Origin: an uncultured Acidobacteriia bacterium
GTDB lineage: Bacteria; Acidobacteriota; Terriglobia; Bryobacterales; Bryobacteraceae
Assembly (NCBI GenBank): GCA_903900705.1
Contig: CAIUOG010000057.1
Span: 1-64,000, forward strand
DNA: 64,000 bases
Reading direction: 5' to 3'
Numbering within the stretch: the first letter of the stretch is position 1; every line of letters begins with the position of its first letter. Made by a program: the position numbers and the translations under genes. The notes under the pieces were generated by a model. It saw nothing but the letters and a program-made list of their open reading frames with translations, made no database searches and was not told the origin of the DNA. Shown here in pieces: positions 1 to 64,000 of this stretch.

Positions 1-246
1 ATTCTCACCACTCACAAAGACAACACGACTCCTTTGACAACCCGGGGGCTGCCAGCGTTTGAGGCCATTGCCTCGGACTATTTATGCATTGGTTACGTCA
101 GGATGGGGGGCGTTTGGAAGTGTCCCGCGATGCTGCGAACAGGATGAGTCTAGCACACCGGATCACTTTTAAATCAGGTTACAACAAGGCGGCTGTCATT
201 TGATTTAGGGCATTTGTGCGGGGAGGAACAGGCGCTGTCTCCAAGT

Positions 247-1542
247 CTAAAAGGCCGTCAGAGCCTGCGTGAAAAGTTCGGCCAGATCATCGGCGTTGGC
301 GGGCCGCGGGGAGAGTTTCGTCACCCGGTGTTGCGGCAAAGTACCTTCGACAAGCGCGGGAATGTCCTCTGTCCCATATCCGAGGGCCTTTAGTCCGTTG
401 GGCATGCGGAGGTCCTGCATCAGTAGGGTCAGCGTGTCGGAAAGTATCCGACCCGCATCAGGGGCCTTGGCGTTTGTTATGTTTGCGCCGAGAAGTTCCG
501 CGGCGCGCAAATGTCGATCCGGGCAGGCCTGCGCGGTGAAGCGGAAAACCGCCGGCGCGTTGAGGATCACAGAAATCCCGTGCGGCACCATGGCGTGGTC
601 CACCGTTTCATATCCTGGCGCACGAAAGCTTCGCACCAACCCGGCGACCGGGTATGACATGCCATGGGGCAGGTGTACTCCCGCATTTCCAAACCCAACA
701 CCCGCATAGGACGATGCCAGAATCATGGATGCGCGGGCCTCATCGTCGCCGGAATCCGCAAATGCCCGTCGGATGTATTTCGCGGTCAGTCGTAACGCCT
801 CGCTGCTCCAGATATCGCTGATGGGATTTGACCCCTGATAGGAAGGGCGCAGAATCGGCCGGTCCGGTCTGGGCCGGTCCAGATAGGGAATCGCCGTGAA
901 TGATTCGATGGCATGGCACAGAACGTCCAGTCCTGAGGCCGCTGCGACTTGTGGAGGCAGCGTACGGGTGTTTTCGGGATCTACAATGCCGAGGGTCGGT
1001 TTCAGCCGCCGGTGTGCGATACCCGTCTTGGCCCGCAGCGGCTTATAGTCGAAGATCGCGACGCCTGTAGTCTCACTACCAGTCCCGGCCGTGGTGGGAA
1101 TCGCGATGAGCGGCTTTACCGGTCCCGGCACCGGTTTCCCTTTGCCGATCGGCTGATTCACATAGTCCAGAAAGTCCGCCGGATAGCAGGCGTAGAGGTT
1201 GGCCGCCTTAGCGGTATCAATGGTCGAGCCGCCGCCCACTGCCACTATGCCCTGGTATTCCCGCGAACTGGCGAAGCGAATGGCTTCCTGCATGGATTCG
1301 TCGCTGGGCTCCACTTTTACGCGGTTGAATATGCTGTACTCGATGCCGTTGGCGTCGAGCGACGTAAGCGTGGTGATGACGGGAGGCAGATGCCGGAGGT
1401 TGGGGTCGGTGAAGACGAGAATTTTTTTTAAGCCCAGATCGACCAGGTCAGCGCCCACTTCCCGGGTGGCTCCGGAGCCGAACCGGATGGCGGAAGTGGC
1501 CATTTCAAAGGCGTATTCGTGGAGCATCGTGTGTGCCATCAT
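247..1542 (-). CDS. Iron-containing alcohol dehydrogenase, hydroxyacid-oxoacid transhydrogenase type
   Basis: A 431-residue protein of the group III Fe-dependent alcohol dehydrogenase family. The nucleotide-binding segment GGGSTIDTAKA lies near residue 105, followed by PTTAGTGSE near 150. Metal-ligand histidines sit in the GLDVLCHAIES, VHLPHGMSYP and MVPHGIS segments. The combination of HLPHGMSYP and VPHGISV with a long insertion after HAIES is typical of ADHFE1-like enzymes, known in mitochondria to interconvert 4-hydroxybutyrate and succinate semialdehyde using 2-oxoglutarate as hydride acceptor; that activity is inferred here. Length matches the family. It stands alone, reading away from the tRNA. 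The start carries two consecutive Met codons, so the second could be used. Confidence 0.85.
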   Translation of the reverse strand: MMAHTMLHEYAFEMATSAIRFGSGATREVGADLVDLGLKKILVFTDPNLRHLPPVITTLTSLDANGIEYSIFNRVKVEPSDESMQEAIRFASSREYQGIVAVGGGSTIDTAKAANLYACYPADFLDYVNQPIGKGKPVPGPVKPLIAIPTTAGTGSETTGVAIFDYKPLRAKTGIAHRRLKPTLGIVDPENTRTLPPQVAAASGLDVLCHAIESFTAIPYLDRPRPDRPILRPSYQGSNPISDIWSSEALRLTAKYIRRAFADSGDDEARASMILASSYAGVGFGNAGVHLPHGMSYPVAGLVRSFRAPGYETVDHAMVPHGISVILNAPAVFRFTAQACPDRHLRAAELLGANITNAKAPDAGRILSDTLTLLMQDLRMPNGLKALGYGTEDIPALVEGTLPQHRVTKLSPRPANADDLAELFTQALTAF

Positions 1543-1643
1543 ATCGAACCCGATAGGTTATGGAATGAATGAAATTCGCGGAACTGTTACGATGGTGTTT
1601 GACAGGTCGGGTCCAAACAGGCGATTATAAAAGTTCCGCTCAC

Positions 1644-1719
<76 letters not shown>

Positions 1720-1759
1720 AGATTCCCCTCCTGTTATCCCAATCTCGCGGTTTAGGTTT

Positions 1760-2500
1760 ATGACTGTGATCGACCGCGCCCGGAGCGTGATTGCTTTGGC
1801 CGTTGAGGAGTTCGGCTCCTCTCTTGCCATTCTGACCAGCTTTCAACGTGAAGGTGTGGTGATCATCGATCTCGTGATGGCGGTTGCGCCTCACATCCCG
1901 GTCATGACAATTGACACCGGTCGTCTGCCTGCGGCCACTCTGGACATGATCGCGGCGGTTGAGAGCCGTTACGGCATTTCGGTGGAACGCATTGTTCCGG
2001 ATTCGATGGAAGTGGAAGCGATGGTGGCTTCTTATGGGCCGGATCTTTTCTATGATGGCGTTGCCCGGCGGTCGCTGTGCTGCAATGTGCGAAAGGTGCG
2101 TCCGCTGGCCCGCCGTCTCGCCACCGTCGCCGCCTATCTCACGGGAATCCGGCGTACGCAGAGCGAAACCCGTTCCGACATCGATGTGGTGGACCGCTCC
2201 GGTTCCACGGTCAAAATCAGCCCTCTGGCGGACTGGTCCCCGGATGATGTGATGCGCTACACCCGGGACCGCGCCCTGCCGGAAAGCGCGCTCTACGCCG
2301 CCGGCTACACGAGTATCGGGTGTGATCCCTGCACGCGTGCCGTACGGGCGGGCGAGGATGAGCGCGCCGGCCGGTGGTGGTGGGAAAACGGTGCGGATAA
2401 GGAATGCGGCCTGCATTTTTCACCGGATGGCCGTGTAGAGCGAACCGTGGATGTACTCCTGCGCGAAGTGCTGCTGAGGGCGGAAGGATCGAAGATATGA
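1760..2500 (+). CDS. cysH: Assimilatory adenylyl-sulfate (APS) reductase
   Basis: A 246-residue PAPS/APS reductase family protein, reducing activated sulfate to sulfite with thioredoxin as donor. It carries the two cysteine pairs that bind a 4Fe-4S cluster in APS reductases: adjacent Cys107-Cys108 and Cys188-x2-Cys191, plus the C-terminal ECGLH motif holding the catalytic cysteine (about residue 216). Classical enterobacterial PAPS reductases lack the cluster cysteines, so APS is the more likely substrate, although some cluster-bearing enzymes accept both. The stop codon overlaps the start of the APS kinase gene by four bases (ATGA), indicating translational coupling. No ATP sulfurylase gene is in the window. 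Confidence 0.93.
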   Translation: MTVIDRARSVIALAVEEFGSSLAILTSFQREGVVIIDLVMAVAPHIPVMTIDTGRLPAATLDMIAAVESRYGISVERIVPDSMEVEAMVASYGPDLFYDGVARRSLCCNVRKVRPLARRLATVAAYLTGIRRTQSETRSDIDVVDRSGSTVKISPLADWSPDDVMRYTRDRALPESALYAAGYTSIGCDPCTRAVRAGEDERAGRWWWENGADKECGLHFSPDGRVERTVDVLLREVLLRAEGSKI

Positions 2501-3039
2501 GTTTGATTCATCAGGGTTTTACGTTGTGGCTCACCGGCATGTCCGGCGCGGGTAAAAGTACCATCTCCGGCGCCCTCATGGAGCGTTTTCACGCCGCCCG
2601 CGCCAAAGTCGAATTGCTGGACGGCGACATTGTGCGTACCAATCTCTCTCAGGGGCTCGGCTTCAATCGTGAGGACCGTGACACCAACATCCGCCGCATC
2701 GGCTTCGTGAGCGAACTGCTTTCGCGTAATGGCATCATCGTCGTCGTTGCCGCCATCTCGCCTTACAGGGCGACTCGGGAGGAAGTCCGGTCGAAGATCT
2801 CGAATTTCGTCGAAGTTCATGTCGATTGCCCCATCGAAGTTCTCGCCGCGCGCGACGTGAAGGGTCTCTACAAGAAGGCTCTCGCTGGTGAAGTGGGAAA
2901 TTTCACTGGAATTTCGGACCCTTATGAGCCTCCTGTGAATCCAGATGTTTTGGTGCGGACGGATCTGGAATCTCTGGAGGAAAGCGTGAATAAGGTTTGG
3001 AGCGTCTTGGCGGACAGAGGATTGATTACGACGGAATGA
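2497..3039 (+). CDS. cysC: Adenylyl-sulfate kinase
   Basis: A 180-residue APS kinase, converting APS and ATP to PAPS. The P-loop GMSGAGKST is at residues 14-22; LLDGDIVR and the FNREDRDTNIRRIG segment are the APS-binding signatures; DVKGLYKKA and GISDPYEPP follow the usual order. The start was set at the ATG overlapping the cysH stop rather than an upstream in-frame ATG inside cysH, because this gives the normal N-terminus. The stop overlaps the PHP gene by four bases, so the three genes form a coupled operon. Having an APS kinase beside a reductase that probably uses APS suggests PAPS is made for sulfonation, or that the reductase is bifunctional. Confidence 0.95.
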   Translation: MSLIHQGFTLWLTGMSGAGKSTISGALMERFHAARAKVELLDGDIVRTNLSQGLGFNREDRDTNIRRIGFVSELLSRNGIIVVVAAISPYRATREEVRSKISNFVEVHVDCPIEVLAARDVKGLYKKALAGEVGNFTGISDPYEPPVNPDVLVRTDLESLEESVNKVWSVLADRGLITTE

Positions 3040-3878
3040 TTGATCTTCACAGCCATACCGATCAATCGGACGGAACCTTCTCGCCTGCGGAACTGCTGGC
3101 CGAGGCAAAACGCATCGGGCTGACGGCTTTGGCCATTACTGATCACGATACCTTCGCCGGTTACGACCTTGCTGTTCCTCTCGCCGCCGACTTGGGTCTG
3201 GAGCTTGTGTGCGGTATTGAGCTCTCCACCAAGCTGGGTGGCGCGTCCGTACACATGCTCGCGTACTTCCCGGTGCGTCCACCCTCGGCGGAGTTCCGCG
3301 AATGGTTGTTGTTTCTTCAGGAGAGCCGCCGGGATCGCAATCGACGTCTGATTGACAGGCTCCAGGGACTCGGCGTCGCCATCACGCTCGAAGAGGTGGA
3401 ACGTCAGGGCCGGAGCCTCACCGCGCGCCCGCATTTTGCGCGCGTCCTTGTGGAAAAGGGCTATGCGAAAGATATCCAGGATGCTTTCGATCAGTTTCTG
3501 GATGAGCACGCCAAAGGCTACGTGCAGCGGCAGGAAGTTCCCGTCGATGAAGCGGTGAAGCGCGTGGTGGCGGCAGGTGGAATTGCCTCCATGGCGCACC
3601 CCATCCGCGTGGCCAAAAACAACTGGGATACTCTCGCGGAGTACGTGGGCTCCATGTCGAGGTCAGGCATGAAAGCGATTGAGGTCTTTCACAGTGACCA
3701 TACGCCGGAAAATGTGGCTTACTACCAGTCGCTGGCGCGGCGGTTCAGTCTGGCGGAAACCGGTGGTTCCGACTTCCATGGAGGGAATAAACCCCTCATC
3801 TCGCTCGGAACCGGGCTGCGCGGAAATCTCTGCGTGCCGGATTCCGTTCTGGCGGATTTAAAGAAGGCCGTAGCCTGA
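3036..3878 (+). CDS. PHP-domain phosphoesterase (YciV/RNase AM/TrpH-like)
   Basis: A 280-residue polymerase-and-histidinol-phosphatase (PHP) fold protein. The metal-binding motifs appear in order: HSHTDQSDG at the N-terminus, TDHD near residue 38, GIELS near 66, HMLAYF, SMAHP near 188 and GGSDFHG near 247. Characterised relatives either act as 5'-3' exonucleases (RNase AM) or hydrolyse 3',5'-bisphosphonucleotides such as pAp. The ATG overlaps the cysC stop by four bases, so it is translated with APS kinase. pAp is the by-product of PAPS use, which makes pAp removal an attractive role here; this is inference from context. An upstream in-frame ATG exists inside cysC but would add residues before the metal motif. 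Confidence 0.85.
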   Translation: MIDLHSHTDQSDGTFSPAELLAEAKRIGLTALAITDHDTFAGYDLAVPLAADLGLELVCGIELSTKLGGASVHMLAYFPVRPPSAEFREWLLFLQESRRDRNRRLIDRLQGLGVAITLEEVERQGRSLTARPHFARVLVEKGYAKDIQDAFDQFLDEHAKGYVQRQEVPVDEAVKRVVAAGGIASMAHPIRVAKNNWDTLAEYVGSMSRSGMKAIEVFHSDHTPENVAYYQSLARRFSLAETGGSDFHGGNKPLISLGTGLRGNLCVPDSVLADLKKAVA

Positions 3879-3887
3879 GAAACGGGT

Positions 3888-3964
3888 TGGTGGGCACGAG
3901 CAGATTCGAACTGCTGACCTACCGCTTAGGAGGCGATCGCTCTATCCAACTGAGCTACGTGCCC
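3888..3964 (-). tRNA. tRNA-Arg (anticodon CCT)
   Basis: Read on the reverse strand the acceptor stem GGGCACG pairs with CGTGCCC, the D-arm contains TAGCTCAGTTGGATAGAGC, the anticodon stem ATCGC/GCGGT encloses loop CTCCTAA with anticodon CCT, and the T-arm contains GTTCGAATC. The discriminator is A and CCA is encoded. It lies in the narrow gap between the converging PHP and purD genes, on the purD strand. Confidence 0.96.
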
Positions 3965-3971
3965 GGGTCTC

Positions 3972-5183
3972 TCAGGTATTATACCGTTTGAGGCCCTTCT
4001 GTCCGATGTCTTTCCGGTACTGCATGCCTTCAAACCGGATGTTTGCCACCGCGCGATAGGCTTTGTCGATACTCTCCCGAAGCGTTGCTCCCTTCGCGGT
4101 GACGCCCAGCACGCGCCCGCCGGACGTGACAATCTTCCCGTCCACCGCTTTCGTTCCCGCATGGAATACCACAGCATCGCCAGGCGTATCGAGCCCCTCG
4201 ATCACCTGGCCTGTCTTCGGCGTGTTGGGATAGGCTTCCGCAGCCAGCACAATACAGGTGGCCGGATTCGGATCCCATTCGAGTGTGTCCGGCAGCGCGC
4301 CCGTCGCGGCCGCCAGGAGCGTCTCGCCCCAGTCGCTCCGCAGGCGCATCATGAGGGGCTGCGTTTCCGGGTCTCCCATTCGGACATTGAATTCGAGGAC
4401 GCTGGGCCCTTCCGGGGTCATCATCAGGCCGGCATAGAGGAAGCCCGTGAAGTGGGTGGCGCTTACCACCGGGTTGATGATGGTTTCAAGGATATGGCCG
4501 CGTTGTTCCGGGGTCAGAATCAGGGAATCGGAATAGGCGCCCATGCCGCCGGTGTTGGGCCCCTGGTCGTTGTCGAAAATGCGCTTGTGATCCTGTGACG
4601 GTTCGAGCGCCAGGGCCTTCTTTCCGTCGCAAAGCACGATGAAGCTGACCTCTTCGCCGCTTAGGAATTCCTCGATGACCAGCGGGCAGGGAAGTTGCTG
4701 AATCGCTTCCTCTGCTTCTGCCGGGTTTTGGGCGATCACCACGCCTTTTCCGGCGGCAAGTCCGTCTGTTTTTAGTACGACGGGATACCGGAAGGCGAGC
4801 AGCGCCGTGCGCGCTTCGGCGGGTGTTGTTGCGGTTTCAAATCGGGCGGTCGGTACACCAATCCGATGCATGAACCGCTTGGAGTGGACTTTGCTCCCTT
4901 CCAGGGCCGCATTCGCAGCCGTGGGTCCGACAATCGGCATCCCGAGGGCGCGGAACTGATCTACCACTCCAGCCACCAGCGGCGCTTCAGGACCGACTAC
5001 CGTCAGGTCCACTCCCAGCCGCTGTGCGAATTGGACATAATCCCGCGTCGAATCGCAGTGTGCCACCTGAGCGATCCCCGGATTGCCGGGCGTGGCGTAA
5101 ACCTCTTTGACCGATGGCGATTGACGGAGACGCCACGCGAGTGCATGTTCCCTGCCCCCGCTCCCGATGACCAGTACTTTCAT
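3972..5183 (-). CDS. purD: Phosphoribosylamine--glycine ligase (GAR synthetase)
   Basis: A 403-residue ATP-grasp ligase that joins glycine to phosphoribosylamine, the second step of purine synthesis. The N-terminus [17 protein letters not shown] and the GPEAPLVAG motif near residue 62 are family hallmarks; the ATP-grasp core includes [22 protein letters not shown] and the [11 protein letters not shown] loop, with metal ligands in FNVRMGDPE. Slightly shorter than the usual 420-430 residues but with all domains present. It is divergent from mnmG, with only about 20 bases between start codons. A tRNA-Arg follows its 3' end. Confidence 0.97.
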
Positions 5184-5205
5184 TTGCGCGTCTACAATGG
5201 TATCA

Positions 5206-7038
5206 ATGGTCCGGGTGAGCGTCGAACAGTCCTGTGAAGTCGTGGTGGTGGGTGGCGGTCACGCCGGTTGTGAAGCCGCGCGAGCCTGCGCGCGCATGGG
5301 CATGCGAACGGTTATGGTAACCATGAATGCTGACCTCATCGCGCAGATGTCCTGCAATCCCGCCATTGGTGGAATTGCGAAAGGTCATCTGGTCCGCGAA
5401 ATCGACGCGCTGGGTGGCGTGATGGGTGAGGTTGCCGATGCCGTTGGTATCCAGTTCCGGCTTCTGAATACCAGTCGGGGCCCCGCCGTCTGGTCTCCGC
5501 GCGCGCAGTGCGATAAGAAGCAATACCGCATCCGGATGAAAGAGGTGTTGGAGCGGGAGCCCAATCTGAGTATCAAGCAGGCGGAGGTGGCCTCGCTCAT
5601 GATTGAGGATGGTCGCGTGCGTGGCGTTCGGCTGATGGATGGGCGTAATTTGCGCTGCGAGGCCGTCATCATCACCACCGGGACATTTCTCAATGGTCTT
5701 GCTCACATCGGCGAGCAGCGCTTTTCCTGTGGGAGGAATGGCGAGCCGCCGTCCGAACTGCTCGGGCACCAGATCCGCGCCTTGGAGTTGGGTTCTTCCA
5801 GGCTGAAAACCGGTACGCCTCCTCGGCTCGATGCACGTTCCATTGACTTCACGAAGTTTGAACGGCAACCAGGGGATTTGGTCCCCGTGCCATTTTCTTT
5901 TTTGACTGAATCGATTGATCGGCCTCAGATTGATTGCTTTCTGGCTCGCACGACTGGTGAAACGAAGCGGGTGATTCAGGAAAGTATCGCGCGCTCACCT
6001 CTTTATAGTGGGCAGATTGAGGGTGTTGGTCCGCGGTACTGTCCTTCGATTGAGGATAAATTCGTCAAGTTTCCGGATAAGGAGTCGCACCAGATCTTTT
6101 TGGAGCCCGAGGGCCTCGATACCAACGAAATCTACGTGAATGGGATGTCAACCAGCATGCCCATTGACGTTCAGGCGGGAATGATCGCTTCCATTCCTGG
6201 CCTGGAGAATGCCGAGATGATCCGGCCAGGGTATGCCATTGAATACGATGCCATTGATGCCCGGGAGCTTGATCACCGACTCGAAGTACGAAAACTCCCC
6301 GGTCTTTTCCTCGCCGGGCAGATCAATGGAACCTCCGGTTACGAAGAAGCCGCTGCACAGGGTCTGATTGCGGGAATCAACGCCGCCCTTACGATTCAGG
6401 GTCGTGCGCCGTTCGTTATTGGCCGTACTCAGGGTTATATCGGCATTATGATCGACGATCTGATTACCAAAGGTACCGACGAACCCTACAGAATGTTCAC
6501 CTCCAGGGCGGAATTCCGGCTCCACCTTCGGATTGATAACGCCGATGAGCGTTTGACGGCCCTGGGGGAAGAGATCGGCCTCCCGTGCGCGGCGCGGCGG
6601 GAATTCTTCGCGCGAAAGCAGGATCAGGTTGCAAGGCTTCAAAACGCGTTGCTTTCGAACGCCAAAGGTGTCTGGTTACGCCGTCCGGAGTCGAAGATTG
6701 CGGAAATTCGGCCGTGGTTGGAGGAGGTTCTCGGTTCTCCGGCTGAACGTGGTGTGCTCATGACCGTTGAGACGGTGATCAAATACGCCGGTTATATCGA
6801 TCAACAGGTTCGGCAGATGGAGAAGGTTAGGGGTTCTGATACCCGTCCGATCCCGGATGCTCTCGAATTTACCCGAATCCCCGGGATTTCCCGTGAGGTG
6901 GCGGAGAAGCTCTCGCGCGTTCGGCCGGCAACACTGGGTCAGGCCTCGCGGATCCCCGGCGTTACGGCTGCCGCTGTGGCTATTCTGGATATTCACCTGA
7001 CGCTGGGTGCCGCGAGCAACTCGTCCCCAGGGGTTTAA
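5206..7038 (+). CDS. mnmG: tRNA uridine-5-carboxymethylaminomethyl synthesis enzyme MnmG (GidA)
   Basis: A roughly 611-residue FAD protein that, with MnmE, installs the carboxymethylaminomethyl group on wobble uridine 34. The dinucleotide-binding motif [13 protein letters not shown] is at the N-terminus; [14 protein letters not shown], the [14 protein letters not shown] segment and [16 protein letters not shown] are highly conserved MnmG blocks, and the C-terminal helical domain is complete. The start is uncertain: in-frame ATGs exist at 5167, 5197 and 5206, and the last is preferred because it places the FAD motif close to the N-terminus and avoids overlap with purD. The stop codon abuts a parS site. 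In many bacteria rsmG follows; here parA does. Confidence 0.95.
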
Positions 7039-7054
7039 TGTTTCACGTGAAACA
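7039..7054. promoter_or_regulatory. parS: parS centromere site 1
   Basis: The sequence TGTTTCACGTGAAACA is a perfect 16-base palindrome, one base from the Bacillus parS consensus TGTTCCACGTGAAACA. It begins directly after the mnmG stop codon; with flanking A and T the symmetry extends to 18 bases. ParB is expected to bind here and spread. Position immediately upstream of parAB supports the call. Confidence 0.95.
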
Positions 7055-7096
7055 TAGCAACGCGTGAAACGACCCTCAGCACTTCCTCCTCCCCAA

Positions 7097-7112
7097 TGTT
7101 TCACGTGAAACA
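7097..7112. promoter_or_regulatory. parS: parS centromere site 2
   Basis: A second perfect copy of TGTTTCACGTGAAACA, 58 bases centre-to-centre from the first. It ends two bases before a TATACT box upstream of parA, so ParB bound here would cover the parA promoter spacer. Between the two perfect sites, at about 7056-7071, lies a degenerate copy that retains the right half CGTGAAAC. Confidence 0.95.
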
Positions 7113-7114
7113 GT

Positions 7115-7120
7115 TATACT
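7115..7120 (+). promoter_or_regulatory. Possible parA -10 box
   Basis: TATACT lies seven bases upstream of the parA TTG start codon, with no recognisable Shine-Dalgarno sequence between. A transcript from this box would begin at or near the start codon, meaning a leaderless mRNA. No good -35 hexamer is visible at 16-18 bases upstream; that region overlaps parS site 2. Confidence 0.35.
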
Positions 7121-7126
7121 GACCCT

Positions 7127-7915
7127 TTGAGCAAGGTAATCGCAATTACGAACCAAAAAGGCGGCGTCGGGAAAACGACGACTGCCATCAATCTCGCGGC
7201 CTCGCTTGCGGCCAGCGAAGTCAGAATTCTCCTCGTTGACAATGACCCCCAGGGGAATAGCACCAGCGGGCTCGGTGTCCAGAAAACACCTGGCATGCCG
7301 ACTACCTACAATGTCCTCGTGGATCGCGTTTCCGTCCGCGAAGCTATCCAGAAGACTGAAATGGAAGGCCTCGACGTCCTCCCCGCCGACAAAAACCTCA
7401 TCGGCGTCAATTTCGAGCTCGTGGGTGTCGAAGGCCGCGAATCCATCCTCCGCGACCAACTCGCCGAGGTCAGAAACGACTACGACTACATCCTCATCGA
7501 CTGCCCTCCCTCCCTCGACCTCCTTACCCTCAACGCCCTCATGGCAGCCGATTCCGCACTCGTCCCCATCCAGTGCGAGTTTTTCGCCCTTGAAGGCATT
7601 TCCGAACTCATGGATACCATCGACCGCGTTGGCGAATCCTTTGGTCATCCCGTCAAGATCGAAGGCATCGTGCTGACGATGTACGATGACCGAACCAACC
7701 TCGGCAAACAGGTGTCTAACGATCTCCGCGAATTCTTTGGGTCAGACGTCCTGAAAACCGTCATCCCTCGCAATATCCGCCTGGCCGAAGCTCCCAGCCA
7801 CGGCAAACCGATTATTTTGTACGACCCCGGTTCCCGCGGGTCCGAGTCCTATATCCAGTTGGCAAAAGAGATTCTCGCAAATGAGCAAAAACGATCCGCG
7901 CAAGGCGCTCGGTAA
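7127..7915 (+). CDS. parA: Chromosome partitioning ATPase ParA (Soj)
   Basis: A 262-residue Walker-type ATPase that drives origin segregation with ParB and parS. The deviant Walker A motif KGGVGKTTTAINLA is at residues 10-23, Walker A' LLVDNDPQGNSTSG near 35, and Walker B DYILIDCPPSLDLLT near 120, the standard short chromosomal ParA without an N-terminal DNA-binding domain. Translation starts at TTG; no ATG or GTG sits at an equivalent position. It overlaps parB by 35 bases. Two parS sites upstream suggest direct ParB autoregulation. Confidence 0.96.
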   Translation: MSKVIAITNQKGGVGKTTTAINLAASLAASEVRILLVDNDPQGNSTSGLGVQKTPGMPTTYNVLVDRVSVREAIQKTEMEGLDVLPADKNLIGVNFELVGVEGRESILRDQLAEVRNDYDYILIDCPPSLDLLTLNALMAADSALVPIQCEFFALEGISELMDTIDRVGESFGHPVKIEGIVLTMYDDRTNLGKQVSNDLREFFGSDVLKTVIPRNIRLAEAPSHGKPIILYDPGSRGSESYIQLAKEILANEQKRSAQGAR

Positions 7916-8822
7916 GGGTCTCCATTCCCTTCTCCCCACCCGGAATGCGCCCGCCCCCAATACCAGCGCGGCAACCGCGGCATCCCCGGTCCCTCAAACT
8001 CCACAGGACGGCAATGTCTCCCTGGTGCCCATCGCCCAGGTGAAAGCCAACCCGAATCAGCCCCGCCGCGAGTTCGACCCCGTGGCGCTGGCCGAACTCA
8101 CCCAGTCCATCGAACGCGATGGCATCATCCAGCCCATCATCGTTCGCCGTATGGGCATCAACGAGTTTCAGATCATCGCGGGTGAACGCCGTTGGCGCGC
8201 CGCTACGGCCGCCGGTCTGAAGGAAATCCCTGTCATTCCGCGCGAGGCCACGGATGAGAAGGTGCTCGAACTTGCCATCATCGAAAATATCCAGCGCGAA
8301 GACCTGAACCCCATTGAACTGGGCCAGGCCTTTCAGCGCATGGGCGTTGAACTGGGCCTCAGCCATGAGCAGATCGGTGAGAAGACCGGCAAAGACCGCG
8401 CCACCGTCACCAACACCATTCGGCTACTTCAGCTCCCTGCGGATGTCCAGGATCTGATTGCCGCAAAGAAGATCACGCAGGGCCATGCCCGTGCACTCCT
8501 GAAATTGTCGGACGAAATCTCTCAGCGCGCCGCGGCCCAACGCTGTATGGAGGAAGGGTGGTCTGTCCGGCAGATCGAGGAATACACCAAACCGGGAAGC
8601 TCAGGGCGCGGTTCCCCCGCCTCCGCTCCCGCCAAAACGAAGCCCGAGCCGCCTCCCGTGGACCCCAACGTCAAAGCGGCCATCAGCGAAATGGAAGCCA
8701 AACTCGGCACCCGCGTCCGCATCATTGAAAAGGGGCCCAACAAAGGTCTCATCGAAATCGAATACTACTCTGCCGAAGATCTCGACCGCATCTACAGCGC
8801 GATCGCCGGCGAACCAGCCTGA
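7881..8822 (+). CDS. parB: Chromosome partitioning protein ParB (Spo0J)
   Basis: A 313-residue CTP-dependent DNA clamp that loads at parS. After an N-terminal ParA-stimulating segment (MSKNDPRKALGKGL) and a low-complexity linker, the CTPase/ParB domain shows NPNQPRREFD and AGERRWRAA (about residues 55-115), then ENIQREDLNPIE and a helix-turn-helix around EQIGEKTGKDRATVTNTIRL. The C-terminal dimerisation segment ends near EIEYYSAEDLDRI. It overlaps parA by 35 bases and converges with the merR-type gene, with adjacent stop codons. Confidence 0.96.
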   Translation: MSKNDPRKALGKGLHSLLPTRNAPAPNTSAATAASPVPQTPQDGNVSLVPIAQVKANPNQPRREFDPVALAELTQSIERDGIIQPIIVRRMGINEFQIIAGERRWRAATAAGLKEIPVIPREATDEKVLELAIIENIQREDLNPIELGQAFQRMGVELGLSHEQIGEKTGKDRATVTNTIRLLQLPADVQDLIAAKKITQGHARALLKLSDEISQRAAAQRCMEEGWSVRQIEEYTKPGSSGRGSPASAPAKTKPEPPPVDPNVKAAISEMEAKLGTRVRIIEKGPNKGLIEIEYYSAEDLDRIYSAIAGEPA

Positions 8823-9248
8823 TTACGACAGCAGTTTCAGAATATCCGCCACTTCACGCCGGATCTCCGGCAAAGGGTCGTTCACGCTAAAAAGTACGGG
8901 CTGCTCCAAAACAGGAGCAGTCTTTACTTTATCTTTACTTTTCTCCTGCAGAGCTTTCCGCGCGCCTTCAATGGTGTACTTGCGGTCATACAGCAGATGC
9001 TTAATCCGCAACAGCAGTTCCACGTCCTTCTTCCGGAACATCCGCTGCCCGCTGCTCGATTTCTTGGGCGCCAGTGCCTTGAATTCCGACTCCCAATACC
9101 GCAGAACATAAGCCTCCACCCCGATCAGCTCACTCACCTCGCCGATCCGGAAGAAGAGTTTGTCGGGTATTGGCGTCGTTGCCGCGCCGGAACCCGTAAG
9201 CTCCGCGAAATCGTCCATCTCCGTCATTGTCAACCCATTCCGGCTCAA
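8823..9248 (-). CDS. MerR-family transcriptional regulator
   Basis: A 141-residue regulator. The winged helix-turn-helix starts with [25 protein letters not shown] (residues about 31-55; only segments are quoted elsewhere) and continues to [21 protein letters not shown]. The sensor portion is short and has no cysteine cluster, so no metal or redox ligand can be named. This small MerR form with VLRYWE is common beside housekeeping genes. It is divergent from the cpaF-like gene and converges with parB, so the roughly 30-base gap to cpaF could be its operator. Confidence 0.85.
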
Positions 9249-9270
9249 ATGGCCAGCGCGCCGGATCGGC

Positions 9271-9276
9271 TATAAT
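9271..9276 (+). promoter_or_regulatory. Possible -10 box for the cpaF-like gene
   Basis: A perfect TATAAT lies just before the cpaF-like coding region, in an otherwise GC-rich stretch. No matching -35 is visible 16-18 bases upstream. If used, transcription would begin near 9283, which would exclude the TTG at 9276 as start and favour the GTG at 9291. Confidence 0.3.
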
Positions 9277-10631
9277 TGTCGCATCATACCGTGGGAAGCA
9301 ACTACAGACCGTTACCCCCGAACCGCCCCCCAGCCTCGACGGTAGGGCGTCCGACAGACCGCAATTTTGAACTGAAGTCCCAGATTCACAAGAAGTTGCT
9401 CGGCGTGCTGAACCTGGAGCGGGTCTCCTCTCTGCCCAAAGATCGCCTGCGCGCGGAAATTGGTCGCGTGGTGGAACGTCTGCTCGAAGAAGAGCGCGTC
9501 CCCATGACCACCGCGGAACAGAACCGCATTATTGAGGAGGTCCTCGATGAAACCCTCGGTCTCGGTCCCCTTGAACCCCTGCTCAAGGAACCGAGCATTT
9601 CCGACATCCTGGTCAACCGTTTCGACAAGGTCTATATCGAACGTGGCGGCAAGCTTTCCGAGGTCCCGGTTCGCTTCCGCGACAACGCCCACCTGCTGCA
9701 TATTATTGAAAAGATTGTCTCTCAGGTCGGCCGCCGCATCGACGAAGCCCAGCCCATCGTCGACGCCCGCCTGCAGGACGGCTCCCGTGTCAACGCCATC
9801 ATCCCTCCCCTCGCGCTCGACGGCCCCTCGCTCTCCATCCGCCGTTTCGGACGCCACGTCATCACTCAGGAGGAAATGATCCAGTACAAAACCACCATGC
9901 CCGCCATGCTGAAGTTCCTCGCCGCATGTGTACAGGCCAAAACCACCGTACTGGTCTCCGGCGGTACCGGCTCCGGCAAAACCACCATGCTCAACGCTCT
10001 GTCCCGCTTCATCCCGGAAGAAGAGCGCATCGTCACCATTGAAGACACCGCGGAACTCCAGTTGCAGCAGCGTCACGTGGTGAAATTCGAAACCCGGCCT
10101 CCCAACCTGAACAAGGAAGGCGGCATCAACCAGCGCATCCTGCTCCGCACCGCCCTTCGCATGCGGCCCGACCGCATTATCGTCGGCGAAGTCCGCGGCG
10201 CCGAAGCGCTGGACATGCTTCAGGCGATGAACACCGGCGTCGAAGGCTCCATGAGTACCGTCCACGCCAATACCCCGAAAGACGCCTTCTCCCGTCTGGA
10301 AACCATGGTGATGATGGCGGATATCGAAATCCCCGCCCGCGTCATCCTCCAACAGCTCGCCTCAGCCATCAAACTGGTGGTTCAGGTCGCGCGTCTGCAG
10401 GATGGTTCCCGCCGCATCATGAGCATCGCCGAGGTTGTCGCCGCCCATGATGACCAGGTGGAACTCCAGGAAGTCTTCATCTTTGAGCGCACCGGCGTCA
10501 ACGATCAGGGCAAGGTAATGGGCCGCTTCCGTGGCACGGGCGTTCGTCCCAAACTGCTGGACCGCCTCCGCGTCAGCGGCATCAACCTGCCGGACTCCGT
10601 CTTTCAGGAAGTCCTCAACGTCAATATGTAA
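9276..10631 (+). CDS. CpaF-type secretion/Tad pilus ATPase
   Basis: A 451-residue type II/IV secretion ATPase of the CpaF/TadA group, which powers assembly of Tad/Flp pili or related machines at the inner membrane. An N-terminal helical domain (residues 30-130, with GLGPLEPLL and ISDILVN) precedes the RecA-like core: Walker [13 protein letters not shown] near 230, Asp-box [12 protein letters not shown], Walker [17 protein letters not shown] and the HANTPKDA His-box. Length is typical. The start shown is TTG; GTG at 9291 is a good alternative. No other Tad or pilus gene is visible in the neighbourhood, so it must act with partners encoded elsewhere. Confidence 0.88.
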
Positions 10632-10634
10632 CGC

Positions 10635-11342
10635 CTACGCCGGAACCGCTTCCGGCAGCACAAAACGGTACCCGATCCGGGGCTCCGTCGTAATGAACAC
10701 CGGCTTACTACCCGACGGCTCGATTTTCTTCCGCAGCTGATTGATAAACACCCGCAGGTATTCGATTTGATCCCCGTATTCCGGACCCCAGATCGCCTGC
10801 AGCAACTTGCGGTGTGGAACCGGCTTATTGGCCTGCCCGATCAGGTACCGCAGAATATCGAACTCGGTCGGCGTCAACCGCACCGGCACACCGTTCGCCA
10901 CCACCCGGCGGGAAGCGAAATCAATCTCCAGACCGGGCACCGAAATCCGCGTCGGTGTTGTATCGGTCGCAAACCCGCTGCGTCGCAACGCCGCCCGGAT
11001 CCGCGCCATTAACTCGTCGAAACTAAAGGGCTTACAAACATAATCATCGGCGCCGGCATCCAGTGCCTGCACCTTATCCGCGTCCGAATCCCGCACAGAC
11101 AGCACAATAATCGGCACATCCCAGCCATTGCGGATCGCCCGGCATGCCTCCAGCCCGCCCATCCCCGGCATATTCAAATCCAGCAGGATCAGGTCTACCG
11201 TCTTCTCGCGAAGTAGCTCCAGTGCTTCTTCTCCGCTCGGGGCGTCCAGAACCTCCGCGGCCTGCGCGCATAGACTGGCGCGCAAAACCCTGCGAATCTG
11301 TGGTTCATCATCGATGAGCAAAATCGTTCTGTTCTGTATCAC
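10635..11342 (-). CDS. OmpR-family response regulator, KdpE-like
   Basis: A 235-residue two-domain regulator: receiver domain (residues 5-118) with acidic pocket DDEP, phospho-acceptor in LILLDLNMPG and lysine in VCKPFS, then a winged-helix DNA-binding domain with LTPTEFDILRYL and the C-terminal RTEPRIGYRF-type wing (here TTEPRIGYRF). The sequence is close in character to KdpE. It overlaps the 3' end of the sensor kinase gene by 35 bases, so the pair is co-transcribed. No kdpFABC potassium transport genes are adjacent, so the regulon is unknown. Confidence 0.88.
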   Translation of the reverse strand: MIQNRTILLIDDEPQIRRVLRASLCAQAAEVLDAPSGEEALELLREKTVDLILLDLNMPGMGGLEACRAIRNGWDVPIIVLSVRDSDADKVQALDAGADDYVCKPFSFDELMARIRAALRRSGFATDTTPTRISVPGLEIDFASRRVVANGVPVRLTPTEFDILRYLIGQANKPVPHRKLLQAIWGPEYGDQIEYLRVFINQLRKKIEPSGSKPVFITTEPRIGYRFVLPEAVPA

Positions 11343-12717
11343 TGCGATCCCCTGTCTTCCCCAATGGCAATGCGAACCGAAACGCCGGACCTTCCGGCCT
11401 CGGATCCAGCCATACCCTTCCTCCGTGAGCCTCGGCTATCGCCTTCGCAATTGCCAGGCCAAGCCCCGTTCCTTCTACCTGGGAACGGTTGCCAACACCC
11501 CGATAAAACTTAGCAAAAATTTTAGCACTCTCATCCTCCGGAATCGGGCTTCCCTCGTTCGCCACGGTCAGGATGACTCCGCCGTCCGCTACCTCCGCGC
11601 TCAGCTGAATCCACGAATCCGGCCTGGAATACTTCCACGCATTATCCACCACCTGCATCAGCATCTGTTCGAACAGGAAACGGTCACCCGCCAGTGACGG
11701 CAGATCGTCAGGAATGTCAACCAGGAACCGCCGGCCTCCCAGATAACGCGCCACCCGGCTCCGAACCGCCTCCGCGATTCCCGTCACCGAACACTCTTCA
11801 ATCCGCGGATTCTCCTGGTGCGCCTCAATACGAGCCAGATTCAGAGACTCCCGAATCAGCAACTCCAACCGGTCCGCCTCCTCGTCGATCACTACCGCCA
11901 ACTCCCGGTCCGGCCCCGCTCCCAGCCCCTGGGATCCCCGCAACATCGATGCTGCGGCCTTAATCGACGTCAGCGGCGTCTTGAAGTTATGCGCCAGCGC
12001 GTTGAGCACAGTGTTCCGCAGTTCCTCTCCCCGCTGGGCCGATTCGATTCTGCCCCGCTCCTCCGCGCCCCGCGCGCGGTCCAACACCAGACCGATCAGA
12101 TTCGCCAGCGCGCTCTGCACCTCCGTCGAGGGCGGCGGGCCATAAAGCTCCAACAGCATCCTGCCCGAACTCACTGGCACCTCTATCAGCGTCGGCTCAC
12201 CGAAAGTCATTCCAGCCTGACAGAGCTGCCCGGATCCTTCCGCAACCAGCACAGCACCCTTCATGCCAAACAGCGTCACCATCTGCGCTACCGCAATCCG
12301 GGCGGCCTCTTCCACACTGTTCAACCCCAGCAACACATTCCCCAGCCGGTGCAACCGCTCCATCTCTTCACGCCGCCGGATCGCTTCCGCCGCCCGGCGC
12401 TGTGCCCGGATAGACAGATGACTCCCCGTCAGAGCCGTCACCAACATCGTTGAGAAGGTGATTGCCCCTTCCAGCGACGTGATTCGAAAACTCCCTACCG
12501 CGTCGACAAAGTACCAGCTGAACGCCATGCTGGCCCCGATCGCGGTCACAATCGCGAGAATCCAGTCCCCCACCGAAGCGATCGCAAGTACTTCAAGAAG
12601 CAGTAGCAGCGAACCCACAGACCGGTTGGTATGCAGGGAAGAAAGCGCCGCGGCCGTTCCCCAGCACAAACCAACCCCCAGCATTCCCCGCGCCGCCGAC
12701 TTCAGGATCCTTCTCAT
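11308..12717 (-). CDS. Sensor histidine kinase, KdpD C-terminal-like
   Basis: A 469-residue membrane kinase corresponding to the C-terminal half of KdpD: four short hydrophobic segments (residues 8-100, DUF4118-like), a GAF-like domain (about 130-215), a HisKA helix pair and a HATPase domain with N-box DNAWKYS and G-boxes ending GTGLGLAIAK. The KdpD N-terminal nucleotide-binding and Usp domains are absent. The H-box reads AHNFKTPLTS with His243; the residue after His is Asn instead of the nearly invariant Glu or Asp. This may alter catalysis. Its partner regulator overlaps downstream. Confidence 0.85.
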   Translation of the reverse strand: MRRILKSAARGMLGVGLCWGTAAALSSLHTNRSVGSLLLLLEVLAIASVGDWILAIVTAIGASMAFSWYFVDAVGSFRITSLEGAITFSTMLVTALTGSHLSIRAQRRAAEAIRRREEMERLHRLGNVLLGLNSVEEAARIAVAQMVTLFGMKGAVLVAEGSGQLCQAGMTFGEPTLIEVPVSSGRMLLELYGPPPSTEVQSALANLIGLVLDRARGAEERGRIESAQRGEELRNTVLNALAHNFKTPLTSIKAAASMLRGSQGLGAGPDRELAVVIDEEADRLELLIRESLNLARIEAHQENPRIEECSVTGIAEAVRSRVARYLGGRRFLVDIPDDLPSLAGDRFLFEQMLMQVVDNAWKYSRPDSWIQLSAEVADGGVILTVANEGSPIPEDESAKIFAKFYRGVGNRSQVEGTGLGLAIAKAIAEAHGGRVWLDPRPEGPAFRFALPLGKTGDRSDTEQNDFAHR

Positions 12718-12801
12718 CTCACGTGCTTCTATTTAACACGCAATCCACAGCCGAACTCGCCCTGCCCTGCTGAACCTGCCGGAAACGCTACAATCGGAAT
12801 C

Positions 12802-13707
12802 ATGTTGATCCGGGATTTCCTCGCCTCCGGACTGCCGTCAATCTCCTTCGAGTTCTTCCCCCCGAAATCGGACGAAGCGGTCGCTCAACTGGAGCGCACC
12901 ATCTCGGAACTGAGCGAATTGCAGCCGTCTTACGTATCCGTCACCTACGGCGCCGGCGGCTCCACCCGGGAACGGACCATAGACGTCGTCTCCCGAATTA
13001 AACGCGACGCCGGCATCGAGTCCATGGCCCACCTCACCTGCGTCGGCTCCACCCGGGAAGAACTGGCCCACGTCATCCAGCGCCTGGTCGATTCCGGCGT
13101 TCAGAACATTCTCGCCCTCCGCGGAGATCCACCCAAAGGCGAATCGGCCTTCCAGGCTGTCGAAGGCGGCTTCCGGAACGCCAATGAACTGGTGGCCTTC
13201 ATCCGACAACTCCACAACAACACCATCTCCGTCGGAGCAGCCGCCTACCCCGAAAAGCATGTTGAATGCGGCAACCCCGCCGTCGATCTCGCCAACCTGA
13301 AGCGCAAGGTCGACGACGGCGCCGATTTCCTGGTCACCCAGCTCTTCTTCGACAATCACCACTACTGGCAATTCGTCGAACGCGCCCGTCTCGCAGGCAT
13401 CACCGTCCCCATCATCCCCGGCATCTGGCCCATTACCAACGTCGCGCAGGTGGAACGCCTCACCACCACCTGCGGCGCAACACTCCCGTTCAAGCTCGCC
13501 TCCGAACTCGACAAGCGACGTAACGATCCCGCCGCCGTCATGCGGCTCGGCGTTGCGCACGCGACCCTGCAGTGCATTGACCTGCTCATCGGCGGCGCGC
13601 CCGGCCTGCACTTCTACACCATGAACCGCAGCCACGCCACCCGGGATATCTACAACGCCCTGCGCGCCATCAATCTCGTTGGGCAAAACACGCCGTCAAA
13701 GGCCTAA
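12802..13707 (+). CDS. metF: 5,10-methylenetetrahydrofolate reductase
   Basis: A 301-residue MTHFR that reduces methylene-tetrahydrofolate to methyl-tetrahydrofolate for methionine synthesis. The N-terminal SFEFFPPKSDEA motif, VTYGAGGSTRERT, HLTCVGSTREE, NILALRGDPPKGE and QLFFDN blocks are present in the family order of this TIM barrel. The ATG at 12802 gives the standard N-terminus; reading further upstream in frame would add arginine-rich sequence opposite the kinase gene. The next gene starts 15 bases downstream. Confidence 0.96.
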   Translation: MLIRDFLASGLPSISFEFFPPKSDEAVAQLERTISELSELQPSYVSVTYGAGGSTRERTIDVVSRIKRDAGIESMAHLTCVGSTREELAHVIQRLVDSGVQNILALRGDPPKGESAFQAVEGGFRNANELVAFIRQLHNNTISVGAAAYPEKHVECGNPAVDLANLKRKVDDGADFLVTQLFFDNHHYWQFVERARLAGITVPIIPGIWPITNVAQVERLTTTCGATLPFKLASELDKRRNDPAAVMRLGVAHATLQCIDLLIGGAPGLHFYTMNRSHATRDIYNALRAINLVGQNTPSKA

Positions 13708-13722
13708 ACTGGTTTCGGGACC

Positions 13723-14607
13723 ATGCAGCAGAATCCGCCCGATTCACAACCGGACCGCACCGTAGCCCGCTTCGGTCGCTCCGCGCCCAAACGCAACATC
13801 CCCATGCTTTGCATGTACTCGCAAAACATGATCCGCGTCCCCTACCCCCAACTGGGCGATATCGTGGCGCAACTGGGCTTTGAAGGCGTCGACCTCAGCG
13901 TCTGGATCGGCGGCCACGTTGACCCGCGCGTCACCAACGTCGACCTCGTCCGCGCCTTCGAAAGTATGCGCGGTTCCGGCCTCGAAGTGCCCATGGTCTC
14001 CACCAACATCAATACGCCCATGGACCAGACCGTCTATCCCGTGCTTTACCTGACCGGTCACTCCCAGGTCCCGCTCTTCCGCCTCGGCTACTGGCCGTAC
14101 AACGACGGCGTTCCCATTGAGCAGCGGCTCTTTCAGGTCCGCATCGAACTCCAGCAACTCCTCTCGCTCGCCCAGCGATGTGATATTGCCGCCATGTTCC
14201 CCAACCGCGCGGGCCCCTTCGTCGGCAACTCCGTCTGGGATGCCCAAACCATCCTCGGCCCCCTCGACCCGCAAATGATCGGCTACTACTTCGATCCCGC
14301 CGAAGCCACGGCCGAAGGCGGCCTCGGTGGCTGGGAAGCCGCTCTCCGCCTCGCGCTCCCCCGGCTCAAGGCCATCTCCCTGCAGGACTTCTACTGGAAA
14401 AAGGATGGCGACAACTGGATCATGCAGAAATGCCCTCTTGGCGAGGGCATGGTGGACTGGCAGAAGTTCTTTTCTCTTGCGGCGGCCTCCGGCTTCACCG
14501 GCCCCATTTCACTGCACGTGGAATACGGCCCGCAGAATGTGCTCGGGGCAGTGACCAAAGATCTTGAATTCGCCCGGGCACACATTCAAAAAGCCTGGTC
14601 CCGCTAA
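13723..14607 (+). CDS. TIM-barrel protein, sugar phosphate isomerase/epimerase family
   Basis: A 294-residue protein of the xylose-isomerase-like TIM-barrel superfamily. GFEGVDLSVWIGGHVDP near residue 50, the LQDFYWKK segment near 222, and LHVEYGP near 265 look like the strand ends that normally hold the metal site. No signal peptide is seen. Substrate is unknown; members include inosose isomerases, 3-dehydroshikimate dehydratases and many uncharacterised sugar enzymes. It follows metF by 15 bases, so co-transcription is likely but a functional link is not obvious. Its 3' end overlaps the converging Cys-rich gene by four bases. Confidence 0.72.
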   Translation: MQQNPPDSQPDRTVARFGRSAPKRNIPMLCMYSQNMIRVPYPQLGDIVAQLGFEGVDLSVWIGGHVDPRVTNVDLVRAFESMRGSGLEVPMVSTNINTPMDQTVYPVLYLTGHSQVPLFRLGYWPYNDGVPIEQRLFQVRIELQQLLSLAQRCDIAAMFPNRAGPFVGNSVWDAQTILGPLDPQMIGYYFDPAEATAEGGLGGWEAALRLALPRLKAISLQDFYWKKDGDNWIMQKCPLGEGMVDWQKFFSLAAASGFTGPISLHVEYGPQNVLGAVTKDLEFARAHIQKAWSR

Positions 14608-14807
14608 ACCCCGGCTTCCGGATCGAACGGCGCTTCCTGCCGTACCGCCGGCCGGACTGCTTCATGATCATCCAGAGATAACTCGCACGTGCAGCAATCG
14701 CTGCACCGCCGGCACTTCGGGCAAAGGTGATTGTCACAAGTGTCCTTCGTACAGGCTACGCAGATCGATTTCGACTGCTGCTCACAGATGGTGCAGTAAA
14801 AAGGCAT
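14604..14807 (-). CDS. Small cysteine-rich putative zinc-binding protein
   Basis: A 67-residue protein with eleven cysteines and one histidine in its first 41 residues: Cys5-x2-Cys8, Cys16-x2-Cys19, Cys24-x2-His27, then Cys29, 32, 35, 38, 39 and 41. The first half follows a B-box-like spacing (C-x2-C-x7-C-x2-C-x4-C-x2-H), followed by a CPKCxxCxxCCxC knot. It could bind two or three zinc ions. The acidic tail has no clear motif. It is downstream of and on the same strand as the exported protein gene (19-base gap). The dense ordered cysteines argue that it is a real gene despite its length. Function unknown. Confidence 0.65.
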   Translation of the reverse strand: MPFYCTICEQQSKSICVACTKDTCDNHLCPKCRRCSDCCTCELSLDDHEAVRPAVRQEAPFDPEAGV

Positions 14808-14825
14808 AGTATTCTTTTGTCGGCG

Positions 14826-15401
14826 CTACTTCTTCCGGGGCGAAACCGGCTCCCGGGAAATACTCGCCCGGCACCGCTGCGCCTCGTGGTCTACCACCAG
14901 GTACTCCTGTTCTTTCTGATTGGCCAGTTCCAGGATATAGTCCTGGAACTTCACCAGGTCCTCCTGATCCTCCACCGCAACCGACTGAATCAGATCGGCC
15001 AGCGCCGGATTCTGATACTTCCGCAGGCCCCCCATCAGCGAATCAAGAGAGCGGTGGAAAGACTGCACCCGGAACAGCGCCCGCATGCACTCCTGCATGC
15101 GTTCCGGATGCTGCGTGAGCGAATCCATATCGCTGTCGATCGCTCCGATTTGCTCTTTCGCGGAATTCAGTTGGGCCGCGTACGTCGCCGGGGCGCCCTT
15201 CGCCTCCCACTCCTTCGCATGAACCTGCTCGAGCAGGGGTGTCAGCCGCGCCGAGTGTTTCGCAATGCTCGACAACAGTGAAACAATCACCTGCCGGTCG
15301 ACAGGAATCACCTCTGTCGATTGCTGCTGAGCGCTCACCGAAAACACAACCGCCAGGGAACCAATCAGGATGGCGGCAAACGCAAGGGCGCGGATTCGCA
15401 T
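14826..15401 (-). CDS. Exported protein of unknown function
   Basis: A 191-residue protein with a clear Sec signal peptide: basic start MRIRALAFAAILIG, hydrophobic core and an Ala-Gln-rich cleavage region (VSAQQQ near residue 25). The mature part is mostly helical by composition and repeats of charged and hydrophobic residues, with a single pair of cysteines (in MQECMRALF and AQRCRAS) that could form a disulfide. No recognisable domain. It lies between the FecR-like gene and the Cys-rich gene, all reverse strand with short gaps, so the three may be one operon. Confidence 0.65.
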   Translation of the reverse strand: MRIRALAFAAILIGSLAVVFSVSAQQQSTEVIPVDRQVIVSLLSSIAKHSARLTPLLEQVHAKEWEAKGAPATYAAQLNSAKEQIGAIDSDMDSLTQHPERMQECMRALFRVQSFHRSLDSLMGGLRKYQNPALADLIQSVAVEDQEDLVKFQDYILELANQKEQEYLVVDHEAQRCRASISREPVSPRKK

Positions 15402-15446
15402 CGCTTTCAGGCTAGCACTGAAAGAAGAAAGGAAAGGGGCAACCGC

Positions 15447-16265
15447 CTAGTGCGGTGGCGGCGGTGGTGGCGGAGGAGCAGTCGGCGGCGGTGGTGGCGC
15501 GTTGTTCTTATCGCCCGCGCCACTCGCAGTCGTGGTCGGAACCTTGGCAATGGTGCCGGCGGCGCGCTGTCCGTTCAGGGCAAGTTGATAGAAAGCATCG
15601 GAAGCAGCCCGCACCGCGCGCTGCAGCAACGCATTCTTATCCACCACGCTCTTCGCCAGGGGTTCATTCTTATAGATGCGAACCGATTCTCCGGCAAGCA
15701 GAACCTTCTCGGCGCCGGGCTTCAGAAGATGACGCACGGCGACCGAACCTTCTTCGTCTTCCACCAGCGTGGAATCGGAGGAGTCTTCCACCGTCACGTC
15801 GAAAATGGTGCCGCGCACGGAAATCACGGCGCTGGGCGTCCGGACCTTATTGTTGTTCGGGATGTTGCCGAAGTGCTCAATCTGAACCCGCACTTTGCCG
15901 AGCCAGACTTCCATCAGCTCTTTCCAGTCGCCACGGTTGGCGCGAAAGACAACTTTGGAATTGGGGAACACTTCGAATTTGCTGCCGTCGGAAACCTGGA
16001 AAATACCCCAGCCTTCAGCGCCGGTCACCACAACCTGTAGCGGCTGGACCAGATCGCCCACCTTGAGCGCCCAACCTGACCCTGTGTCATTCGAATCGCG
16101 AATCACAGAAATCTGACCGGTGAAACTAAGCAGCTTCGCCGCGCCACCTATATCCAGGACGGTGGGTTGTTGGGCAGACACAACTCCGCTGAGCAGCAGC
16201 AGACTGAAGGCCACCGCCGCCGGCATCCCGAATCGGGTTCGCGAGTTTGGTCGCAAATGTGCCAC
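15447..16265 (-). CDS. Exported FecR-domain protein with polyproline tail
   Basis: A 272-residue protein with a signal peptide (hydrophobic stretch AVAFSLLLLSGVVSA ending near residue 31). Residues about 55-185 form a FecR-like beta domain: GDLVQPLQVVVTG, DGSKFEVFPNSKV and the hallmark VRTPSAVISVRGTIFDV. In other bacteria FecR domains occur in iron-sensing anti-sigma proteins and in stand-alone periplasmic proteins; there is no membrane anchor or sigma factor beside this one, so it is probably the latter. The C-terminus is a run of prolines broken by TA, perhaps a rigid spacer. Divergent from the propeller gene. Confidence 0.75.
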   Translation of the reverse strand: MAHLRPNSRTRFGMPAAVAFSLLLLSGVVSAQQPTVLDIGGAAKLLSFTGQISVIRDSNDTGSGWALKVGDLVQPLQVVVTGAEGWGIFQVSDGSKFEVFPNSKVVFRANRGDWKELMEVWLGKVRVQIEHFGNIPNNNKVRTPSAVISVRGTIFDVTVEDSSDSTLVEDEEGSVAVRHLLKPGAEKVLLAGESVRIYKNEPLAKSVVDKNALLQRAVRAASDAFYQLALNGQRAAGTIAKVPTTTASGAGDKNNAPPPPPTAPPPPPPPPH

Positions 16266-16397
16266 GGATTACACCAAGAATAGCACCGAACATGCAGGCT
16301 CGTTGCCTTCCAATACGAATTATATTACGCAACTCAAGCGGAATCAGTACCTTCCGAAAAGAAGGGTGCTTTTGTGCGGTAGAATTGAGACACGTCG

Positions 16398-18305
16398 ATG
16401 TGTCGATGTGAAACAGGTGTGCGAATTCGGAGCATCACAACCCTCGCTGTCGCGGCGGGCGCGTTGCTGTCCGCGTTCGCATCATCCGGCAGCGCTCAGG
16501 TGGCGTCGGACTCATCTCTTCTTTGGAAACGAATTGGGGGAACCACGGTCGGCCTCGGTCTGGCCGGTCCCGCGACAGGTCCCGTCAAGGCAGTCTGGTA
16601 TACCCGGGACGGCAAACGCCTCCTCGTCGAAACGGCTGCCGGCCGTGTTTTCGAAACACAGGACTTCGAACATTGGCGCCTGAATACGGCGGACTCCGCC
16701 CCTGCCCAACCCCCTGCCCAACCCCCGGCGCAGTCCCCCGTCGTCACCCCCGGCGGAACTCTGCCGGAACCCGAGGCCCGCGTCCAGTCCACCGCCAACC
16801 GACTCTACGCCGCTGGCCGCTCCAATATTTATGCGTCGGACGATGCAGGTCGTACGTGGCTGAACCTGACCGGCTTCAATAACCGCTCCATCGTGGGCGG
16901 CGGCTTCACCTCACTCGCGGTTTCGCCGGTGAACGCGCAGGAACTCACCGCGACCAATCAGTTCGGTGTCTGGCGCTCCCTCGATGGCGGCCTCACCTGG
17001 AGGGGTCTGAATGAGGAACTTCCCAACCTCATGACCCGCAAACTCCTCAACCGCCGCCTGACCGTTCTGGCCGATTCCTCTCTCGCCAGCTTTGAAGCCG
17101 GTGCGTGGCTCCAGCTTTCCGGTACGGACCCTGAACTCGCACTTCGCGCCCGCTTCGCCGACCGCACGGGCCTTCGCGTTTCCGCCTTCGCCCAGAGCGC
17201 CGGTATCTTCTATATCGGGACTGCCGACGGAAAACTGTATTCCTCCCGCGACGCCGGCGGCGCCTGGATCGAAGCGCTTCGCCCCGCCGGAGCTGCCATC
17301 GAACGCATCTGGGTCGATCCCGAAAGAACCGATTCCGCGCTCGCGGCCTCCGGTACCCGCCTCCTGCGAACCGTGAACGGCGGCGCTTTCTGGGATGACG
17401 TCACTGGCACTCTCCCCGGCGCCCGCATTCACGGCATCACAGCAGACCCGGCCAGCGCTGTCGCTTACGTCGCCACGGACCGTGGAGTCTTCCTTGGCAG
17501 TGTCTCCCTGAATGACGCCGGCCTCGCACCGTCAGACTGGAAATCCGTCTCGCGCGACCTTCCGGCCGCCATCGCCTGGGACGTCCGCCTCAATCCCGAC
17601 AACACGCTCACCATCGCCCTCGATGGCTACGGCGTTTTTGAAACCCCGGCGCCACACCGCTCCCGCTCCATCCGCGTTGTCAACGGCGCGGACATGAGTG
17701 ATCGCCCTGCCGCCCCCGGCTCCCTCATCAGCATCCTCGGCGTCAATGTGCGGCGTGGCATCAGCGGCGCACTCGCCTACCCCGTTCTCGCTTCGAACGC
17801 GCAGAATTCCCAGTTGCAGGTTCCGTTCGAAGCTGCCCCCGGCGTCTTCCAGCTCTCCCTGCAGGGCGTAACCGAACGCTGGACCGTCCCGGTCACTGTC
17901 CGTGACGCCTCCCCGGCCATATTTGTGGATAGCGAGGGCTCCCCCCTGCTGCTTGATGCGGCCTCCGGCCTGGTGCTCGATACCAACGTCGCCATTCACG
18001 CGGGTTCAACCGTGCAGATCCTCGCAACGGGCCTCGGCAAAGTAACGCCGGACTGGACCACCGGTGTCCCGGCGCCGCTCGATTCGCCCCCGGTCGTCAA
18101 AGGTACTGTAACCGCTTACCTCGATGGAACTCCCGTCCAGGTCACCAAAGCCACCCTCGCTCCCGGCTACGTCGGCTACTACATTGTCGAAATGCAGATT
18201 CCGACCATCGTGAACCGCGGAACCAGCGAACTCCGCATTCTCATGAACGGCGAGGAAAGCAATCGCGTCAAGCTCTACCTCGAGTCCGACCGCCTTCTGC
18301 CATAG
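16398..18305 (+). CDS. Secreted beta-propeller protein with Solibacter-type C-terminal domain
   Basis: Up to 635 residues. A signal peptide (SITTLAVAAGALLSAFASSGSA) is followed by a BNR/sialidase-like propeller of repeats such as SDDAGRTWLNLTG, SLDGGLTWRGL, SRDAGGAWIEAL and TVNGGAFWDDV; each has the Asp-box form S/T-x-D/N-x-G-x-T-W. After residue 430 begins a separate domain, VVNGADMSDRPAAPGSLISILG onward, matching the C-terminal domain described from Solibacter (TIGR03437-like). The start may instead be the GTG at 16419, giving a shorter basic n-region. It is followed with a one-base overlap by thiL. Function unknown; the propeller suggests binding of a glycan or protein outside the cell. 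Confidence 0.78.
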   Translation: MCRCETGVRIRSITTLAVAAGALLSAFASSGSAQVASDSSLLWKRIGGTTVGLGLAGPATGPVKAVWYTRDGKRLLVETAAGRVFETQDFEHWRLNTADSAPAQPPAQPPAQSPVVTPGGTLPEPEARVQSTANRLYAAGRSNIYASDDAGRTWLNLTGFNNRSIVGGGFTSLAVSPVNAQELTATNQFGVWRSLDGGLTWRGLNEELPNLMTRKLLNRRLTVLADSSLASFEAGAWLQLSGTDPELALRARFADRTGLRVSAFAQSAGIFYIGTADGKLYSSRDAGGAWIEALRPAGAAIERIWVDPERTDSALAASGTRLLRTVNGGAFWDDVTGTLPGARIHGITADPASAVAYVATDRGVFLGSVSLNDAGLAPSDWKSVSRDLPAAIAWDVRLNPDNTLTIALDGYGVFETPAPHRSRSIRVVNGADMSDRPAAPGSLISILGVNVRRGISGALAYPVLASNAQNSQLQVPFEAAPGVFQLSLQGVTERWTVPVTVRDASPAIFVDSEGSPLLLDAASGLVLDTNVAIHAGSTVQILATGLGKVTPDWTTGVPAPLDSPPVVKGTVTAYLDGTPVQVTKATLAPGYVGYYIVEMQIPTIVNRGTSELRILMNGEESNRVKLYLESDRLLP

Positions 18306-19228
18306 TGCCCGCCACCGATCAAAGCGAACGTCGAATCACCGATCGGCTTCGACGACTGGCGGCGATTCCGCCCTCCTCCGAAGTCGTCCTCGGCATTGGT
18401 GACGATTGTGCCATCTACCGCCCGCGCGGTTCCGCCGAAGATCTCCTGTTTACGACGGACTTCTTCGTCGAAGGCACCCACTTTCTCCGGGAAACACACA
18501 AAGCCCCTGACGTTGCCCGCAACGCTCTGGCCCGCAGCCTCAGCGACATTGCGGCCATGGGCGGAGCGCCCCGCTTCTGCCTCGTCTCACTTTGCACCGC
18601 GAAATGGACAGACCAGAAGTGGATCGACCGCTTCTTCGACGCCCTTCTTGCCCAGGCAGCCCAATATCAAACCATCCTTGCGGGCGGAGACCTCTCGCAT
18701 GGCGACGTTGTCGCCTGCGATGTCATGCTTTGTGGCGGCGTCCCGCGCGGCAAAGCTCTCCGGCGCGACGGCGCAAAACCGGGCGATGCCATCTACGTTT
18801 CCGGGCTCCTCGGCGGCTCCGCCCTCGGTCTCGCCACAGGCAAAGGCAAAGCCTGGAAACGGCACCTGAACCCCGAACCGCGCCTCCAATTGGGTTCGTT
18901 TGTTCGAGCGGATCTGCGCGCCACCTCCGCGATCGACATCAGCGACGGCCTCTCGCTCGACCTCCGCCGCGTCTGCATCGCCTCCGGAGTGGGCGCCGAA
19001 ATCACCGATCCGCCCCGCTTCCCCGGCGTCACCCCGGACCAGGCACTCCACGGCGGCGAAGAATACGAACTGATCTTCACGGTCCCCAGGCGGCAACGCG
19101 TGCCGGACCATTTTGAAGGCCTCCCCCTCACCCGCATTGGTACGATCATCAGTAGCCCGCGCGGTGAGGTCATCTATAAAGGTAGTTCCCTGCCGCCCCG
19201 GGGCTACGATCATTTCGCTCAAAGATGA
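18305..19228 (+). CDS. thiL: Thiamine-monophosphate kinase
   Basis: A 307-residue ThiL, phosphorylating thiamine monophosphate to the active pyrophosphate. VVLGIGDDCAIYRP holds the metal aspartates, followed by TTDFFVEGTHF, NALARSLSDIAAMGG, LAGGDLSHG and the late AIDISDGLSLDL and HGGEEYELIFT motifs of the PurM-like fold. GTG start codon overlaps the preceding stop (TAGTG). The stop overlaps the methyltransferase start by four bases. The family and length fit well. Confidence 0.95.
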   Translation: MPATDQSERRITDRLRRLAAIPPSSEVVLGIGDDCAIYRPRGSAEDLLFTTDFFVEGTHFLRETHKAPDVARNALARSLSDIAAMGGAPRFCLVSLCTAKWTDQKWIDRFFDALLAQAAQYQTILAGGDLSHGDVVACDVMLCGGVPRGKALRRDGAKPGDAIYVSGLLGGSALGLATGKGKAWKRHLNPEPRLQLGSFVRADLRATSAIDISDGLSLDLRRVCIASGVGAEITDPPRFPGVTPDQALHGGEEYELIFTVPRRQRVPDHFEGLPLTRIGTIISSPRGEVIYKGSSLPPRGYDHFAQR

Positions 19229-20238
19229 ACATTCCAGACCCCGCCCCCATCATCGACCTCATGGAAGGCTTCCGGCGTTCCAAGACCCTCTTCGTCGCCG
19301 TCAACCTGGGGATCTTCGACCTCCTCGCCAACACGCCTCTCACTTCCGAAGAGGTCGCCGCCCGGCTCAACACCAACCCGGACGCCACCAACCGCCTCCT
19401 CGAAGCCTGCATGGCCCTCGGCCTCCTCGTGACGGCCGACGGAAAATTCTGCAATTCCCCGGCTGCCGACACTTACCTCCGCACCTCCAGCGACCGCGCC
19501 ATCAACGGCTATCTTCTTTATTCCAATTCGGTTCTCTACCAGCTATGGGGCAATCTCGAAGACGCCATCCGCGAAGGCACGCCCCGCTGGGAACAGACCT
19601 TCGGCTGGCCCGGCCCTATCTTCGAACACTTCTTCAGCACTCCGGAGAAGATGCGCACCTTCACCATGGGCATGCACGGTCTGGGCGTCTCCACCTCGCC
19701 TGACGTCGTCCGCGCCTTTGACCTCAGCCGCTTCCAAACCATGGCCGACCTTGGCGCGGCCACCGGCCACCTCGTCATCGCCGCCTGTGAAACCTGGCCC
19801 CAGCTGCGCGGCATCGTTTTCGACCTCGAAAAGGTCACGGCTCTCGCCCGCGAATTCGTCGACAAGTCCCCCGCCAGTGACCGGATCACCATCCTCCCCG
19901 GCGATTTCTTTACCGGCGAACTGCCCGACGCCGACCTCTATGCTCTCGGTCGCATCCTCCACGACTGGCCCGAACACAGGATCCGGACTCTGCTCCGCCG
20001 CATCTGCGACAAACTCCCTTCGGGCGGCGCGCTGCTCATCGCCGAAAAGCTGCTCACCGAAGATCGCCGGGAACCCATCGGCGCTCACATGCAGTCCCTC
20101 AGTATGCTGATTTGTACCGAAGGCAAAGAACGCAGTCTTTCCGAGTATCAGGCGCTGCTCACAGAGGCGGGCTTTGCGAAGGTGGACGGCAAACGCACCG
20201 GCAGGTACCTCGACGCCATTCTGGCAACGAAAGGTTGA
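19225..20238 (+). CDS. SAM-dependent O-methyltransferase (hydroxyindole/CrtF-like family)
   Basis: A 337-residue protein with an N-terminal dimerisation/winged-helix domain (residues 10-90, with VNLGIFDLLANTPLTSEEVAARL) and a C-terminal Rossmann methyltransferase domain. The SAM motif reads ADLGAATGHL, somewhat degenerate from the usual DVGGGxG; GDFFTGELPDADLYALGRILHDW includes the histidine that serves as base in this family. Relatives methylate phenolics, carotenoid hydroxyls or polyketides, and the substrate here is unknown. Four-base overlap with thiL indicates coupling. No polyketide or carotenoid genes are nearby. Confidence 0.8.
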   Translation: MNIPDPAPIIDLMEGFRRSKTLFVAVNLGIFDLLANTPLTSEEVAARLNTNPDATNRLLEACMALGLLVTADGKFCNSPAADTYLRTSSDRAINGYLLYSNSVLYQLWGNLEDAIREGTPRWEQTFGWPGPIFEHFFSTPEKMRTFTMGMHGLGVSTSPDVVRAFDLSRFQTMADLGAATGHLVIAACETWPQLRGIVFDLEKVTALAREFVDKSPASDRITILPGDFFTGELPDADLYALGRILHDWPEHRIRTLLRRICDKLPSGGALLIAEKLLTEDRREPIGAHMQSLSMLICTEGKERSLSEYQALLTEAGFAKVDGKRTGRYLDAILATKG

Positions 20239-20252
20239 TAGATACAAAGAAC

Positions 20253-21164
20253 ATGTCCGTGACCATTGAGAAGACTGCCTGGGGTGGCTGGCCCAACTGC
20301 TACCGGATCTCGAATGGCGAGATTGAACTGATTGTGACCAGCGATATCGGCCCGCGCGTCATGCGCTGCGGCTTTGTCGGCGGCCAGAATTTCTTCCGTG
20401 TCTTTGAAGACCAGATGGGCAAGGTCGGCGAGAAGGAATGGCAGTTCCGCGGCGGTCACCGCATCTGGCTCGCGCCCGAAGACTTCACGCGCACCTACGC
20501 CCGCGACAACGATCCCGCCGAAATCGAAATCCACCAGGGCATCCTCACCGCTACCCAGACCATCGAACCGGAAACCGGCCTGCGGAAACAGTTGGTCATC
20601 CGCATGGACCCCGAAGGCACAGGTGTCGAAATCCTCCACCGCATGCAGAACACCCTCCCCTTCGCCATCCGTTACGCGTCATGGGCGCTGACCATGATGG
20701 CCCAGGGTGGTACCGGCGTCACCGGTTTCCCGCCGCGTGGCCGTCACGAAGAAATCCTCGCGCCCACCAACCCGCTCGTCATGTGGGCTTTTACAGATCT
20801 GCGCGACCCGCGCTGGCTGTTCCTCCACAAATACCTGGTGCTGCATCACGACCCCCAAAACACCGACCACACCAAGCTCGGCCTCTTCAACGAAAAGACC
20901 TGGGGCGCTTACATTCTCAATGGAGAGATGTTTCTGAAGAAGTACACCGCTGACCACACCAAAACCTACCCGGATATGGGGTGTTCCTACGAAACCTTCG
21001 CGAGCGACGGCATGCTGGAACTCGAAACCCTCGGTCCCCTCACGGAAGTCGAACCCGGCGGATGGCTCGATCACACCGAGACCTGGTCACTGTATCGAAA
21101 CGTTCATTTAACCGAATGGTCAGATGACTCGCTGGACCAGCTCTTTACGCCGCTGTTAGCCTAA
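20253..21164 (+). CDS. Galactose-mutarotase-like protein of unknown function
   Basis: A 303-residue cytoplasmic protein without signal peptide. The N-terminal YRISNGEIELIVTSDIGPRVMRCGFVGG-type opening and the beta-rich content with WLAPEDF, GTGVEILHRMQNT and SYETFASDGMLELETLGPL suggest the aldose-1-epimerase-like (galactose mutarotase) beta-sandwich seen in DUF4380-type proteins. The start at 20253 follows the methyltransferase by 14 bases; an in-frame ATG upstream lies inside that gene and is less likely. Possible role in handling a sugar derivative; not known. Confidence 0.65.
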   Translation: MSVTIEKTAWGGWPNCYRISNGEIELIVTSDIGPRVMRCGFVGGQNFFRVFEDQMGKVGEKEWQFRGGHRIWLAPEDFTRTYARDNDPAEIEIHQGILTATQTIEPETGLRKQLVIRMDPEGTGVEILHRMQNTLPFAIRYASWALTMMAQGGTGVTGFPPRGRHEEILAPTNPLVMWAFTDLRDPRWLFLHKYLVLHHDPQNTDHTKLGLFNEKTWGAYILNGEMFLKKYTADHTKTYPDMGCSYETFASDGMLELETLGPLTEVEPGGWLDHTETWSLYRNVHLTEWSDDSLDQLFTPLLA

Positions 21165-21173
21165 AGGTTATAC

Positions 21174-22571
21174 ATGAGAGTCACGGTTATCGGCACCGGC
21201 TACGTTGGAACTGTGACGGGGGCCTGTCTCGCGTATCTCGGCCATCACGTCACGTGCGTCGATACGGACGCCGCCAAAATCGGAAAACTCCGCCTCGGTC
21301 TCGCGCCCATCTATGAACCCGGCCTCGAAGAACTGATCGCCCTCGCCCGTTCGAACGGCGGCATCGACTTCGAAACCGACATGACCGTGCCGGTTCGCGA
21401 AAGCGACGTCATCTTCATCGCCGTCGGCACCCCGCCACTGCCCTCCGGTGAGTCCGATCTCACCTCGCTCGAAGCCGCCGCCCGTGCTATCGGCGCATCC
21501 ATGGATTCCTCCCGGTTCCGCGTCGTCGTCAACAAATCCACCGTTCCCGTCGGCTCCGGCAACCTGGTTGGTACCCTGGTGCGCGAAGGCCTCCAGGATC
21601 ACACGGTCACATTTGGCGTCGCCAGCAATCCCGAATTCCTTCGCGAAGGTTCCGCCATTCACGACTCGCTGTATCCGGATCGCATCGTCGTCGGCGCCGA
21701 AGATGAGCGCACCGTTCAGGTGATGCGCCGCCTTTACCAGCCGCTCGTCGAACAGCTGTTTGCCGACCCCTCGTTCAGCCCCCGGCCCCTCTCCATGCAG
21801 CCGGTTCCCATGGTCACCACCACGCTGACCAGCGCGGAAATGATCAAATACTCGGCCAACGCCTTCCTCGCCACCAAGATCGGCTTCGCCAATGAAATCG
21901 CCAACATCTGTGAACGGGTCGGAGCGGACGTCACCGAGGTCATGAAAGGCATCGGTCTCGATTCCCGCATCGGGCGCTCGTTCCTGAATGCCGGCATCGG
22001 CTGGGGTGGCAGTTGCTTCGGCAAAGACATCAGTTCCCTGCTCCACACCGCCTCCGAATACGGTTATCAGGCGCGCCTGCTCGAAGCCTCGGTTGCCGTC
22101 AACCGGCTCCAGCGCCAGATCGTCATCCAGAAGCTGCAGGAGAAGTTGTTCATCCTGAAAGGCCGCACCGTCGCTCTCCTCGGGCTCGCCTTCAAGCCCA
22201 ACACGGATGACCTGCGCGATGCCCCCAGTCTCCAGATCGCCGAAAAGCTCCTCCAGATGGGCGCGCGCGTCCGGGCCTACGACCCCATCGCCATGTCGGT
22301 CTGCCGCGCCCAGCATCCCGACCTCCGCATCTCCTACTGCGCCGACGCCCAATCCGCCGCCGAACATGCCGACGCCCTGGTTCTGGTCACCGAATGGCCT
22401 GAGTTCGCCAGCCTGGACCTCGCCGACATGGCGCGCCGCATGAGCCAGGCCGTCCTCATTGATGGCCGAAACCTCTTCGACCCCGCCCGTGCCCGAGCCG
22501 CGGGATTCGAGTATGCCGGAATCGGCCGTTCCACCGGCAAGCCTGTCCGCGCCGACGCAGCCAACCGTTAA
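21174..22571 (+). CDS. ugd: UDP-glucose 6-dehydrogenase
   Basis: A 465-residue nucleotide-sugar dehydrogenase that oxidises UDP-glucose to UDP-glucuronate in two steps. NAD-binding motif GTGYVGTVTGACLA at residues 7-20, YEPGLEELI, VGTPP, NKSTVPVGSG and NPEFLREGSA are conserved; the catalytic cysteine is in GWGGSCFGKD near residue 280; the C-terminal UDP-binding domain contains GLAFKPNTDDLRDAPS. It lies nine bases after the mutarotase-like gene. UDP-glucuronate would feed polysaccharide synthesis, but no glycosyltransferase operon is adjacent. Confidence 0.95.
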   Translation: MRVTVIGTGYVGTVTGACLAYLGHHVTCVDTDAAKIGKLRLGLAPIYEPGLEELIALARSNGGIDFETDMTVPVRESDVIFIAVGTPPLPSGESDLTSLEAAARAIGASMDSSRFRVVVNKSTVPVGSGNLVGTLVREGLQDHTVTFGVASNPEFLREGSAIHDSLYPDRIVVGAEDERTVQVMRRLYQPLVEQLFADPSFSPRPLSMQPVPMVTTTLTSAEMIKYSANAFLATKIGFANEIANICERVGADVTEVMKGIGLDSRIGRSFLNAGIGWGGSCFGKDISSLLHTASEYGYQARLLEASVAVNRLQRQIVIQKLQEKLFILKGRTVALLGLAFKPNTDDLRDAPSLQIAEKLLQMGARVRAYDPIAMSVCRAQHPDLRISYCADAQSAAEHADALVLVTEWPEFASLDLADMARRMSQAVLIDGRNLFDPARARAAGFEYAGIGRSTGKPVRADAANR

Positions 22572-22620
22572 TCCGCTGCCCGTGCGGTAAATTGGAGGTT
22601 ACACACCTCTCTTATTCCTC

Positions 22621-23268
22621 ATGGGTATTGTCATCGCAATCGACGGCCCCGCCGGCGCGGGTAAGAGTACGATTGCGCGCCTTCTCGCCAGCCGTCTCCA
22701 GTACACCTACATCGATACCGGCGCCATGTACCGCTCCATCGCCCTCCTGGCCGGCCGCCAGGGCGTCAGCATGGAAGACGCCGCTCGCCTCGAAGCCCTT
22801 GCCGCTGCGGCGGAAATCGAACTGCTGCCCGAAGGCCGTGTTTGTCTGAATGGCGAGGATATTACCGATTCCATCCGAACCCCTGAAGTCTCCGCCGGGG
22901 CTTCCAAAGTCGCGGCTATCGGCGGCGTTCGCGTCGCCCTCGTGGCCCGGCAACGCCAGATTGCGGAACGGCGGAACGTCGTGATGGAAGGTCGGGACAT
23001 CGGCACCGTCGTCTTCCCGAATGCCCGCGTCAAGGTCTTTCTGGATGCCGACCCCGGAGAGCGCGTGCGCCGCCGTCAGGGTGATCTGCCCTCGACCGTC
23101 TCCGCCGAGGAGCTCGCCGCGCAACTAGCCGAGCGCGACGCCCGTGACCGCGGGCGCGCCGAATCCCCGCTGGTCCAGGCGCAGGACGCCGTTTATCTGA
23201 ATTCCACGGGCCTTACGCCCGACGAAGTTATCGAAAAGATCCTTGAAATCGTGAGAAGGGAAAAGTAA
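22621..23268 (+). CDS. cmk: Cytidylate kinase
   Basis: A 215-residue (d)CMP kinase. The P-loop IDGPAGAGKSTIARLLA begins at residue 7, with YIDTGAMYRSIALLA just after, EGRDIGTVVFPNA near 125 and the lid RVRRRQGD near 150, all characteristic. Standard length. lysC starts two bases after its stop, so the two are co-transcribed. Confidence 0.96.
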   Translation: MGIVIAIDGPAGAGKSTIARLLASRLQYTYIDTGAMYRSIALLAGRQGVSMEDAARLEALAAAAEIELLPEGRVCLNGEDITDSIRTPEVSAGASKVAAIGGVRVALVARQRQIAERRNVVMEGRDIGTVVFPNARVKVFLDADPGERVRRRQGDLPSTVSAEELAAQLAERDARDRGRAESPLVQAQDAVYLNSTGLTPDEVIEKILEIVRREK

Positions 23269-23270
23269 GC

Positions 23271-24674
23271 TTGCAGGCTCTGTTAGTCATGAAGTTCGGC
23301 GGCACCAGCGTTGGGTCGGCCGAGAGGATGAAGGTCGCGTGCGACCTGATCGCGAAGGAAGCCTCCCGGCGTCCCGTCACCGCGGTGGTATCCGCTATGT
23401 CGAAGATCACCGATCTTCTGCTCGAAACCACCCGTTGTGCCGAGGCGGGTGACCAGACCGGCATCGACCGCGGCCTCGCCACCCTCGAAACCCGGCATCT
23501 CGAAGCCGCTGAACAGCTGGTCTCCGCTGCCGATTTGGAGCGCGTACAGCAGGAAGTCCGCGACCTGGTCGCCGATTTCCGCCGCATCGTCAGCGGCATG
23601 CAGATGCTGGGCTACCGCCCCCCGCGCGCCGTCGACGAAGCGATTGCCGTTGGCGAACGCCTCTCGGCGCTGCTGGTGAGCGAACATCTGCGCTCCCGAG
23701 GCCTGAAAGCGACGGCTGTGAATGCGGCCGAAGCCGTGGTCACCGACGCTGTTTTCAACAACGCCTCGCCCCTGATGGACGCCACCCGCGAAAAGGCCAA
23801 CGCGCGCCTCCAGCCGCTGCTACAAGCGGGCGAAACCCCCATCGTCACCGGGTTTAACGGCGCCACTACCGACGGTCGCCCCACAACTCTGGGCCGCGGC
23901 GGGTCCGATTTTTCGGCCTCCATCCTGGCCGCCGCTCTCGGCGCGGCCGAGCTCTGGATCTGGACCGACGTCGATGGCATCATGACCGCCGACCCGCGCC
24001 TGGTACCGGACGCCAAAATCCTCGACGAGATCACCTACAGCGAAGCCGCGGAACTGGCCTACGCCGGAGCGAAAGTGCTGCATCCCCGCACCTTAGCCCC
24101 GCTCGTCGAACGCCGCATCCCGGTCTGGAGCAAGAACAGCTTCTCCCCCGATAAGCCCGGCACCCGCATCGTTCCGGCGCTCACCGCCGGCAACTCGGGA
24201 GCGCGCGCCGTCACCTCCATGGGGAACGTCGCGCTCGTCTCGCTCGAACCCTCAAACTCCGCCGTCAGCGGCGTCCACATCATGGCAAAGGCGCTCGACG
24301 CGCTCGACCGTGTGAACGTAGAAATCCTCGCCCTCTCCAGTTCCAGTTACCGTCAAAGCTTCTGCTTCCTGGTTCGCAATGAGGAACTCGACAAGGCGAG
24401 CGAGGCCATCGAAACCGCCCTCGCTCTGGAACTGACGCACGGCTACGTCAACGGCATTGAAGTGGATCGCAATGTCGGGCTGCTCGCCGTGGTGGGCGAA
24501 GGGATGCGCGGAGCGTGGGGTCTGGCGGGCCGGATCTTTACCGCGATCTCCCGCGAGAACGTGAACGTCATCGCCATTGCCCAGGGTTCCAGCGAACTGA
24601 CCATCTCCGTGGTGGTGCGGCGCGACGGCCTCGAAAAGGCAGTACGCGCCGTCCACACCGAATGTCATCTTTAA
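23271..24674 (+). CDS. lysC: Aspartate kinase (monofunctional, with ACT domains)
   Basis: A 467-residue aspartokinase, first step of the lysine/threonine/methionine pathway. VMKFGGTSVG opens the kinase domain; VTGFNGATTDGRPTTLGRGGSDFSA and IWTDVDGIMTADPR are the substrate and nucleotide motifs. Two ACT domains follow residue 310 (VSLEPSNSAVSGVHIMAKAL and LLAVVGEGMRGAWGLAGRIF) and probably give feedback inhibition. The start shown is TTG with GAGAAGGG about eleven bases upstream; the ATG at 23289, directly before KFGGTS, is the alternative. No lysine or threonine genes follow. Confidence 0.95.
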   Translation: MQALLVMKFGGTSVGSAERMKVACDLIAKEASRRPVTAVVSAMSKITDLLLETTRCAEAGDQTGIDRGLATLETRHLEAAEQLVSAADLERVQQEVRDLVADFRRIVSGMQMLGYRPPRAVDEAIAVGERLSALLVSEHLRSRGLKATAVNAAEAVVTDAVFNNASPLMDATREKANARLQPLLQAGETPIVTGFNGATTDGRPTTLGRGGSDFSASILAAALGAAELWIWTDVDGIMTADPRLVPDAKILDEITYSEAAELAYAGAKVLHPRTLAPLVERRIPVWSKNSFSPDKPGTRIVPALTAGNSGARAVTSMGNVALVSLEPSNSAVSGVHIMAKALDALDRVNVEILALSSSSYRQSFCFLVRNEELDKASEAIETALALELTHGYVNGIEVDRNVGLLAVVGEGMRGAWGLAGRIFTAISRENVNVIAIAQGSSELTISVVVRRDGLEKAVRAVHTECHL

Positions 24675-24685
24675 GCGGGTCGAAT

Positions 24686-25957
24686 TTAGTGCGTTGAAGC
24701 GGCAACGGCCAGGGCAATCAGCGACTTGATCCCTGGCACGATGCTGCCGGCATCCGCGTTTTCTTCGAGCCGGTGCGGCATCCGTTCCATGACGGCGCCC
24801 ACCGCTACGGCCGGAATCCCCATGCTTACCGCAATATTTGCATCGGTCGACCCAACGTCCGCCGGTTTGATCTCCGGCGTACCCGCCTTCCGGAAGTAGT
24901 TCGTGGTCCCGAGCGCCGTCTGCACCAGCGGGTGGTTCAGCCGTTCGGCGGCCGACCGCGCCTTTGAATAGTCGTAGGCGATCTTCGTTTCCGCCCGGAA
25001 ACCCACGCCTTCCTTCTCCGCCGCGCCCCGCACAGCCTTCATGACCGCCGTCTCCAGTTGATCCTGCGTGGTGCTGTCGGTCGACCGCAGATCCACCGTC
25101 AGCCAGGCTTCCCGTGGAATCGCATTCACCACCGTGCCGCCACCAATCATGCCGACGTTAATCACCGGCAGTTTGAACGAATCGAGTCCCTCCACCAGTT
25201 TCGGCAGCGGAATGTCATACAGCGCGTCGATCGCCTTCGCAACAGCCTTGGCCGGGCTCGGCGCTCCCCGGCTCTCCATCGTATGCGCGCCCGGCGAAGT
25301 GTAATAGAACTGGAACTGGCTGATCCGCAACGCTCCGTACCAGACCTGCGTGGACGAAAGATCCACCGCGACAAAGAGATCCGGCTTGTAACCGCTCTTC
25401 TCCAGCCAGTACTTCGCGCCCAGCAGACCGACTTCTTCCTGCACGGACGCGAGGAAGATCACGTCGCCCTTCGTCTTCACGCCGCCCCGGTTGAGCGCGC
25501 GGAACATCTCCAGCGTCGCCATCAGGTTAGAGGTGTCGTCCCCCACGCCAGGCGCGCTGATCACATCGCCTTCGCGTTTGACTTTGATCGGCGTGCCTTC
25601 CGGGAAGACGGTATCGGTATGCGCCGCGAAAACAATGCCGGGCCCGCCGCCGGTGCCCTTGCGGACGCCGCTCACATTGAAAATGTCATCGGTCTTAATA
25701 TCCGAGAGACCCAGTTTCTCCATCTCCGCCCGGATATACTTCGCGCGCGCCTGTTCCTTACCGGAGGGGGCGGGAATCTCCACCAGCCGGATCCACTCGT
25801 CCACAATCGGCGCGGCCCGCTCGTCCACCGAATCCATGGCTTTCTTGACTTCCGGCTGCCGCAGCAGTGCGGGGTCGAACCAGGACTTCTGGCCGAAGGC
25901 GGCCGGGGCAAGAAGCAGCGCGAAAAGCAGTGGAGACAGCGGCGTGGATTTGGTCAT
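24686..25957 (-). CDS. Exported M20-family metallopeptidase
   Basis: A 423-residue peptidase T/ArgE-like enzyme with a Sec signal peptide (LSPLLFALLLAPAAFGQ). Dizinc ligands are visible: His in FAAHTDTVFPEG, Asp in APGVGDDTSNL, the EE pair in SVQEEVGLLG, Asp in VAVDLSS, and a late His in RMPHRLEENA. A dimerisation domain lies around residues 215-330. Probably cleaves peptides or acylated amino acids in the periplasm. Its ATG overlaps the nrdR stop by four bases, making it the last gene of a three-gene reverse operon. Confidence 0.88.
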   Translation of the reverse strand: MTKSTPLSPLLFALLLAPAAFGQKSWFDPALLRQPEVKKAMDSVDERAAPIVDEWIRLVEIPAPSGKEQARAKYIRAEMEKLGLSDIKTDDIFNVSGVRKGTGGGPGIVFAAHTDTVFPEGTPIKVKREGDVISAPGVGDDTSNLMATLEMFRALNRGGVKTKGDVIFLASVQEEVGLLGAKYWLEKSGYKPDLFVAVDLSSTQVWYGALRISQFQFYYTSPGAHTMESRGAPSPAKAVAKAIDALYDIPLPKLVEGLDSFKLPVINVGMIGGGTVVNAIPREAWLTVDLRSTDSTTQDQLETAVMKAVRGAAEKEGVGFRAETKIAYDYSKARSAAERLNHPLVQTALGTTNYFRKAGTPEIKPADVGSTDANIAVSMGIPAVAVGAVMERMPHRLEENADAGSIVPGIKSLIALAVAASTH

Positions 25958-26409
25958 GTCGGTCGTGTGAGAGTTCTGAGTTCGTTGAGGAAGGCCTGTT
26001 CGTCCTGGAAATCGCGATAGACGGACGCGAACCGCACATACGCAATCTTGTCGATGCCGCGCAGGTGGTCCATCAGATATTCGCCGATTTCGATTGTGCT
26101 GATCTCCCGCTCGGGCGACTCCGTCACTCGGGTTTCCACCATATTGACCAGTTCCGAAAGCTTCATCATGCTGATGGGCCGCTTCTCACAGGCCTTCAGC
26201 AGACCGCCCAGAACCTTCTGTCGGTCAAACTTTTCGCGCCGGCCATCTTTTTTGATGACCATGTAAGGAACTTCGTCGATGCGTTCATACGTGGTGAAGC
26301 GCTTCTCGCAGCTGAGGCACTGGCGGCGCCGGCGAATGGAATCGCCTTCCTTACTCTCCCGGGAATCAATCACCCGGTCTTCCATATGTCCGCAAAATGG
26401 GCAGGTCAT
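25954..26409 (-). CDS. nrdR: Transcriptional repressor NrdR
   Basis: A 151-residue regulator of ribonucleotide reductase genes. The N-terminal zinc ribbon has CPFCGHMEDRVIDSRESKEG and RRRQCLSCEKRFTTYE, an almost invariant NrdR signature, followed by an ATP-cone domain (residues 49-139, VIKKDGRREKFDRQKV). Length is standard. It is sandwiched with four-base overlaps between the flippase-like gene and the M20 peptidase; neither neighbour has an obvious link to nucleotide reduction. Confidence 0.97.
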   Translation of the reverse strand: MTCPFCGHMEDRVIDSRESKEGDSIRRRRQCLSCEKRFTTYERIDEVPYMVIKKDGRREKFDRQKVLGGLLKACEKRPISMMKLSELVNMVETRVTESPEREISTIEIGEYLMDHLRGIDKIAYVRFASVYRDFQDEQAFLNELRTLTRPT

Positions 26410-27461
26410 GCGAGTGTACCTTCTTCAGCTTCCCGAATCCGGGCCCAGGTGAGACCCTCGTGAACCGCCAGCAGGACACCCACCGGCAGGATTGCCACGA
26501 ACGAGACCAGCCAGAGCAGCAGACCGAGACCAGTGGCGACCTCGATCGGCACCCCGAAAATCTCCGTCAGAACCAGGACGGCGGTCACCTGAGCCCCGCC
26601 TCCCACGGCGGGCAATTGCACCAGCGATCCGAACGAAACAAATCCCATCAGGATCAGAACATCGATGGGCGCGAACCGCACCGCGTTCCCGAAGGCCTTC
26701 AGAACGCAAGCATAACAGGCCGCAATCAACAGCCACTCCACCACGGTGTACGCAATCAGCCTCACGGTGGCTGCCTGGCTTTTCGTGCAGCGCACTCCGT
26801 CGAGGAACCCTTCCACCACCTTTTGTACCTTTGCAAGATGATGCTCCGCCAGAAAACCGAGCGCCCCCGGAATCCAGCCCTGGATCCGGTGGCTGCTGTA
26901 ACGCATCGCAATCAGGATCGCCAGGCAACCCGCCGCCCCGGCGCCGATCACTGTGCCGCCGACTTCAAGCGCCCACGAAAGCGTGGGGCCCAGCACAACT
27001 CCCGATTTCCGGACCTGACTCAGCGCGAAGCCGAAGACGGCGAGCGCGATCAGTACATCGTAAAGCCGCTCCACCACCCACGCGGCAACCTGCGAGGAAA
27101 ACGGGACATCTTCCTTTACTGCAATCAGATAGGGGCGAACCATCTCCGCCGCGCGCCCCAGCGCCATGGCGGCCGAATAGCCAATAATCGTGGCGGAAAG
27201 CAGGTTCCACAGACTCGCCTTCGGACGCAGCGGCCGGATCAGCACCGCCCAGCGCAGTGCCCGGACCACGTAGGTCCCGTAGGCGCAAACCAGCGAGGTG
27301 GCCAGCCAGCGACCGTCCAAACCCACCACGGCAGAGGCGAACACACTCCAGTTGAACGCCTTTTCCCTCGTCCCATACGCGAAAGCCCAGATCGCGGCGG
27401 CTGCGACGAGCAGGGTCGCGGCAAAAATCTTCTTCCGATGTTGCTGATGGGCTGCTGTCAA
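26406..27461 (-). CDS. Lysylphosphatidylglycerol synthase-type transmembrane protein (flippase-like)
   Basis: About 351 residues with roughly eight hydrophobic segments. Motifs of the LPG_synthase_TM/UPF0104 family are present: GRWLATSLVCAYGTYVVRALRW, GYSAAMALGRAAEMVRPYLI, AAWVVERLYDVL and the late QLPAVGGGAQVTAVLVLTE. Homologues include the membrane half of MprF and stand-alone proteins thought to move lipids. The reading frame is open much further upstream, but that part overlaps the sigma-factor gene and is arginine-rich; a TTG at 27461 just before the first membrane segment is the best start seen. Its stop overlaps the nrdR start by four bases. Confidence 0.8.
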   Translation of the reverse strand: MTAAHQQHRKKIFAATLLVAAAAIWAFAYGTREKAFNWSVFASAVVGLDGRWLATSLVCAYGTYVVRALRWAVLIRPLRPKASLWNLLSATIIGYSAAMALGRAAEMVRPYLIAVKEDVPFSSQVAAWVVERLYDVLIALAVFGFALSQVRKSGVVLGPTLSWALEVGGTVIGAGAAGCLAILIAMRYSSHRIQGWIPGALGFLAEHHLAKVQKVVEGFLDGVRCTKSQAATVRLIAYTVVEWLLIAACYACVLKAFGNAVRFAPIDVLILMGFVSFGSLVQLPAVGGGAQVTAVLVLTEIFGVPIEVATGLGLLLWLVSFVAILPVGVLLAVHEGLTWARIREAEEGTLA

Positions 27462-27596
27462 TAAAATACCGGCGAGGTCCAGACTACCAAAAAATTGGAT
27501 TCCGGAAAAAATGAACCTATCATGATAATGCCTCGTTCCTTCATACGGAAAGGTTTGGCGGCAGCACTTGACTCTGCCGTTAGGTATAAGGCGACT

Positions 27597-28235
27597 ATGG
27601 CAGCAGGAGCGGCATCGGCGATCTGGGCGATTCCAGGAGCGGTGTGGCCGGGCAGGGCCGAAACGAATTTGGATCTCGACAGCACACTTGTGGAGCGGTG
27701 CCTCAGCGGAGATGACTCTGCCTGGGAAGCCTTGGTGCGTCAGCACACCCGGCGCGTTTACGGACTTTGCTACCGCTTCACCGGCAAGGATTCGGAAGCG
27801 CAGGACCTGAGCCAGGAAGTTTTCCTGCGCGTCTTCCGCGCCCTGAGCGGTTTTCGGTCCACCGAGGGGTCCTTCGCCACCTGGCTCACCCGGCTCACTC
27901 GGAACCTGCTGATTGACCACTACCGCCGCACGCGCAACCTCCGCGTGACGGATTCGATTGAAGATCAGCTTCCCCGCGTGGAAGAGGGTTTCGTTTCCAT
28001 GAGCCGCCCGGACGCGGCTCTCGCCGGACGCGAAGCCAGTGAACTGCTCCAGGGCGCGCTCAGTAAGCTGTCGCCGGAGTTGCGGGAAACCATCATCCTG
28101 CGGGACCTGCAGGAAATGGAATACCGGGAGATTGCCGAAGTTCTGGGCATCCCCGAAGGAACCGTGAAGTCGCGATTGAACCGTGGCCGGGCCGAACTGG
28201 CGCGGCTGCTGAAATTTAAGATGGGAAAGCAGTAG
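27597..28235 (+). CDS. ECF-family RNA polymerase sigma factor
   Basis: A sigma-70 family protein of about 212 residues. Region 2 is evident in LVERCLSGDDSAWEALVRQH, SEAQDLSQEVFLRVFRAL and FATWLTRLTRNLLIDHYRR; region 4 in SPELRETIILRDLQEMEYREIAEVLGIPEGTVKSRLNRGRAEL, quoted in parts. The start is uncertain: in-frame TTG 27495, ATG 27522, ATG 27528 and ATG 27597 are all possible, and the last is chosen because residues before it look untranslated. The membrane-anchored zinc-finger protein 37 bases downstream is presumably its anti-sigma factor. Confidence 0.9.
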   Translation: MAAGAASAIWAIPGAVWPGRAETNLDLDSTLVERCLSGDDSAWEALVRQHTRRVYGLCYRFTGKDSEAQDLSQEVFLRVFRALSGFRSTEGSFATWLTRLTRNLLIDHYRRTRNLRVTDSIEDQLPRVEEGFVSMSRPDAALAGREASELLQGALSKLSPELRETIILRDLQEMEYREIAEVLGIPEGTVKSRLNRGRAELARLLKFKMGKQ

Positions 28236-28272
28236 TCTTTACAGAGTTAGAAAAGCTGAGATAGAAAGAGAA

Positions 28273-28908
28273 ATGCTGAGTTGTGAACAGTTCGAAATCC
28301 TGCTCGCCGATTACATCGACGGCGAGCTGAGCTCTCCCGCGAGAGCCGGGGATCGGGCTGCGTTTGAGCAGCACCGCGGTTCCTGCACCGCCTGCGCCGA
28401 GTTCGCCGCGGATGCGCAGAGCGCGGTGTCGTTCCTTGAAATCACGGCGGACGTGGAGCCGCCTCCCGTCCTGATGACGAAGATCCTCCACGCCACCAAT
28501 GAAGGCTGGGAGTTTAAGCTGCGGGCGCGGGGCATTCGCGGCGCGATCAACCGTTTTTTCGCCCCCGTGCTGCAGCCGCGCTTTGTGATGGGCGCGATGA
28601 TGACGCTCATGTCAGTCACCATGCTCAGCCGCTGCGCCGGCGGCCCGAAAGCGAAACTGACCCCGGCGGATCTGGATCCCGTACGGATCTGGTCGTCACT
28701 CGACGACCGGACACACCGGATCTGGGACCGCACCCTGAAGAGTTACGAAAGCATGCGGCTCGTCTTCGAGATCCGCAATCAGATCAACGACTGGAAACAG
28801 CAGCAGGCGGAAGCGGAAGAAGCGGCGGCGGACGCGAAGGCGAACAGCAAAAAGCTGGAAATGCCGAAAGACGCCAAACAGAACACAGGTCAGGAGAAGA
28901 AGCAATGA
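28273..28908 (+). CDS. Membrane-anchored zinc-finger anti-sigma factor
   Basis: A 211-residue protein. The N-terminus has the ZAS-type anti-sigma zinc finger: CEQFEILLADYIDGEL then His34-x3-Cys38-x2-Cys41. A single hydrophobic segment at about 103-122 (FVMGAMMTLMSVTML) anchors it, leaving a helical, charged C-terminal part of about 90 residues with a Gln/Glu/Ala/Lys-rich tail. It follows the ECF sigma gene and overlaps the next gene by four bases. Expected to hold the sigma factor at the membrane until an envelope signal. Confidence 0.85.
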   Translation: MLSCEQFEILLADYIDGELSSPARAGDRAAFEQHRGSCTACAEFAADAQSAVSFLEITADVEPPPVLMTKILHATNEGWEFKLRARGIRGAINRFFAPVLQPRFVMGAMMTLMSVTMLSRCAGGPKAKLTPADLDPVRIWSSLDDRTHRIWDRTLKSYESMRLVFEIRNQINDWKQQQAEAEEAAADAKANSKKLEMPKDAKQNTGQEKKQ

Positions 28909-29669
28909 ATTGCGCCAACCATCCCGAAGTGAATGCCACGGCCTTTTGCCGCGATTGCGGAAAAGCCATGTGCGGGGAGTGCCAGCGTCCGGCGCTTGGT
29001 TCCATCTATTGTGCGGATCATGTGCCGGTAACGCCCCCGGTCTATGCGGCCCCGGCTTACGCGCCCCCGCCGCTGCCATCGCAGGCGTATGCGCCTCCGC
29101 CTCCGCCACCCTCCGCCTGGGCGGAATCAGCCAGCTTCGCCAGTTCCCCCTATGCCGCGCCGGTTGTCGCGCCGGTTCCGGGAACCACCATCCACCCGGT
29201 TCTCGCCCTCATCCTCGGCTTCTGCCCCGGCGTGGGTGCCATCTGCAACGGCCAGTATGCCAAGGGCCTCATCCACGCCGTGATTTTCGGGCTCCTGATC
29301 AGCCTGGTCAGCAACACCCACAACAGTGGAATGGAGGGTTTCCTCGGCATCATGATCGGCGTCTGGGTCATCTACCAGGCGTTCGAGGCCTATCACACCG
29401 CCCGCAAGCGCCGCTACGGCATCGCCGTGGAGGAATTCTCCAGCCTGTTTGAGGTGAAACACTCCCACGGCAAGTTCCCCATGAGCGCCGTGTTCCTGAT
29501 TGTGGTGGGCTTCGTCCTGCTGCTTGATACCACCGAGATCATCAACATGGAGCAACTCGAACGCTACTGGCCCCTCGGTCTGATTGGCCTCGGCCTCTAC
29601 ATGCTCTATGTGCGGCTGAACCCGGCTGATGCCGTGAATACCCATGCTTCCGACGGAGGACGGCAATGA
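28905..29669 (+). CDS. B-box zinc finger membrane protein
   Basis: A 254-residue protein with an N-terminal B-box-like zinc finger (Cys3, His6, Cys15, Cys18, Cys23, Cys26, Cys36, His39), a proline/alanine/tyrosine-rich linker (residues 43-90), and a C-terminal part with about five hydrophobic segments (for example HPVLALILGFCPGVGAIC and AVFLIVVGFVLLLD). The last two resemble the DUF5668 membrane module repeated in the next two genes, including the YWPLGLIGLGLYML segment. Overlaps both neighbours by four bases. Function unknown; placement suggests a part of the sigma-factor signalling complex. Confidence 0.75.
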   Translation: MNCANHPEVNATAFCRDCGKAMCGECQRPALGSIYCADHVPVTPPVYAAPAYAPPPLPSQAYAPPPPPPSAWAESASFASSPYAAPVVAPVPGTTIHPVLALILGFCPGVGAICNGQYAKGLIHAVIFGLLISLVSNTHNSGMEGFLGIMIGVWVIYQAFEAYHTARKRRYGIAVEEFSSLFEVKHSHGKFPMSAVFLIVVGFVLLLDTTEIINMEQLERYWPLGLIGLGLYMLYVRLNPADAVNTHASDGGRQ

Positions 29670-29890
29670 ACGACCAGAGCCAGCACCTGATTCGCGCCAT
29701 TACCGGGCCCATCATTCTCATCACGGTCGGCGTTCTCTTTCTGATCGACCGGTTCAGCCAGTTTTCATTTACCCAGACCTGGCCGGTTCTCCTGATCGTC
29801 GTGGGCATCCTGAAGATCTTTGGCGGCCGCAGACGGCGCGATGACTATATCCCGCCGCCGCCTCCACCGCCCGCCGGGGTGCGTCAGTGA
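29666..29890 (+). CDS. Small membrane protein, LiaF/DUF5668-like
   Basis: A 74-residue protein with two transmembrane helices: ITGPIILITVGVLFLIDRF and WPVLLIVVGILKIFGG. The TGPIILxxxGVxFLxD ... WPVLLIxxGIxKI pattern is the same module seen at the start of the following gene, and resembles the N-terminal part of LiaF/LiaI-type envelope-stress proteins. The tail is an arginine cluster then polyproline. Four-base overlaps on both sides. Confidence 0.75.
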   Translation: MNDQSQHLIRAITGPIILITVGVLFLIDRFSQFSFTQTWPVLLIVVGILKIFGGRRRRDDYIPPPPPPPAGVRQ

Positions 29891-31224
29891 GACCGCGTTC
29901 CATTACGGGCCCCCTGATCCTCGTCGTGATCGGGGTCGTGTTCCTGCTCAACAATCTGGGACACGAACTGCCGCTGTGGTCGATATTTACCGACTACTGG
30001 CCGGTCCTGCTGATCCTCCTCGGCCTGGTGGGTCTGGTGGAAGTTCTCTATCACGCCAGCCGGGGCGACGCCATTCCGCCGCGCCCGCTATCCGGTGGTG
30101 GCTGGTTCTGGATCGTTCTCGTCATGTTCATCGTCTGGGGCAGCAACAAGGGTGGCTTCCAGTTGGGAAGGCTGAACTCGGGCGGAATCACCATCCTCGG
30201 CACCGACTTTGACTACGACGTCAACCTCGTCAACCCCTCCCAGGGCATTTCCCGTGTGGTGCTCGATAACATCCACGGCAACCTCGCCGTGAAGGGGGAA
30301 GAGGCCGGCGAAGTGAAAATCTCCGGCCATAAAACCGTGCGCGCCTTCAATAAGACGGAAGCTGACCGCGGCAACGAACAGAGCCAGGTTCGCGTGGAGC
30401 GCCAGGGCGATCTGCTCATCGTGCACGCCGACGAGCCGAGGGGCGGCAAACTCCTCAACATCAGTACCGACCTTGATATCACCCTGCCCCGGGGCATCAA
30501 CGTCGAAACCCGTGGACGCAATGGCGATCTCACCGTCGAAGACATCCAGGGCAGTGTCGACGTGAGCAGTGGCCGGGGCGACGTCCGCCTCAACAACATC
30601 GGCAAAGACGTGAAGATCGAGTCCTCCCGCACCGGTCTGTTGCGTGCCGTTTCTCTCAAAGGCTCACTCGACGTCCAGGGACGCGGCGGCGACGTCCAGG
30701 TGGAAAAAGTCGAGGGCCCCGTCACCATCAACGGCGAATACTCGGGCACACTGGAGTTCAAAGAGTTGGCGAAACCGATGCACTTCACCTCCGCCCGCTC
30801 GGACTTTCGGGTGGAGCAGATTCCGGGCAGTGTGACGATTGATCTGGGCGAAGTCAAAATCAACAACGTGGTGGGTCCGTTGCGCTACTCCACCGGTTCC
30901 CGTGACATCCAGATCACAGACGTCACCAATTCCCTCGAACTGACGCTCGATCGTGGCGATGTCCAGATCACGCAGACGAAGTCTCCGCTGCCGAAGATGG
31001 AAGTCCGGACGCGCAATGGCGATCTGACCCTCACCGCGCCGGAGAAGGCTTCCTTCGAACTCGACGCTCGCACGGGTCAGGGTGAAGCGCAGAATGACTT
31101 CGGCTCACCGCTCGAATCGAAGTCGGAAGGCCGCTCAGCCACTCTCAAGGGCCGTGCAGGCGGCGGTGGTCCGAAGGTGAATCTGAATACCGAACGCGGC
31201 AGCGTGACGATTCGGAAGAATTAG
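29887..31224 (+). CDS. LiaF-like membrane protein with DUF4097-type beta-helix domain
   Basis: A 445-residue protein. The first 95 residues contain the module TGPLILVVIGVVFLLNN ... WPVLLILLGLVGLVEV and a third helix FWIVLVMFIVWG. The rest is a long beta-solenoid of short repeats such as INVETRGRNGDLTVEDIQGSV, VSSGRGDVRLNNI and LDVQGRGGDVQVEKV, typical of DUF4097/DUF2807-like adhesin domains that are common in envelope-stress loci. It probably faces the periplasm or surface. Last gene of the five-gene sigma operon; the converging glycoside hydrolase gene ends ten bases away. Confidence 0.8.
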   Translation: MRPRSITGPLILVVIGVVFLLNNLGHELPLWSIFTDYWPVLLILLGLVGLVEVLYHASRGDAIPPRPLSGGGWFWIVLVMFIVWGSNKGGFQLGRLNSGGITILGTDFDYDVNLVNPSQGISRVVLDNIHGNLAVKGEEAGEVKISGHKTVRAFNKTEADRGNEQSQVRVERQGDLLIVHADEPRGGKLLNISTDLDITLPRGINVETRGRNGDLTVEDIQGSVDVSSGRGDVRLNNIGKDVKIESSRTGLLRAVSLKGSLDVQGRGGDVQVEKVEGPVTINGEYSGTLEFKELAKPMHFTSARSDFRVEQIPGSVTIDLGEVKINNVVGPLRYSTGSRDIQITDVTNSLELTLDRGDVQITQTKSPLPKMEVRTRNGDLTLTAPEKASFELDARTGQGEAQNDFGSPLESKSEGRSATLKGRAGGGGPKVNLNTERGSVTIRKN

Positions 31225-31233
31225 GCCCGGACG

Positions 31234-33210
31234 TTATTGCACCATCACGCGGTGCTGCCCTTTCGGGAGCAGCATCGCGCAATTACTCGCTTCCACGCAG
31301 ACGGCCGGGAATTCCTGGCCGTCTATTTCCATTTTGAGGGGTTTGCGCTCGAACCGGACAATCGCCCGGCTGTCGCTCGCATACTCGAAGAGGGTTTTCC
31401 TGCCCTCCACCGAAGCGGCTTTCAGGCTCGCGTTCAGATCCGCAATCTGCAGCATCTCCCGGGTGGCCACCTTCTCCACCGAATGTCTCCCCGCCGGCAG
31501 TCGCAGCAGGGACTTCGACAGCATCGGCCACGCCTTTCCATCCACCACGGCGCCCTCGCCATTCCAGACAAGCTCAATATCAGAGGGTGAATCGAGCGAA
31601 ATGCCGCGCCGGTCCTTCGTGTACTCCCGCACCACCGCCGATGACGCCGCCAGCAAAGACAGATCCGGCTTCAGAATACTGTTCTCGAAATACAGCGCAA
31701 CCCGCGGAAAGGCCGTGGACGCCAGATGCACCAACTCGAATAGTTCCGTCCCGGTCTGTTGTTTGGTCGGGTACACGTCCTGATAACGGTCCACAATATT
31801 GATGTCGATGGCGAGCTTTCCCGTATGCGGCGTCAGCGGTTGGTAGCGTTTCGCGATCTCCGGGTAGCGCTGCGGGCCCAGATTCCAGACCGTAGCCGGA
31901 TCTTCGATCAGGAATGAAAAACTGTGCGTATCGAGCAGCGGCAGCACGCGCCCGGCATCCGCGCCGATGGAATCCTTCATGCCGGTGTCAAACCGGTCGT
32001 CCACATGAGTCAGAACGATGTCGAGTCCGGGCCGGAACTGCTCCACAGCCCGGAGCCACTCCTCCTGCATCTGCCGCGCGAGGTCGGCCCGGAAATCCAG
32101 AAACTGGCGCAGCGAATTCGCGTCGTTGTGTTTCGACCAGATCTCGATGGGGTCCCAGCCCGCCCGCGCCCGGAAGTTCGCCCGCACCGTATCGTTCATT
32201 GGTGTGAAACGCGCCGGATTCCCCGCGCCTTCCAACGACTCGAAGTAGAGTTCCGCCAGGTTGACGCCATCCCAGTCAAAGCGGTCCGTCATCTGTTTGA
32301 GCCCGTCGCGCACGGCGGCGGAGCAGGCCGGGTTCTGCAGATTCATAAGCTTCCGCCAGTCGAGCTGGGCATCCTGCAGGGCGGCAGTTTTCTCACGCCA
32401 TTCCGGGTGATCGTTCCAGAACTTCTCGCTCACATGCGGCAGTTCCACCCAGGCGTACACCAGAACCCCGTGCCTATGGCAGGCGGCAATCAGCCTCTGC
32501 AGGTATTCGTCCCGTTCCGGAGTGGAATCGTAGAAATGCCACGAAGCCACATGCAGGGCACTGATGCCGGCTTCGCGCCAGCGCGACGCGAGATAGTCGA
32601 GGTCGGCGCGCGTCCGGTAAGAGTAGTCGAAAAAAGCCCACAGACGGGAGCTGCGAATCGACGGGCGGACGCCCAGATCCGCCAGAGACTGCATTAGATA
32701 TGGGAGGCGTTCATAGCCATTCTGGCCCGGGTTAAGCGCCACCCACAGCACAGCGCCCGCCCCCAACCGGTAACCGGCAACAATGGGTGCGCCGGTCCAG
32801 CGCTCCTTCGCGAAGATGCGCGCGTCGTCAGGAGCATCCGTGCGGTGCAACTCGATGGTTTTCTCCCAAATCACCGGCAGCGCGGGATTGTGCGTGTCCA
32901 CCAGATGCAACACCGGCACGGTATCGAGGTGCTGTCGGAAGCCAAAACTCGTAGCCAGAGGGGAGCCGCCTTCGAGGATCAGTGCGGCGCCACCCTCCAC
33001 TTTGGCCTGCCAGTCGGCTGCTGCCAGCGTGCCCGGCGGGGCGACGAAGATATCCGCCGCGGAGGCCGGACCGGGCACATGCCCCACCGACGAAAGCACC
33101 GCCGGCCAGGAGCCCGACTGCCCGCCCACAATCGCAAACGTCCCCGCAGCACAGGGAACCGCCCCCGCGAACAACAGAACTGCCCTCAGAATGCTACTTC
33201 GTAATCGCAT
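31234..33210 (-). CDS. Exported glycoside-hydrolase-like TIM barrel protein (GHL10/PgaB-like)
   Basis: A 658-residue protein with a signal peptide (ILRAVLLFAGAVPCAAG). Residues about 23-185 form an alpha/beta N-terminal domain; residues about 190-500 look like the GHL10-type barrel, with RADLDYLASRWREAGISALH, VYAWVELPHVSEKFW and, at 311-324, FDWDGVNLAELYFE, which supplies acidic residues where relatives such as the PgaB C-terminal domain have their catalytic site. The C-terminal 150 residues are beta-rich. Its start overlaps the 3' end of the TPR-barrel gene by 17 bases, so the two are translationally linked. A role in trimming or guiding a secreted polysaccharide is inferred from the pair, not shown. 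Confidence 0.75.
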   Translation of the reverse strand: MRLRSSILRAVLLFAGAVPCAAGTFAIVGGQSGSWPAVLSSVGHVPGPASAADIFVAPPGTLAAADWQAKVEGGAALILEGGSPLATSFGFRQHLDTVPVLHLVDTHNPALPVIWEKTIELHRTDAPDDARIFAKERWTGAPIVAGYRLGAGAVLWVALNPGQNGYERLPYLMQSLADLGVRPSIRSSRLWAFFDYSYRTRADLDYLASRWREAGISALHVASWHFYDSTPERDEYLQRLIAACHRHGVLVYAWVELPHVSEKFWNDHPEWREKTAALQDAQLDWRKLMNLQNPACSAAVRDGLKQMTDRFDWDGVNLAELYFESLEGAGNPARFTPMNDTVRANFRARAGWDPIEIWSKHNDANSLRQFLDFRADLARQMQEEWLRAVEQFRPGLDIVLTHVDDRFDTGMKDSIGADAGRVLPLLDTHSFSFLIEDPATVWNLGPQRYPEIAKRYQPLTPHTGKLAIDINIVDRYQDVYPTKQQTGTELFELVHLASTAFPRVALYFENSILKPDLSLLAASSAVVREYTKDRRGISLDSPSDIELVWNGEGAVVDGKAWPMLSKSLLRLPAGRHSVEKVATREMLQIADLNASLKAASVEGRKTLFEYASDSRAIVRFERKPLKMEIDGQEFPAVCVEASNCAMLLPKGQHRVMVQ

Positions 33211-35227
33211 ACCAGACTCCTGCGCGGAAATCGTTGTAATTCGGGCGGCGGGGGTTGTTCAGATTCACCAGGTACACGCCATGCACGCCGCTCAGCGTCA
33301 GCAGCAGAGACCGTGGCATTCCCGGGGGATGAAACCGAATCCCCGGACCAACTTCCACAAAATTCGCCCAATACTGGCGCTGCCGGTCAAAAGTCACCGC
33401 TCCCGAAAGGAACGCCTGCATCCGAAGTCCTCCGACCGCCCCGGTGTAGCCCAACTTGTTCTGCGAATAGTTGATCAGGTTGTTATTGAAACGACTGATG
33501 AAAACGCTGTCCGCCGTGGTTTCCAGGAACGCCCCGCTACTGTCACCGCCCAGCGAAGCCCCGCGCGCCCTCGACCACGTCACACCGCCCCGCAGGTCCC
33601 GCCAGAGATCCCCATATTTGTAGCTCACCGCGCTACCCGCCTCAAACCATCCGAGCGCGCCGTGAAATGATGACGTTGCCACGCCCGCTCCCATCACAAA
33701 AGCACTTTCCGAAAGCGCCAGCGGCTTGTAGTTGATGCCCACCCCCCGCGCATCGCCCATATAACGCACGGAAGCGTAGGGATGCAAAGGCAACTTCTTC
33801 AGCCGAAATTCCGTCTTGATTTGCCCGTAGCCAAACAGATCATTCCAGCGTGAGGAAAACAGTGGATAAACCCAGAGTGTGGTGCGGACGAGTTGCTGCC
33901 CGGGGCGGAGACTTTCATAAGCCTTGCGCGCCTCGGCCGCGATGGACGAGTCCGCGCTGCGCCGCGCCACATCGAACCAGTGCAACGCCATGGCGTCGTC
34001 ATGCAGCATGTTGTTGGTCCACCCCAGTTTCAGCGCCGTAGAGGCATCCACCGGGTTGGCTTCCTGCGCCAGCGTGAAGAACCGGAGCGCGTCTTTCAGA
34101 AAGCCGGCGTTGTAACTGCGTTCCCCCAGAATGCGCGGGTCGATGATATTCTCCTGCGCCTTCCGCTCCTCCAGTTCGAGCGGCAGATGCAGCGCCATGC
34201 GCACACGGTTGCAGGTTGCCGCGTCCCCGTGCGCCAGCACGTTTTTCAGCAGTGGCATGGCTTCGGTTTCCCGATGGTCCGCCAGCCACAGCAGGCCCAG
34301 TTGCGCCGCCGCCAGATAGTCCGCCGGGGACGCTGCCACCACAGCCGCGAACTCACGCTCCGCTTCCGTGCGCAGCGCGGCGTCTTTCTCCGACATGCTC
34401 AGCAGAAGATAGGCCAGTTCCCGATGCAGCGTGTTGTTCTTTCCGTCCAGCTCCAGCGCGTTCCGGAATTCGTAAACATACGGGTACCGTTCCGGCAACT
34501 GCTCCCGCGCCAGTTCCGATGCCCTGGGCTCTCCCCCGCGCGATGCCGCCAGCAGGGCAGCGGTCCTGCCTTCCTGGTTCCCCCGCGCGTTTTCCACGCG
34601 CGCCAGTTCCAGCAGCACCGATTTCCGTTCCGGCAGCAGCAGAAACGCCTCCCGGTAGTTCGCGGCCGCCAGCGGCAGTTCATCGCGTTGTTCCGCCAGT
34701 TGAGCCAGTTCATATCGCGCACTGAAAGTCGGTTTGGATGTCGCCACCACCTGCTGCCACCGGGAAATGCCGCTGGCGAGGGGCTCGTCCACATTCCGGA
34801 ACGCCGTCGCAGCGGTCTCCCGCAGTGTGGCGTCACCCGCCGTGTCGCGGACGCGCAGGAAAATTCGCCGCGCTTCAGCCTTTCGCGCCGGCGCATCGTC
34901 GCGCGCCTCATAACAGAGGAAAGCGTACTCCAGCGCCACATGCAGGTCCGCGGGGTCCAGCCGCACCGCCTCGCCAAACTGCTGCCGGGCAGCTTCGGTC
35001 TCCCCGGTTTTCAGCAGCGTATAAGCCAGATTCTTGCGGATGTCGGTCCGTCGCGGAGAAACGGTTGCCGCCTTTTCGAACGACAGAATCGCGGCATCGT
35101 AGTCGTGTGCGCGCAGGGAAGCGAATGCCGCTGTCAGCGGTGGATAGGCTGGATCGGTTTCGGGCGCCGGGGCCTGCGCCAACGCCTGCGCCAGGGCAAT
35201 CATGAGTACGGGAATAACAGGCAGCAC
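33194..35227 (-). CDS. TPR-repeat outer-membrane beta-barrel protein (PgaA/NfrA-like architecture)
   Basis: A 677-residue exported protein. After a short signal peptide (PVIPVLMIALAQALAQA) come TPR repeats from about residue 28 to 430, e.g. YDAAILSFEKAATVSPRRTDIRKNLAY and SAYNAGFLKDALRFFTLAQEANP-type units. From about 455 the sequence changes to alternating aromatic/hydrophobic strands (LWVYPLFSSRWNDLFGYGQIK, VWYAITK at the end), consistent with an outer-membrane barrel; RARGASLGGDSSGAFLETTADSVFISR recalls the NfrA C-terminal region. TPR plus barrel is the architecture of PgaA, BcsC and NfrA exopolysaccharide exporters. No inner-membrane synthase is nearby. Confidence 0.75.
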   Translation of the reverse strand: MLPVIPVLMIALAQALAQAPAPETDPAYPPLTAAFASLRAHDYDAAILSFEKAATVSPRRTDIRKNLAYTLLKTGETEAARQQFGEAVRLDPADLHVALEYAFLCYEARDDAPARKAEARRIFLRVRDTAGDATLRETAATAFRNVDEPLASGISRWQQVVATSKPTFSARYELAQLAEQRDELPLAAANYREAFLLLPERKSVLLELARVENARGNQEGRTAALLAASRGGEPRASELAREQLPERYPYVYEFRNALELDGKNNTLHRELAYLLLSMSEKDAALRTEAEREFAAVVAASPADYLAAAQLGLLWLADHRETEAMPLLKNVLAHGDAATCNRVRMALHLPLELEERKAQENIIDPRILGERSYNAGFLKDALRFFTLAQEANPVDASTALKLGWTNNMLHDDAMALHWFDVARRSADSSIAAEARKAYESLRPGQQLVRTTLWVYPLFSSRWNDLFGYGQIKTEFRLKKLPLHPYASVRYMGDARGVGINYKPLALSESAFVMGAGVATSSFHGALGWFEAGSAVSYKYGDLWRDLRGGVTWSRARGASLGGDSSGAFLETTADSVFISRFNNNLINYSQNKLGYTGAVGGLRMQAFLSGAVTFDRQRQYWANFVEVGPGIRFHPPGMPRSLLLTLSGVHGVYLVNLNNPRRPNYNDFRAGVWYAITK

Positions 35228-35458
35228 GAAAATCTCCCTCGTTTTGTTTAGTGCCCGCGACGGGGAAAATTCTCACGGAAATCTCCACGCCCCGTTTCGT
35301 TTACAAACCGGGACAATGTAAAGCCTTGTGAACAAAGGGCCTGGCCGGTAACTAACCACCGCTCCCGTTCGTTCATCCATACAGAAGGCAGCGCGATGCG
35401 AATCAAAAACGCACCGCGAACCGCCTGAAATCTAAAAGAGAACAGGAAGAATAAAACA

Positions 35459-35827
35459 ATGAAAAACGCATTTATGCGCTTCGGGCTGACGTGTGTCTTT
35501 GGTGGTCTTTTGGGTGTCTCGGCGCTGTTCGCCGGCCAGGTGAACCGCGTTACCCTCACCCTGCCTCACGCCGTGCAGGTCGGTTCCACCACCCTGCCCA
35601 GTGGCGAATACACCATGTCCACCATCCTGATGTCGGATGGCGACGAATACTTCATCGTCCGCGGCGATCATACTCCCACCGTAACCCTGCAGGCCCAGAA
35701 GATCGACGCCGAAACCGGTGTCAATCAGACTGAAGTCGTCTTCTCAAAGGATGGTTCCGCGTGGCACTTCGAAAAGCTGTTCCTGAAGGGTGATTCCACC
35801 GGCTACCAGTTCGTGAATTCCCGATAG
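35459..35827 (+). CDS. Small exported beta-rich protein
   Basis: A 122-residue protein with a signal peptide (FGLTCVFGGLLGVSALFAG) and a mature part of about 95 residues made of alternating beta-type segments: RVTLTLPHAVQVGSTTLPSGEYTM, FIVRGDHTPTVTLQAQKI, EVVFSKDGSAWHFEKLF. The LPxGxYTM pattern is common to small secreted acidobacterial proteins without known function. A good ribosome-binding site, AGGAAG, lies upstream. It stands alone between divergent and downstream genes. Confidence 0.65.
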   Translation: MKNAFMRFGLTCVFGGLLGVSALFAGQVNRVTLTLPHAVQVGSTTLPSGEYTMSTILMSDGDEYFIVRGDHTPTVTLQAQKIDAETGVNQTEVVFSKDGSAWHFEKLFLKGDSTGYQFVNSR

Positions 35828-35863
35828 TGACGGCCGCGCCAGTGGACGTTTTATGATGCGAGG

Positions 35864-36559
35864 GTGACCAGAAGAGAATTTGGCGCCCTCGGCATCCTTC
35901 TTCCCGCGATTCCCGCGCAGGCGGCTGCCCCCCACAACCAGCTCACCGATGCCGAACGCCGGGAGGGCTGGCATTTGCTCTTCGACGGTCGCACCACCGA
36001 GGGCTGGCTTGAAATCACCGGCAAACCCTTCCCGGCCAACTGCTGGAATGTCGACCAGGGCTGTCTCCACACCATTGTTCGCACCGACGGCATGCAGGAC
36101 ATCCGCACCACGGAGATCTACAAGTCCTTCGATCTGCGGTTTGAATGGATGACCCGCAAGGATGGCAACTCCGGCGTGAAATATCTGGTCCAGAAAGTGG
36201 ATGAGTGGGTGAACAAAGAAGGCCGCCAGGCCCGTGCCCGCGGACTCGAATATCAAATCTCGGACGACGCCGGTCCCGACGCCTCCACCGATCCGAAACG
36301 GACCGCCGCATCGCTCTACTCCGTCATCGCGCCCGCCGCGCACAAAACCCCGGCCATCGGGGAATTCCACTCGTCCCGCATCCTGCTAAACGGTCGTCAC
36401 GGCGAGCACTGGCTGGACGGCGTAAAGGTGGTTTCGTTCGAGACAACCGACCCCGGCGTCGTGAACCAGCTGAAGGGCGACCAGACCGAAACCCCGATCA
36501 GCCTTCAAAACCATTCCACCGAAGTCTGGTTCCGGAATCTGAAGATCCGGCGTCTGTAG
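35864..36559 (+). CDS. DUF1080 (3-keto-disaccharide hydrolase) family protein
   Basis: A 231-residue protein. The N-terminus MTRREFGALGILLPAIPAQAA resembles a Tat signal, with the RR pair followed by a hydrophobic stretch. The mature part begins LTDAERREGWHLLFDGRTTEGW, the typical opening of DUF1080 proteins, with a concanavalin-like beta-sandwich including FEWMTRKDGNSGVKY, ARGLEYQISDD and a final ISLQNHSTEVWFRNLKIRRL. Related domains hydrolyse 3-keto-glycosides. GTG start codon. Substrate here is unknown. Confidence 0.82.
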   Translation: MTRREFGALGILLPAIPAQAAAPHNQLTDAERREGWHLLFDGRTTEGWLEITGKPFPANCWNVDQGCLHTIVRTDGMQDIRTTEIYKSFDLRFEWMTRKDGNSGVKYLVQKVDEWVNKEGRQARARGLEYQISDDAGPDASTDPKRTAASLYSVIAPAAHKTPAIGEFHSSRILLNGRHGEHWLDGVKVVSFETTDPGVVNQLKGDQTETPISLQNHSTEVWFRNLKIRRL

Positions 36560-36563
36560 GGGC

Positions 36564-37199
36564 TTACTTTCGTGCCTTTCGGGCTTCCAGCACCACCGGG
36601 ATCACCGACAGCACCACAATCCCGATCACAACCTTCTCAAAATTCCGCTGCACCACCGGAACCTGGCCCAGCTTGTAACCAAGCGTCGTCATAAACGCGA
36701 TCCAGAAGATCCCGCCAAAAAAGCTGAACGTCAGGAAGCGCAGGTAGTTCATCCGCGCCACGCCGGCGATGAACGGTGTGCACGTCCGGATGATCGGGAT
36801 GAACCGCGCGTACACCACAGCGCGCGCCCCGTGCTTGTCGTAAAACTCGCGGGTGCGGGCCAGATGGTCCGGATGGAAGAAGCGCGATTTCGGGCGGCTG
36901 AAAATACGGGGTCCGGCCGAACGGCCCAGGAAGTAACCAACATTGTCGCCGATGATGGCGGCGCACATCAGCATCCCCGCCAGCATGTAAACGTTGACGC
37001 TGGCCGCGCCGCTGGCCACCCCGACGCTGAACAAAAGTGAGTCGCCGGGCAAAAAGAAACCGACCAGAAGGCCGGTTTCAGCGAACACGATTCCGAAGAG
37101 TCCCGCCAGCCCCAGTGGGCTGGCGAGTAGCATTTTCACAAGATTCAGAAGCCGCTCCGCGTTATAGAGCGACTTCACGAAGTCCAGAAATTCGTGCAT
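36564..37199 (-). CDS. DedA-family membrane protein
   Basis: A 211-residue SNARE-associated/DedA protein, thought to move phospholipids or undecaprenyl phosphate across the inner membrane. Characteristic segments: GIVFAETGLLVGFFLPGDSLLF, GDNVGYFLGRSAGPRIF, YDKHGARAVVYARFIPIIRTCTPFIAGVARM and GGIFWIAFMTTLGY (quoted in parts). The arginine in ARFIPIIRT and the acidic residue in FAETG are the conserved functional pair. It lies seven bases downstream of the PPIase gene on the same strand. Confidence 0.92.
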   Translation of the reverse strand: MHEFLDFVKSLYNAERLLNLVKMLLASPLGLAGLFGIVFAETGLLVGFFLPGDSLLFSVGVASGAASVNVYMLAGMLMCAAIIGDNVGYFLGRSAGPRIFSRPKSRFFHPDHLARTREFYDKHGARAVVYARFIPIIRTCTPFIAGVARMNYLRFLTFSFFGGIFWIAFMTTLGYKLGQVPVVQRNFEKVVIGIVVLSVIPVVLEARKARK

Positions 37200-37205
37200 C
37201 TGGAC

Positions 37206-39140
37206 CTACGAACGCTGGTACGCGGCGATGATCCGGTTGATCACATCCTGGTAAATGGTCAGCTTGCCGTCCGCCTTCAGCCGGTCCTTCAGACCTTCCT
37301 GGAAGAGCTGAGCGCGGTCACGCGCCCGCTGCTGCCGAAGGTCGTCGCGAATCGCCTTGGTCTGTGCGGCCAGTTCCGACATGTCGGCCGGAGTCTTCGA
37401 AACAATCTTGCCGATGAAGCGTCCGCCCGTCACACTGATCGGGCCAAACACCGCACCGGGCTGCTTCGCGAAGGCATCCGGAAGGGTCGATGCCGATCCC
37501 ACGCCCTCAATGGCGCCCTGGCGATCCACATCCGGCGTCGTCTTCACTTCGACCTTCAGTTCTTTCGCCGCCTTTTCCAGATCGCCACCCAGCGACTGCA
37601 CCTTCGCCATCAGCTCATTCGCCTTGTCCGTCAGGAGCTTCATCACCTTCTCCTGGCTGGCGCGCGCATGAACCTGATCCTTCGCTTCCTCGAACGTGGC
37701 GGGATGCGCAGGCTGCAGATCGGTCACTGCGCCGATCACAACCTTGCCGTCCTGCAGCACCACCGGTCCGGTCATCGCTTCGCCCTTGCGCAGAGCCGCG
37801 GTGGCGTCGGTGAATTCCTTCGACGGGCCAACGCCGGGAACCGGTTCGCCCGGAGCGAGGTTGGTTGCCGTGATCAGCGGGACGCCGGCCAGCGCCGCGG
37901 CGGCTTCCGGATGCGTCGGATCCTTGCGCAGTTGCGCCAGAACCTGATCGGACATCGCCTGAATCTTCTGGCTTGCCATCTTCCGGCTGTACTCCAGAAT
38001 CAGCTGGCCCTTCACCTCCTCGAACGGCTGCAGGTGCGCCTGTTCATGGGCTTCCACCTTCAGAATGTGGTAGCCGTAGGTGGTCTTCACCAAACCGCTC
38101 AGCTGACCCACGGGCAGCGAGAAGCCGGCCTTTTCGAATTCCGGAACCATCTGGCCCTTCACCATCCAGCCCACGTCCCCGCCTTTATCCTTCGAGCCCG
38201 GGTCTTCCGAGTTCGCCGAGGCCAGTTTCGCGAAGTCCGCGCCGCCCTGCAGCTGTTTCAGCAGACCCTCGGCCTTCGCCTTGATCACAGCGTCGTTGTT
38301 CGCGTCAGACTTCAGCAGGATGTGCCGCACATGCACGCGCTCGGGCGTCATGAATTCGTTCTTGCGGCTGTTGTATTCCGGCAGCAGTGCCGCGTCCGGA
38401 GCCGTGATGCCGGCCGCCACTTTCTGCGGATCGATCACCACCACCGCGTAGCTGCGCTTTTCGTCGATCTTGAAGTCCGACTTGTGGCTGTCGTAATACG
38501 TCTTGAGTTCCGCCTCCGTCGGTTCGCCTTCCTTCTGAAAGGCGCCAGGCGCAAGCAGCACATACTGCAGCTTCACCTTCTCGTACTTGTGCCGGAATTC
38601 CTTCTCGATGTCGGCGGGCGAAACAAACACGCCCTGCGCGATCACCTGCTGAAGCTTCGCCACCAGCAGCTGCCGCGCCGTGGAGTTCTTCAGGTCGGCG
38701 AGGGTCATGCCACCCTGCTGCAACATCGCGGCGAGCGTCGCGCCGTCCACCTTCCCATCCTTAATCAACTGCGGGGGAAGCGTATCGACGATGGCGGAAT
38801 CGGTCTCTTCGGAAGAGACCTTGAAGCCGAGCCGTTCGGCCTCGTAGGCCATCGTGCGCTCGTTGATCAGCTGCTGAACAATCTGCGGTGCGTAGATGGC
38901 CAGCATTTCCGGCGGCAACTGCCGGTTGCGCGTCATATTCTGAATCGCTTTGGAAACTTCCTGCGAAGTGATCTCGTCCTTCCCCACCTTGGCAACAAGC
39001 GTTTTATCGACCGTGCCGCCCCCTATTCCTTGGCCGGAACCGGGAATCAGGTACGTGATCATCGAAAGAGCGACCAGGCCAAGCATCACGGACAAAAGGA
39101 TGCGGACGGACTTTTCGCGGCTGCGGAACAGATCGAACAT
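37206..39140 (-). CDS. PpiD/SurA-like peptidyl-prolyl isomerase
   Basis: A 644-residue protein with a single N-terminal membrane anchor (ILLSVMLGLVALSMITYLI), a helical SurA-N-like chaperone region (VAKVGKDEITSQEVSKAIQNM and onward, to about 250), and a parvulin domain at about 265-365 with VRHILLKSDA, FAKLASANSEDPGSKDKGGDVGW and GYHILKVE. A second, degenerate parvulin-like part may follow. It should face the periplasm and help fold outer-membrane proteins, fitting the TonB receptor encoded divergently next door. Slightly longer than E. coli PpiD. Confidence 0.88.
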   Translation of the reverse strand: MFDLFRSREKSVRILLSVMLGLVALSMITYLIPGSGQGIGGGTVDKTLVAKVGKDEITSQEVSKAIQNMTRNRQLPPEMLAIYAPQIVQQLINERTMAYEAERLGFKVSSEETDSAIVDTLPPQLIKDGKVDGATLAAMLQQGGMTLADLKNSTARQLLVAKLQQVIAQGVFVSPADIEKEFRHKYEKVKLQYVLLAPGAFQKEGEPTEAELKTYYDSHKSDFKIDEKRSYAVVVIDPQKVAAGITAPDAALLPEYNSRKNEFMTPERVHVRHILLKSDANNDAVIKAKAEGLLKQLQGGADFAKLASANSEDPGSKDKGGDVGWMVKGQMVPEFEKAGFSLPVGQLSGLVKTTYGYHILKVEAHEQAHLQPFEEVKGQLILEYSRKMASQKIQAMSDQVLAQLRKDPTHPEAAAALAGVPLITATNLAPGEPVPGVGPSKEFTDATAALRKGEAMTGPVVLQDGKVVIGAVTDLQPAHPATFEEAKDQVHARASQEKVMKLLTDKANELMAKVQSLGGDLEKAAKELKVEVKTTPDVDRQGAIEGVGSASTLPDAFAKQPGAVFGPISVTGGRFIGKIVSKTPADMSELAAQTKAIRDDLRQQRARDRAQLFQEGLKDRLKADGKLTIYQDVINRIIAAYQRS

Positions 39141-39304
39141 TGTAAGGGAAATCTCCTGGGGCAGCGGAAAGCTGCAAACTAAACTTCACACGAATCCTTC
39201 ATTATAGCGCGCAGTCCGCGGCGACCGTTAATTCCGCTTAAGTCATTGGAATGAAACGTCTTTGCAATCTCAATGAAGTCTCCGGCCGCTACCTTGGGAA
39301 CCAT

Positions 39305-42580
<3,276 letters not shown>

Positions 42581-42603
42581 TTCCAACCGGAGGAAGGAAA
42601 AAT

Positions 42604-42637
42604 GGGGGAGTGGCTTACCGCCGCTCCCCCGTCTTTT
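42604..42637 (+). terminator. Rho-independent terminator after the TonB receptor gene
   Basis: An 11-base stem GGGGGAGTGGC / GCCGCTCCCCC (one G-T wobble) with loop TTACC is followed by GTCTTTTAT. It begins 24 bases after the stop codon of the receptor gene and is the clearest intrinsic terminator in the window. Confidence 0.85.
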
Positions 42638-42653
42638 ATATAGCAGCGGAATT

Positions 42654-42926
42654 TCAGTAGTAAGACTCCTGAGCCGACGCCCCCGCCGACCGGATTCTCA
42701 GAAAGCGGAACTTTACCAGCCTGCGCTCGCAGTCTCCGCAGCGGTAATACCGGAGAAACAAGCTGAGCACGCTCTCCGTCGCGCTGTTCAGACGCGACGC
42801 AAACAGCGTTTTTCCGCCGCACCTGGGGCAGATTTTGCTCCACATCCCCAGATGCGTCGCCATTCCCAGAAACGCGATGGCGCAGAACAAAACAACCAGC
42901 AGAAATACGACGTACTCAACCTCCAT
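42654..42926 (-). CDS. Small membrane protein with zinc ribbon
   Basis: A 90-residue protein with one N-terminal transmembrane helix (YVVFLLVVLFCAIAFLGMA) followed by a zinc-ribbon-like pair of knuckles, CPRCGGKTLF and YRCGDCERRLV, spaced by about 30 residues. The C-terminus is basic then serine/alanine-rich. The ordered cysteine pairs support a real gene. It converges with the TonB receptor and is divergent from kbl. No function is suggested by context. Confidence 0.6.
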   Translation of the reverse strand: MEVEYVVFLLVVLFCAIAFLGMATHLGMWSKICPRCGGKTLFASRLNSATESVLSLFLRYYRCGDCERRLVKFRFLRIRSAGASAQESYY

Positions 42927-42986
42927 ATGTCGCCTTCCCGTTCATAGCATCCCTCCCGTGCCCGTCCGGTCTCATAGACTCATAAT

Positions 42987-44171
<1,185 letters not shown>

Positions 44172-44174
44172 CTG

Positions 44175-44645
44175 CTACTCGTCACGCAGCCAGACCTGCG
44201 AACGGCCCAGCATCGAAATGCCCACAAACCCGCGCACGGTCAGCTTCTTCCCCCCGTCGCCGACGGTGATTTTGCAACGGTAGATCGACCCGGTGTCGGG
44301 GTCCAGAATCTCTCCGCCGCCATACTCGGTGGGGGTTTGCCGCCGCATGTTCTTCAGAATCAACAGCCCGATGATCGGCTTGTTCTTCCGGTCGTCGGTA
44401 CACTTGTCACAGACGTCCGTGGCGTCCTTCGGGTCAAAACTCTCTTCGATCTTCCCGAAGATCGCGCCGCCCTCTTCGTAGAGCCGCATGATTCCACGCG
44501 CCTGACGGGTTTTGTCGTCAATCGTTTTCCAACGTCCGGCGAGAGACGGTTCGGCGGCAGCCAGGGGCAAAGCGGGCACTGTGATGCCCAATGCCGTGCC
44601 GAAAAAAAATATGAAGTTTCTTCGGGTATCGGATGCGTCCAACAT
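44175..44645 (-). CDS. DUF2147-family exported protein
   Basis: A 156-residue protein. The N-terminus MLDASDTRRNFIFFFGTALGITVPALPLAAA resembles a Tat signal (RRNF). The mature part AGRWKTIDDKTRQARGIMRLYEEGGAIFGKI is the typical DUF2147 opening, with a CDKC pair (residues near 88) and ending with a beta-rich region, LTVRGFVGISMLGRSQVWLR. An upstream in-frame ATG at 44696 would overlap the divergent gene and remove the signal from the N-terminus, so 44645 is preferred. Function of the family is unknown. Confidence 0.78.
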   Translation of the reverse strand: MLDASDTRRNFIFFFGTALGITVPALPLAAAEPSLAGRWKTIDDKTRQARGIMRLYEEGGAIFGKIEESFDPKDATDVCDKCTDDRKNKPIIGLLILKNMRRQTPTEYGGGEILDPDTGSIYRCKITVGDGGKKLTVRGFVGISMLGRSQVWLRDE

Positions 44646-44676
44646 TACAATATAGTGTTTACTCCGGCGACTGATA

Positions 44677-45966
44677 ATGATACATGATCGCGACATTTTA
44701 ACCGGTACACCCGCGGGCTCCGTAGGCTCCGGGAACCTTTTTCACGGCTTCTTTGACGGCGGCAGCGGGACCGATTTCGGTTTCAGGAAGGATCAGCTGG
44801 TCGATGCGCGGGCTCGCCGCGTTTTCGAACTGATGGGCCGCGCGTGTGAGTCCGGAGTCTATCCTTACCAACTCCCCCTGCAAGCCCGCTCGGGACCGTG
44901 GGTGAAGGCCGAAGGGCGTGACATGCTCATGCTCTCCTCCTATGACTATCTGGGCCTCATCGGCGATCCCCGCATCGACGAAGCCGCCATCGAAGCCATT
45001 CGGAAGTACGGCACCGGCACCGGCGGCGTCCGCATGCTCACCGGCACCATCGACATCCATCATGAGATGGAGCGCGAAGTTGCCAGCTTCAAGGGCATGC
45101 CGGAGGCCATCACCTTCAGCTCCGGTTACCTCGCCAACCTCGCCGTCATCGCGAGTCTCTTTTCCGTGCAGGACCGTGTGATCCTCGATTCGCTCTCCCA
45201 CCGCAGTCTGGTGGACGCCTGCCGCCTCGCCGGCGTGCCGGTGCAGCGTTTCCGCCACAACGACATGGATTCCCTGCGCCAGGAAATCGCCAACGGAAGC
45301 TCGGCCAATCGCACCCTCATCGTTTCCGACGGCGTCTTCTCCATGGATGGCGACATCTGCCCGTTGCCCGATCTGATTCAGGTGAAGCGCGATACCGGCT
45401 GCTTCCTCATGATTGACGAATCCCACGCCTCCGGCGTTCTCGGCGCTCATGGCCGCGGCACTGACGAGCACTTTGGCGTTCCGGCCGAAGAAGTCGATAT
45501 CTGGACCGGCTCGCTCGCCAAGGGTATTCCCTCCAACGGCGGCTTTGTGGCTGTTTCGCAACAGCTATCCATTTTCCTGCAACACTCCGCCGCGCCGTTC
45601 ATCTTCTCGGCGGCCCTCGCTCCGGCGGCTGTCGCGGCTGTCACGGCGGCTCTGCGCATCCTCAAACAGGAGCCCGAACGCGTCGCCCGCAGCGCCAACA
45701 ACGCCAAATTCCTGCGCGAAGGTCTGCAGTCCATGGGCTTCGACACCGGACTCTCGCAGACCGCCATCGTCCCGGTCATTTTCAATGACGAAGCCAGTTG
45801 CGCCTTCGCGGCCGGCGCGCTCCGCAGCATGGGAATCTGTGTCACCCCCATCATGTTCCCGGCCGTCCCGCTCGGCTCCGCCCGCCTTCGTCTCTGCACC
45901 ACCGCCGCCCATCGCCTGGAAGACCTCGAATTCGCTCTCGACGGCTTCAGGCGTCTGAAGGGCTAA
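44677..45966 (+). CDS. Alpha-oxoamine synthase family PLP enzyme (substrate unassigned)
   Basis: A 429-residue fold-type I PLP enzyme, paralogous to the kbl gene just upstream but distinct. About 40 extra N-terminal residues precede the fold. [69 protein letters not shown] and DESHASGVLG are family blocks; the PLP lysine lies in TGSLAKGIPSNGG. The sequence SHRSL replaces the common NHASL and SNGG follows the lysine. Members condense an amino acid with an acyl-CoA or acyl-ACP (BioF, serine palmitoyltransferase, CqsA). No biotin or acyl carrier genes adjoin, so the substrate cannot be assigned. Confidence 0.8.
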   Translation: MIHDRDILTGTPAGSVGSGNLFHGFFDGGSGTDFGFRKDQLVDARARRVFELMGRACESGVYPYQLPLQARSGPWVKAEGRDMLMLSSYDYLGLIGDPRIDEAAIEAIRKYGTGTGGVRMLTGTIDIHHEMEREVASFKGMPEAITFSSGYLANLAVIASLFSVQDRVILDSLSHRSLVDACRLAGVPVQRFRHNDMDSLRQEIANGSSANRTLIVSDGVFSMDGDICPLPDLIQVKRDTGCFLMIDESHASGVLGAHGRGTDEHFGVPAEEVDIWTGSLAKGIPSNGGFVAVSQQLSIFLQHSAAPFIFSAALAPAAVAAVTAALRILKQEPERVARSANNAKFLREGLQSMGFDTGLSQTAIVPVIFNDEASCAFAAGALRSMGICVTPIMFPAVPLGSARLRLCTTAAHRLEDLEFALDGFRRLKG

Positions 45967-46001
45967 AACCAGTCCCGCGTCGGGTCGGCTATCCTGTTTG
46001 G

Positions 46002-47216
46002 ATGCTGACCCGACGTTCCTTCCTCACCACCGCCACCGCCACAACCCTCGCCTCCCCACTCGCCATTCCGGCGTTCGCCCAACAACTGAAGAGTCGAAAA
46101 AGCGAAGCCAAACCCATCAGCCAGCAGGAACGGGACGGCCGCATCGAGCGTGCCCGGCAACTGATGACGGCGGAGAAGATCGACGCCGTTGTCATTGCCG
46201 GCGGCACCACTCTGCGCTACTTCACCGGGGTCCGCTGGGGCAACAGCGAGCGCCTGTTCGCTTTCGTCCTGCCCCGCAAGGGCGACCCGTTTTACATCAG
46301 CCCGGCGTTTGAAGAAGACCGCGCGCGGGAGCAGGCGGGCGACAAGGTCCGCGTCCTCACCTGGCATGAGGATGAGGATCCCTCTGTCCTGGTCGGCGCA
46401 GGTCTCAACATGAGAACCGCCAGGGTCGGCATGGAGGAAAAGGTTCCCTTCGCGTTCTCAGACGCCATCGCGCGCGCCAACCCGGGGCTCACGCTCACCG
46501 GCGCGAACATGGTGACCGGCGTCTGCCGCGCCCGCAAGACGCAGGCGGAACTCGATCTCATGAAGCTGGCCAACAGCGTCACGCTGGAAGCTTATCGCGC
46601 GGCGTGGAAGCAGGTGAAAGAGGGCATGACGAACCGCGATGTCTCGGCGCTGATTGAAGCGGCCTACGTGCAGCTCGGCTTCCCGGGTGTCGTCAGCGTG
46701 CAGGTGGGCGAAAACGCCGCCAACCCGCATGGCTCGGCACGCCCGCAGGTCATCCGCGAAGGTTCGCTCGTCATGATGGACGATGGCTGCCAGGTGGAGG
46801 GCTACCAGTCCGACATCACCCGCACCGTGGTTCTGGGTAAGCCCACCGACAAGATGAAGAAGGTTTTCGATATCGTTCACCGGGCGCAGACCGCGGCCCT
46901 CGCGGCGGCGAAACCCGGGGCTGCCTGCGAATCGGTCGATATCGCGGCGCGCAAGGTGATCACGGATGCCGGTTTCGGGCCCGGCTACACCTACTTTACG
47001 CACCGCCTTGGGCACGGCATCGGGATGGACGGCCACGAATGGCCCTATCTGGTGCGCGGCAACAAACTGCCCCTGCAGCCCGGCATGACGTTCTCTGACG
47101 AGCCAGGCGTCTACATTCGTGGCGAGTTCGGTGTACGCCTCGAAGACGACATGTACATCACGGAAAACGGAGCGGAGCTTTTCACCCCGCAGGCCACCTC
47201 GCTGGAAACGATCTAA
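46002..47216 (+). CDS. Tat-exported M24-family aminopeptidase (Xaa-Pro peptidase-like)
   Basis: A 404-residue protein with a twin-arginine signal, LTRRSFLTTATATTLASPLAIPAFA. A creatinase-like N-terminal domain (residues 45-170) precedes the pita-bread catalytic domain, where all five metal ligands are visible: Asp in MMDDGCQVEG, Asp in YQSDITRT, His in RLGHGIGMDGHEW, Glu in FSDEPGVYI and Glu in VRLEDDMYI. Start at the ATG directly before the RR motif; upstream in-frame sequence is arginine/proline-rich and overlaps the previous gene. Stop overlaps the converging kinase gene by four bases. Confidence 0.92.
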   Translation: MLTRRSFLTTATATTLASPLAIPAFAQQLKSRKSEAKPISQQERDGRIERARQLMTAEKIDAVVIAGGTTLRYFTGVRWGNSERLFAFVLPRKGDPFYISPAFEEDRAREQAGDKVRVLTWHEDEDPSVLVGAGLNMRTARVGMEEKVPFAFSDAIARANPGLTLTGANMVTGVCRARKTQAELDLMKLANSVTLEAYRAAWKQVKEGMTNRDVSALIEAAYVQLGFPGVVSVQVGENAANPHGSARPQVIREGSLVMMDDGCQVEGYQSDITRTVVLGKPTDKMKKVFDIVHRAQTAALAAAKPGAACESVDIAARKVITDAGFGPGYTYFTHRLGHGIGMDGHEWPYLVRGNKLPLQPGMTFSDEPGVYIRGEFGVRLEDDMYITENGAELFTPQATSLETI

Positions 47217-48547
47217 CGCGTATAAACCACTGAAAAAACAGAGCCTTCGCCCTCTACGCTCTTCACCGCGATCCTCGCTCCGTGCACCTGGGCGAGGGTC
47301 TCGGCGAGAGACAGCCCCAGGCCATGCCCGCCGTGTCCGTCCCCGCTGCTGGTCCGTGCCTTGTCGGCGCGATAGAAGCGCTGGAAGATATGCGGCAGAT
47401 CCTCCGGGCTGATGCCGATGCCGAAGTCTTCCACCGTCACCGTAATTTCATGCGCTGAACCAGTCAGCGCCACATTCACTCTGCCGCCGGGGTGCGAGTA
47501 TTTCAGGGCATTATCGAGCAGCACCAGATATAGCCGCCGCGTCGCCGCCCGATTCCCGTGAGACGCCACTTCCTCCGCCGGCAGGGACAGCCGTAACTCC
47601 ACATCCTTCGCGCGGGCCAGGTCGCGGACTTCGGCCACGGCATCACGAACAGCGTCGCGCAGGTCAAACGGCGTCATCGGCATGGCGGAGTTGCGCGCGT
47701 CAGACCGGGCCAGGAACAGCAGATCTTCCACCAGCTGCGTCATGCGCTCGGCCTCTTCCGCCACTTCGCTCAGCGAATCCCGATAAGCCTCCGGTTCGCG
47801 CGCCCGCCGCAGCGCCAGCTCCGCGCTGGTCCGGATCACCGCCAACGGCGTGCGCAGTTCGTGGGATGCATCCGCCGCAAACTGGGACAGCGTCTTCACC
47901 GCGGATTCCAGACGGTCCAGCATCGTGTTCCAGACCTCCGTGAGCCGCTGGATTTCATCCCCCGTCCCCGGCGCCGGCAGCCGCTCGGAAAGATTCTCGA
48001 TGCCGATATGTCGGGCCGCCACCGTGATCTCGTCCACCGGGCGGAGCGCCCGTCGGCTCAGCCAGGCGCCGCCCAGGCAGGCGATCAGGATCACCGCCGG
48101 TATCAACGTCAGCAACAGGATTTTCAGCAGGTCCAGCGTATGGTCAATCTCGTGGGAAGAGGTGCCCAGTGTCAGCCGGAAGTCCTCCTCGCCGATCCGG
48201 AAGCTCCGTTCCGTAGTCCGCATCAGCCCGCCCACAGGCGTGCCGCTTACCGGATAGCGGAAGGCGAAGCCCTTCGAACCGCGCAGTTCCAGATGCGTCG
48301 AGGACGGCAGCGCCTGGCAGAACTCGGCCAGTTCTCCCACCAGGTGCTTTCCCGAATACTCCAGGGATTCGGTCCGCACGTAAGCCTCAAAACGGCTGGC
48401 GCCCCGCTGCAGTTCTTCATCCACCTCACCCACCAGCCGCTGCCGCAGGGAAAGCCAGATCAGCCCGCCGAAAAGCGCCAGCGCCGCCGCCAGCACAATC
48501 GCGTACCACGCCGTGAGGCGGAACCGAATGGAACGGGCTTCCATCAC
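47213..48547 (-). CDS. Sensor histidine kinase (CusS/EnvZ-like)
   Basis: A 444-residue kinase: transmembrane helix near residues 10-30, a periplasmic sensor of about 110 residues, a second helix (ILLLTLIPAVILIACLGGAWL), HAMP domain (RALRPVDEITVAA to about 210), H-box ASHELRTPLAVIRTSAEL with the normal His-Glu pair, and HATPase motifs LDNALKYS, DFGIGIS and HGLGLSLAE. It overlaps the upstream response regulator gene by four bases. The architecture matches heavy-metal-type sensors, but no metal efflux genes are adjacent. Confidence 0.92.
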   Translation of the reverse strand: MMEARSIRFRLTAWYAIVLAAALALFGGLIWLSLRQRLVGEVDEELQRGASRFEAYVRTESLEYSGKHLVGELAEFCQALPSSTHLELRGSKGFAFRYPVSGTPVGGLMRTTERSFRIGEEDFRLTLGTSSHEIDHTLDLLKILLLTLIPAVILIACLGGAWLSRRALRPVDEITVAARHIGIENLSERLPAPGTGDEIQRLTEVWNTMLDRLESAVKTLSQFAADASHELRTPLAVIRTSAELALRRAREPEAYRDSLSEVAEEAERMTQLVEDLLFLARSDARNSAMPMTPFDLRDAVRDAVAEVRDLARAKDVELRLSLPAEEVASHGNRAATRRLYLVLLDNALKYSHPGGRVNVALTGSAHEITVTVEDFGIGISPEDLPHIFQRFYRADKARTSSGDGHGGHGLGLSLAETLAQVHGARIAVKSVEGEGSVFSVVYTR

Positions 48548-49227
48548 TCCGCCTGCCTCATCACATGTCTCATCACATAACCCACCCCGCGCACCGTATG
48601 GATCAGCTTCGGTTCCCGCGTATCCACTTTCATCCGCAGCAGACGCACAAAGGCTTCGAGGGTATTCTCGTTCACCTCACAGCCGTGGCCCCACACCGAT
48701 TCGAGAATCGTCTCCCGGCCAATCACGCGGCCGGAATTCCGCATCAGCAGTTCCAGCAGGCTGAACTCGCGGGGCGTCAGCGCCAGTTCGTCGCTGCCCC
48801 GAGTCACGCGCCGGCTGGCGGGGTCCAGCCGCAGATCTCCCAGTTCCAGACAAACGGTCCGGGGGATCGCTCCCCGCCGGCTGACGGACCGGATGCGGGC
48901 CAGCAGCACATCAAAGGAAAACGGCTTGGTGAGATAGTCGTCCGCTCCGCAATCGAGGCCCTGCACGATGTCCTGTGCCGCATCCCGCGCGGTGAGCAGC
49001 AGCACCGGCGTCTGGTTTTTTAACTCCCGCAGCTTTCGTGTGATGGTGATGCCGTCCATCCGGGGCAGCATCACGTCCAGCACAATCACGTCAAAGGCGG
49101 ACATGCGGGCGATCTCAAAACCTTCCATGCCGTCCCGCGCGAGTACAACCTGGTGGCCCTCTTCCGCCAGACCGCGCCGCAACAGTTCTGCCATCCGGCG
49201 CTCGTCCTCCACCACCAGAATCTGCAT
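48544..49227 (-). CDS. OmpR-family response regulator
   Basis: A 227-residue regulator. Receiver: VVEDERRMAELLRRGL, phospho-acceptor Asp in DVIVLDVMLPRMDG (near residue 51), lysine in YLTKPFSF. DNA-binding winged helix: LTPREFSLLELLMRN and HTVRGVGYVM. Typical of CusR/MprA-like regulators. First gene of the pair with the kinase that overlaps its 3' end. The 136-base gap to rfbB holds the divergent promoters. Confidence 0.93.
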   Translation of the reverse strand: MQILVVEDERRMAELLRRGLAEEGHQVVLARDGMEGFEIARMSAFDVIVLDVMLPRMDGITITRKLRELKNQTPVLLLTARDAAQDIVQGLDCGADDYLTKPFSFDVLLARIRSVSRRGAIPRTVCLELGDLRLDPASRRVTRGSDELALTPREFSLLELLMRNSGRVIGRETILESVWGHGCEVNENTLEAFVRLLRMKVDTREPKLIHTVRGVGYVMRHVMRQAE

Positions 49228-49363
49228 TCGAGCTTCATCGTAACCAATCCGGCTGAATTTTGGCTGAACGCCTGTCTCAAACCAGGTGACGGTTTACCAA
49301 TGTCATCATTTCCCCGGACAGCGGCGGCGCGGGATACTGTTAGGGAAGGTTGAGGAGCTCAAC

Positions 49364-50371
49364 ATGTCGATTTTCGTGACGGGTGGTGCCGGATTTATCG
49401 GAAGCCAATTCATCCGCGATTATGTCGTTCAGAATCCCGATGAACTGGTGGTCAATTTCGATGCCCTGACGTACGCTGGCAACCTCGAAAACCTGGATCC
49501 GGTGGCGCATCTGCCGAATTACAAGCTGGTGAAGGGCGATATCTGTGATGATCAGGCCGTGCTGGCTGCCATGCCGGACGGCTGCGCCGCAGTGGTGCAC
49601 TTCGCGGCGGAATCCCATGTGGACCGCAGTATTCTCAGCGCCAAAGAGTTCGTGGTGACCAACGTCGTCGGCACCCAGACCCTGCTGGATATCGCGCGCC
49701 ACAAAAAAGTCGGTCGGTTTCTGCACATTTCCACCGACGAAGTGGGTGGCAGCATGGAACCCGGCCAGTGGTTCACCGAAGACATGCCACTCAACCCCTC
49801 CAGCCCCTACGCCGCCAGCAAGACATCCGCCGAGCACATGGTCCGGGCAGCGGCGCACACGTTCGGGATGGACACCATCATCACCCGCACCAGCAACAAT
49901 TACGGGCCCTATCAGTTTCCGGAAAAGCTGCTGCCTCTCGCCATTTCCAACGCCATGCAGGGCGACCCCATCCCGGTTTACGGCGACGGACTGCAGGAAC
50001 GCGACTGGATTCACGTTGCCGACAACTGTCGCGCCCTCATGATGGTGCTTGCCAAAGGCCGCGCCGGTGAGACTTATCACATTGGCGGTCGCAATCCGCT
50101 GCCCAATCTGGACGTCCTGCGTCTGCTGCTCAAAGTGACCGGACGGCCCGAAAGCCTGCTCAAACATGTGACCGACCGGCTGGGCCATGACCGCCGTTAT
50201 GCGGTGGATTTCACCAAAACAACGCGGGAACTGGGCTGGAATCCGGAAATTCCGTTTGAAGACGGCCTGCGCGCCACCGTCGCGTGGTATCAGGACAACC
50301 AGCAGTGGGTGCGGCGCGCCCGCAGCGGCGAATACCGAAACTACTACGAACGCATGTACGGCGGACGCTGA
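49364..50371 (+). CDS. rfbB: dTDP-glucose 4,6-dehydratase
   Basis: A 335-residue extended short-chain dehydrogenase. NAD motif TGGAGFIGSQFIRD at residues 6-19, FDALTYAGNLENL, the STDEVGG motif carrying the Asp-Glu dehydratase pair near 122, and YAASKTSAEH carrying Tyr and Lys near 148. Final motif REDWIHV-type here reads RDWIHVADNC. Start chosen for its GAGGAG ribosome-binding site; an upstream ATG at 49286 would add unrelated residues. It provides the dTDP-4-keto-6-deoxyglucose used for rhamnose and other sugars, but rfbA, rfbC and rfbD are not adjacent. Confidence 0.93.
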   Translation: MSIFVTGGAGFIGSQFIRDYVVQNPDELVVNFDALTYAGNLENLDPVAHLPNYKLVKGDICDDQAVLAAMPDGCAAVVHFAAESHVDRSILSAKEFVVTNVVGTQTLLDIARHKKVGRFLHISTDEVGGSMEPGQWFTEDMPLNPSSPYAASKTSAEHMVRAAAHTFGMDTIITRTSNNYGPYQFPEKLLPLAISNAMQGDPIPVYGDGLQERDWIHVADNCRALMMVLAKGRAGETYHIGGRNPLPNLDVLRLLLKVTGRPESLLKHVTDRLGHDRRYAVDFTKTTRELGWNPEIPFEDGLRATVAWYQDNQQWVRRARSGEYRNYYERMYGGR

Positions 50372-50419
50372 AGCCCTTCAGGAACGTGCCGGAATCGTAG
50401 TAGGATTGTAGGCACTGAC

Positions 50420-53092
50420 GTGAAAAATCCGCCCCCCGAAAGTCACCACGCCCCTTCCACGCCTGAGCATCTCCGGCTGGCGGAATCTGAACAGAGAAGC
50501 TCCCACTGGAAGCGCTGGGGGCCCTATCTGAGCGAACGAGCCTGGGGTACTGTTCGCGAGGACTACAGCGAGAACGGCACCGCCTGGGAATATGTCTCCC
50601 ACGACGCTTCCCGCTCGAAGGCCTACCGCTGGAATGAAGACGGTATCGCCGGCATTTCGGACCGTCACCAGAAGATCTGTTTCGCCGTTGCCATGTGGAA
50701 CGGGAAGGATCCCATTCTCAAGGAACGCCTTTTTGGCCTCACCGGCAATGAAGGCAACCACGGCGAAGACGTAAAAGAAAACTATTACTACCTGGATTCC
50801 ACGCCCACGCACTCGTACATGAAGTATTTGTACAAGTACCCGCAGGCTGAATTCCCTTACGCGCGGCTGGTGAACGAAAACAAAAACCGGGGCCGTGAGG
50901 CGCCCGAGTTCGAATTAATGGATACCGGCGTCTTCAACGACAGCCGGTATTTCGATGTTTTCACCGAGTACGCAAAAGCAACCTCGGAAGATATTCTCAT
51001 CCGCATCACCGCCGCCAACCGCGGACCGGATGAAGCGACCATCCATCTTCTGCCCACCATCTGGTTCCGCAACACCTGGTCCTGGGCGCATGGCGTGAAG
51101 CGCCCGTTCATGCACCGCTGTGGCGGTGCGCGCAGCGCCATCGAACTCGATGAACCCCAGTACGGCAAGCGCCGCATCGTGTTTGAAGGCGATGTGCCGC
51201 TGTTGTTCACGGAAAATGAGACCAACTCGAAGCGCCTGGCCGGACTCCAGACCGGGCCCACCTTCGCCAAGGACGGCATCAACGACTACGTGGTGAACGG
51301 CAACCGGCAGGCCGTAAAACCAGGCCAGACCGGCACCAAAGCCGCGGCGCACTACAAATTCACGGTACCGGCGGGCGGGGAAGTCTCCATCCGCATCCGG
51401 CTCACCGACGACCTGGCTGCTTCCGCCATCATCGCCGAAGATTTCGATGCGACCTTCGCCGCCCGCATCAGCGAGGCCGATGATTTCTACGCCGAAGTCA
51501 TTCCGCCGGACCTTTCCGATGACGCCCGCAACGTGATGCGCCAGGCCTTTGCCGGTCTGCTCTGGTCCAAGCAGTTCTATCACTACGTGGTGCGTGACTG
51601 GCTCGAAGGCGATCCCACCGGCCCCAAACCTCCCGAATCCCGCAAAAAGGGCCGCAATCACGACTGGCTCCACCTCTATAACGCCGACGTCATCTCGATG
51701 CCGGACAAGTGGGAATACCCCTGGTACGCCGCCTGGGATCTGGCCTTCCACACCATCCCGCTCGCCATGGTGGACAGCGAATTCGCCAAGCAGCAGCTCA
51801 TGCTGATGCTGCGCGAATGGTACATGCACCCGAACGGGCAGATTCCGGCCTACGAGTGGGCGTTCGGCGACGTCAACCCGCCGGTGCACGCCTGGGCCGC
51901 CTGGCGCGTTTATAAAATCGACAAACGCCGCCACGGCAAGGGCGACCGCAATTTTCTGCAGCGCATCTTCCACAAGCTGATGCTGAACTTCACCTGGTGG
52001 GTGAACCGTAAGGATGCCGAAGGCCGCAACGTCTTCCAGGGCGGCTTCCTTGGCCTCGATAACATCGGCGTCTTTGACCGCAGCGCTCCGTTGCCCACCG
52101 GCGGTTACATCGAACAGGCGGATGGCACCGGGTGGATGGCGATGTACAGCCTGAACCTGCTGGCAATCGCCATGGAACTGGCCAAAGAAGACCCCTCCTA
52201 TGAGGACGTGGCGAGCAAGTTCTGGGAACACTTCCTGCACATTGCCAACGCCATGAACCATATGGGCAAAGACGGCATTGGCATGTGGGATGAGCGCGAC
52301 GGCTTCTTCTATGACATGCTGCACCTGCCGGACCGCGGCCTGCTGCCCATGCGCATCCGGTCCATGGTGGGCCTGATCCCGCTGTTCGCCGTGGAAACGC
52401 TCGATCCCGAAGTCATCGCCAAACTGCGCGGCTTCGAACGCCGCATGGACTGGTTCATCGAGAACCGCAAAGACCTGACCGCCAACGTGGCCAGCATGAA
52501 CGCGCATGGCGTAGGCAAACGCCGCCTGCTCTCCATCGCCGGCGAGGAGCAGCTGCGCAGCGTCCTGCGCTACATGCTCGATGAGAATGAGTTCCTCTCT
52601 GACTACGGCATTCGCGCCCTCTCGCGCGTCCACAAAGACCACCCCTACACCCTGCACGCGGGCGGACGGGAGTACAAGGTGGATTACGAGCCGGCCGAAT
52701 CCAACACCGGCATCTTCGGCGGCAATTCCAACTGGCGCGGACCCATCTGGTATCCCGTCAACTACCTGCTCATCGAATCCCTGCAGAAGTTCCACCATTA
52801 CTACGGTGATGAGTTTCAGGTGGAATGCCCCACCGGTTCCGGCCACTTTATGAACCTCTGGGAGGTGGCGGCGGAGATCTCGCGCCGTCTCACCCGTACC
52901 TTCCTGCAGGATGCCGATGGACGCAGGCCCGCGCACGGCAAAGACTGGCAGTATCAGTCCGACCCCCACTGGAAGGATCTGATCCTGTTCTACGAGTATT
53001 TCCACGGCGACAACGGCTCCGGCCTGGGTGCGAACCACCAAACCGGCTGGACCGGTCTCGCTGCCAAACTTCTGCAGCAGAGCGGCGAGTAA
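50420..53092 (+). CDS. GH63-like glucosidase (large, cytoplasmic)
   Basis: An 890-residue protein with no signal peptide. The opening [19 protein letters not shown] followed by [27 protein letters not shown] is typical of bacterial GH63-family glucosidases. An N-terminal beta domain (residues 90-360) is followed by an alpha/alpha barrel with [46 protein letters not shown] and [23 protein letters not shown]; acidic residues in WDLAFH and near the end are candidate catalytic pairs. Starts with GTG. Substrate likely an alpha-glucoside such as a trehalose, glycerate or oligosaccharide derivative; unknown. Five bases separate it from the permease. Confidence 0.82.
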
Positions 53093-53096
53093 ACGA

Positions 53097-54539
53097 ATGC
53101 GCGGGCAGAAGCGGCTGGCAGCGGTTCTCACGCCGCTTCAGGCCCTGGGAGTAGTGGTCGGCGGCACCATCGGAGCTTCCATCTTCCTGGTGCCTTCGGT
53201 CATCGCGCAGCATCTGCCGTTTCTGTCCGGCGCGCTTCTGGTCTGGATCCTGGGCGCGCTGATCAGCCTGGCGGGCGTGCTCACTATTTCCGAACTGGCG
53301 GCCATGCTGCCGGACGCGGGCGGCGGGTACGTTTATATCCGCGCGGCCTTCGGGCCGCTGCTGGGTTTCGTCTTCGCCTGGACGGATGCGGTGCTCATCC
53401 GGGCGGGCGCGGCCTGCACCATCAGCTACACGTTCGGCATCTACTTCGCGCAACTGGCGGGCGCGCCCGCCGGCATTCCTCCCGCCGCCTGGCAGGGCAT
53501 CATCGCGGGCCTCCTGATTGCGGCCCTGATGCTGCTGAACTATCGGGGCGCGAAGGCCAGCGGAGACCTACAGGTGGCAGGCATGGCCGTGAAGGCCGTC
53601 GCGCTCGGTTCAGCCCTGATTCTCCCTTTGGTTTTGTGGCACGGACCCAACTCTCTGCTGTCCGCTCCGGCTCTCGGGGCGCAGCCAGATGGGTTCGCTT
53701 TTTCGAGTCTCTTTCCGGCGCTCTTCGCGGCCATGATTCCCGTCATGTGGACCTACGCGGGCTGGGAACAACTGGCGCATCTCACCGAGGAAGTCGCCAA
53801 TCCGGGCCGCAATATGCCGCGCGTTTTCTCGGCCGGGCTGCTGATGATTGGCCTGCTGTATCTCGCCGTCACGGTGGGCATCCATTACGTGCTGCCGTGG
53901 AAAGCGGTATCCGAGAGCCAGGCCGTGGGAGCGGATCTGTTCCGCGCGCTTTTCGGCGAGACCGGTGTCCGCCTGATCTCCGGCCTGATTCTGATCTCCA
54001 CCATCTTCACGGCCAACGGCGCGGTGATGTCCGGGCCGCGATCCGCCTTTGCATTGGCCCGCAATGGCGATGCGCCGGCCCTGCTGAGCCGGGTGCATCC
54101 CCGCTTCCATACACCCGCCAATGCGGTGCTCGCGATGGGCTCCTGGTCCCTGCTGCTGCTGGTCTTCAGCGTGGCCGTGATGGTGGCCCCGCTGCCTGCG
54201 GGATTGCCCGATGGAATCCGCGACGCCTGGGCCGCTCTGCAGCGCCGTCCGCTGTTCGACGTGATGATCTCCTGGGTGATGTTTGGCTACCTGCTGCTGC
54301 AGAGTCTGGTGGCGGCCAGCCTGATCGTTCTGCGCCGCCGTCATCCGGAATGGGAGCGCCCCTTCCGCGTGCCCGGTTATCCGTTCGTACCGCTGGCCAG
54401 CATCGCCGCCACGGGTTGCCTGATGGCGTCCATGGCCGGTTCCGGCGCGTTGGAAGTAATGGCCGGTCTGGGACTGATTCTCGCGGGAATTCCCGTCAAA
54501 TACCTTTACAGCGCGTCCCGCAAATCGTTGTTAACCTGA
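53097..54539 (+). CDS. APC-family amino acid permease
   Basis: A 480-residue membrane protein with about twelve hydrophobic segments. The first helix carries VVGGTIGASIFLVPSVIAQ, the consensus glycine-rich substrate site; GGGYVYIRAAFGPLLGF and WTYAGWEQLAHLTEEVANPGRNMP are further APC marks. The frame is open upstream inside the GH63 gene, but the ATG at 53097 gives the usual N-terminus. Substrate cannot be read. The haem-HhH protein gene begins four bases after its stop. Confidence 0.88.
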   Translation: MRGQKRLAAVLTPLQALGVVVGGTIGASIFLVPSVIAQHLPFLSGALLVWILGALISLAGVLTISELAAMLPDAGGGYVYIRAAFGPLLGFVFAWTDAVLIRAGAACTISYTFGIYFAQLAGAPAGIPPAAWQGIIAGLLIAALMLLNYRGAKASGDLQVAGMAVKAVALGSALILPLVLWHGPNSLLSAPALGAQPDGFAFSSLFPALFAAMIPVMWTYAGWEQLAHLTEEVANPGRNMPRVFSAGLLMIGLLYLAVTVGIHYVLPWKAVSESQAVGADLFRALFGETGVRLISGLILISTIFTANGAVMSGPRSAFALARNGDAPALLSRVHPRFHTPANAVLAMGSWSLLLLVFSVAVMVAPLPAGLPDGIRDAWAALQRRPLFDVMISWVMFGYLLLQSLVAASLIVLRRRHPEWERPFRVPGYPFVPLASIAATGCLMASMAGSGALEVMAGLGLILAGIPVKYLYSASRKSLLT

Positions 54540-54543
54540 GGGT

Positions 54544-55017
54544 ATGCGCGTTACCCGGGTCCTGTTTGCCGCTGTTGCTTTTGTGTCACTTGCCCTCGCC
54601 GGTACCTCCGGACCGGCGGATGACGTGGTTTTGCCCGATGGCAAAGCGAAGGCACTCATCGAAAACACCTGCACGGAATGTCACGGCCTGGACCAGGTGG
54701 TGAGCAGCCCCATGTCATCCGAGCAATGGCGCAGCACCGTGAAAAGCATGGTGAAAAAGGGCGCAACGCTCTCCGCTGAGCAGATTGACACGGTGGTTGA
54801 TTACCTTACCGTCTACTTCTCGCCCGATAGGGTGAACGTGAACACAGCCGGCGCGCAGGAGCTGCAGGATGGCTTGCAGATCACGGCCGCCGAAGCGGCG
54901 GCGATCCTCCAGTACCGCAAGGCCAACGGGGCCATCAAAGACTTCGCCGGGCTCCAGAAGGTGCCGGGCCTCGATCAGAAGAAGCTGGCTTCGAAGAAGG
55001 ATTCCATCAGCTTCTGA
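54544..55017 (+). CDS. Exported c-type cytochrome fused to a ComEA-like helix-hairpin-helix domain
   Basis: A 157-residue protein. A signal peptide (VLFAAVAFVSLALAG) precedes a small cytochrome c domain with haem-binding CTECH at residues 43-47 and the downstream W-x3-V-x2-MVKKGA pattern whose methionine may be the axial ligand. From about residue 97, NVNTAGAQELQDGLQITAAEAAAILQYRKANGAIKDFAGLQKVPGL (quoted in parts: NVNTAGAQEL, AAAILQYRKANG, LQKVPGL) follows the ComEA helix-hairpin-helix pattern, with slightly degenerate hairpin glycines. It would be periplasmic. A haem plus HhH combination suggests a redox protein that touches DNA or a partner; function unknown. It is convergent with the GGDEF gene. 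Confidence 0.8.
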   Translation: MRVTRVLFAAVAFVSLALAGTSGPADDVVLPDGKAKALIENTCTECHGLDQVVSSPMSSEQWRSTVKSMVKKGATLSAEQIDTVVDYLTVYFSPDRVNVNTAGAQELQDGLQITAAEAAAILQYRKANGAIKDFAGLQKVPGLDQKKLASKKDSISF

Positions 55018-55020
55018 GTT

Positions 55021-57432
55021 TCAGGCAACCAGCAGCTGTTTCTTCTTGCCGCGCTTGGCGTCGTACATCCGCTCGTCCGCCACTTCCAGCAGGGTTTCGG
55101 CATCCGAGCCGTCTTCCGGGAACCGCGAAACGCCGGCGCTGATGCTCACCCGCGCGGGGCAATTGGCTTCGGCGGGAATGCCCCGGCCAATCACTTCAAG
55201 CTTGTGCAGAATCTCCGCGAGGCTCTGCGTGGCTTCCGGCAGAATCAGCACGAACTCATCGCCGCCCAGCCGCGCCACAAAGTCACCCGCCCGGCAGGTA
55301 TGACGCAGCGCCTTGCCCACGGACTGCAGAATCCGGTTGCCCGCCAGGTGACCGTACTCGTCATTGGCCCGCTTGAAGCCGTCCAGATCCATCATGATCA
55401 CGGCAAACCGACCGCCGCGGCGCGCACTGTTGGCCACCTCGGCTTCCAGATACTTGAAGAGAGCGCGGGCATTCTGCAGACCCGTCAGTTCATCGGTATC
55501 AGCGGCATTGTTGGCCCGCTCGAACCGCAGGGAGTTCTCGATGGCGTGACCGGCCTTCGGAGCAATGGCCTGCAGAATGCGCCGGTGGTCCAGACTGAAC
55601 GCCTCGTTCTTCAGGTGATAGAGAGTCAGAACTCCCACCAGACCATCGCGCCCCTGCAGCGGCACGGAAATGGCGGCACGCAGCGAAGTCACCATGCGCG
55701 GGTCATTCAGATAACCAGGCTCCACCGCCGGATTGCCGTTCAGCACGGGATGATCGTTCTCCGCCACCCAGCCGGAAAGCCCCTGCCCCATGGGAATTCG
55801 TAGCGAAGAGAACATCCGGAAGCTCTCGCCCTTCACAAAGCGCGGCACCAACACATCGCCCTCCACCAGATACACCACAATGGCGTCATGCTCGATGATC
55901 TTGCCGAGGCGCACGGCGAGCAGCGCCAGCGTCTCTTCCAGGCTGAGGGAACTGCCCAGGTCGTTGGTGACCTCAAGCAGCAGCTGGAATTCGCGGCGCG
56001 CGCCGGAGATGGCGAGGCTGAAGTTGTCGGTTGAAGCGGGCGCGGGCTGGCGCGACGGTTCCTCAAAGCCGGTCGCCGGCGCGAGACCCCGCTCCACTTT
56101 CACGTTGGAAGACAGCTTTACGCAGTCTACGGTTTCACTGCGCGCCTTGAGTTCCAGTTCGCGGAAACGTCGCGCCAGAATGTCCACCACGGCGGGATCA
56201 AAGCTCTTCCCCGCTTCCTGCTGCACAATCCGCATGGCGTCTTCGAGCGGCATCGCCCGGCGGTACTGCCTGTGCGACGCCAGCGCGTCCAGACAATCCA
56301 CAGACGAAAGAATGCGCGCGCCGATGGGAATCTGTTTGCCCACTAAGCCATCCGGATAACCAGTGCCATCCCATTTCTCATGATGAGAACGCACGATCGG
56401 CACCACGGGGTAAGGAAAGTGGACTCGCTCCAGAATTTCCGCTCCCACTACCGGGTGCACCTTCATTTTTTCGAACTCATCCGGAGTCAGTTTTCCAGGC
56501 TTGGAAATAATGTATTCGGGAACAGCGAGCTTACCCACATCATGCAGCAGAGCGGCGGCTTCGAGCGCCTGCATCTCCGGCTCAGAGAGCTGCAATTCCC
56601 GTCCGATTTCCGATGCGTAGACCTGCACCCGGCGCAGGTGGGCGGCGGTGGTGTCATCCTTCGCGTCAATTGCCAGAGCCAGCGTCTCAATCGTTCGGAG
56701 GTGCAGCTGCGCCATCTCCCGGATATGTCTCTGCTGCTCTTCCATCCGGCCCAGATAGACGCTATAAGAGCGATACACCAGATAGAGAGGCGGCACGGCC
56801 AGAATCAAAGCGGACCAGCCGACAAAGCGATCCAGAAAATGCAATACGCCCGCGATGACTCCACCCACCAGATACTGCGGCGACGTCCAGAGATAGGAGT
56901 CCCGCCATACGCCGAAAAATGTCTTACCCAGAGTGATACTCACAATTCCGGTCACACTGACCGTGTTCACTATGAAGTAGACCAGAGACGCCAGCAGCAG
57001 GCTGATGGCGCTGGCCGCTTCCGAGTGAGACATGACGCCCAGGCGCAGGGCGGCGTCGGCCGCCACGATCGGGAACGCCATGGCAAAGACGCTGAAGACA
57101 ACCTGATACCAGCGTGGCGAAGGGTCGGCCTGAATATAAGACTGACCCAGCGCACTCGCAATGCCCACCAGCAGACCGGCTCCCAGACTGAGATTCATCA
57201 GAGAGGCCAGAATCACCACATAATTCATCGAGAGGGTTACAGAGACGCCGGGAAGACGGATCTTTAATCGTGAGGCAAAGACAGAAGCCAGCAGGTAACT
57301 GACGATCAGGCTAATATTTTGCTTGTGCCAGTTGGTGGTGAGCAGCGAAGACAGGATGAACCAGGAACCACCCAACACAATCATGGACCAGTAGAGCCGC
57401 GCCATCCTCGGCATTTGAGCAAACGTCGTCAT
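55021..57432 (-). CDS. Membrane HD-GYP / GAF / GGDEF protein (cyclic-di-GMP turnover)
   Basis: About 803 residues. The N-terminal 215 residues hold six to seven hydrophobic segments. An HD-GYP phosphodiesterase domain follows with LLHDVGKLAVPEYI, HPVVGAEIL, RSHHEKWDGTGYPDG; then a GAF domain (about 470-620) and a C-terminal GGDEF domain with DELTGLQNARALF, MMDLDGFKRANDEYGH and an intact RLGGDEF. An RAGD inhibitory I-site lies five residues before GGDEF. Both domains look active, so it could make and break c-di-GMP, with GAF controlling the balance. Start at 57432 follows AAAGGT by eight bases; an upstream ATG at 57483 lacks this. Confidence 0.9.
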   Translation of the reverse strand: MTTFAQMPRMARLYWSMIVLGGSWFILSSLLTTNWHKQNISLIVSYLLASVFASRLKIRLPGVSVTLSMNYVVILASLMNLSLGAGLLVGIASALGQSYIQADPSPRWYQVVFSVFAMAFPIVAADAALRLGVMSHSEAASAISLLLASLVYFIVNTVSVTGIVSITLGKTFFGVWRDSYLWTSPQYLVGGVIAGVLHFLDRFVGWSALILAVPPLYLVYRSYSVYLGRMEEQQRHIREMAQLHLRTIETLALAIDAKDDTTAAHLRRVQVYASEIGRELQLSEPEMQALEAAALLHDVGKLAVPEYIISKPGKLTPDEFEKMKVHPVVGAEILERVHFPYPVVPIVRSHHEKWDGTGYPDGLVGKQIPIGARILSSVDCLDALASHRQYRRAMPLEDAMRIVQQEAGKSFDPAVVDILARRFRELELKARSETVDCVKLSSNVKVERGLAPATGFEEPSRQPAPASTDNFSLAISGARREFQLLLEVTNDLGSSLSLEETLALLAVRLGKIIEHDAIVVYLVEGDVLVPRFVKGESFRMFSSLRIPMGQGLSGWVAENDHPVLNGNPAVEPGYLNDPRMVTSLRAAISVPLQGRDGLVGVLTLYHLKNEAFSLDHRRILQAIAPKAGHAIENSLRFERANNAADTDELTGLQNARALFKYLEAEVANSARRGGRFAVIMMDLDGFKRANDEYGHLAGNRILQSVGKALRHTCRAGDFVARLGGDEFVLILPEATQSLAEILHKLEVIGRGIPAEANCPARVSISAGVSRFPEDGSDAETLLEVADERMYDAKRGKKKQLLVA

Positions 57433-57527
57433 TTCTTTTACCTTTGGCCGCCTGGCGGTACATGGAGAGTGTGGCATGTACAAGCCGCCGTGAACCAGTT
57501 ATCGAGTGTTAACTTCCAGGCGTACGG

Positions 57528-57574
57528 GGTACCCATTACTCACCGGTCTCAGCCCGAAACCGGGTAATGGTACC
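57528..57574. repeat. 47-base imperfect inverted repeat
   Basis: The arm GGTACCCATTAC pairs with GTAATGGTACC (eleven pairs, one bulged C), and inside it CCGGT pairs with ACCGG around a short loop. The two nested stems make a strong hairpin or dyad on either strand. No T-tract follows, so it is not a standard terminator. It is about 95 bases upstream of the GGDEF gene start and 260 upstream of the subtilase start. Confidence 0.7.
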
Positions 57575-57742
57575 AGACTCAAAAAGCACGGATCTGCTCC
57601 GCCGGAACGCTTAACACGATCACTATCCGCAGACCGGTTCCCGCAGCCCTCATATGATAACCGTGAGGTTTTCAACGTCTTAGGGAACAAAACCTGCGGA
57701 AGCAATAACCGCGCGAGGCAAAAAGCGTGGCCTGGCAGTACT

Positions 57743-57770
57743 ATCCGTCATCACGGGGATGTTAACGGAT
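57743..57770 (+). other. Stem-loop in the subtilase leader
   Basis: ATCCGT pairs with ACGGAT, and within it CATC pairs with GATG around the loop ACGGG, with TTA bulged. The element is flanked by the direct repeat GGCAGTA (57734-57740 and 57771-57777) and preceded by another small stem, GCGG/CCGC at 57696-57712. About 67 bases remain to the start codon. Could be an mRNA regulatory structure. Confidence 0.45.
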
Positions 57771-57836
57771 GGCAGTATTTTCAACTCTGCGGACACATGG
57801 CAGACTCGCACTGTGACACAAGCCGGAGAAATGAGA

Positions 57837-59498
57837 ATGACTTTCCTGTTGCACCCGCTGCGTTTGCCGCCCGTAAGAACTCTGCTGCGCGCAGCGCTCT
57901 TAGCCTGTGTCTCATGCAGTCTTATATTTGCCGCGCCAGGCTCTGAGAAATTGGCGCCGGAACTTCGCCCCGAAAACCCGCGGTCAACGGTTGACGTCAT
58001 TATTCAATATCGCGTCGTCCCGGTTTCCGCTCATCATCAGCGCGTGAATCAGCTGGGTGGGCGGCTGCGCCACGAGTTCCAGTCCATTCGTGGCGCGCAC
58101 TATACAGTCCCGGCATCGTCTCTTGCTGACCTTGCAAATGATCCCGACGTCATCTACATCTCGCCCGACCGGGCGGTACAGGGGCTCCTGAACTACACCG
58201 CGGTCGCGGTCCGCGCCGACGTCGCTCACTCATCCGGCTACACCGGCGAGGGCGTCACCGTGGCCGTCATTGACAGCGGTATCGCGGACATCCCGGACTT
58301 TCATGGCGGCGGAAATCATCTGGTCTATCAGGAATCCTTTATTGGAGGTACCGCCGCCGATCAATATGGACACGGCACACATGTGGCCGGAATTCTCGCG
58401 GCTTCCGGGGCGAATGGCTACAGCCTCTACCAGGGGATTGCTCCCGGCGTCGACATCGTCAATCTGCGGGTGCTCGATAAGAATGGCTCCGGGACGGACA
58501 GCGCGGTGATCGCCGCCATCAACCGCGCCATCCAGTTGCGCAGCCAGTACAACATCCGCGTGATCAACCTCTCGCTGGGGCGTCCGGTGACGGTCTCCTA
58601 CCAGCAGGATCCACTCTGCCAGGCCGTGGAAGCGGCGTGGAATGCGGGCATCGTGGTGGTCGCCGCCGCGGGCAATGACGGTCGCAACAACACTCTGGGA
58701 ACCAACGGATATTCCACCATCAGTGTGCCGGGCAACGACCCCTCCGTCATCACAGTCGGGGCGATGAAGACGATGGGGACCTATTCCACCAGTGACGACC
58801 AGATTGCGAGCTACAGTTCCAAAGGCCCCACTCTGCTCGACCACGTGGTGAAGCCCGATATTATGGCGCCGGGAAACCACGTTGTGTCCGTTCTTCCCGC
58901 GGGCCTGACGCTCAGCCAGTTGTATCCCACCAACAGCTATCCCGGCGGCCATTTTCAGCTGAGCGGGACCAGCATGGCCACGCCGGTGGTCAGCGCCGCC
59001 GCCGCGTTGCTGCTGGCGCAACAGCCCTCGCTGTCTCCGGATCAGGTGAAGGCCATGCTGATGAAGGGCGCATCGAAAAACCTGCCTTCCTCCAGCTCTG
59101 TCTATGACCCGGTGACGGGCAAGACTTACACCAGTTACAACGACATTTTCACGGTTGGCGCGGGTTATCTGGATATCATCGGCACGCTCTGGGGCGGCTT
59201 TTACGCGCAGGGCTCAGCCCGGTCCCCCACGGCCACCTGGGATTCCGTGGCGAAGCGTGTCACGCTCACCGGTGTTTCCGGAACGAACGTCGTCTGGGGC
59301 AACACGTCGGACTGGAGTCCCGCCGCCGTGTGGGGCGCGAATGCCGTGAGCGGCGTCAACGTGGTGTGGGGCAACAACGTGGTGTGGGGCAGTGGCACGG
59401 TTTCCGGGTTCAACGTGGTGTGGGGCCAGCATGTGGTGTGGGGGCAGTCCGGCGCTGTTGCCGACGCGGCCAAAATGCTGACGGGCGGCGAGAACTAA
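57837..59498 (+). CDS. Secreted subtilisin-like serine protease with NVVWG repeats
   Basis: A 553-residue S8 peptidase. Long basic signal peptide (HPLRLPPVRTLLRAALLACVSCSLIFAA), an inhibitor-like propeptide (VDVIIQYRVVPVSAHHQRVNQLGG to about 105) and a catalytic domain with Asp in VAVIDSGIADIPDFHG, His in YGHGTHVAGIL, Asn in VVAAAGNDG and Ser in SGTSMATPVVSAA. The last 70 residues hold a repeat of NVVWG. Start chosen because GGAG lies eight bases before it; the ATG six bases upstream is only two bases from GGAG. Expected to be secreted or surface-bound after propeptide removal. Confidence 0.9.
   Translation: MTFLLHPLRLPPVRTLLRAALLACVSCSLIFAAPGSEKLAPELRPENPRSTVDVIIQYRVVPVSAHHQRVNQLGGRLRHEFQSIRGAHYTVPASSLADLANDPDVIYISPDRAVQGLLNYTAVAVRADVAHSSGYTGEGVTVAVIDSGIADIPDFHGGGNHLVYQESFIGGTAADQYGHGTHVAGILAASGANGYSLYQGIAPGVDIVNLRVLDKNGSGTDSAVIAAINRAIQLRSQYNIRVINLSLGRPVTVSYQQDPLCQAVEAAWNAGIVVVAAAGNDGRNNTLGTNGYSTISVPGNDPSVITVGAMKTMGTYSTSDDQIASYSSKGPTLLDHVVKPDIMAPGNHVVSVLPAGLTLSQLYPTNSYPGGHFQLSGTSMATPVVSAAAALLLAQQPSLSPDQVKAMLMKGASKNLPSSSSVYDPVTGKTYTSYNDIFTVGAGYLDIIGTLWGGFYAQGSARSPTATWDSVAKRVTLTGVSGTNVVWGNTSDWSPAAVWGANAVSGVNVVWGNNVVWGSGTVSGFNVVWGQHVVWGQSGAVADAAKMLTGGEN
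59286..59444 (+). repeat. NVVWG coding repeat region in the subtilase
   Basis: Within the subtilase C-terminus the pentapeptide NVVWG occurs four times exactly, plus variants AAVWG and HVVWG, with spacers such as VSGV and VSGF that recur. The copies use different codons (AACGTCGTC and AACGTGGTG), so it is a protein-level repeat and not a recent DNA duplication. Confidence 0.85.
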
Positions 59499-59507
59499 GC
59501 CGGTCGC

Positions 59508-60182
59508 TTAAGTCCCGCGCCGGTTGCCGTAAAGATAAACGTGCAGCCGCGGGCTGAAGCGGTAGCCGTACTGTTTGCACAGCTCCGCAACCCATGCCCC
59601 GCGTTCGTTCAGGACATCCGCGCTGGTGCCTTCCGGCATCAGGACGACCTTGTGCGCCGGCGCCTGCACCGCGTCAATCACCTGTTGCGCTTCCGCCAGA
59701 TCTTCGCGCTTCGCGATCACGAATTTCAGCTGATAATCAAACTCACCGGTCAAACGCCGCAGCACCTCCGGCTGCAGGCGAAGGCGCTCATGCTGCTGCC
59801 GGAACGGCCCTTCCGGCGTGGAATTCGCGAGCTTCGGGCTGATGCTCATCAGATCGCAGGCCACCGGCGCAAACACCGTGCCCGCGGTCTCAAACGTGAT
59901 GTGCATGCCGAGTTCGCGGTAACGGCTCGCCAGTTCCGCAATCCCCGGCGCGATCATTGGCTCGCCCCCGGTAAGCACGACGTGCCGCGCCGCCGCGTAC
60001 TCCGCGGTGCGCGCCAGTATGCCGTCAATCGAAATCTCTTCCCCTTCCGGCTGCCATGAAGTGTAGGGCGTATCGCACCAGGAGCACCGCAGATTGCAGC
60101 CGGTCGTCCGTACAAAGATGGAGGGCACGCCCATCAGGCCGCCTTCGCCCTGCACGGAATAGAAGATCTCAGAGATTCGCAT
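59508..60182 (-). CDS. queE: 7-carboxy-7-deazaguanine synthase
   Basis: A 224-residue radical SAM enzyme that rearranges carboxytetrahydropterin to CDG on the path to queuosine or preQ0. EIFYSVQGEGGLMGVPSIFVR and the C-x3-C-x2-C cluster motif in CNLRCSWCDTPYT are characteristic, with VVLTGGEPM following. The start at 60182 gives the standard N-terminus and leaves one base after the queC stop; an upstream ATG at 60212 lies inside queC. queD and queF are not in the window. Confidence 0.95.
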   Translation of the reverse strand: MRISEIFYSVQGEGGLMGVPSIFVRTTGCNLRCSWCDTPYTSWQPEGEEISIDGILARTAEYAAARHVVLTGGEPMIAPGIAELASRYRELGMHITFETAGTVFAPVACDLMSISPKLANSTPEGPFRQQHERLRLQPEVLRRLTGEFDYQLKFVIAKREDLAEAQQVIDAVQAPAHKVVLMPEGTSADVLNERGAWVAELCKQYGYRFSPRLHVYLYGNRRGT

Positions 60183-60183
60183 G

Positions 60184-60864
60184 TCAGAGGCTGACGGCGG
60201 CGTCCACAACACCAGCCTCGCGGAAGCCCTTCGCGCGCAACAGGCAGGAATCGCAGGAGCCGCAGGGTCTGCCCTCCGTGCCCGGATCGTAGCAACTCCA
60301 TGTCAGGCCGAAGGGCACACCGTACTTCTCGCCCAGGCGAACAATTTCCGCCTTCGACAGGCTGATGAGCGGCGTATGGATCTTCACCCGCGTCACGCCG
60401 TCCACACCCACGCGCGTCGCCAGATTGGCCATCTTTTCGAAGGCCTCAATGAACTCCGGCCGGCAATCCGGATAGCCGGAATAATCGAGCGCATTCACGC
60501 CGATGAAGATGTCGTTCGATTCCAGCACTTCCGCCCAGGCGAGCGCGAAGGAAAGGAAGATCGTGTTGCGCGCCGGAACGTACGTGATCGGAATGTCCGC
60601 GTTCATCGACGCCTCATCGCGACCCTTGGGGACATCGATATCATCCGTCAGCGCGGAATGGCCGAACACGCGCAGATCAATCTTCGCCACGCGGTGCACG
60701 GTCGCGCCCAGCGCTTCGGAAACCCGGCGCGCAGCTTCCAGTTCCACGCTGTGCCGCTGCCCGTAGTCGAAAGAGAGCGCGTAGCACTCGTAGCCCAGCT
60801 TTCGCGCGTAGGCCAGACACGTGGCCGAATCCAGCCCGCCGCTCAGTAAACAAACCGCTTTCAT
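60184..60864 (-). CDS. queC: 7-cyano-7-deazaguanine synthase
   Basis: A 226-residue enzyme converting CDG to preQ0. N-terminal PP-loop [40 protein letters not shown], and the zinc-binding C-terminus with [15 protein letters not shown]. Standard length and motifs. First of the two queuosine-pathway genes on the reverse strand, divergent from the glycosyltransferase-like gene 34 bases away. Confidence 0.96.
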
Positions 60865-60898
60865 TCGTCCCTCTGCATCTATAACTTAGAATCGTTAA

Positions 60899-62242
60899 AT
60901 CACGCCCCAAAACGCAATCTCTGAATCGTCAAAACCAAACGGACGGCCCGCATGGCTTTGGCCGGCCGCCGCGGCACTGGCCCTGGTCACGCTGTTTTTC
61001 GCTCTGAATTACCGGGCTTACGACGGTTTCTTCCAGGATGACGAGCTGGATAACCTGTCCTGGGCGCCGTCCCGCCCCGCCTCCGAATTCGTCGCCGGGC
61101 TACTCAAAGTCACCTTCGACCCCTCGAACTTCCGGCCGCCCGGGCATCTCTACTTCACACTTACCGGAAGGGCGTTCGGCATGGATTTCGCGCCCTACAT
61201 AACGCCGATTCTGGCCATTCACCTCATCAACGTCGTGCTGCTGTTCCTCATTCTGCGCCGCCTGAAGTCCGGCGTCTGGCACGCGCTGGCCGGCGCGGCA
61301 TTCTTCGCCCTCAGCGCTACCGCCATGGACGCCTGGTGGAAGCCGATGTACGTTTTCGATCTGCTCTGTACCACTTTCAGCCTCACCAGTCTGCTGCTGT
61401 GGATGCATGGCAGACGGCTGCCCGCCTTTGTGGCCTTCTGGTTCGCCTACAAGTCCAAGGAACTGGCGGTGATGCTGCCCGCCGTCCTGTTCGTCTACGA
61501 GTTCCTGCTGGGCGATGCGCGCAAGGGCTGGCGGCGCTTCCTGCCGCTCATTCCGTTCTTCGCCACCTCGCTCTCATTCGGACTGCAGGGCATTCTGCTC
61601 AATCCCAATAAGAACAACGACTACACCTTCCGCTTCACCCTGGATTCGCTCCGCGCCACCCTGCCCTTCTATGCGCGACGCCTGTTTTTCATACCCTTCG
61701 GCGGGGCGCTGCTTTTCGTTCTGGCGCTGATTCCGGATCGCCGCATCTGGTTCGGCCTGCTGGCCATGTGCCTGTTCCTGTTCACGCTGCTCTTCCTGCC
61801 CGGTCGTCTGTTCGAGGCCTACACCTATCTGCCTCTCACCGGCGCCGTGATTGCCATGACAGCCGCCGGTTCGCGCCTGAACCCCGCCGTGGTCTGGATT
61901 CTGCTGGCCCTCTGGTTCCCCTGGAACTACCGTCAGCTGAACCAGGAGCAGACGGCCAAACTCGCCGCGGATGATGAGGTCTTTGTCTACGTCGATAAGC
62001 TCCAGTCCTGGGCTGCGAAGCATCCGGAAGTAAAGACGCTGGTCTACACCGCCGCGCCGCCTTCGCTGCACGATTGGGGCGTCACGGCCGCATGGAACAT
62101 CGGCCATCATACCGCCGGCCTCAAGGCGCTCTACCGGGACTGGCCGCAGTCCGCCAAAGCCATCGGCGAAGAGACCGTCGCGTACGCCACGTGGGACGGC
62201 GGCACGCGCACGATGTCCATTCAGATACACTCTCCCCATTAG
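60899..62242 (+). CDS. GT-C-type membrane glycosyltransferase-like protein, start codon unclear
   Basis: The reading frame is open from a TAA at 60896-60898 to 62242, about 447 residues. Coding character begins by about residue 20: a first helix (WPAAAALALVTLFFALNYRAY), then FFQDDELDNLSWAP, where the acidic pair after helix one matches the GT-C catalytic position, then NFRPPGHLYF, and about eight further helices. The first canonical in-frame start is ATG 61181, which would delete helix one and the acidic motif. No ATG, GTG or TTG occurs earlier; ATC (60899 or 60914) or CTG would be needed, or the sequence has an error. Start given is the frame opening, not a claimed initiation codon. Confidence 0.65.
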   Translation: MTPQNAISESSKPNGRPAWLWPAAAALALVTLFFALNYRAYDGFFQDDELDNLSWAPSRPASEFVAGLLKVTFDPSNFRPPGHLYFTLTGRAFGMDFAPYITPILAIHLINVVLLFLILRRLKSGVWHALAGAAFFALSATAMDAWWKPMYVFDLLCTTFSLTSLLLWMHGRRLPAFVAFWFAYKSKELAVMLPAVLFVYEFLLGDARKGWRRFLPLIPFFATSLSFGLQGILLNPNKNNDYTFRFTLDSLRATLPFYARRLFFIPFGGALLFVLALIPDRRIWFGLLAMCLFLFTLLFLPGRLFEAYTYLPLTGAVIAMTAAGSRLNPAVVWILLALWFPWNYRQLNQEQTAKLAADDEVFVYVDKLQSWAAKHPEVKTLVYTAAPPSLHDWGVTAAWNIGHHTAGLKALYRDWPQSAKAIGEETVAYATWDGGTRTMSIQIHSPH

Positions 62243-62248
62243 GGTTCC

Positions 62249-63526
62249 ATGAAAATTCCACATCTCCGCTGGATCATCGCCGCGATGCTCTTCCTCGCGA
62301 CGGCGGTCAATTATGCCGACCGGCAGGCGCTCGCCGTCGTTTCCGACCGCATCCGCAACGAGTTTGCGATGTCGGAGGTCGATTACTCGCGCATCCTTGC
62401 CGGCTTCTTCCTCGCCTACGCCATCATGTACGCGGGGTCCGGCCATATTGTGGACAAACTCGGCACGAAGAAGAGCTTCTCGCTGTTTATCGGCGTGTGG
62501 TCGCTGGCTTCCATGCTGCACGTCTTCGCTACAGGCGTCTGGTCGTTCGGCGCCTGCCGCTTCCTGCTGGGCCTGGGGGAGCCTGGCAACTGGCCCGCCG
62601 CCACCAAAGCCATCTCGGAATGGTTTTCCCCCAAACAGCGCGCATTGGGCGTGGGGATTTTCAACGCGGGCTCCTCCGCCGGTTCCGCCCTCTCGCCGCC
62701 GCTCATCTCGTTCCTGACCCTCCGCTACGGCTGGCATTTCGCCTTCATCGCGGTCGCCGGCTTTGGCTTTATCTGGCTCTTTTTCTGGTGGATTCTCTAC
62801 GATTCCCCGCACACCAATCACTGGCTGCGCGAAAGCGAGTACCGGGAGTTCAAAGACGACGTGCCGCCGCTCGAAAAGCCGCGCAACGCGGAGTCCGCGC
62901 CCAAAGCCCCGTGGGGCGAGATTGTCCGCAAACGCGAGGCCATCGCGCTCTGCCTCGCGCGGACGTTTACCGATCCCGTGATTTACTTCGTCATCTTCTG
63001 GCTGCCCGCCTACCTGGTCAAGGAACGCCACTTCGACCAGAAATCCATCGGCCAGTATTCGTGGGTGCCCTTCATATTCGGCGGCATCGCTTATATGCTG
63101 GGCGGCTATCTCTCCGGCATGCTGATGCACAAGGGCTGGTCTCTGCCGCGCGCCCGCAAACGCATTATGCTGCTGGGCGCGCTGTGCCTGCCGGTGGCGA
63201 TCGCGGCTCCGTTTACGCCGAATGCCGCTCTTGCCATTGGCGCCATCTGCTTCATCACCTTCGGCCACGGCTTCTGGACGGCCAACCTGCAGACCCTGCC
63301 GGCGGATCTTTTCCCCGGTCCCGAAGTGGGCACCGTTTCCGGCTTCTCCGGCATGGGCGGGGCAATCGGCGGCATGTTCGCGCAGTTGGGAACAGGCTAC
63401 GTCGTGTCCCGCTTCTCCTACGCGCCCATTTTCCTGATCGCCGGCCTCATGCATCCGCTGTGCATGGTGATTATCTACAAAATGCTGCCGGATTCGCGCT
63501 TTCGGTATCACGTGCAGCCGGCCTGA
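62249..63526 (+). CDS. MFS transporter, anion:cation symporter (hexuronate-type) family
   Basis: A 425-residue twelve-helix transporter. NYADRQALAVVSDRI in helix one, the SGHIVDKLGTKKSF loop 2-3 signature, CRFLLGLGEPGNWPAATKAISEWF and NAGSSAGSALSPPLISFL are typical of ExuT/GudP-like symporters for sugar acids. Substrate is not certain. It starts seven bases after the glycosyltransferase-like gene, so the two are probably co-transcribed. Confidence 0.9.
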   Translation: MKIPHLRWIIAAMLFLATAVNYADRQALAVVSDRIRNEFAMSEVDYSRILAGFFLAYAIMYAGSGHIVDKLGTKKSFSLFIGVWSLASMLHVFATGVWSFGACRFLLGLGEPGNWPAATKAISEWFSPKQRALGVGIFNAGSSAGSALSPPLISFLTLRYGWHFAFIAVAGFGFIWLFFWWILYDSPHTNHWLRESEYREFKDDVPPLEKPRNAESAPKAPWGEIVRKREAIALCLARTFTDPVIYFVIFWLPAYLVKERHFDQKSIGQYSWVPFIFGGIAYMLGGYLSGMLMHKGWSLPRARKRIMLLGALCLPVAIAAPFTPNAALAIGAICFITFGHGFWTANLQTLPADLFPGPEVGTVSGFSGMGGAIGGMFAQLGTGYVVSRFSYAPIFLIAGLMHPLCMVIIYKMLPDSRFRYHVQPA

Positions 63527-63542
63527 GCGACCCCCGACGCGG

Positions 63543-64000
63543 CTAGGCGATCCGTCTTCCGGCGTCGATTTTGAGATAGAGAATCGCGCCCAGCACGGCC
63601 AGTCCGGCGATCGCGACGAAGATGGAGTTCCAGCCGAAATACTTCACCAGATAACCGGCGGAAGAGGTGGAAACGAAACCACCGAAATTCCCCAGCGAGT
63701 TCATCACGCCGGAGACCGAACCGGCGTAGTCGCCGCCGATATCGAGCGGAATCGCCCAGGACACGCCCACGGTGAGCTCGAAGAAGAACAGGGAAGCGCA
63801 GCTGAACCAGACGCTCTGCACCGGGTCCGGCGCGTAACAGGCCGCCAGCACGGCGACGGCGCCCAGCAGGAAGCCGGTGATCGCCACCACCCGCCGCGCC
63901 CAGGCAAGGCCCAGCTTCGTGCGGCTCAGAATGTCGGAGATGGAGCCACCCGCCAGATCGCCCACCACGCCCGCCAGCAGCGTCAGGCTCGCAAAGACGC
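63543..64000 (-). CDS. MFS transporter (partial, C-terminal part)
   Basis: The last 150 or so residues of a second anion:cation symporter-type MFS protein, continuing beyond the window end without a start codon that is clearly its own. Segments GDLAGGSISDILSRTKLGLAWARR (loop 8-9 type), GVSWAIPLDIGGDYAGSVSGVMNSLGNFGGF and KYFGWNSIFVAIAGLAV match the family. It converges with the preceding MFS gene (16-base gap). Substrate unknown. Confidence 0.82.
   Translation of the reverse strand, partial: VFASLTLLAGVVGDLAGGSISDILSRTKLGLAWARRVVAITGFLLGAVAVLAACYAPDPVQSVWFSCASLFFFELTVGVSWAIPLDIGGDYAGSVSGVMNSLGNFGGFVSTSSAGYLVKYFGWNSIFVAIAGLAVLGAILYLKIDAGRRIA

Follow-up and report, generated by a model that had tools for sequence, protein, structure and literature searches.

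The Bacillus subtilis SigW-RsiW pair is the closest solved sigma and anti-sigma factor, by profile, to those considered here, and shares with them a zinc anti-sigma domain, one predicted transmembrane (TM) helix and an AAC/CGT-type promoter. The LiaIHGFSR and LiaFSR-LiaX systems provide a second comparison, as they likewise combine LiaI-LiaF TM modules with a toastrack protein; passages of one enterococcal study (PMC10269926) report that LiaX, through its C-terminal beta domain, acts with LiaF to inhibit LiaFSR. Toastrack and LiaI-LiaF-TM are also partner domains of the PSP systems (PspA/PspC). Passages of Ravi et al. (2024; PMC11237479) describe toastrack contexts with DUF2089, B-box and LiaI-LiaF-TM domains, the same domain vocabulary as that of the present operon, and propose transcriptional output via an operonic sigma factor; in outline, then, a sigma-linked toastrack/B-box context is already published there. 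That work gives a general account of a DUF2089 context of four genes, its section 27 and related passages hold no anti-sigma or promoter analysis, and its main text has no word beginning "acidobacter."

Here we describe a five-gene operon from an acidobacterial genome, located in a window of 64,000 nucleotides (the whole stretch of DNA that was analyzed). Compared with SigW-RsiW, the operon adds LiaI/LiaF/toastrack/B-box genes and a long helix after the TM segment of the anti-sigma factor. In contrast to LiaFSR, its regulator is an ECF sigma factor, and neither a LiaS/LiaR two-component pair nor any other histidine kinase or response regulator occurs among the five genes. Unlike PSP systems, its five proteins have no Pfam match to PspA or PspC, and the genome's only PspA match is located on a different contig. 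The initial annotation called the system uncharacterised, which holds for the operon itself within the literature searched, while the general link of toastrack, LiaI-LiaF-TM and B-box domains to an operonic sigma factor had been drawn in the passages cited above (PMC11237479).

Organization of the locus and its predicted products

As initially annotated, the operon (27597-31224, + strand) comprises five open reading frames (Table 1). Four-base overlaps had been claimed to link all of them; these occur at three junctions (28905-28908, 29666-29669 and 29887-29890), whereas the sigma stop and the anti-sigma start are 37 nt apart. A convergent ORF on the - strand (31234-33210) directly follows the operon. 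On the other side, the divergent neighborhood with a gene that we take from its sequence to be nrdR recurs beside the operon in other genomes.

Table 1. Features of the operon and its upstream flank, in window positions.
Feature	Position	Strand	Basis or remark
Divergent gene, presumably nrdR, outside operon	25954-26409	-	Relatives 59-93% identical beside operon in other genomes
Divergent LPG_synthase_TM family gene, outside operon	26406-27464	-	Start codon uncertain; relatives adjoin operon in some genomes
ECF-type promoter, TGAACCT-N15-CGTTCC	27512-27539	+	Motif conservation; -35 GAACC at 27513, -10 CGTT at 27534
ECF sigma factor gene	27597-28235	+	ORF list, Pfam
Zinc anti-sigma gene	28273-28908	+	ORF list, Pfam
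Anti-sigma domain	28273-28443	+	zf-HC2, profile to RsiW
Weak TM helix of anti-sigma	28576-28635	+	AlphaFold2 model, hydrophobicity
Long conserved helix of anti-sigma, predicted exported	28678-28857	+	AlphaFold2 model
Protein 3 gene (B-box, proline-rich linker, DUF5683-like region, LiaI-LiaF TM hairpin)	28905-29669	+	
B-box zinc finger	28911-29021	+	Pfam over cut-off; ligands C3 H6 C15 C18 C23 C26 C36 H39
DUF5683-like membrane region, PGVGAxxNGQYxKGxxH, most conserved part of protein 3	29193-29414	+	Invariant columns
LiaI-LiaF TM module of protein 3	29487-29606	+	PF18917
Small LiaI-LiaF-like membrane protein gene (74 aa)	29666-29890	+	PF18917, 3.7e-9
LiaI-LiaF and toastrack (DUF4097) protein gene (protein 5)	29887-31224	+	Pfam
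LiaI-LiaF TM module of protein 5	29902-30033	+	Pfam; third hydrophobic segment follows
Toastrack/DUF4097 beta-helix of protein 5	30280-31215	+	PF13349

The first product is, by sequence, a SigW/SigE-like ECF sigma factor. It carries sigma2 and sigma4 domains only, as ECF (group IV) factors do: Pfam Sigma70_r2 (5.5e-22), Sigma70_r4_2 (5.8e-18) and Sigma70_ECF exceed their cut-offs and no further domain exceeds its own, and TIGR02937 matches at 4.9e-37. The best PDB match of its profile is SigW (5wuq, 2e-39), closely followed by SigE (9m9d, 1.9e-38), while the NCBIfam scores stay below cut-off both for the SigW equivalog TIGR02948 (99.1 vs. 243.1 bits) and for SigE, the best NCBIfam model (149.9 vs. 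265 bits). Within the part of a review that treats it, ECF270 is listed as an acidobacterial ECF group of unknown mechanism (PMC8999054).

The second product is predicted to be the cognate anti-sigma factor, an RsiW-like zinc protein with a single weak membrane helix. Its zf-HC2 match (1.7e-4, 22.0 bits) falls just under the cut-off of 22.2, its best profile match is RsiW (1.7e-10), and RsiW (5wuq_D) is also the top Foldseek hit of its model (probability 0.92, TMt 0.71), but with an E-value of 0.62. The Hx3Cx2C ligands H34, C38 and C41, which form the class I zinc anti-sigma (ASDI) motif, are invariant in all 60 aligned rows. In the window protein the TM helix has low hydrophobicity (1.39 on the Kyte-Doolittle 19-mer scale), and the helix that follows it is conserved. 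No protease was recognized by Pfam among the five operon products; a gene for a PrsW-family protease is present elsewhere in the genome.

The membrane module that the initial annotation saw in the last three proteins is LiaI-LiaF-like_TM1 (PF18917), which scores 37-39 bits in each against a cut-off of 27. In protein 3 (8.9e-10 for this module) it is preceded by a B-box with eight ligands, which we presume to pair in a cross-brace; zf-B_box matches at 4e-6 (27.3 bits, cut-off 24.1), modeled pLDDT over the finger is 93-97 per ten residues, and the best PDB profile match of the protein, TRIM3 (7e-5), covers the B-box. DUF5683 (PF18935) is found at E ≤ 0.01 in 14 of 60 protein 3 relatives and has no match at that threshold in the window's own copy. 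Fold search with protein 3 yielded nothing at E ≤ 0.001, and a tblastn search of plasmids with it gave no match.

In protein 5, LiaI-LiaF-like_TM1 (2.7e-9) is joined to the DUF4097 domain that had been noted in the final protein (PF13349; 1.7e-13, 51 bits vs. a cut-off of 22.9), and all 31 aligned toastrack proteins match PF13349 at E ≤ 0.01. Matches to the LiaG and LiaX models lie far under their cut-offs. The LiaF C-terminal domain PF09922 has no match at 0.01 in the window protein and a weak one in two of 31 relatives (best E 0.0021). A PDB profile search returned nothing at 0.1, and plasmid tblastn returned two Streptomyces toastrack matches. Judged from hydrophobic segments and charge bias, the toastrack is probably exported, contrary to the intracellular placement of toastrack domains argued in passages of Ravi et al. 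(2024; PMC11237479).

A conserved promoter ahead of the sigma gene

An ECF-type promoter ends 57 nt before the sigma ATG, and its position makes this codon (27597), not the upstream TTG at 27495, the sensible start. The pattern GAAC-N16/17-CGT, with a chance expectation of about 8% per locus, occurs within 300 bp ahead of sigma in 28 of 31 loci from the host's class (2.35 expected); outside the class it precedes sigma in 37 of 38 loci, and in 35 of the 36 with 300 bp available (2.73 expected). By motif conservation, the sigma factor thus has an AAC -35/CGT -10 promoter before its own gene, another ECF (group IV) trait, which suggests that the operon probably activates itself from this site.

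Exact TGAACCT-N15-CGTTCC sites in 41 genomes (18) exceed reversed-pattern control sites (16) by little, so only their placement is informative: 13 lie upstream of a sigma/anti-sigma pair, one upstream of another sigma homologue and four elsewhere. In the source genome, GAACCT-N15/17-CGTTC has eight matches (control, one), and the seven besides the sigma promoter lie mostly inside long ORFs as judged by eye. TGAACC-N16-CGTTCC with one mismatch has 45 matches against seven in the control, an excess that the sigma promoter alone does not explain; 30 of the 45 had loci and 29 were scored, and, the sigma promoter aside, 27 of 28 fall inside ORFs by a crude heuristic that marks the sigma promoter itself as covered. 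Because just one promoter in the genome is convincing, a broad protective regulon was not seen. A relaxed-pattern site lies ahead of the pspA match, but at a distance of about 500 nt, too great to make pspA a convincing target, and the PrsW locus has no such site on the strand of the gene.

Within the operon, no motif precedes the toastrack gene in 10 gaps longer than 60 nt. Sites within 250 bp, inspected in part, occur ahead of the anti-sigma gene in 12 of 33 loci, the B-box gene in seven of 34 and the small membrane protein gene in one of 23; the stricter anti-sigma-side sites that were inspected fall where the sigma coding sequence ends, a conserved stretch. A sigma-70 promoter scan found none (1.1 expected).

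Distribution across Acidobacteriota

To follow the neighborhood beyond the source genome, we scored 62 loci from the host's class and 40 from outside that class but within the phylum, all found through protein 3; a scan of genome contigs, which reaches close relatives only, found 34, all assigned to Acidobacteriota and including culturable Edaphobacter and Acidipila strains. The order recurs in the 62 class loci; the 40 others also show it, though with losses specific to particular lineages. The arrangement is thus not due to chance, and the union of an ECF system with LiaF/LiaG-type membrane parts extends across the phylum. An order confined to this genome, which the initial annotation had named as grounds for rejecting its reading, was therefore not what we observed. 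Within the class, anti-sigma is present in 62 of 62 loci, sigma in 60 (the other two are cut before sigma) and toastrack in 59, with all five misses at contig ends. Outside the class, sigma is present in 38 of 40 loci (the other two are cut upstream) and anti-sigma in 37 (one miss is cut).

The accessory domains are less constant. Toastrack is missing from 15 of the 40 non-class loci, although 3.9 kb or more of sequence is available downstream in every case, and a lenient search of these 15 also found none; it and tandem anti-sigma domains tend toward mutual exclusion, in a count uncorrected for relatedness. The B-box retains its full set of eight ligands in 53 of 60 relatives, while in five class members one zinc site is kept and the other is without any of its four ligands. 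The B-box occurs in 26 of 40 loci outside the class; in the remaining 14, neither CxxC nor CxxH precedes the membrane region, yet sigma is present in all 14 and anti-sigma was detected in 13. By these patterns the B-box is genuine but dispensable, and, since sigma stays where toastrack or B-box is missing, neither appears essential to the switch everywhere. What stays constant beside sigma is the membrane portion of protein 3: among the scored loci, which were found through protein 3, the two occur together in all 98 in which the contig extends to sigma.

A putative envelope-stress switch and its alternatives

We lean toward reading the operon as an autoregulated SigW-RsiW-type ECF switch that answers envelope damage and comes with LiaI/LiaF/LiaG-like membrane partners of its own. 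In unstressed cells, the zinc anti-sigma domain would keep sigma at the membrane, and the LiaI-LiaF proteins, along with the toastrack (probably exported), would join the TM helix and exported helix of the anti-sigma factor in a complex that shields it. Lipid or cell-wall perturbation would change this complex, the anti-sigma factor would be inactivated, probably via regulated proteolysis, and the freed sigma factor would act at the GAAC-N16/17-CGT promoter, with its own operon as the main target. The additional membrane proteins could then stabilize the membrane, a protective function, and re-cage the system.

It is possible, if rather unlikely, that genes 3-5 are instead outputs only, encoding membrane-stiffening or repair effectors of an ordinary sigma/anti-sigma switch whose sensor or protease is encoded elsewhere. 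LiaI-type proteins are outputs of the Lia system, the promoter motif heads the operon, and toastrack and B-box are dispensable in some lineages, all consistent with that role, whereas the constant company of sigma and the membrane portion of protein 3 (in loci found through this protein) argues against it and the exclusion of toastrack by tandem anti-sigma domains, uncorrected for relatedness, hints at a regulatory link. We consider it improbable that the main cue is cytoplasmic (thiol oxidation, or zinc or metal status) and read by the zinc anti-sigma domain and B-box rather than arising in the envelope: two cysteine-rich zinc modules are predicted in the cytoplasm and certain zinc anti-sigma factors are redox sensors, but zinc motifs occur in about half of membrane-bound anti-sigma factors, where a structural role is suggested (both in passages of PMC7406223), the B-box is lost or half-lost in some loci, and conservation extends to the helix beyond the anti-sigma TM segment. 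Least probable is the second cytoplasmic switch suggested by the initial annotation, in which a B-box, cytoplasmic if the N-terminus is inside and with complete ligands in most relatives, would directly bind sigma or anti-sigma; its absences outside the class and the half-losses within it, with sigma, protein 3 and nearly always a detected anti-sigma factor retained, make an essential role of this kind unlikely, and we dropped it as the leading idea.

Beyond the envelope-responsive switch that we favor, we tentatively suggest a phylum-wide module, itself no better than possible, in which the DUF5683-like/LiaI-LiaF protein would be an obligatory co-regulator of the ECF pair, the inputs would be exchangeable (in most lineages a toastrack paired with a single anti-sigma domain, elsewhere tandem anti-sigma domains without toastrack) and the B-box would be an optional cytoplasmic adaptor. 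If true, this module would be a kinase-free, ECF-driven counterpart of LiaFSR. Little is known of envelope-stress control in Acidobacteriota, which are abundant in soil. A probably self-activating ECF locus kept across much of the phylum, often beside the same neighbor, makes a good candidate for a core regulator of envelope stress in these organisms. It would be an example of LiaI/LiaF/toastrack parts under the control of a sigma/anti-sigma switch rather than a two-component system, and its conserved promoter offers a direct reporter assay.

Composition and Conservation of the Operon

The operon comprises five plus-strand ORFs (see table), which Pfam assigns to an ECF sigma factor, a zf-HC2 anti-sigma factor (slightly below the cut-off), a zf-B_box and LiaI-LiaF-TM protein (protein 3), a small protein with LiaI-LiaF-TM, and one that combines LiaI-LiaF-TM with DUF4097, the toastrack. 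The initial annotation linked all five by four-base overlaps; these are present at the last three junctions, while the sigma and anti-sigma genes lie 37 nt apart. In its own genome, protein 3 is the sole match to the B-box model, which matched none of 14 control genomes, and the LiaI-LiaF module recurs only at a locus on contig C166, which holds three of its six matches. Next to the C166 locus, a reading of the ORFs places a sensor kinase and a response regulator of the LytTR type, i.e., a putative two-component LiaF-like system.

Coordinates of the operon and associated features (window positions unless a locus is named)
Feature	Position	Strand	Description
Operon	27597-31224	+	Five ORFs
Protein 3	28905-29669	+	Third gene of the operon
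nrdR	25954-26409	-	Divergent, upstream; name assigned from sequence
LPG_synthase_TM gene	26406-27464	-	Between nrdR and operon
TATNAT	27518-27523		In sigma promoter spacer
658-aa protein gene	31234-33210	-	Convergent, downstream
Inverted repeat	31299-31324		11 pairs, then T-rich stretch
TPR protein gene	33194-35227	-	Convergent, downstream
C166 LiaI-LiaF locus	638-3927 of L041		Own genome

Thirty-four loci, titled as acidobacterial, emerged when genome contigs were scanned with protein 3; we assign them to the class of the studied bacterium by title and similarity, the class being stated in only some titles. The proposed order of sigma, anti-sigma, protein 3, LiaI-like and toastrack genes holds beyond the window as far as the contigs reach. 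The LiaI-like gene was called separately in 23 of the 34; the other 11 are cut, carry the module within a longer protein 3, or have a below-threshold LiaI-like gene. A profile search matched 299 of 396 genomes of the phylum at E <= 0.001, many of them weakly or in the membrane part only, and from the matches listed we picked, non-randomly, 40 loci of other classes (20 mostly from the upper part, 20 from the lower). Scoring of 62 class loci (33 from the contig scan and 29 from the profile search, with possible species overlap; L040, with protein 3 cut, and the window itself left out) found the anti-sigma factor in all 62, the sigma factor in 60 (L024 and L044 are cut) and the toastrack in 59 (L014, L019, and L032 are cut). 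In other classes, the sigma factor is present at 38/40 loci (cut in L077 and L087), the anti-sigma factor at 37/40 (cut in L077, none detected in L163 and L166), the B-box at 26/40 and, by our own count from the locus scoring, the toastrack at 25/40. Because the loci were found via protein 3, its presence is not evidence, but its linkage to the sigma factor is. The operon is genuine and seems to be old, an ECF locus accompanied by membrane proteins of the Lia type.

A relative of the divergent gene nrdR was found at every one of the 15 class loci in the sets L008-L022 and L040 with enough upstream DNA. Among the class loci that diverge more, L023-L039, it was found at none, and in the first batch from other classes 9 of the 17 loci that could be used have one. 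The LPG_synthase_TM relative recurs less regularly, in the class at L007, L008, and L016-L022 and outside it at six loci. Outside the class, both counts cover that first batch; L044-L071 have too little flank. This shared neighbourhood suggests one old, vertically inherited locus. Downstream, the 658-aa protein had no Pfam match at 0.001, and its gene contains, just beyond the operon end, an inverted repeat that is terminator-like, yet such sites are no commoner than in shuffled sequence.

A Conserved ECF-Type Promoter

Upstream of the sigma gene lies TGAACCT-N15-CGTTCC, with GAAC 84 nt ahead of the ATG. The relaxed pattern GAAC-N16/17-CGT, searched in the 300 bp ahead of the sigma match, occurs in 28/31 class loci (2.35 expected; lacking in L015, L016, and L032) and in 37/38 loci of other classes (lacking in L168), or 35/36 of those with 300 bp available (2.73 expected). 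Expectations derive from a background of 165 hits in 628,168 bases, or 0.26 per kb on each strand. As the loci are related to one another, binomial probabilities for these counts should not be read at face value. Passages of PMC8103513 describe -35 AAC and -10 CGT elements and positive autoregulation as typical of ECFs, and the operon is probably self-regulating. No other convincing promoter target was found in its own genome, placement being judged by eye or with a crude ORF heuristic.

TATNAT opens the spacer, directly behind GAACC/T, in the window and at other loci in 11 of their 66 sigma promoters; it resembles a sigma-70 -10 element that overlaps the ECF promoter. A sigma-70 promoter scan at the window site found none. 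Locus L153 holds another sigma homologue (E 7.8e-57), a possible second family member, near a contig end, with the exact promoter motif ~130 nt before the match and no anti-sigma match.

Sigma, Anti-Sigma and Membrane Proteins

Of the solved structures, SigW comes closest to the sigma profile (2e-39) and SigE just after (1.9e-38). NCBIfam places its SigE model first, and among its best 25 matches no named subfamily reaches the cut-off, the general TIGR02937 alone passing. For the anti-sigma profile the closest match is RsiW. The fold search with the AlphaFold2 model (mean pLDDT 83.5, pTM 0.38) ranks RsiW first, but at an E of only 0.62. This model has the anti-sigma helices, a membrane-compatible helix at 102-121 and a long one at 136-195. 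Hydrophobicity of the membrane helix is low among close relatives of the window and more distinct in others.

In B-box domains the zinc ligands are paired in a cross-brace arrangement. All eight ligands are present in 53 of 60 aligned relatives of protein 3; L091 and L092 have none, and L017, L018, L019, L021, and L022 have jointly lost the four of one site and kept the other four, a pattern that fits the cross-brace. In the 14 loci lacking a B-box, no CxxC or CxxH occurs in up to 90 residues ahead of the membrane region. The B-box had been proposed as a second cytoplasmic switch, a proposal weakened by its absence from 14/40 loci of other classes and its half-loss in five relatives. The strongest conservation of protein 3 lies in the membrane region after the B-box, with P108, G109, G111, A112, Q117, K120, and H124 invariant in 33 aligned rows; its DUF5683-like identity comes via 14 of 60 relatives. 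As an essential partner, this membrane part is a better candidate than the B-box. The B-box and most helices are modelled confidently and the linker is not. In the more divergent class loci L024, L026-L028, L030, and L033, protein 3 has 405-444 aa, with an extra LiaI-LiaF-like stretch near the C-terminus in the alignment.

By our reading, 25 of 31 aligned proteins have three hydrophobic segments ahead of the toastrack, and L012, L017, L018, L021, L022, and L027 have two at the same threshold. Lysine plus arginine averages 3.7 at the N-terminus, 2.4 between helices 2 and 3, and 0.9 between helices 1 and 2; from this charge distribution the positive-inside rule predicts that the toastrack would be exported, whereas passages of Ravi et al. 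(PMC11237479) argue for an intracellular toastrack.

Two anti-sigma domains share one ORF in 14 loci of other classes (L078, L079, L082, L084, L086, L088-L090, L157, L162, L165, L167, L168, and L170). The toastrack is present in 3 of these 14 (absent from 11) versus 19 of 21 single-domain loci (Fisher p 5e-5, kinship ignored; 35 loci with adequate data, L074, L077, L163, L166, and L171 dropped). Lenient thresholds revealed no toastrack in any of the 15 loci of other classes scored without one; among nine whose downstream ORFs were listed, L086 and L168 encode a hydrophobic protein of only 72-73 aa in its place.

Among the papers listed by the literature searches, none describes the operon in its title or abstract opening. 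Its families predict a likely role in envelope stress.
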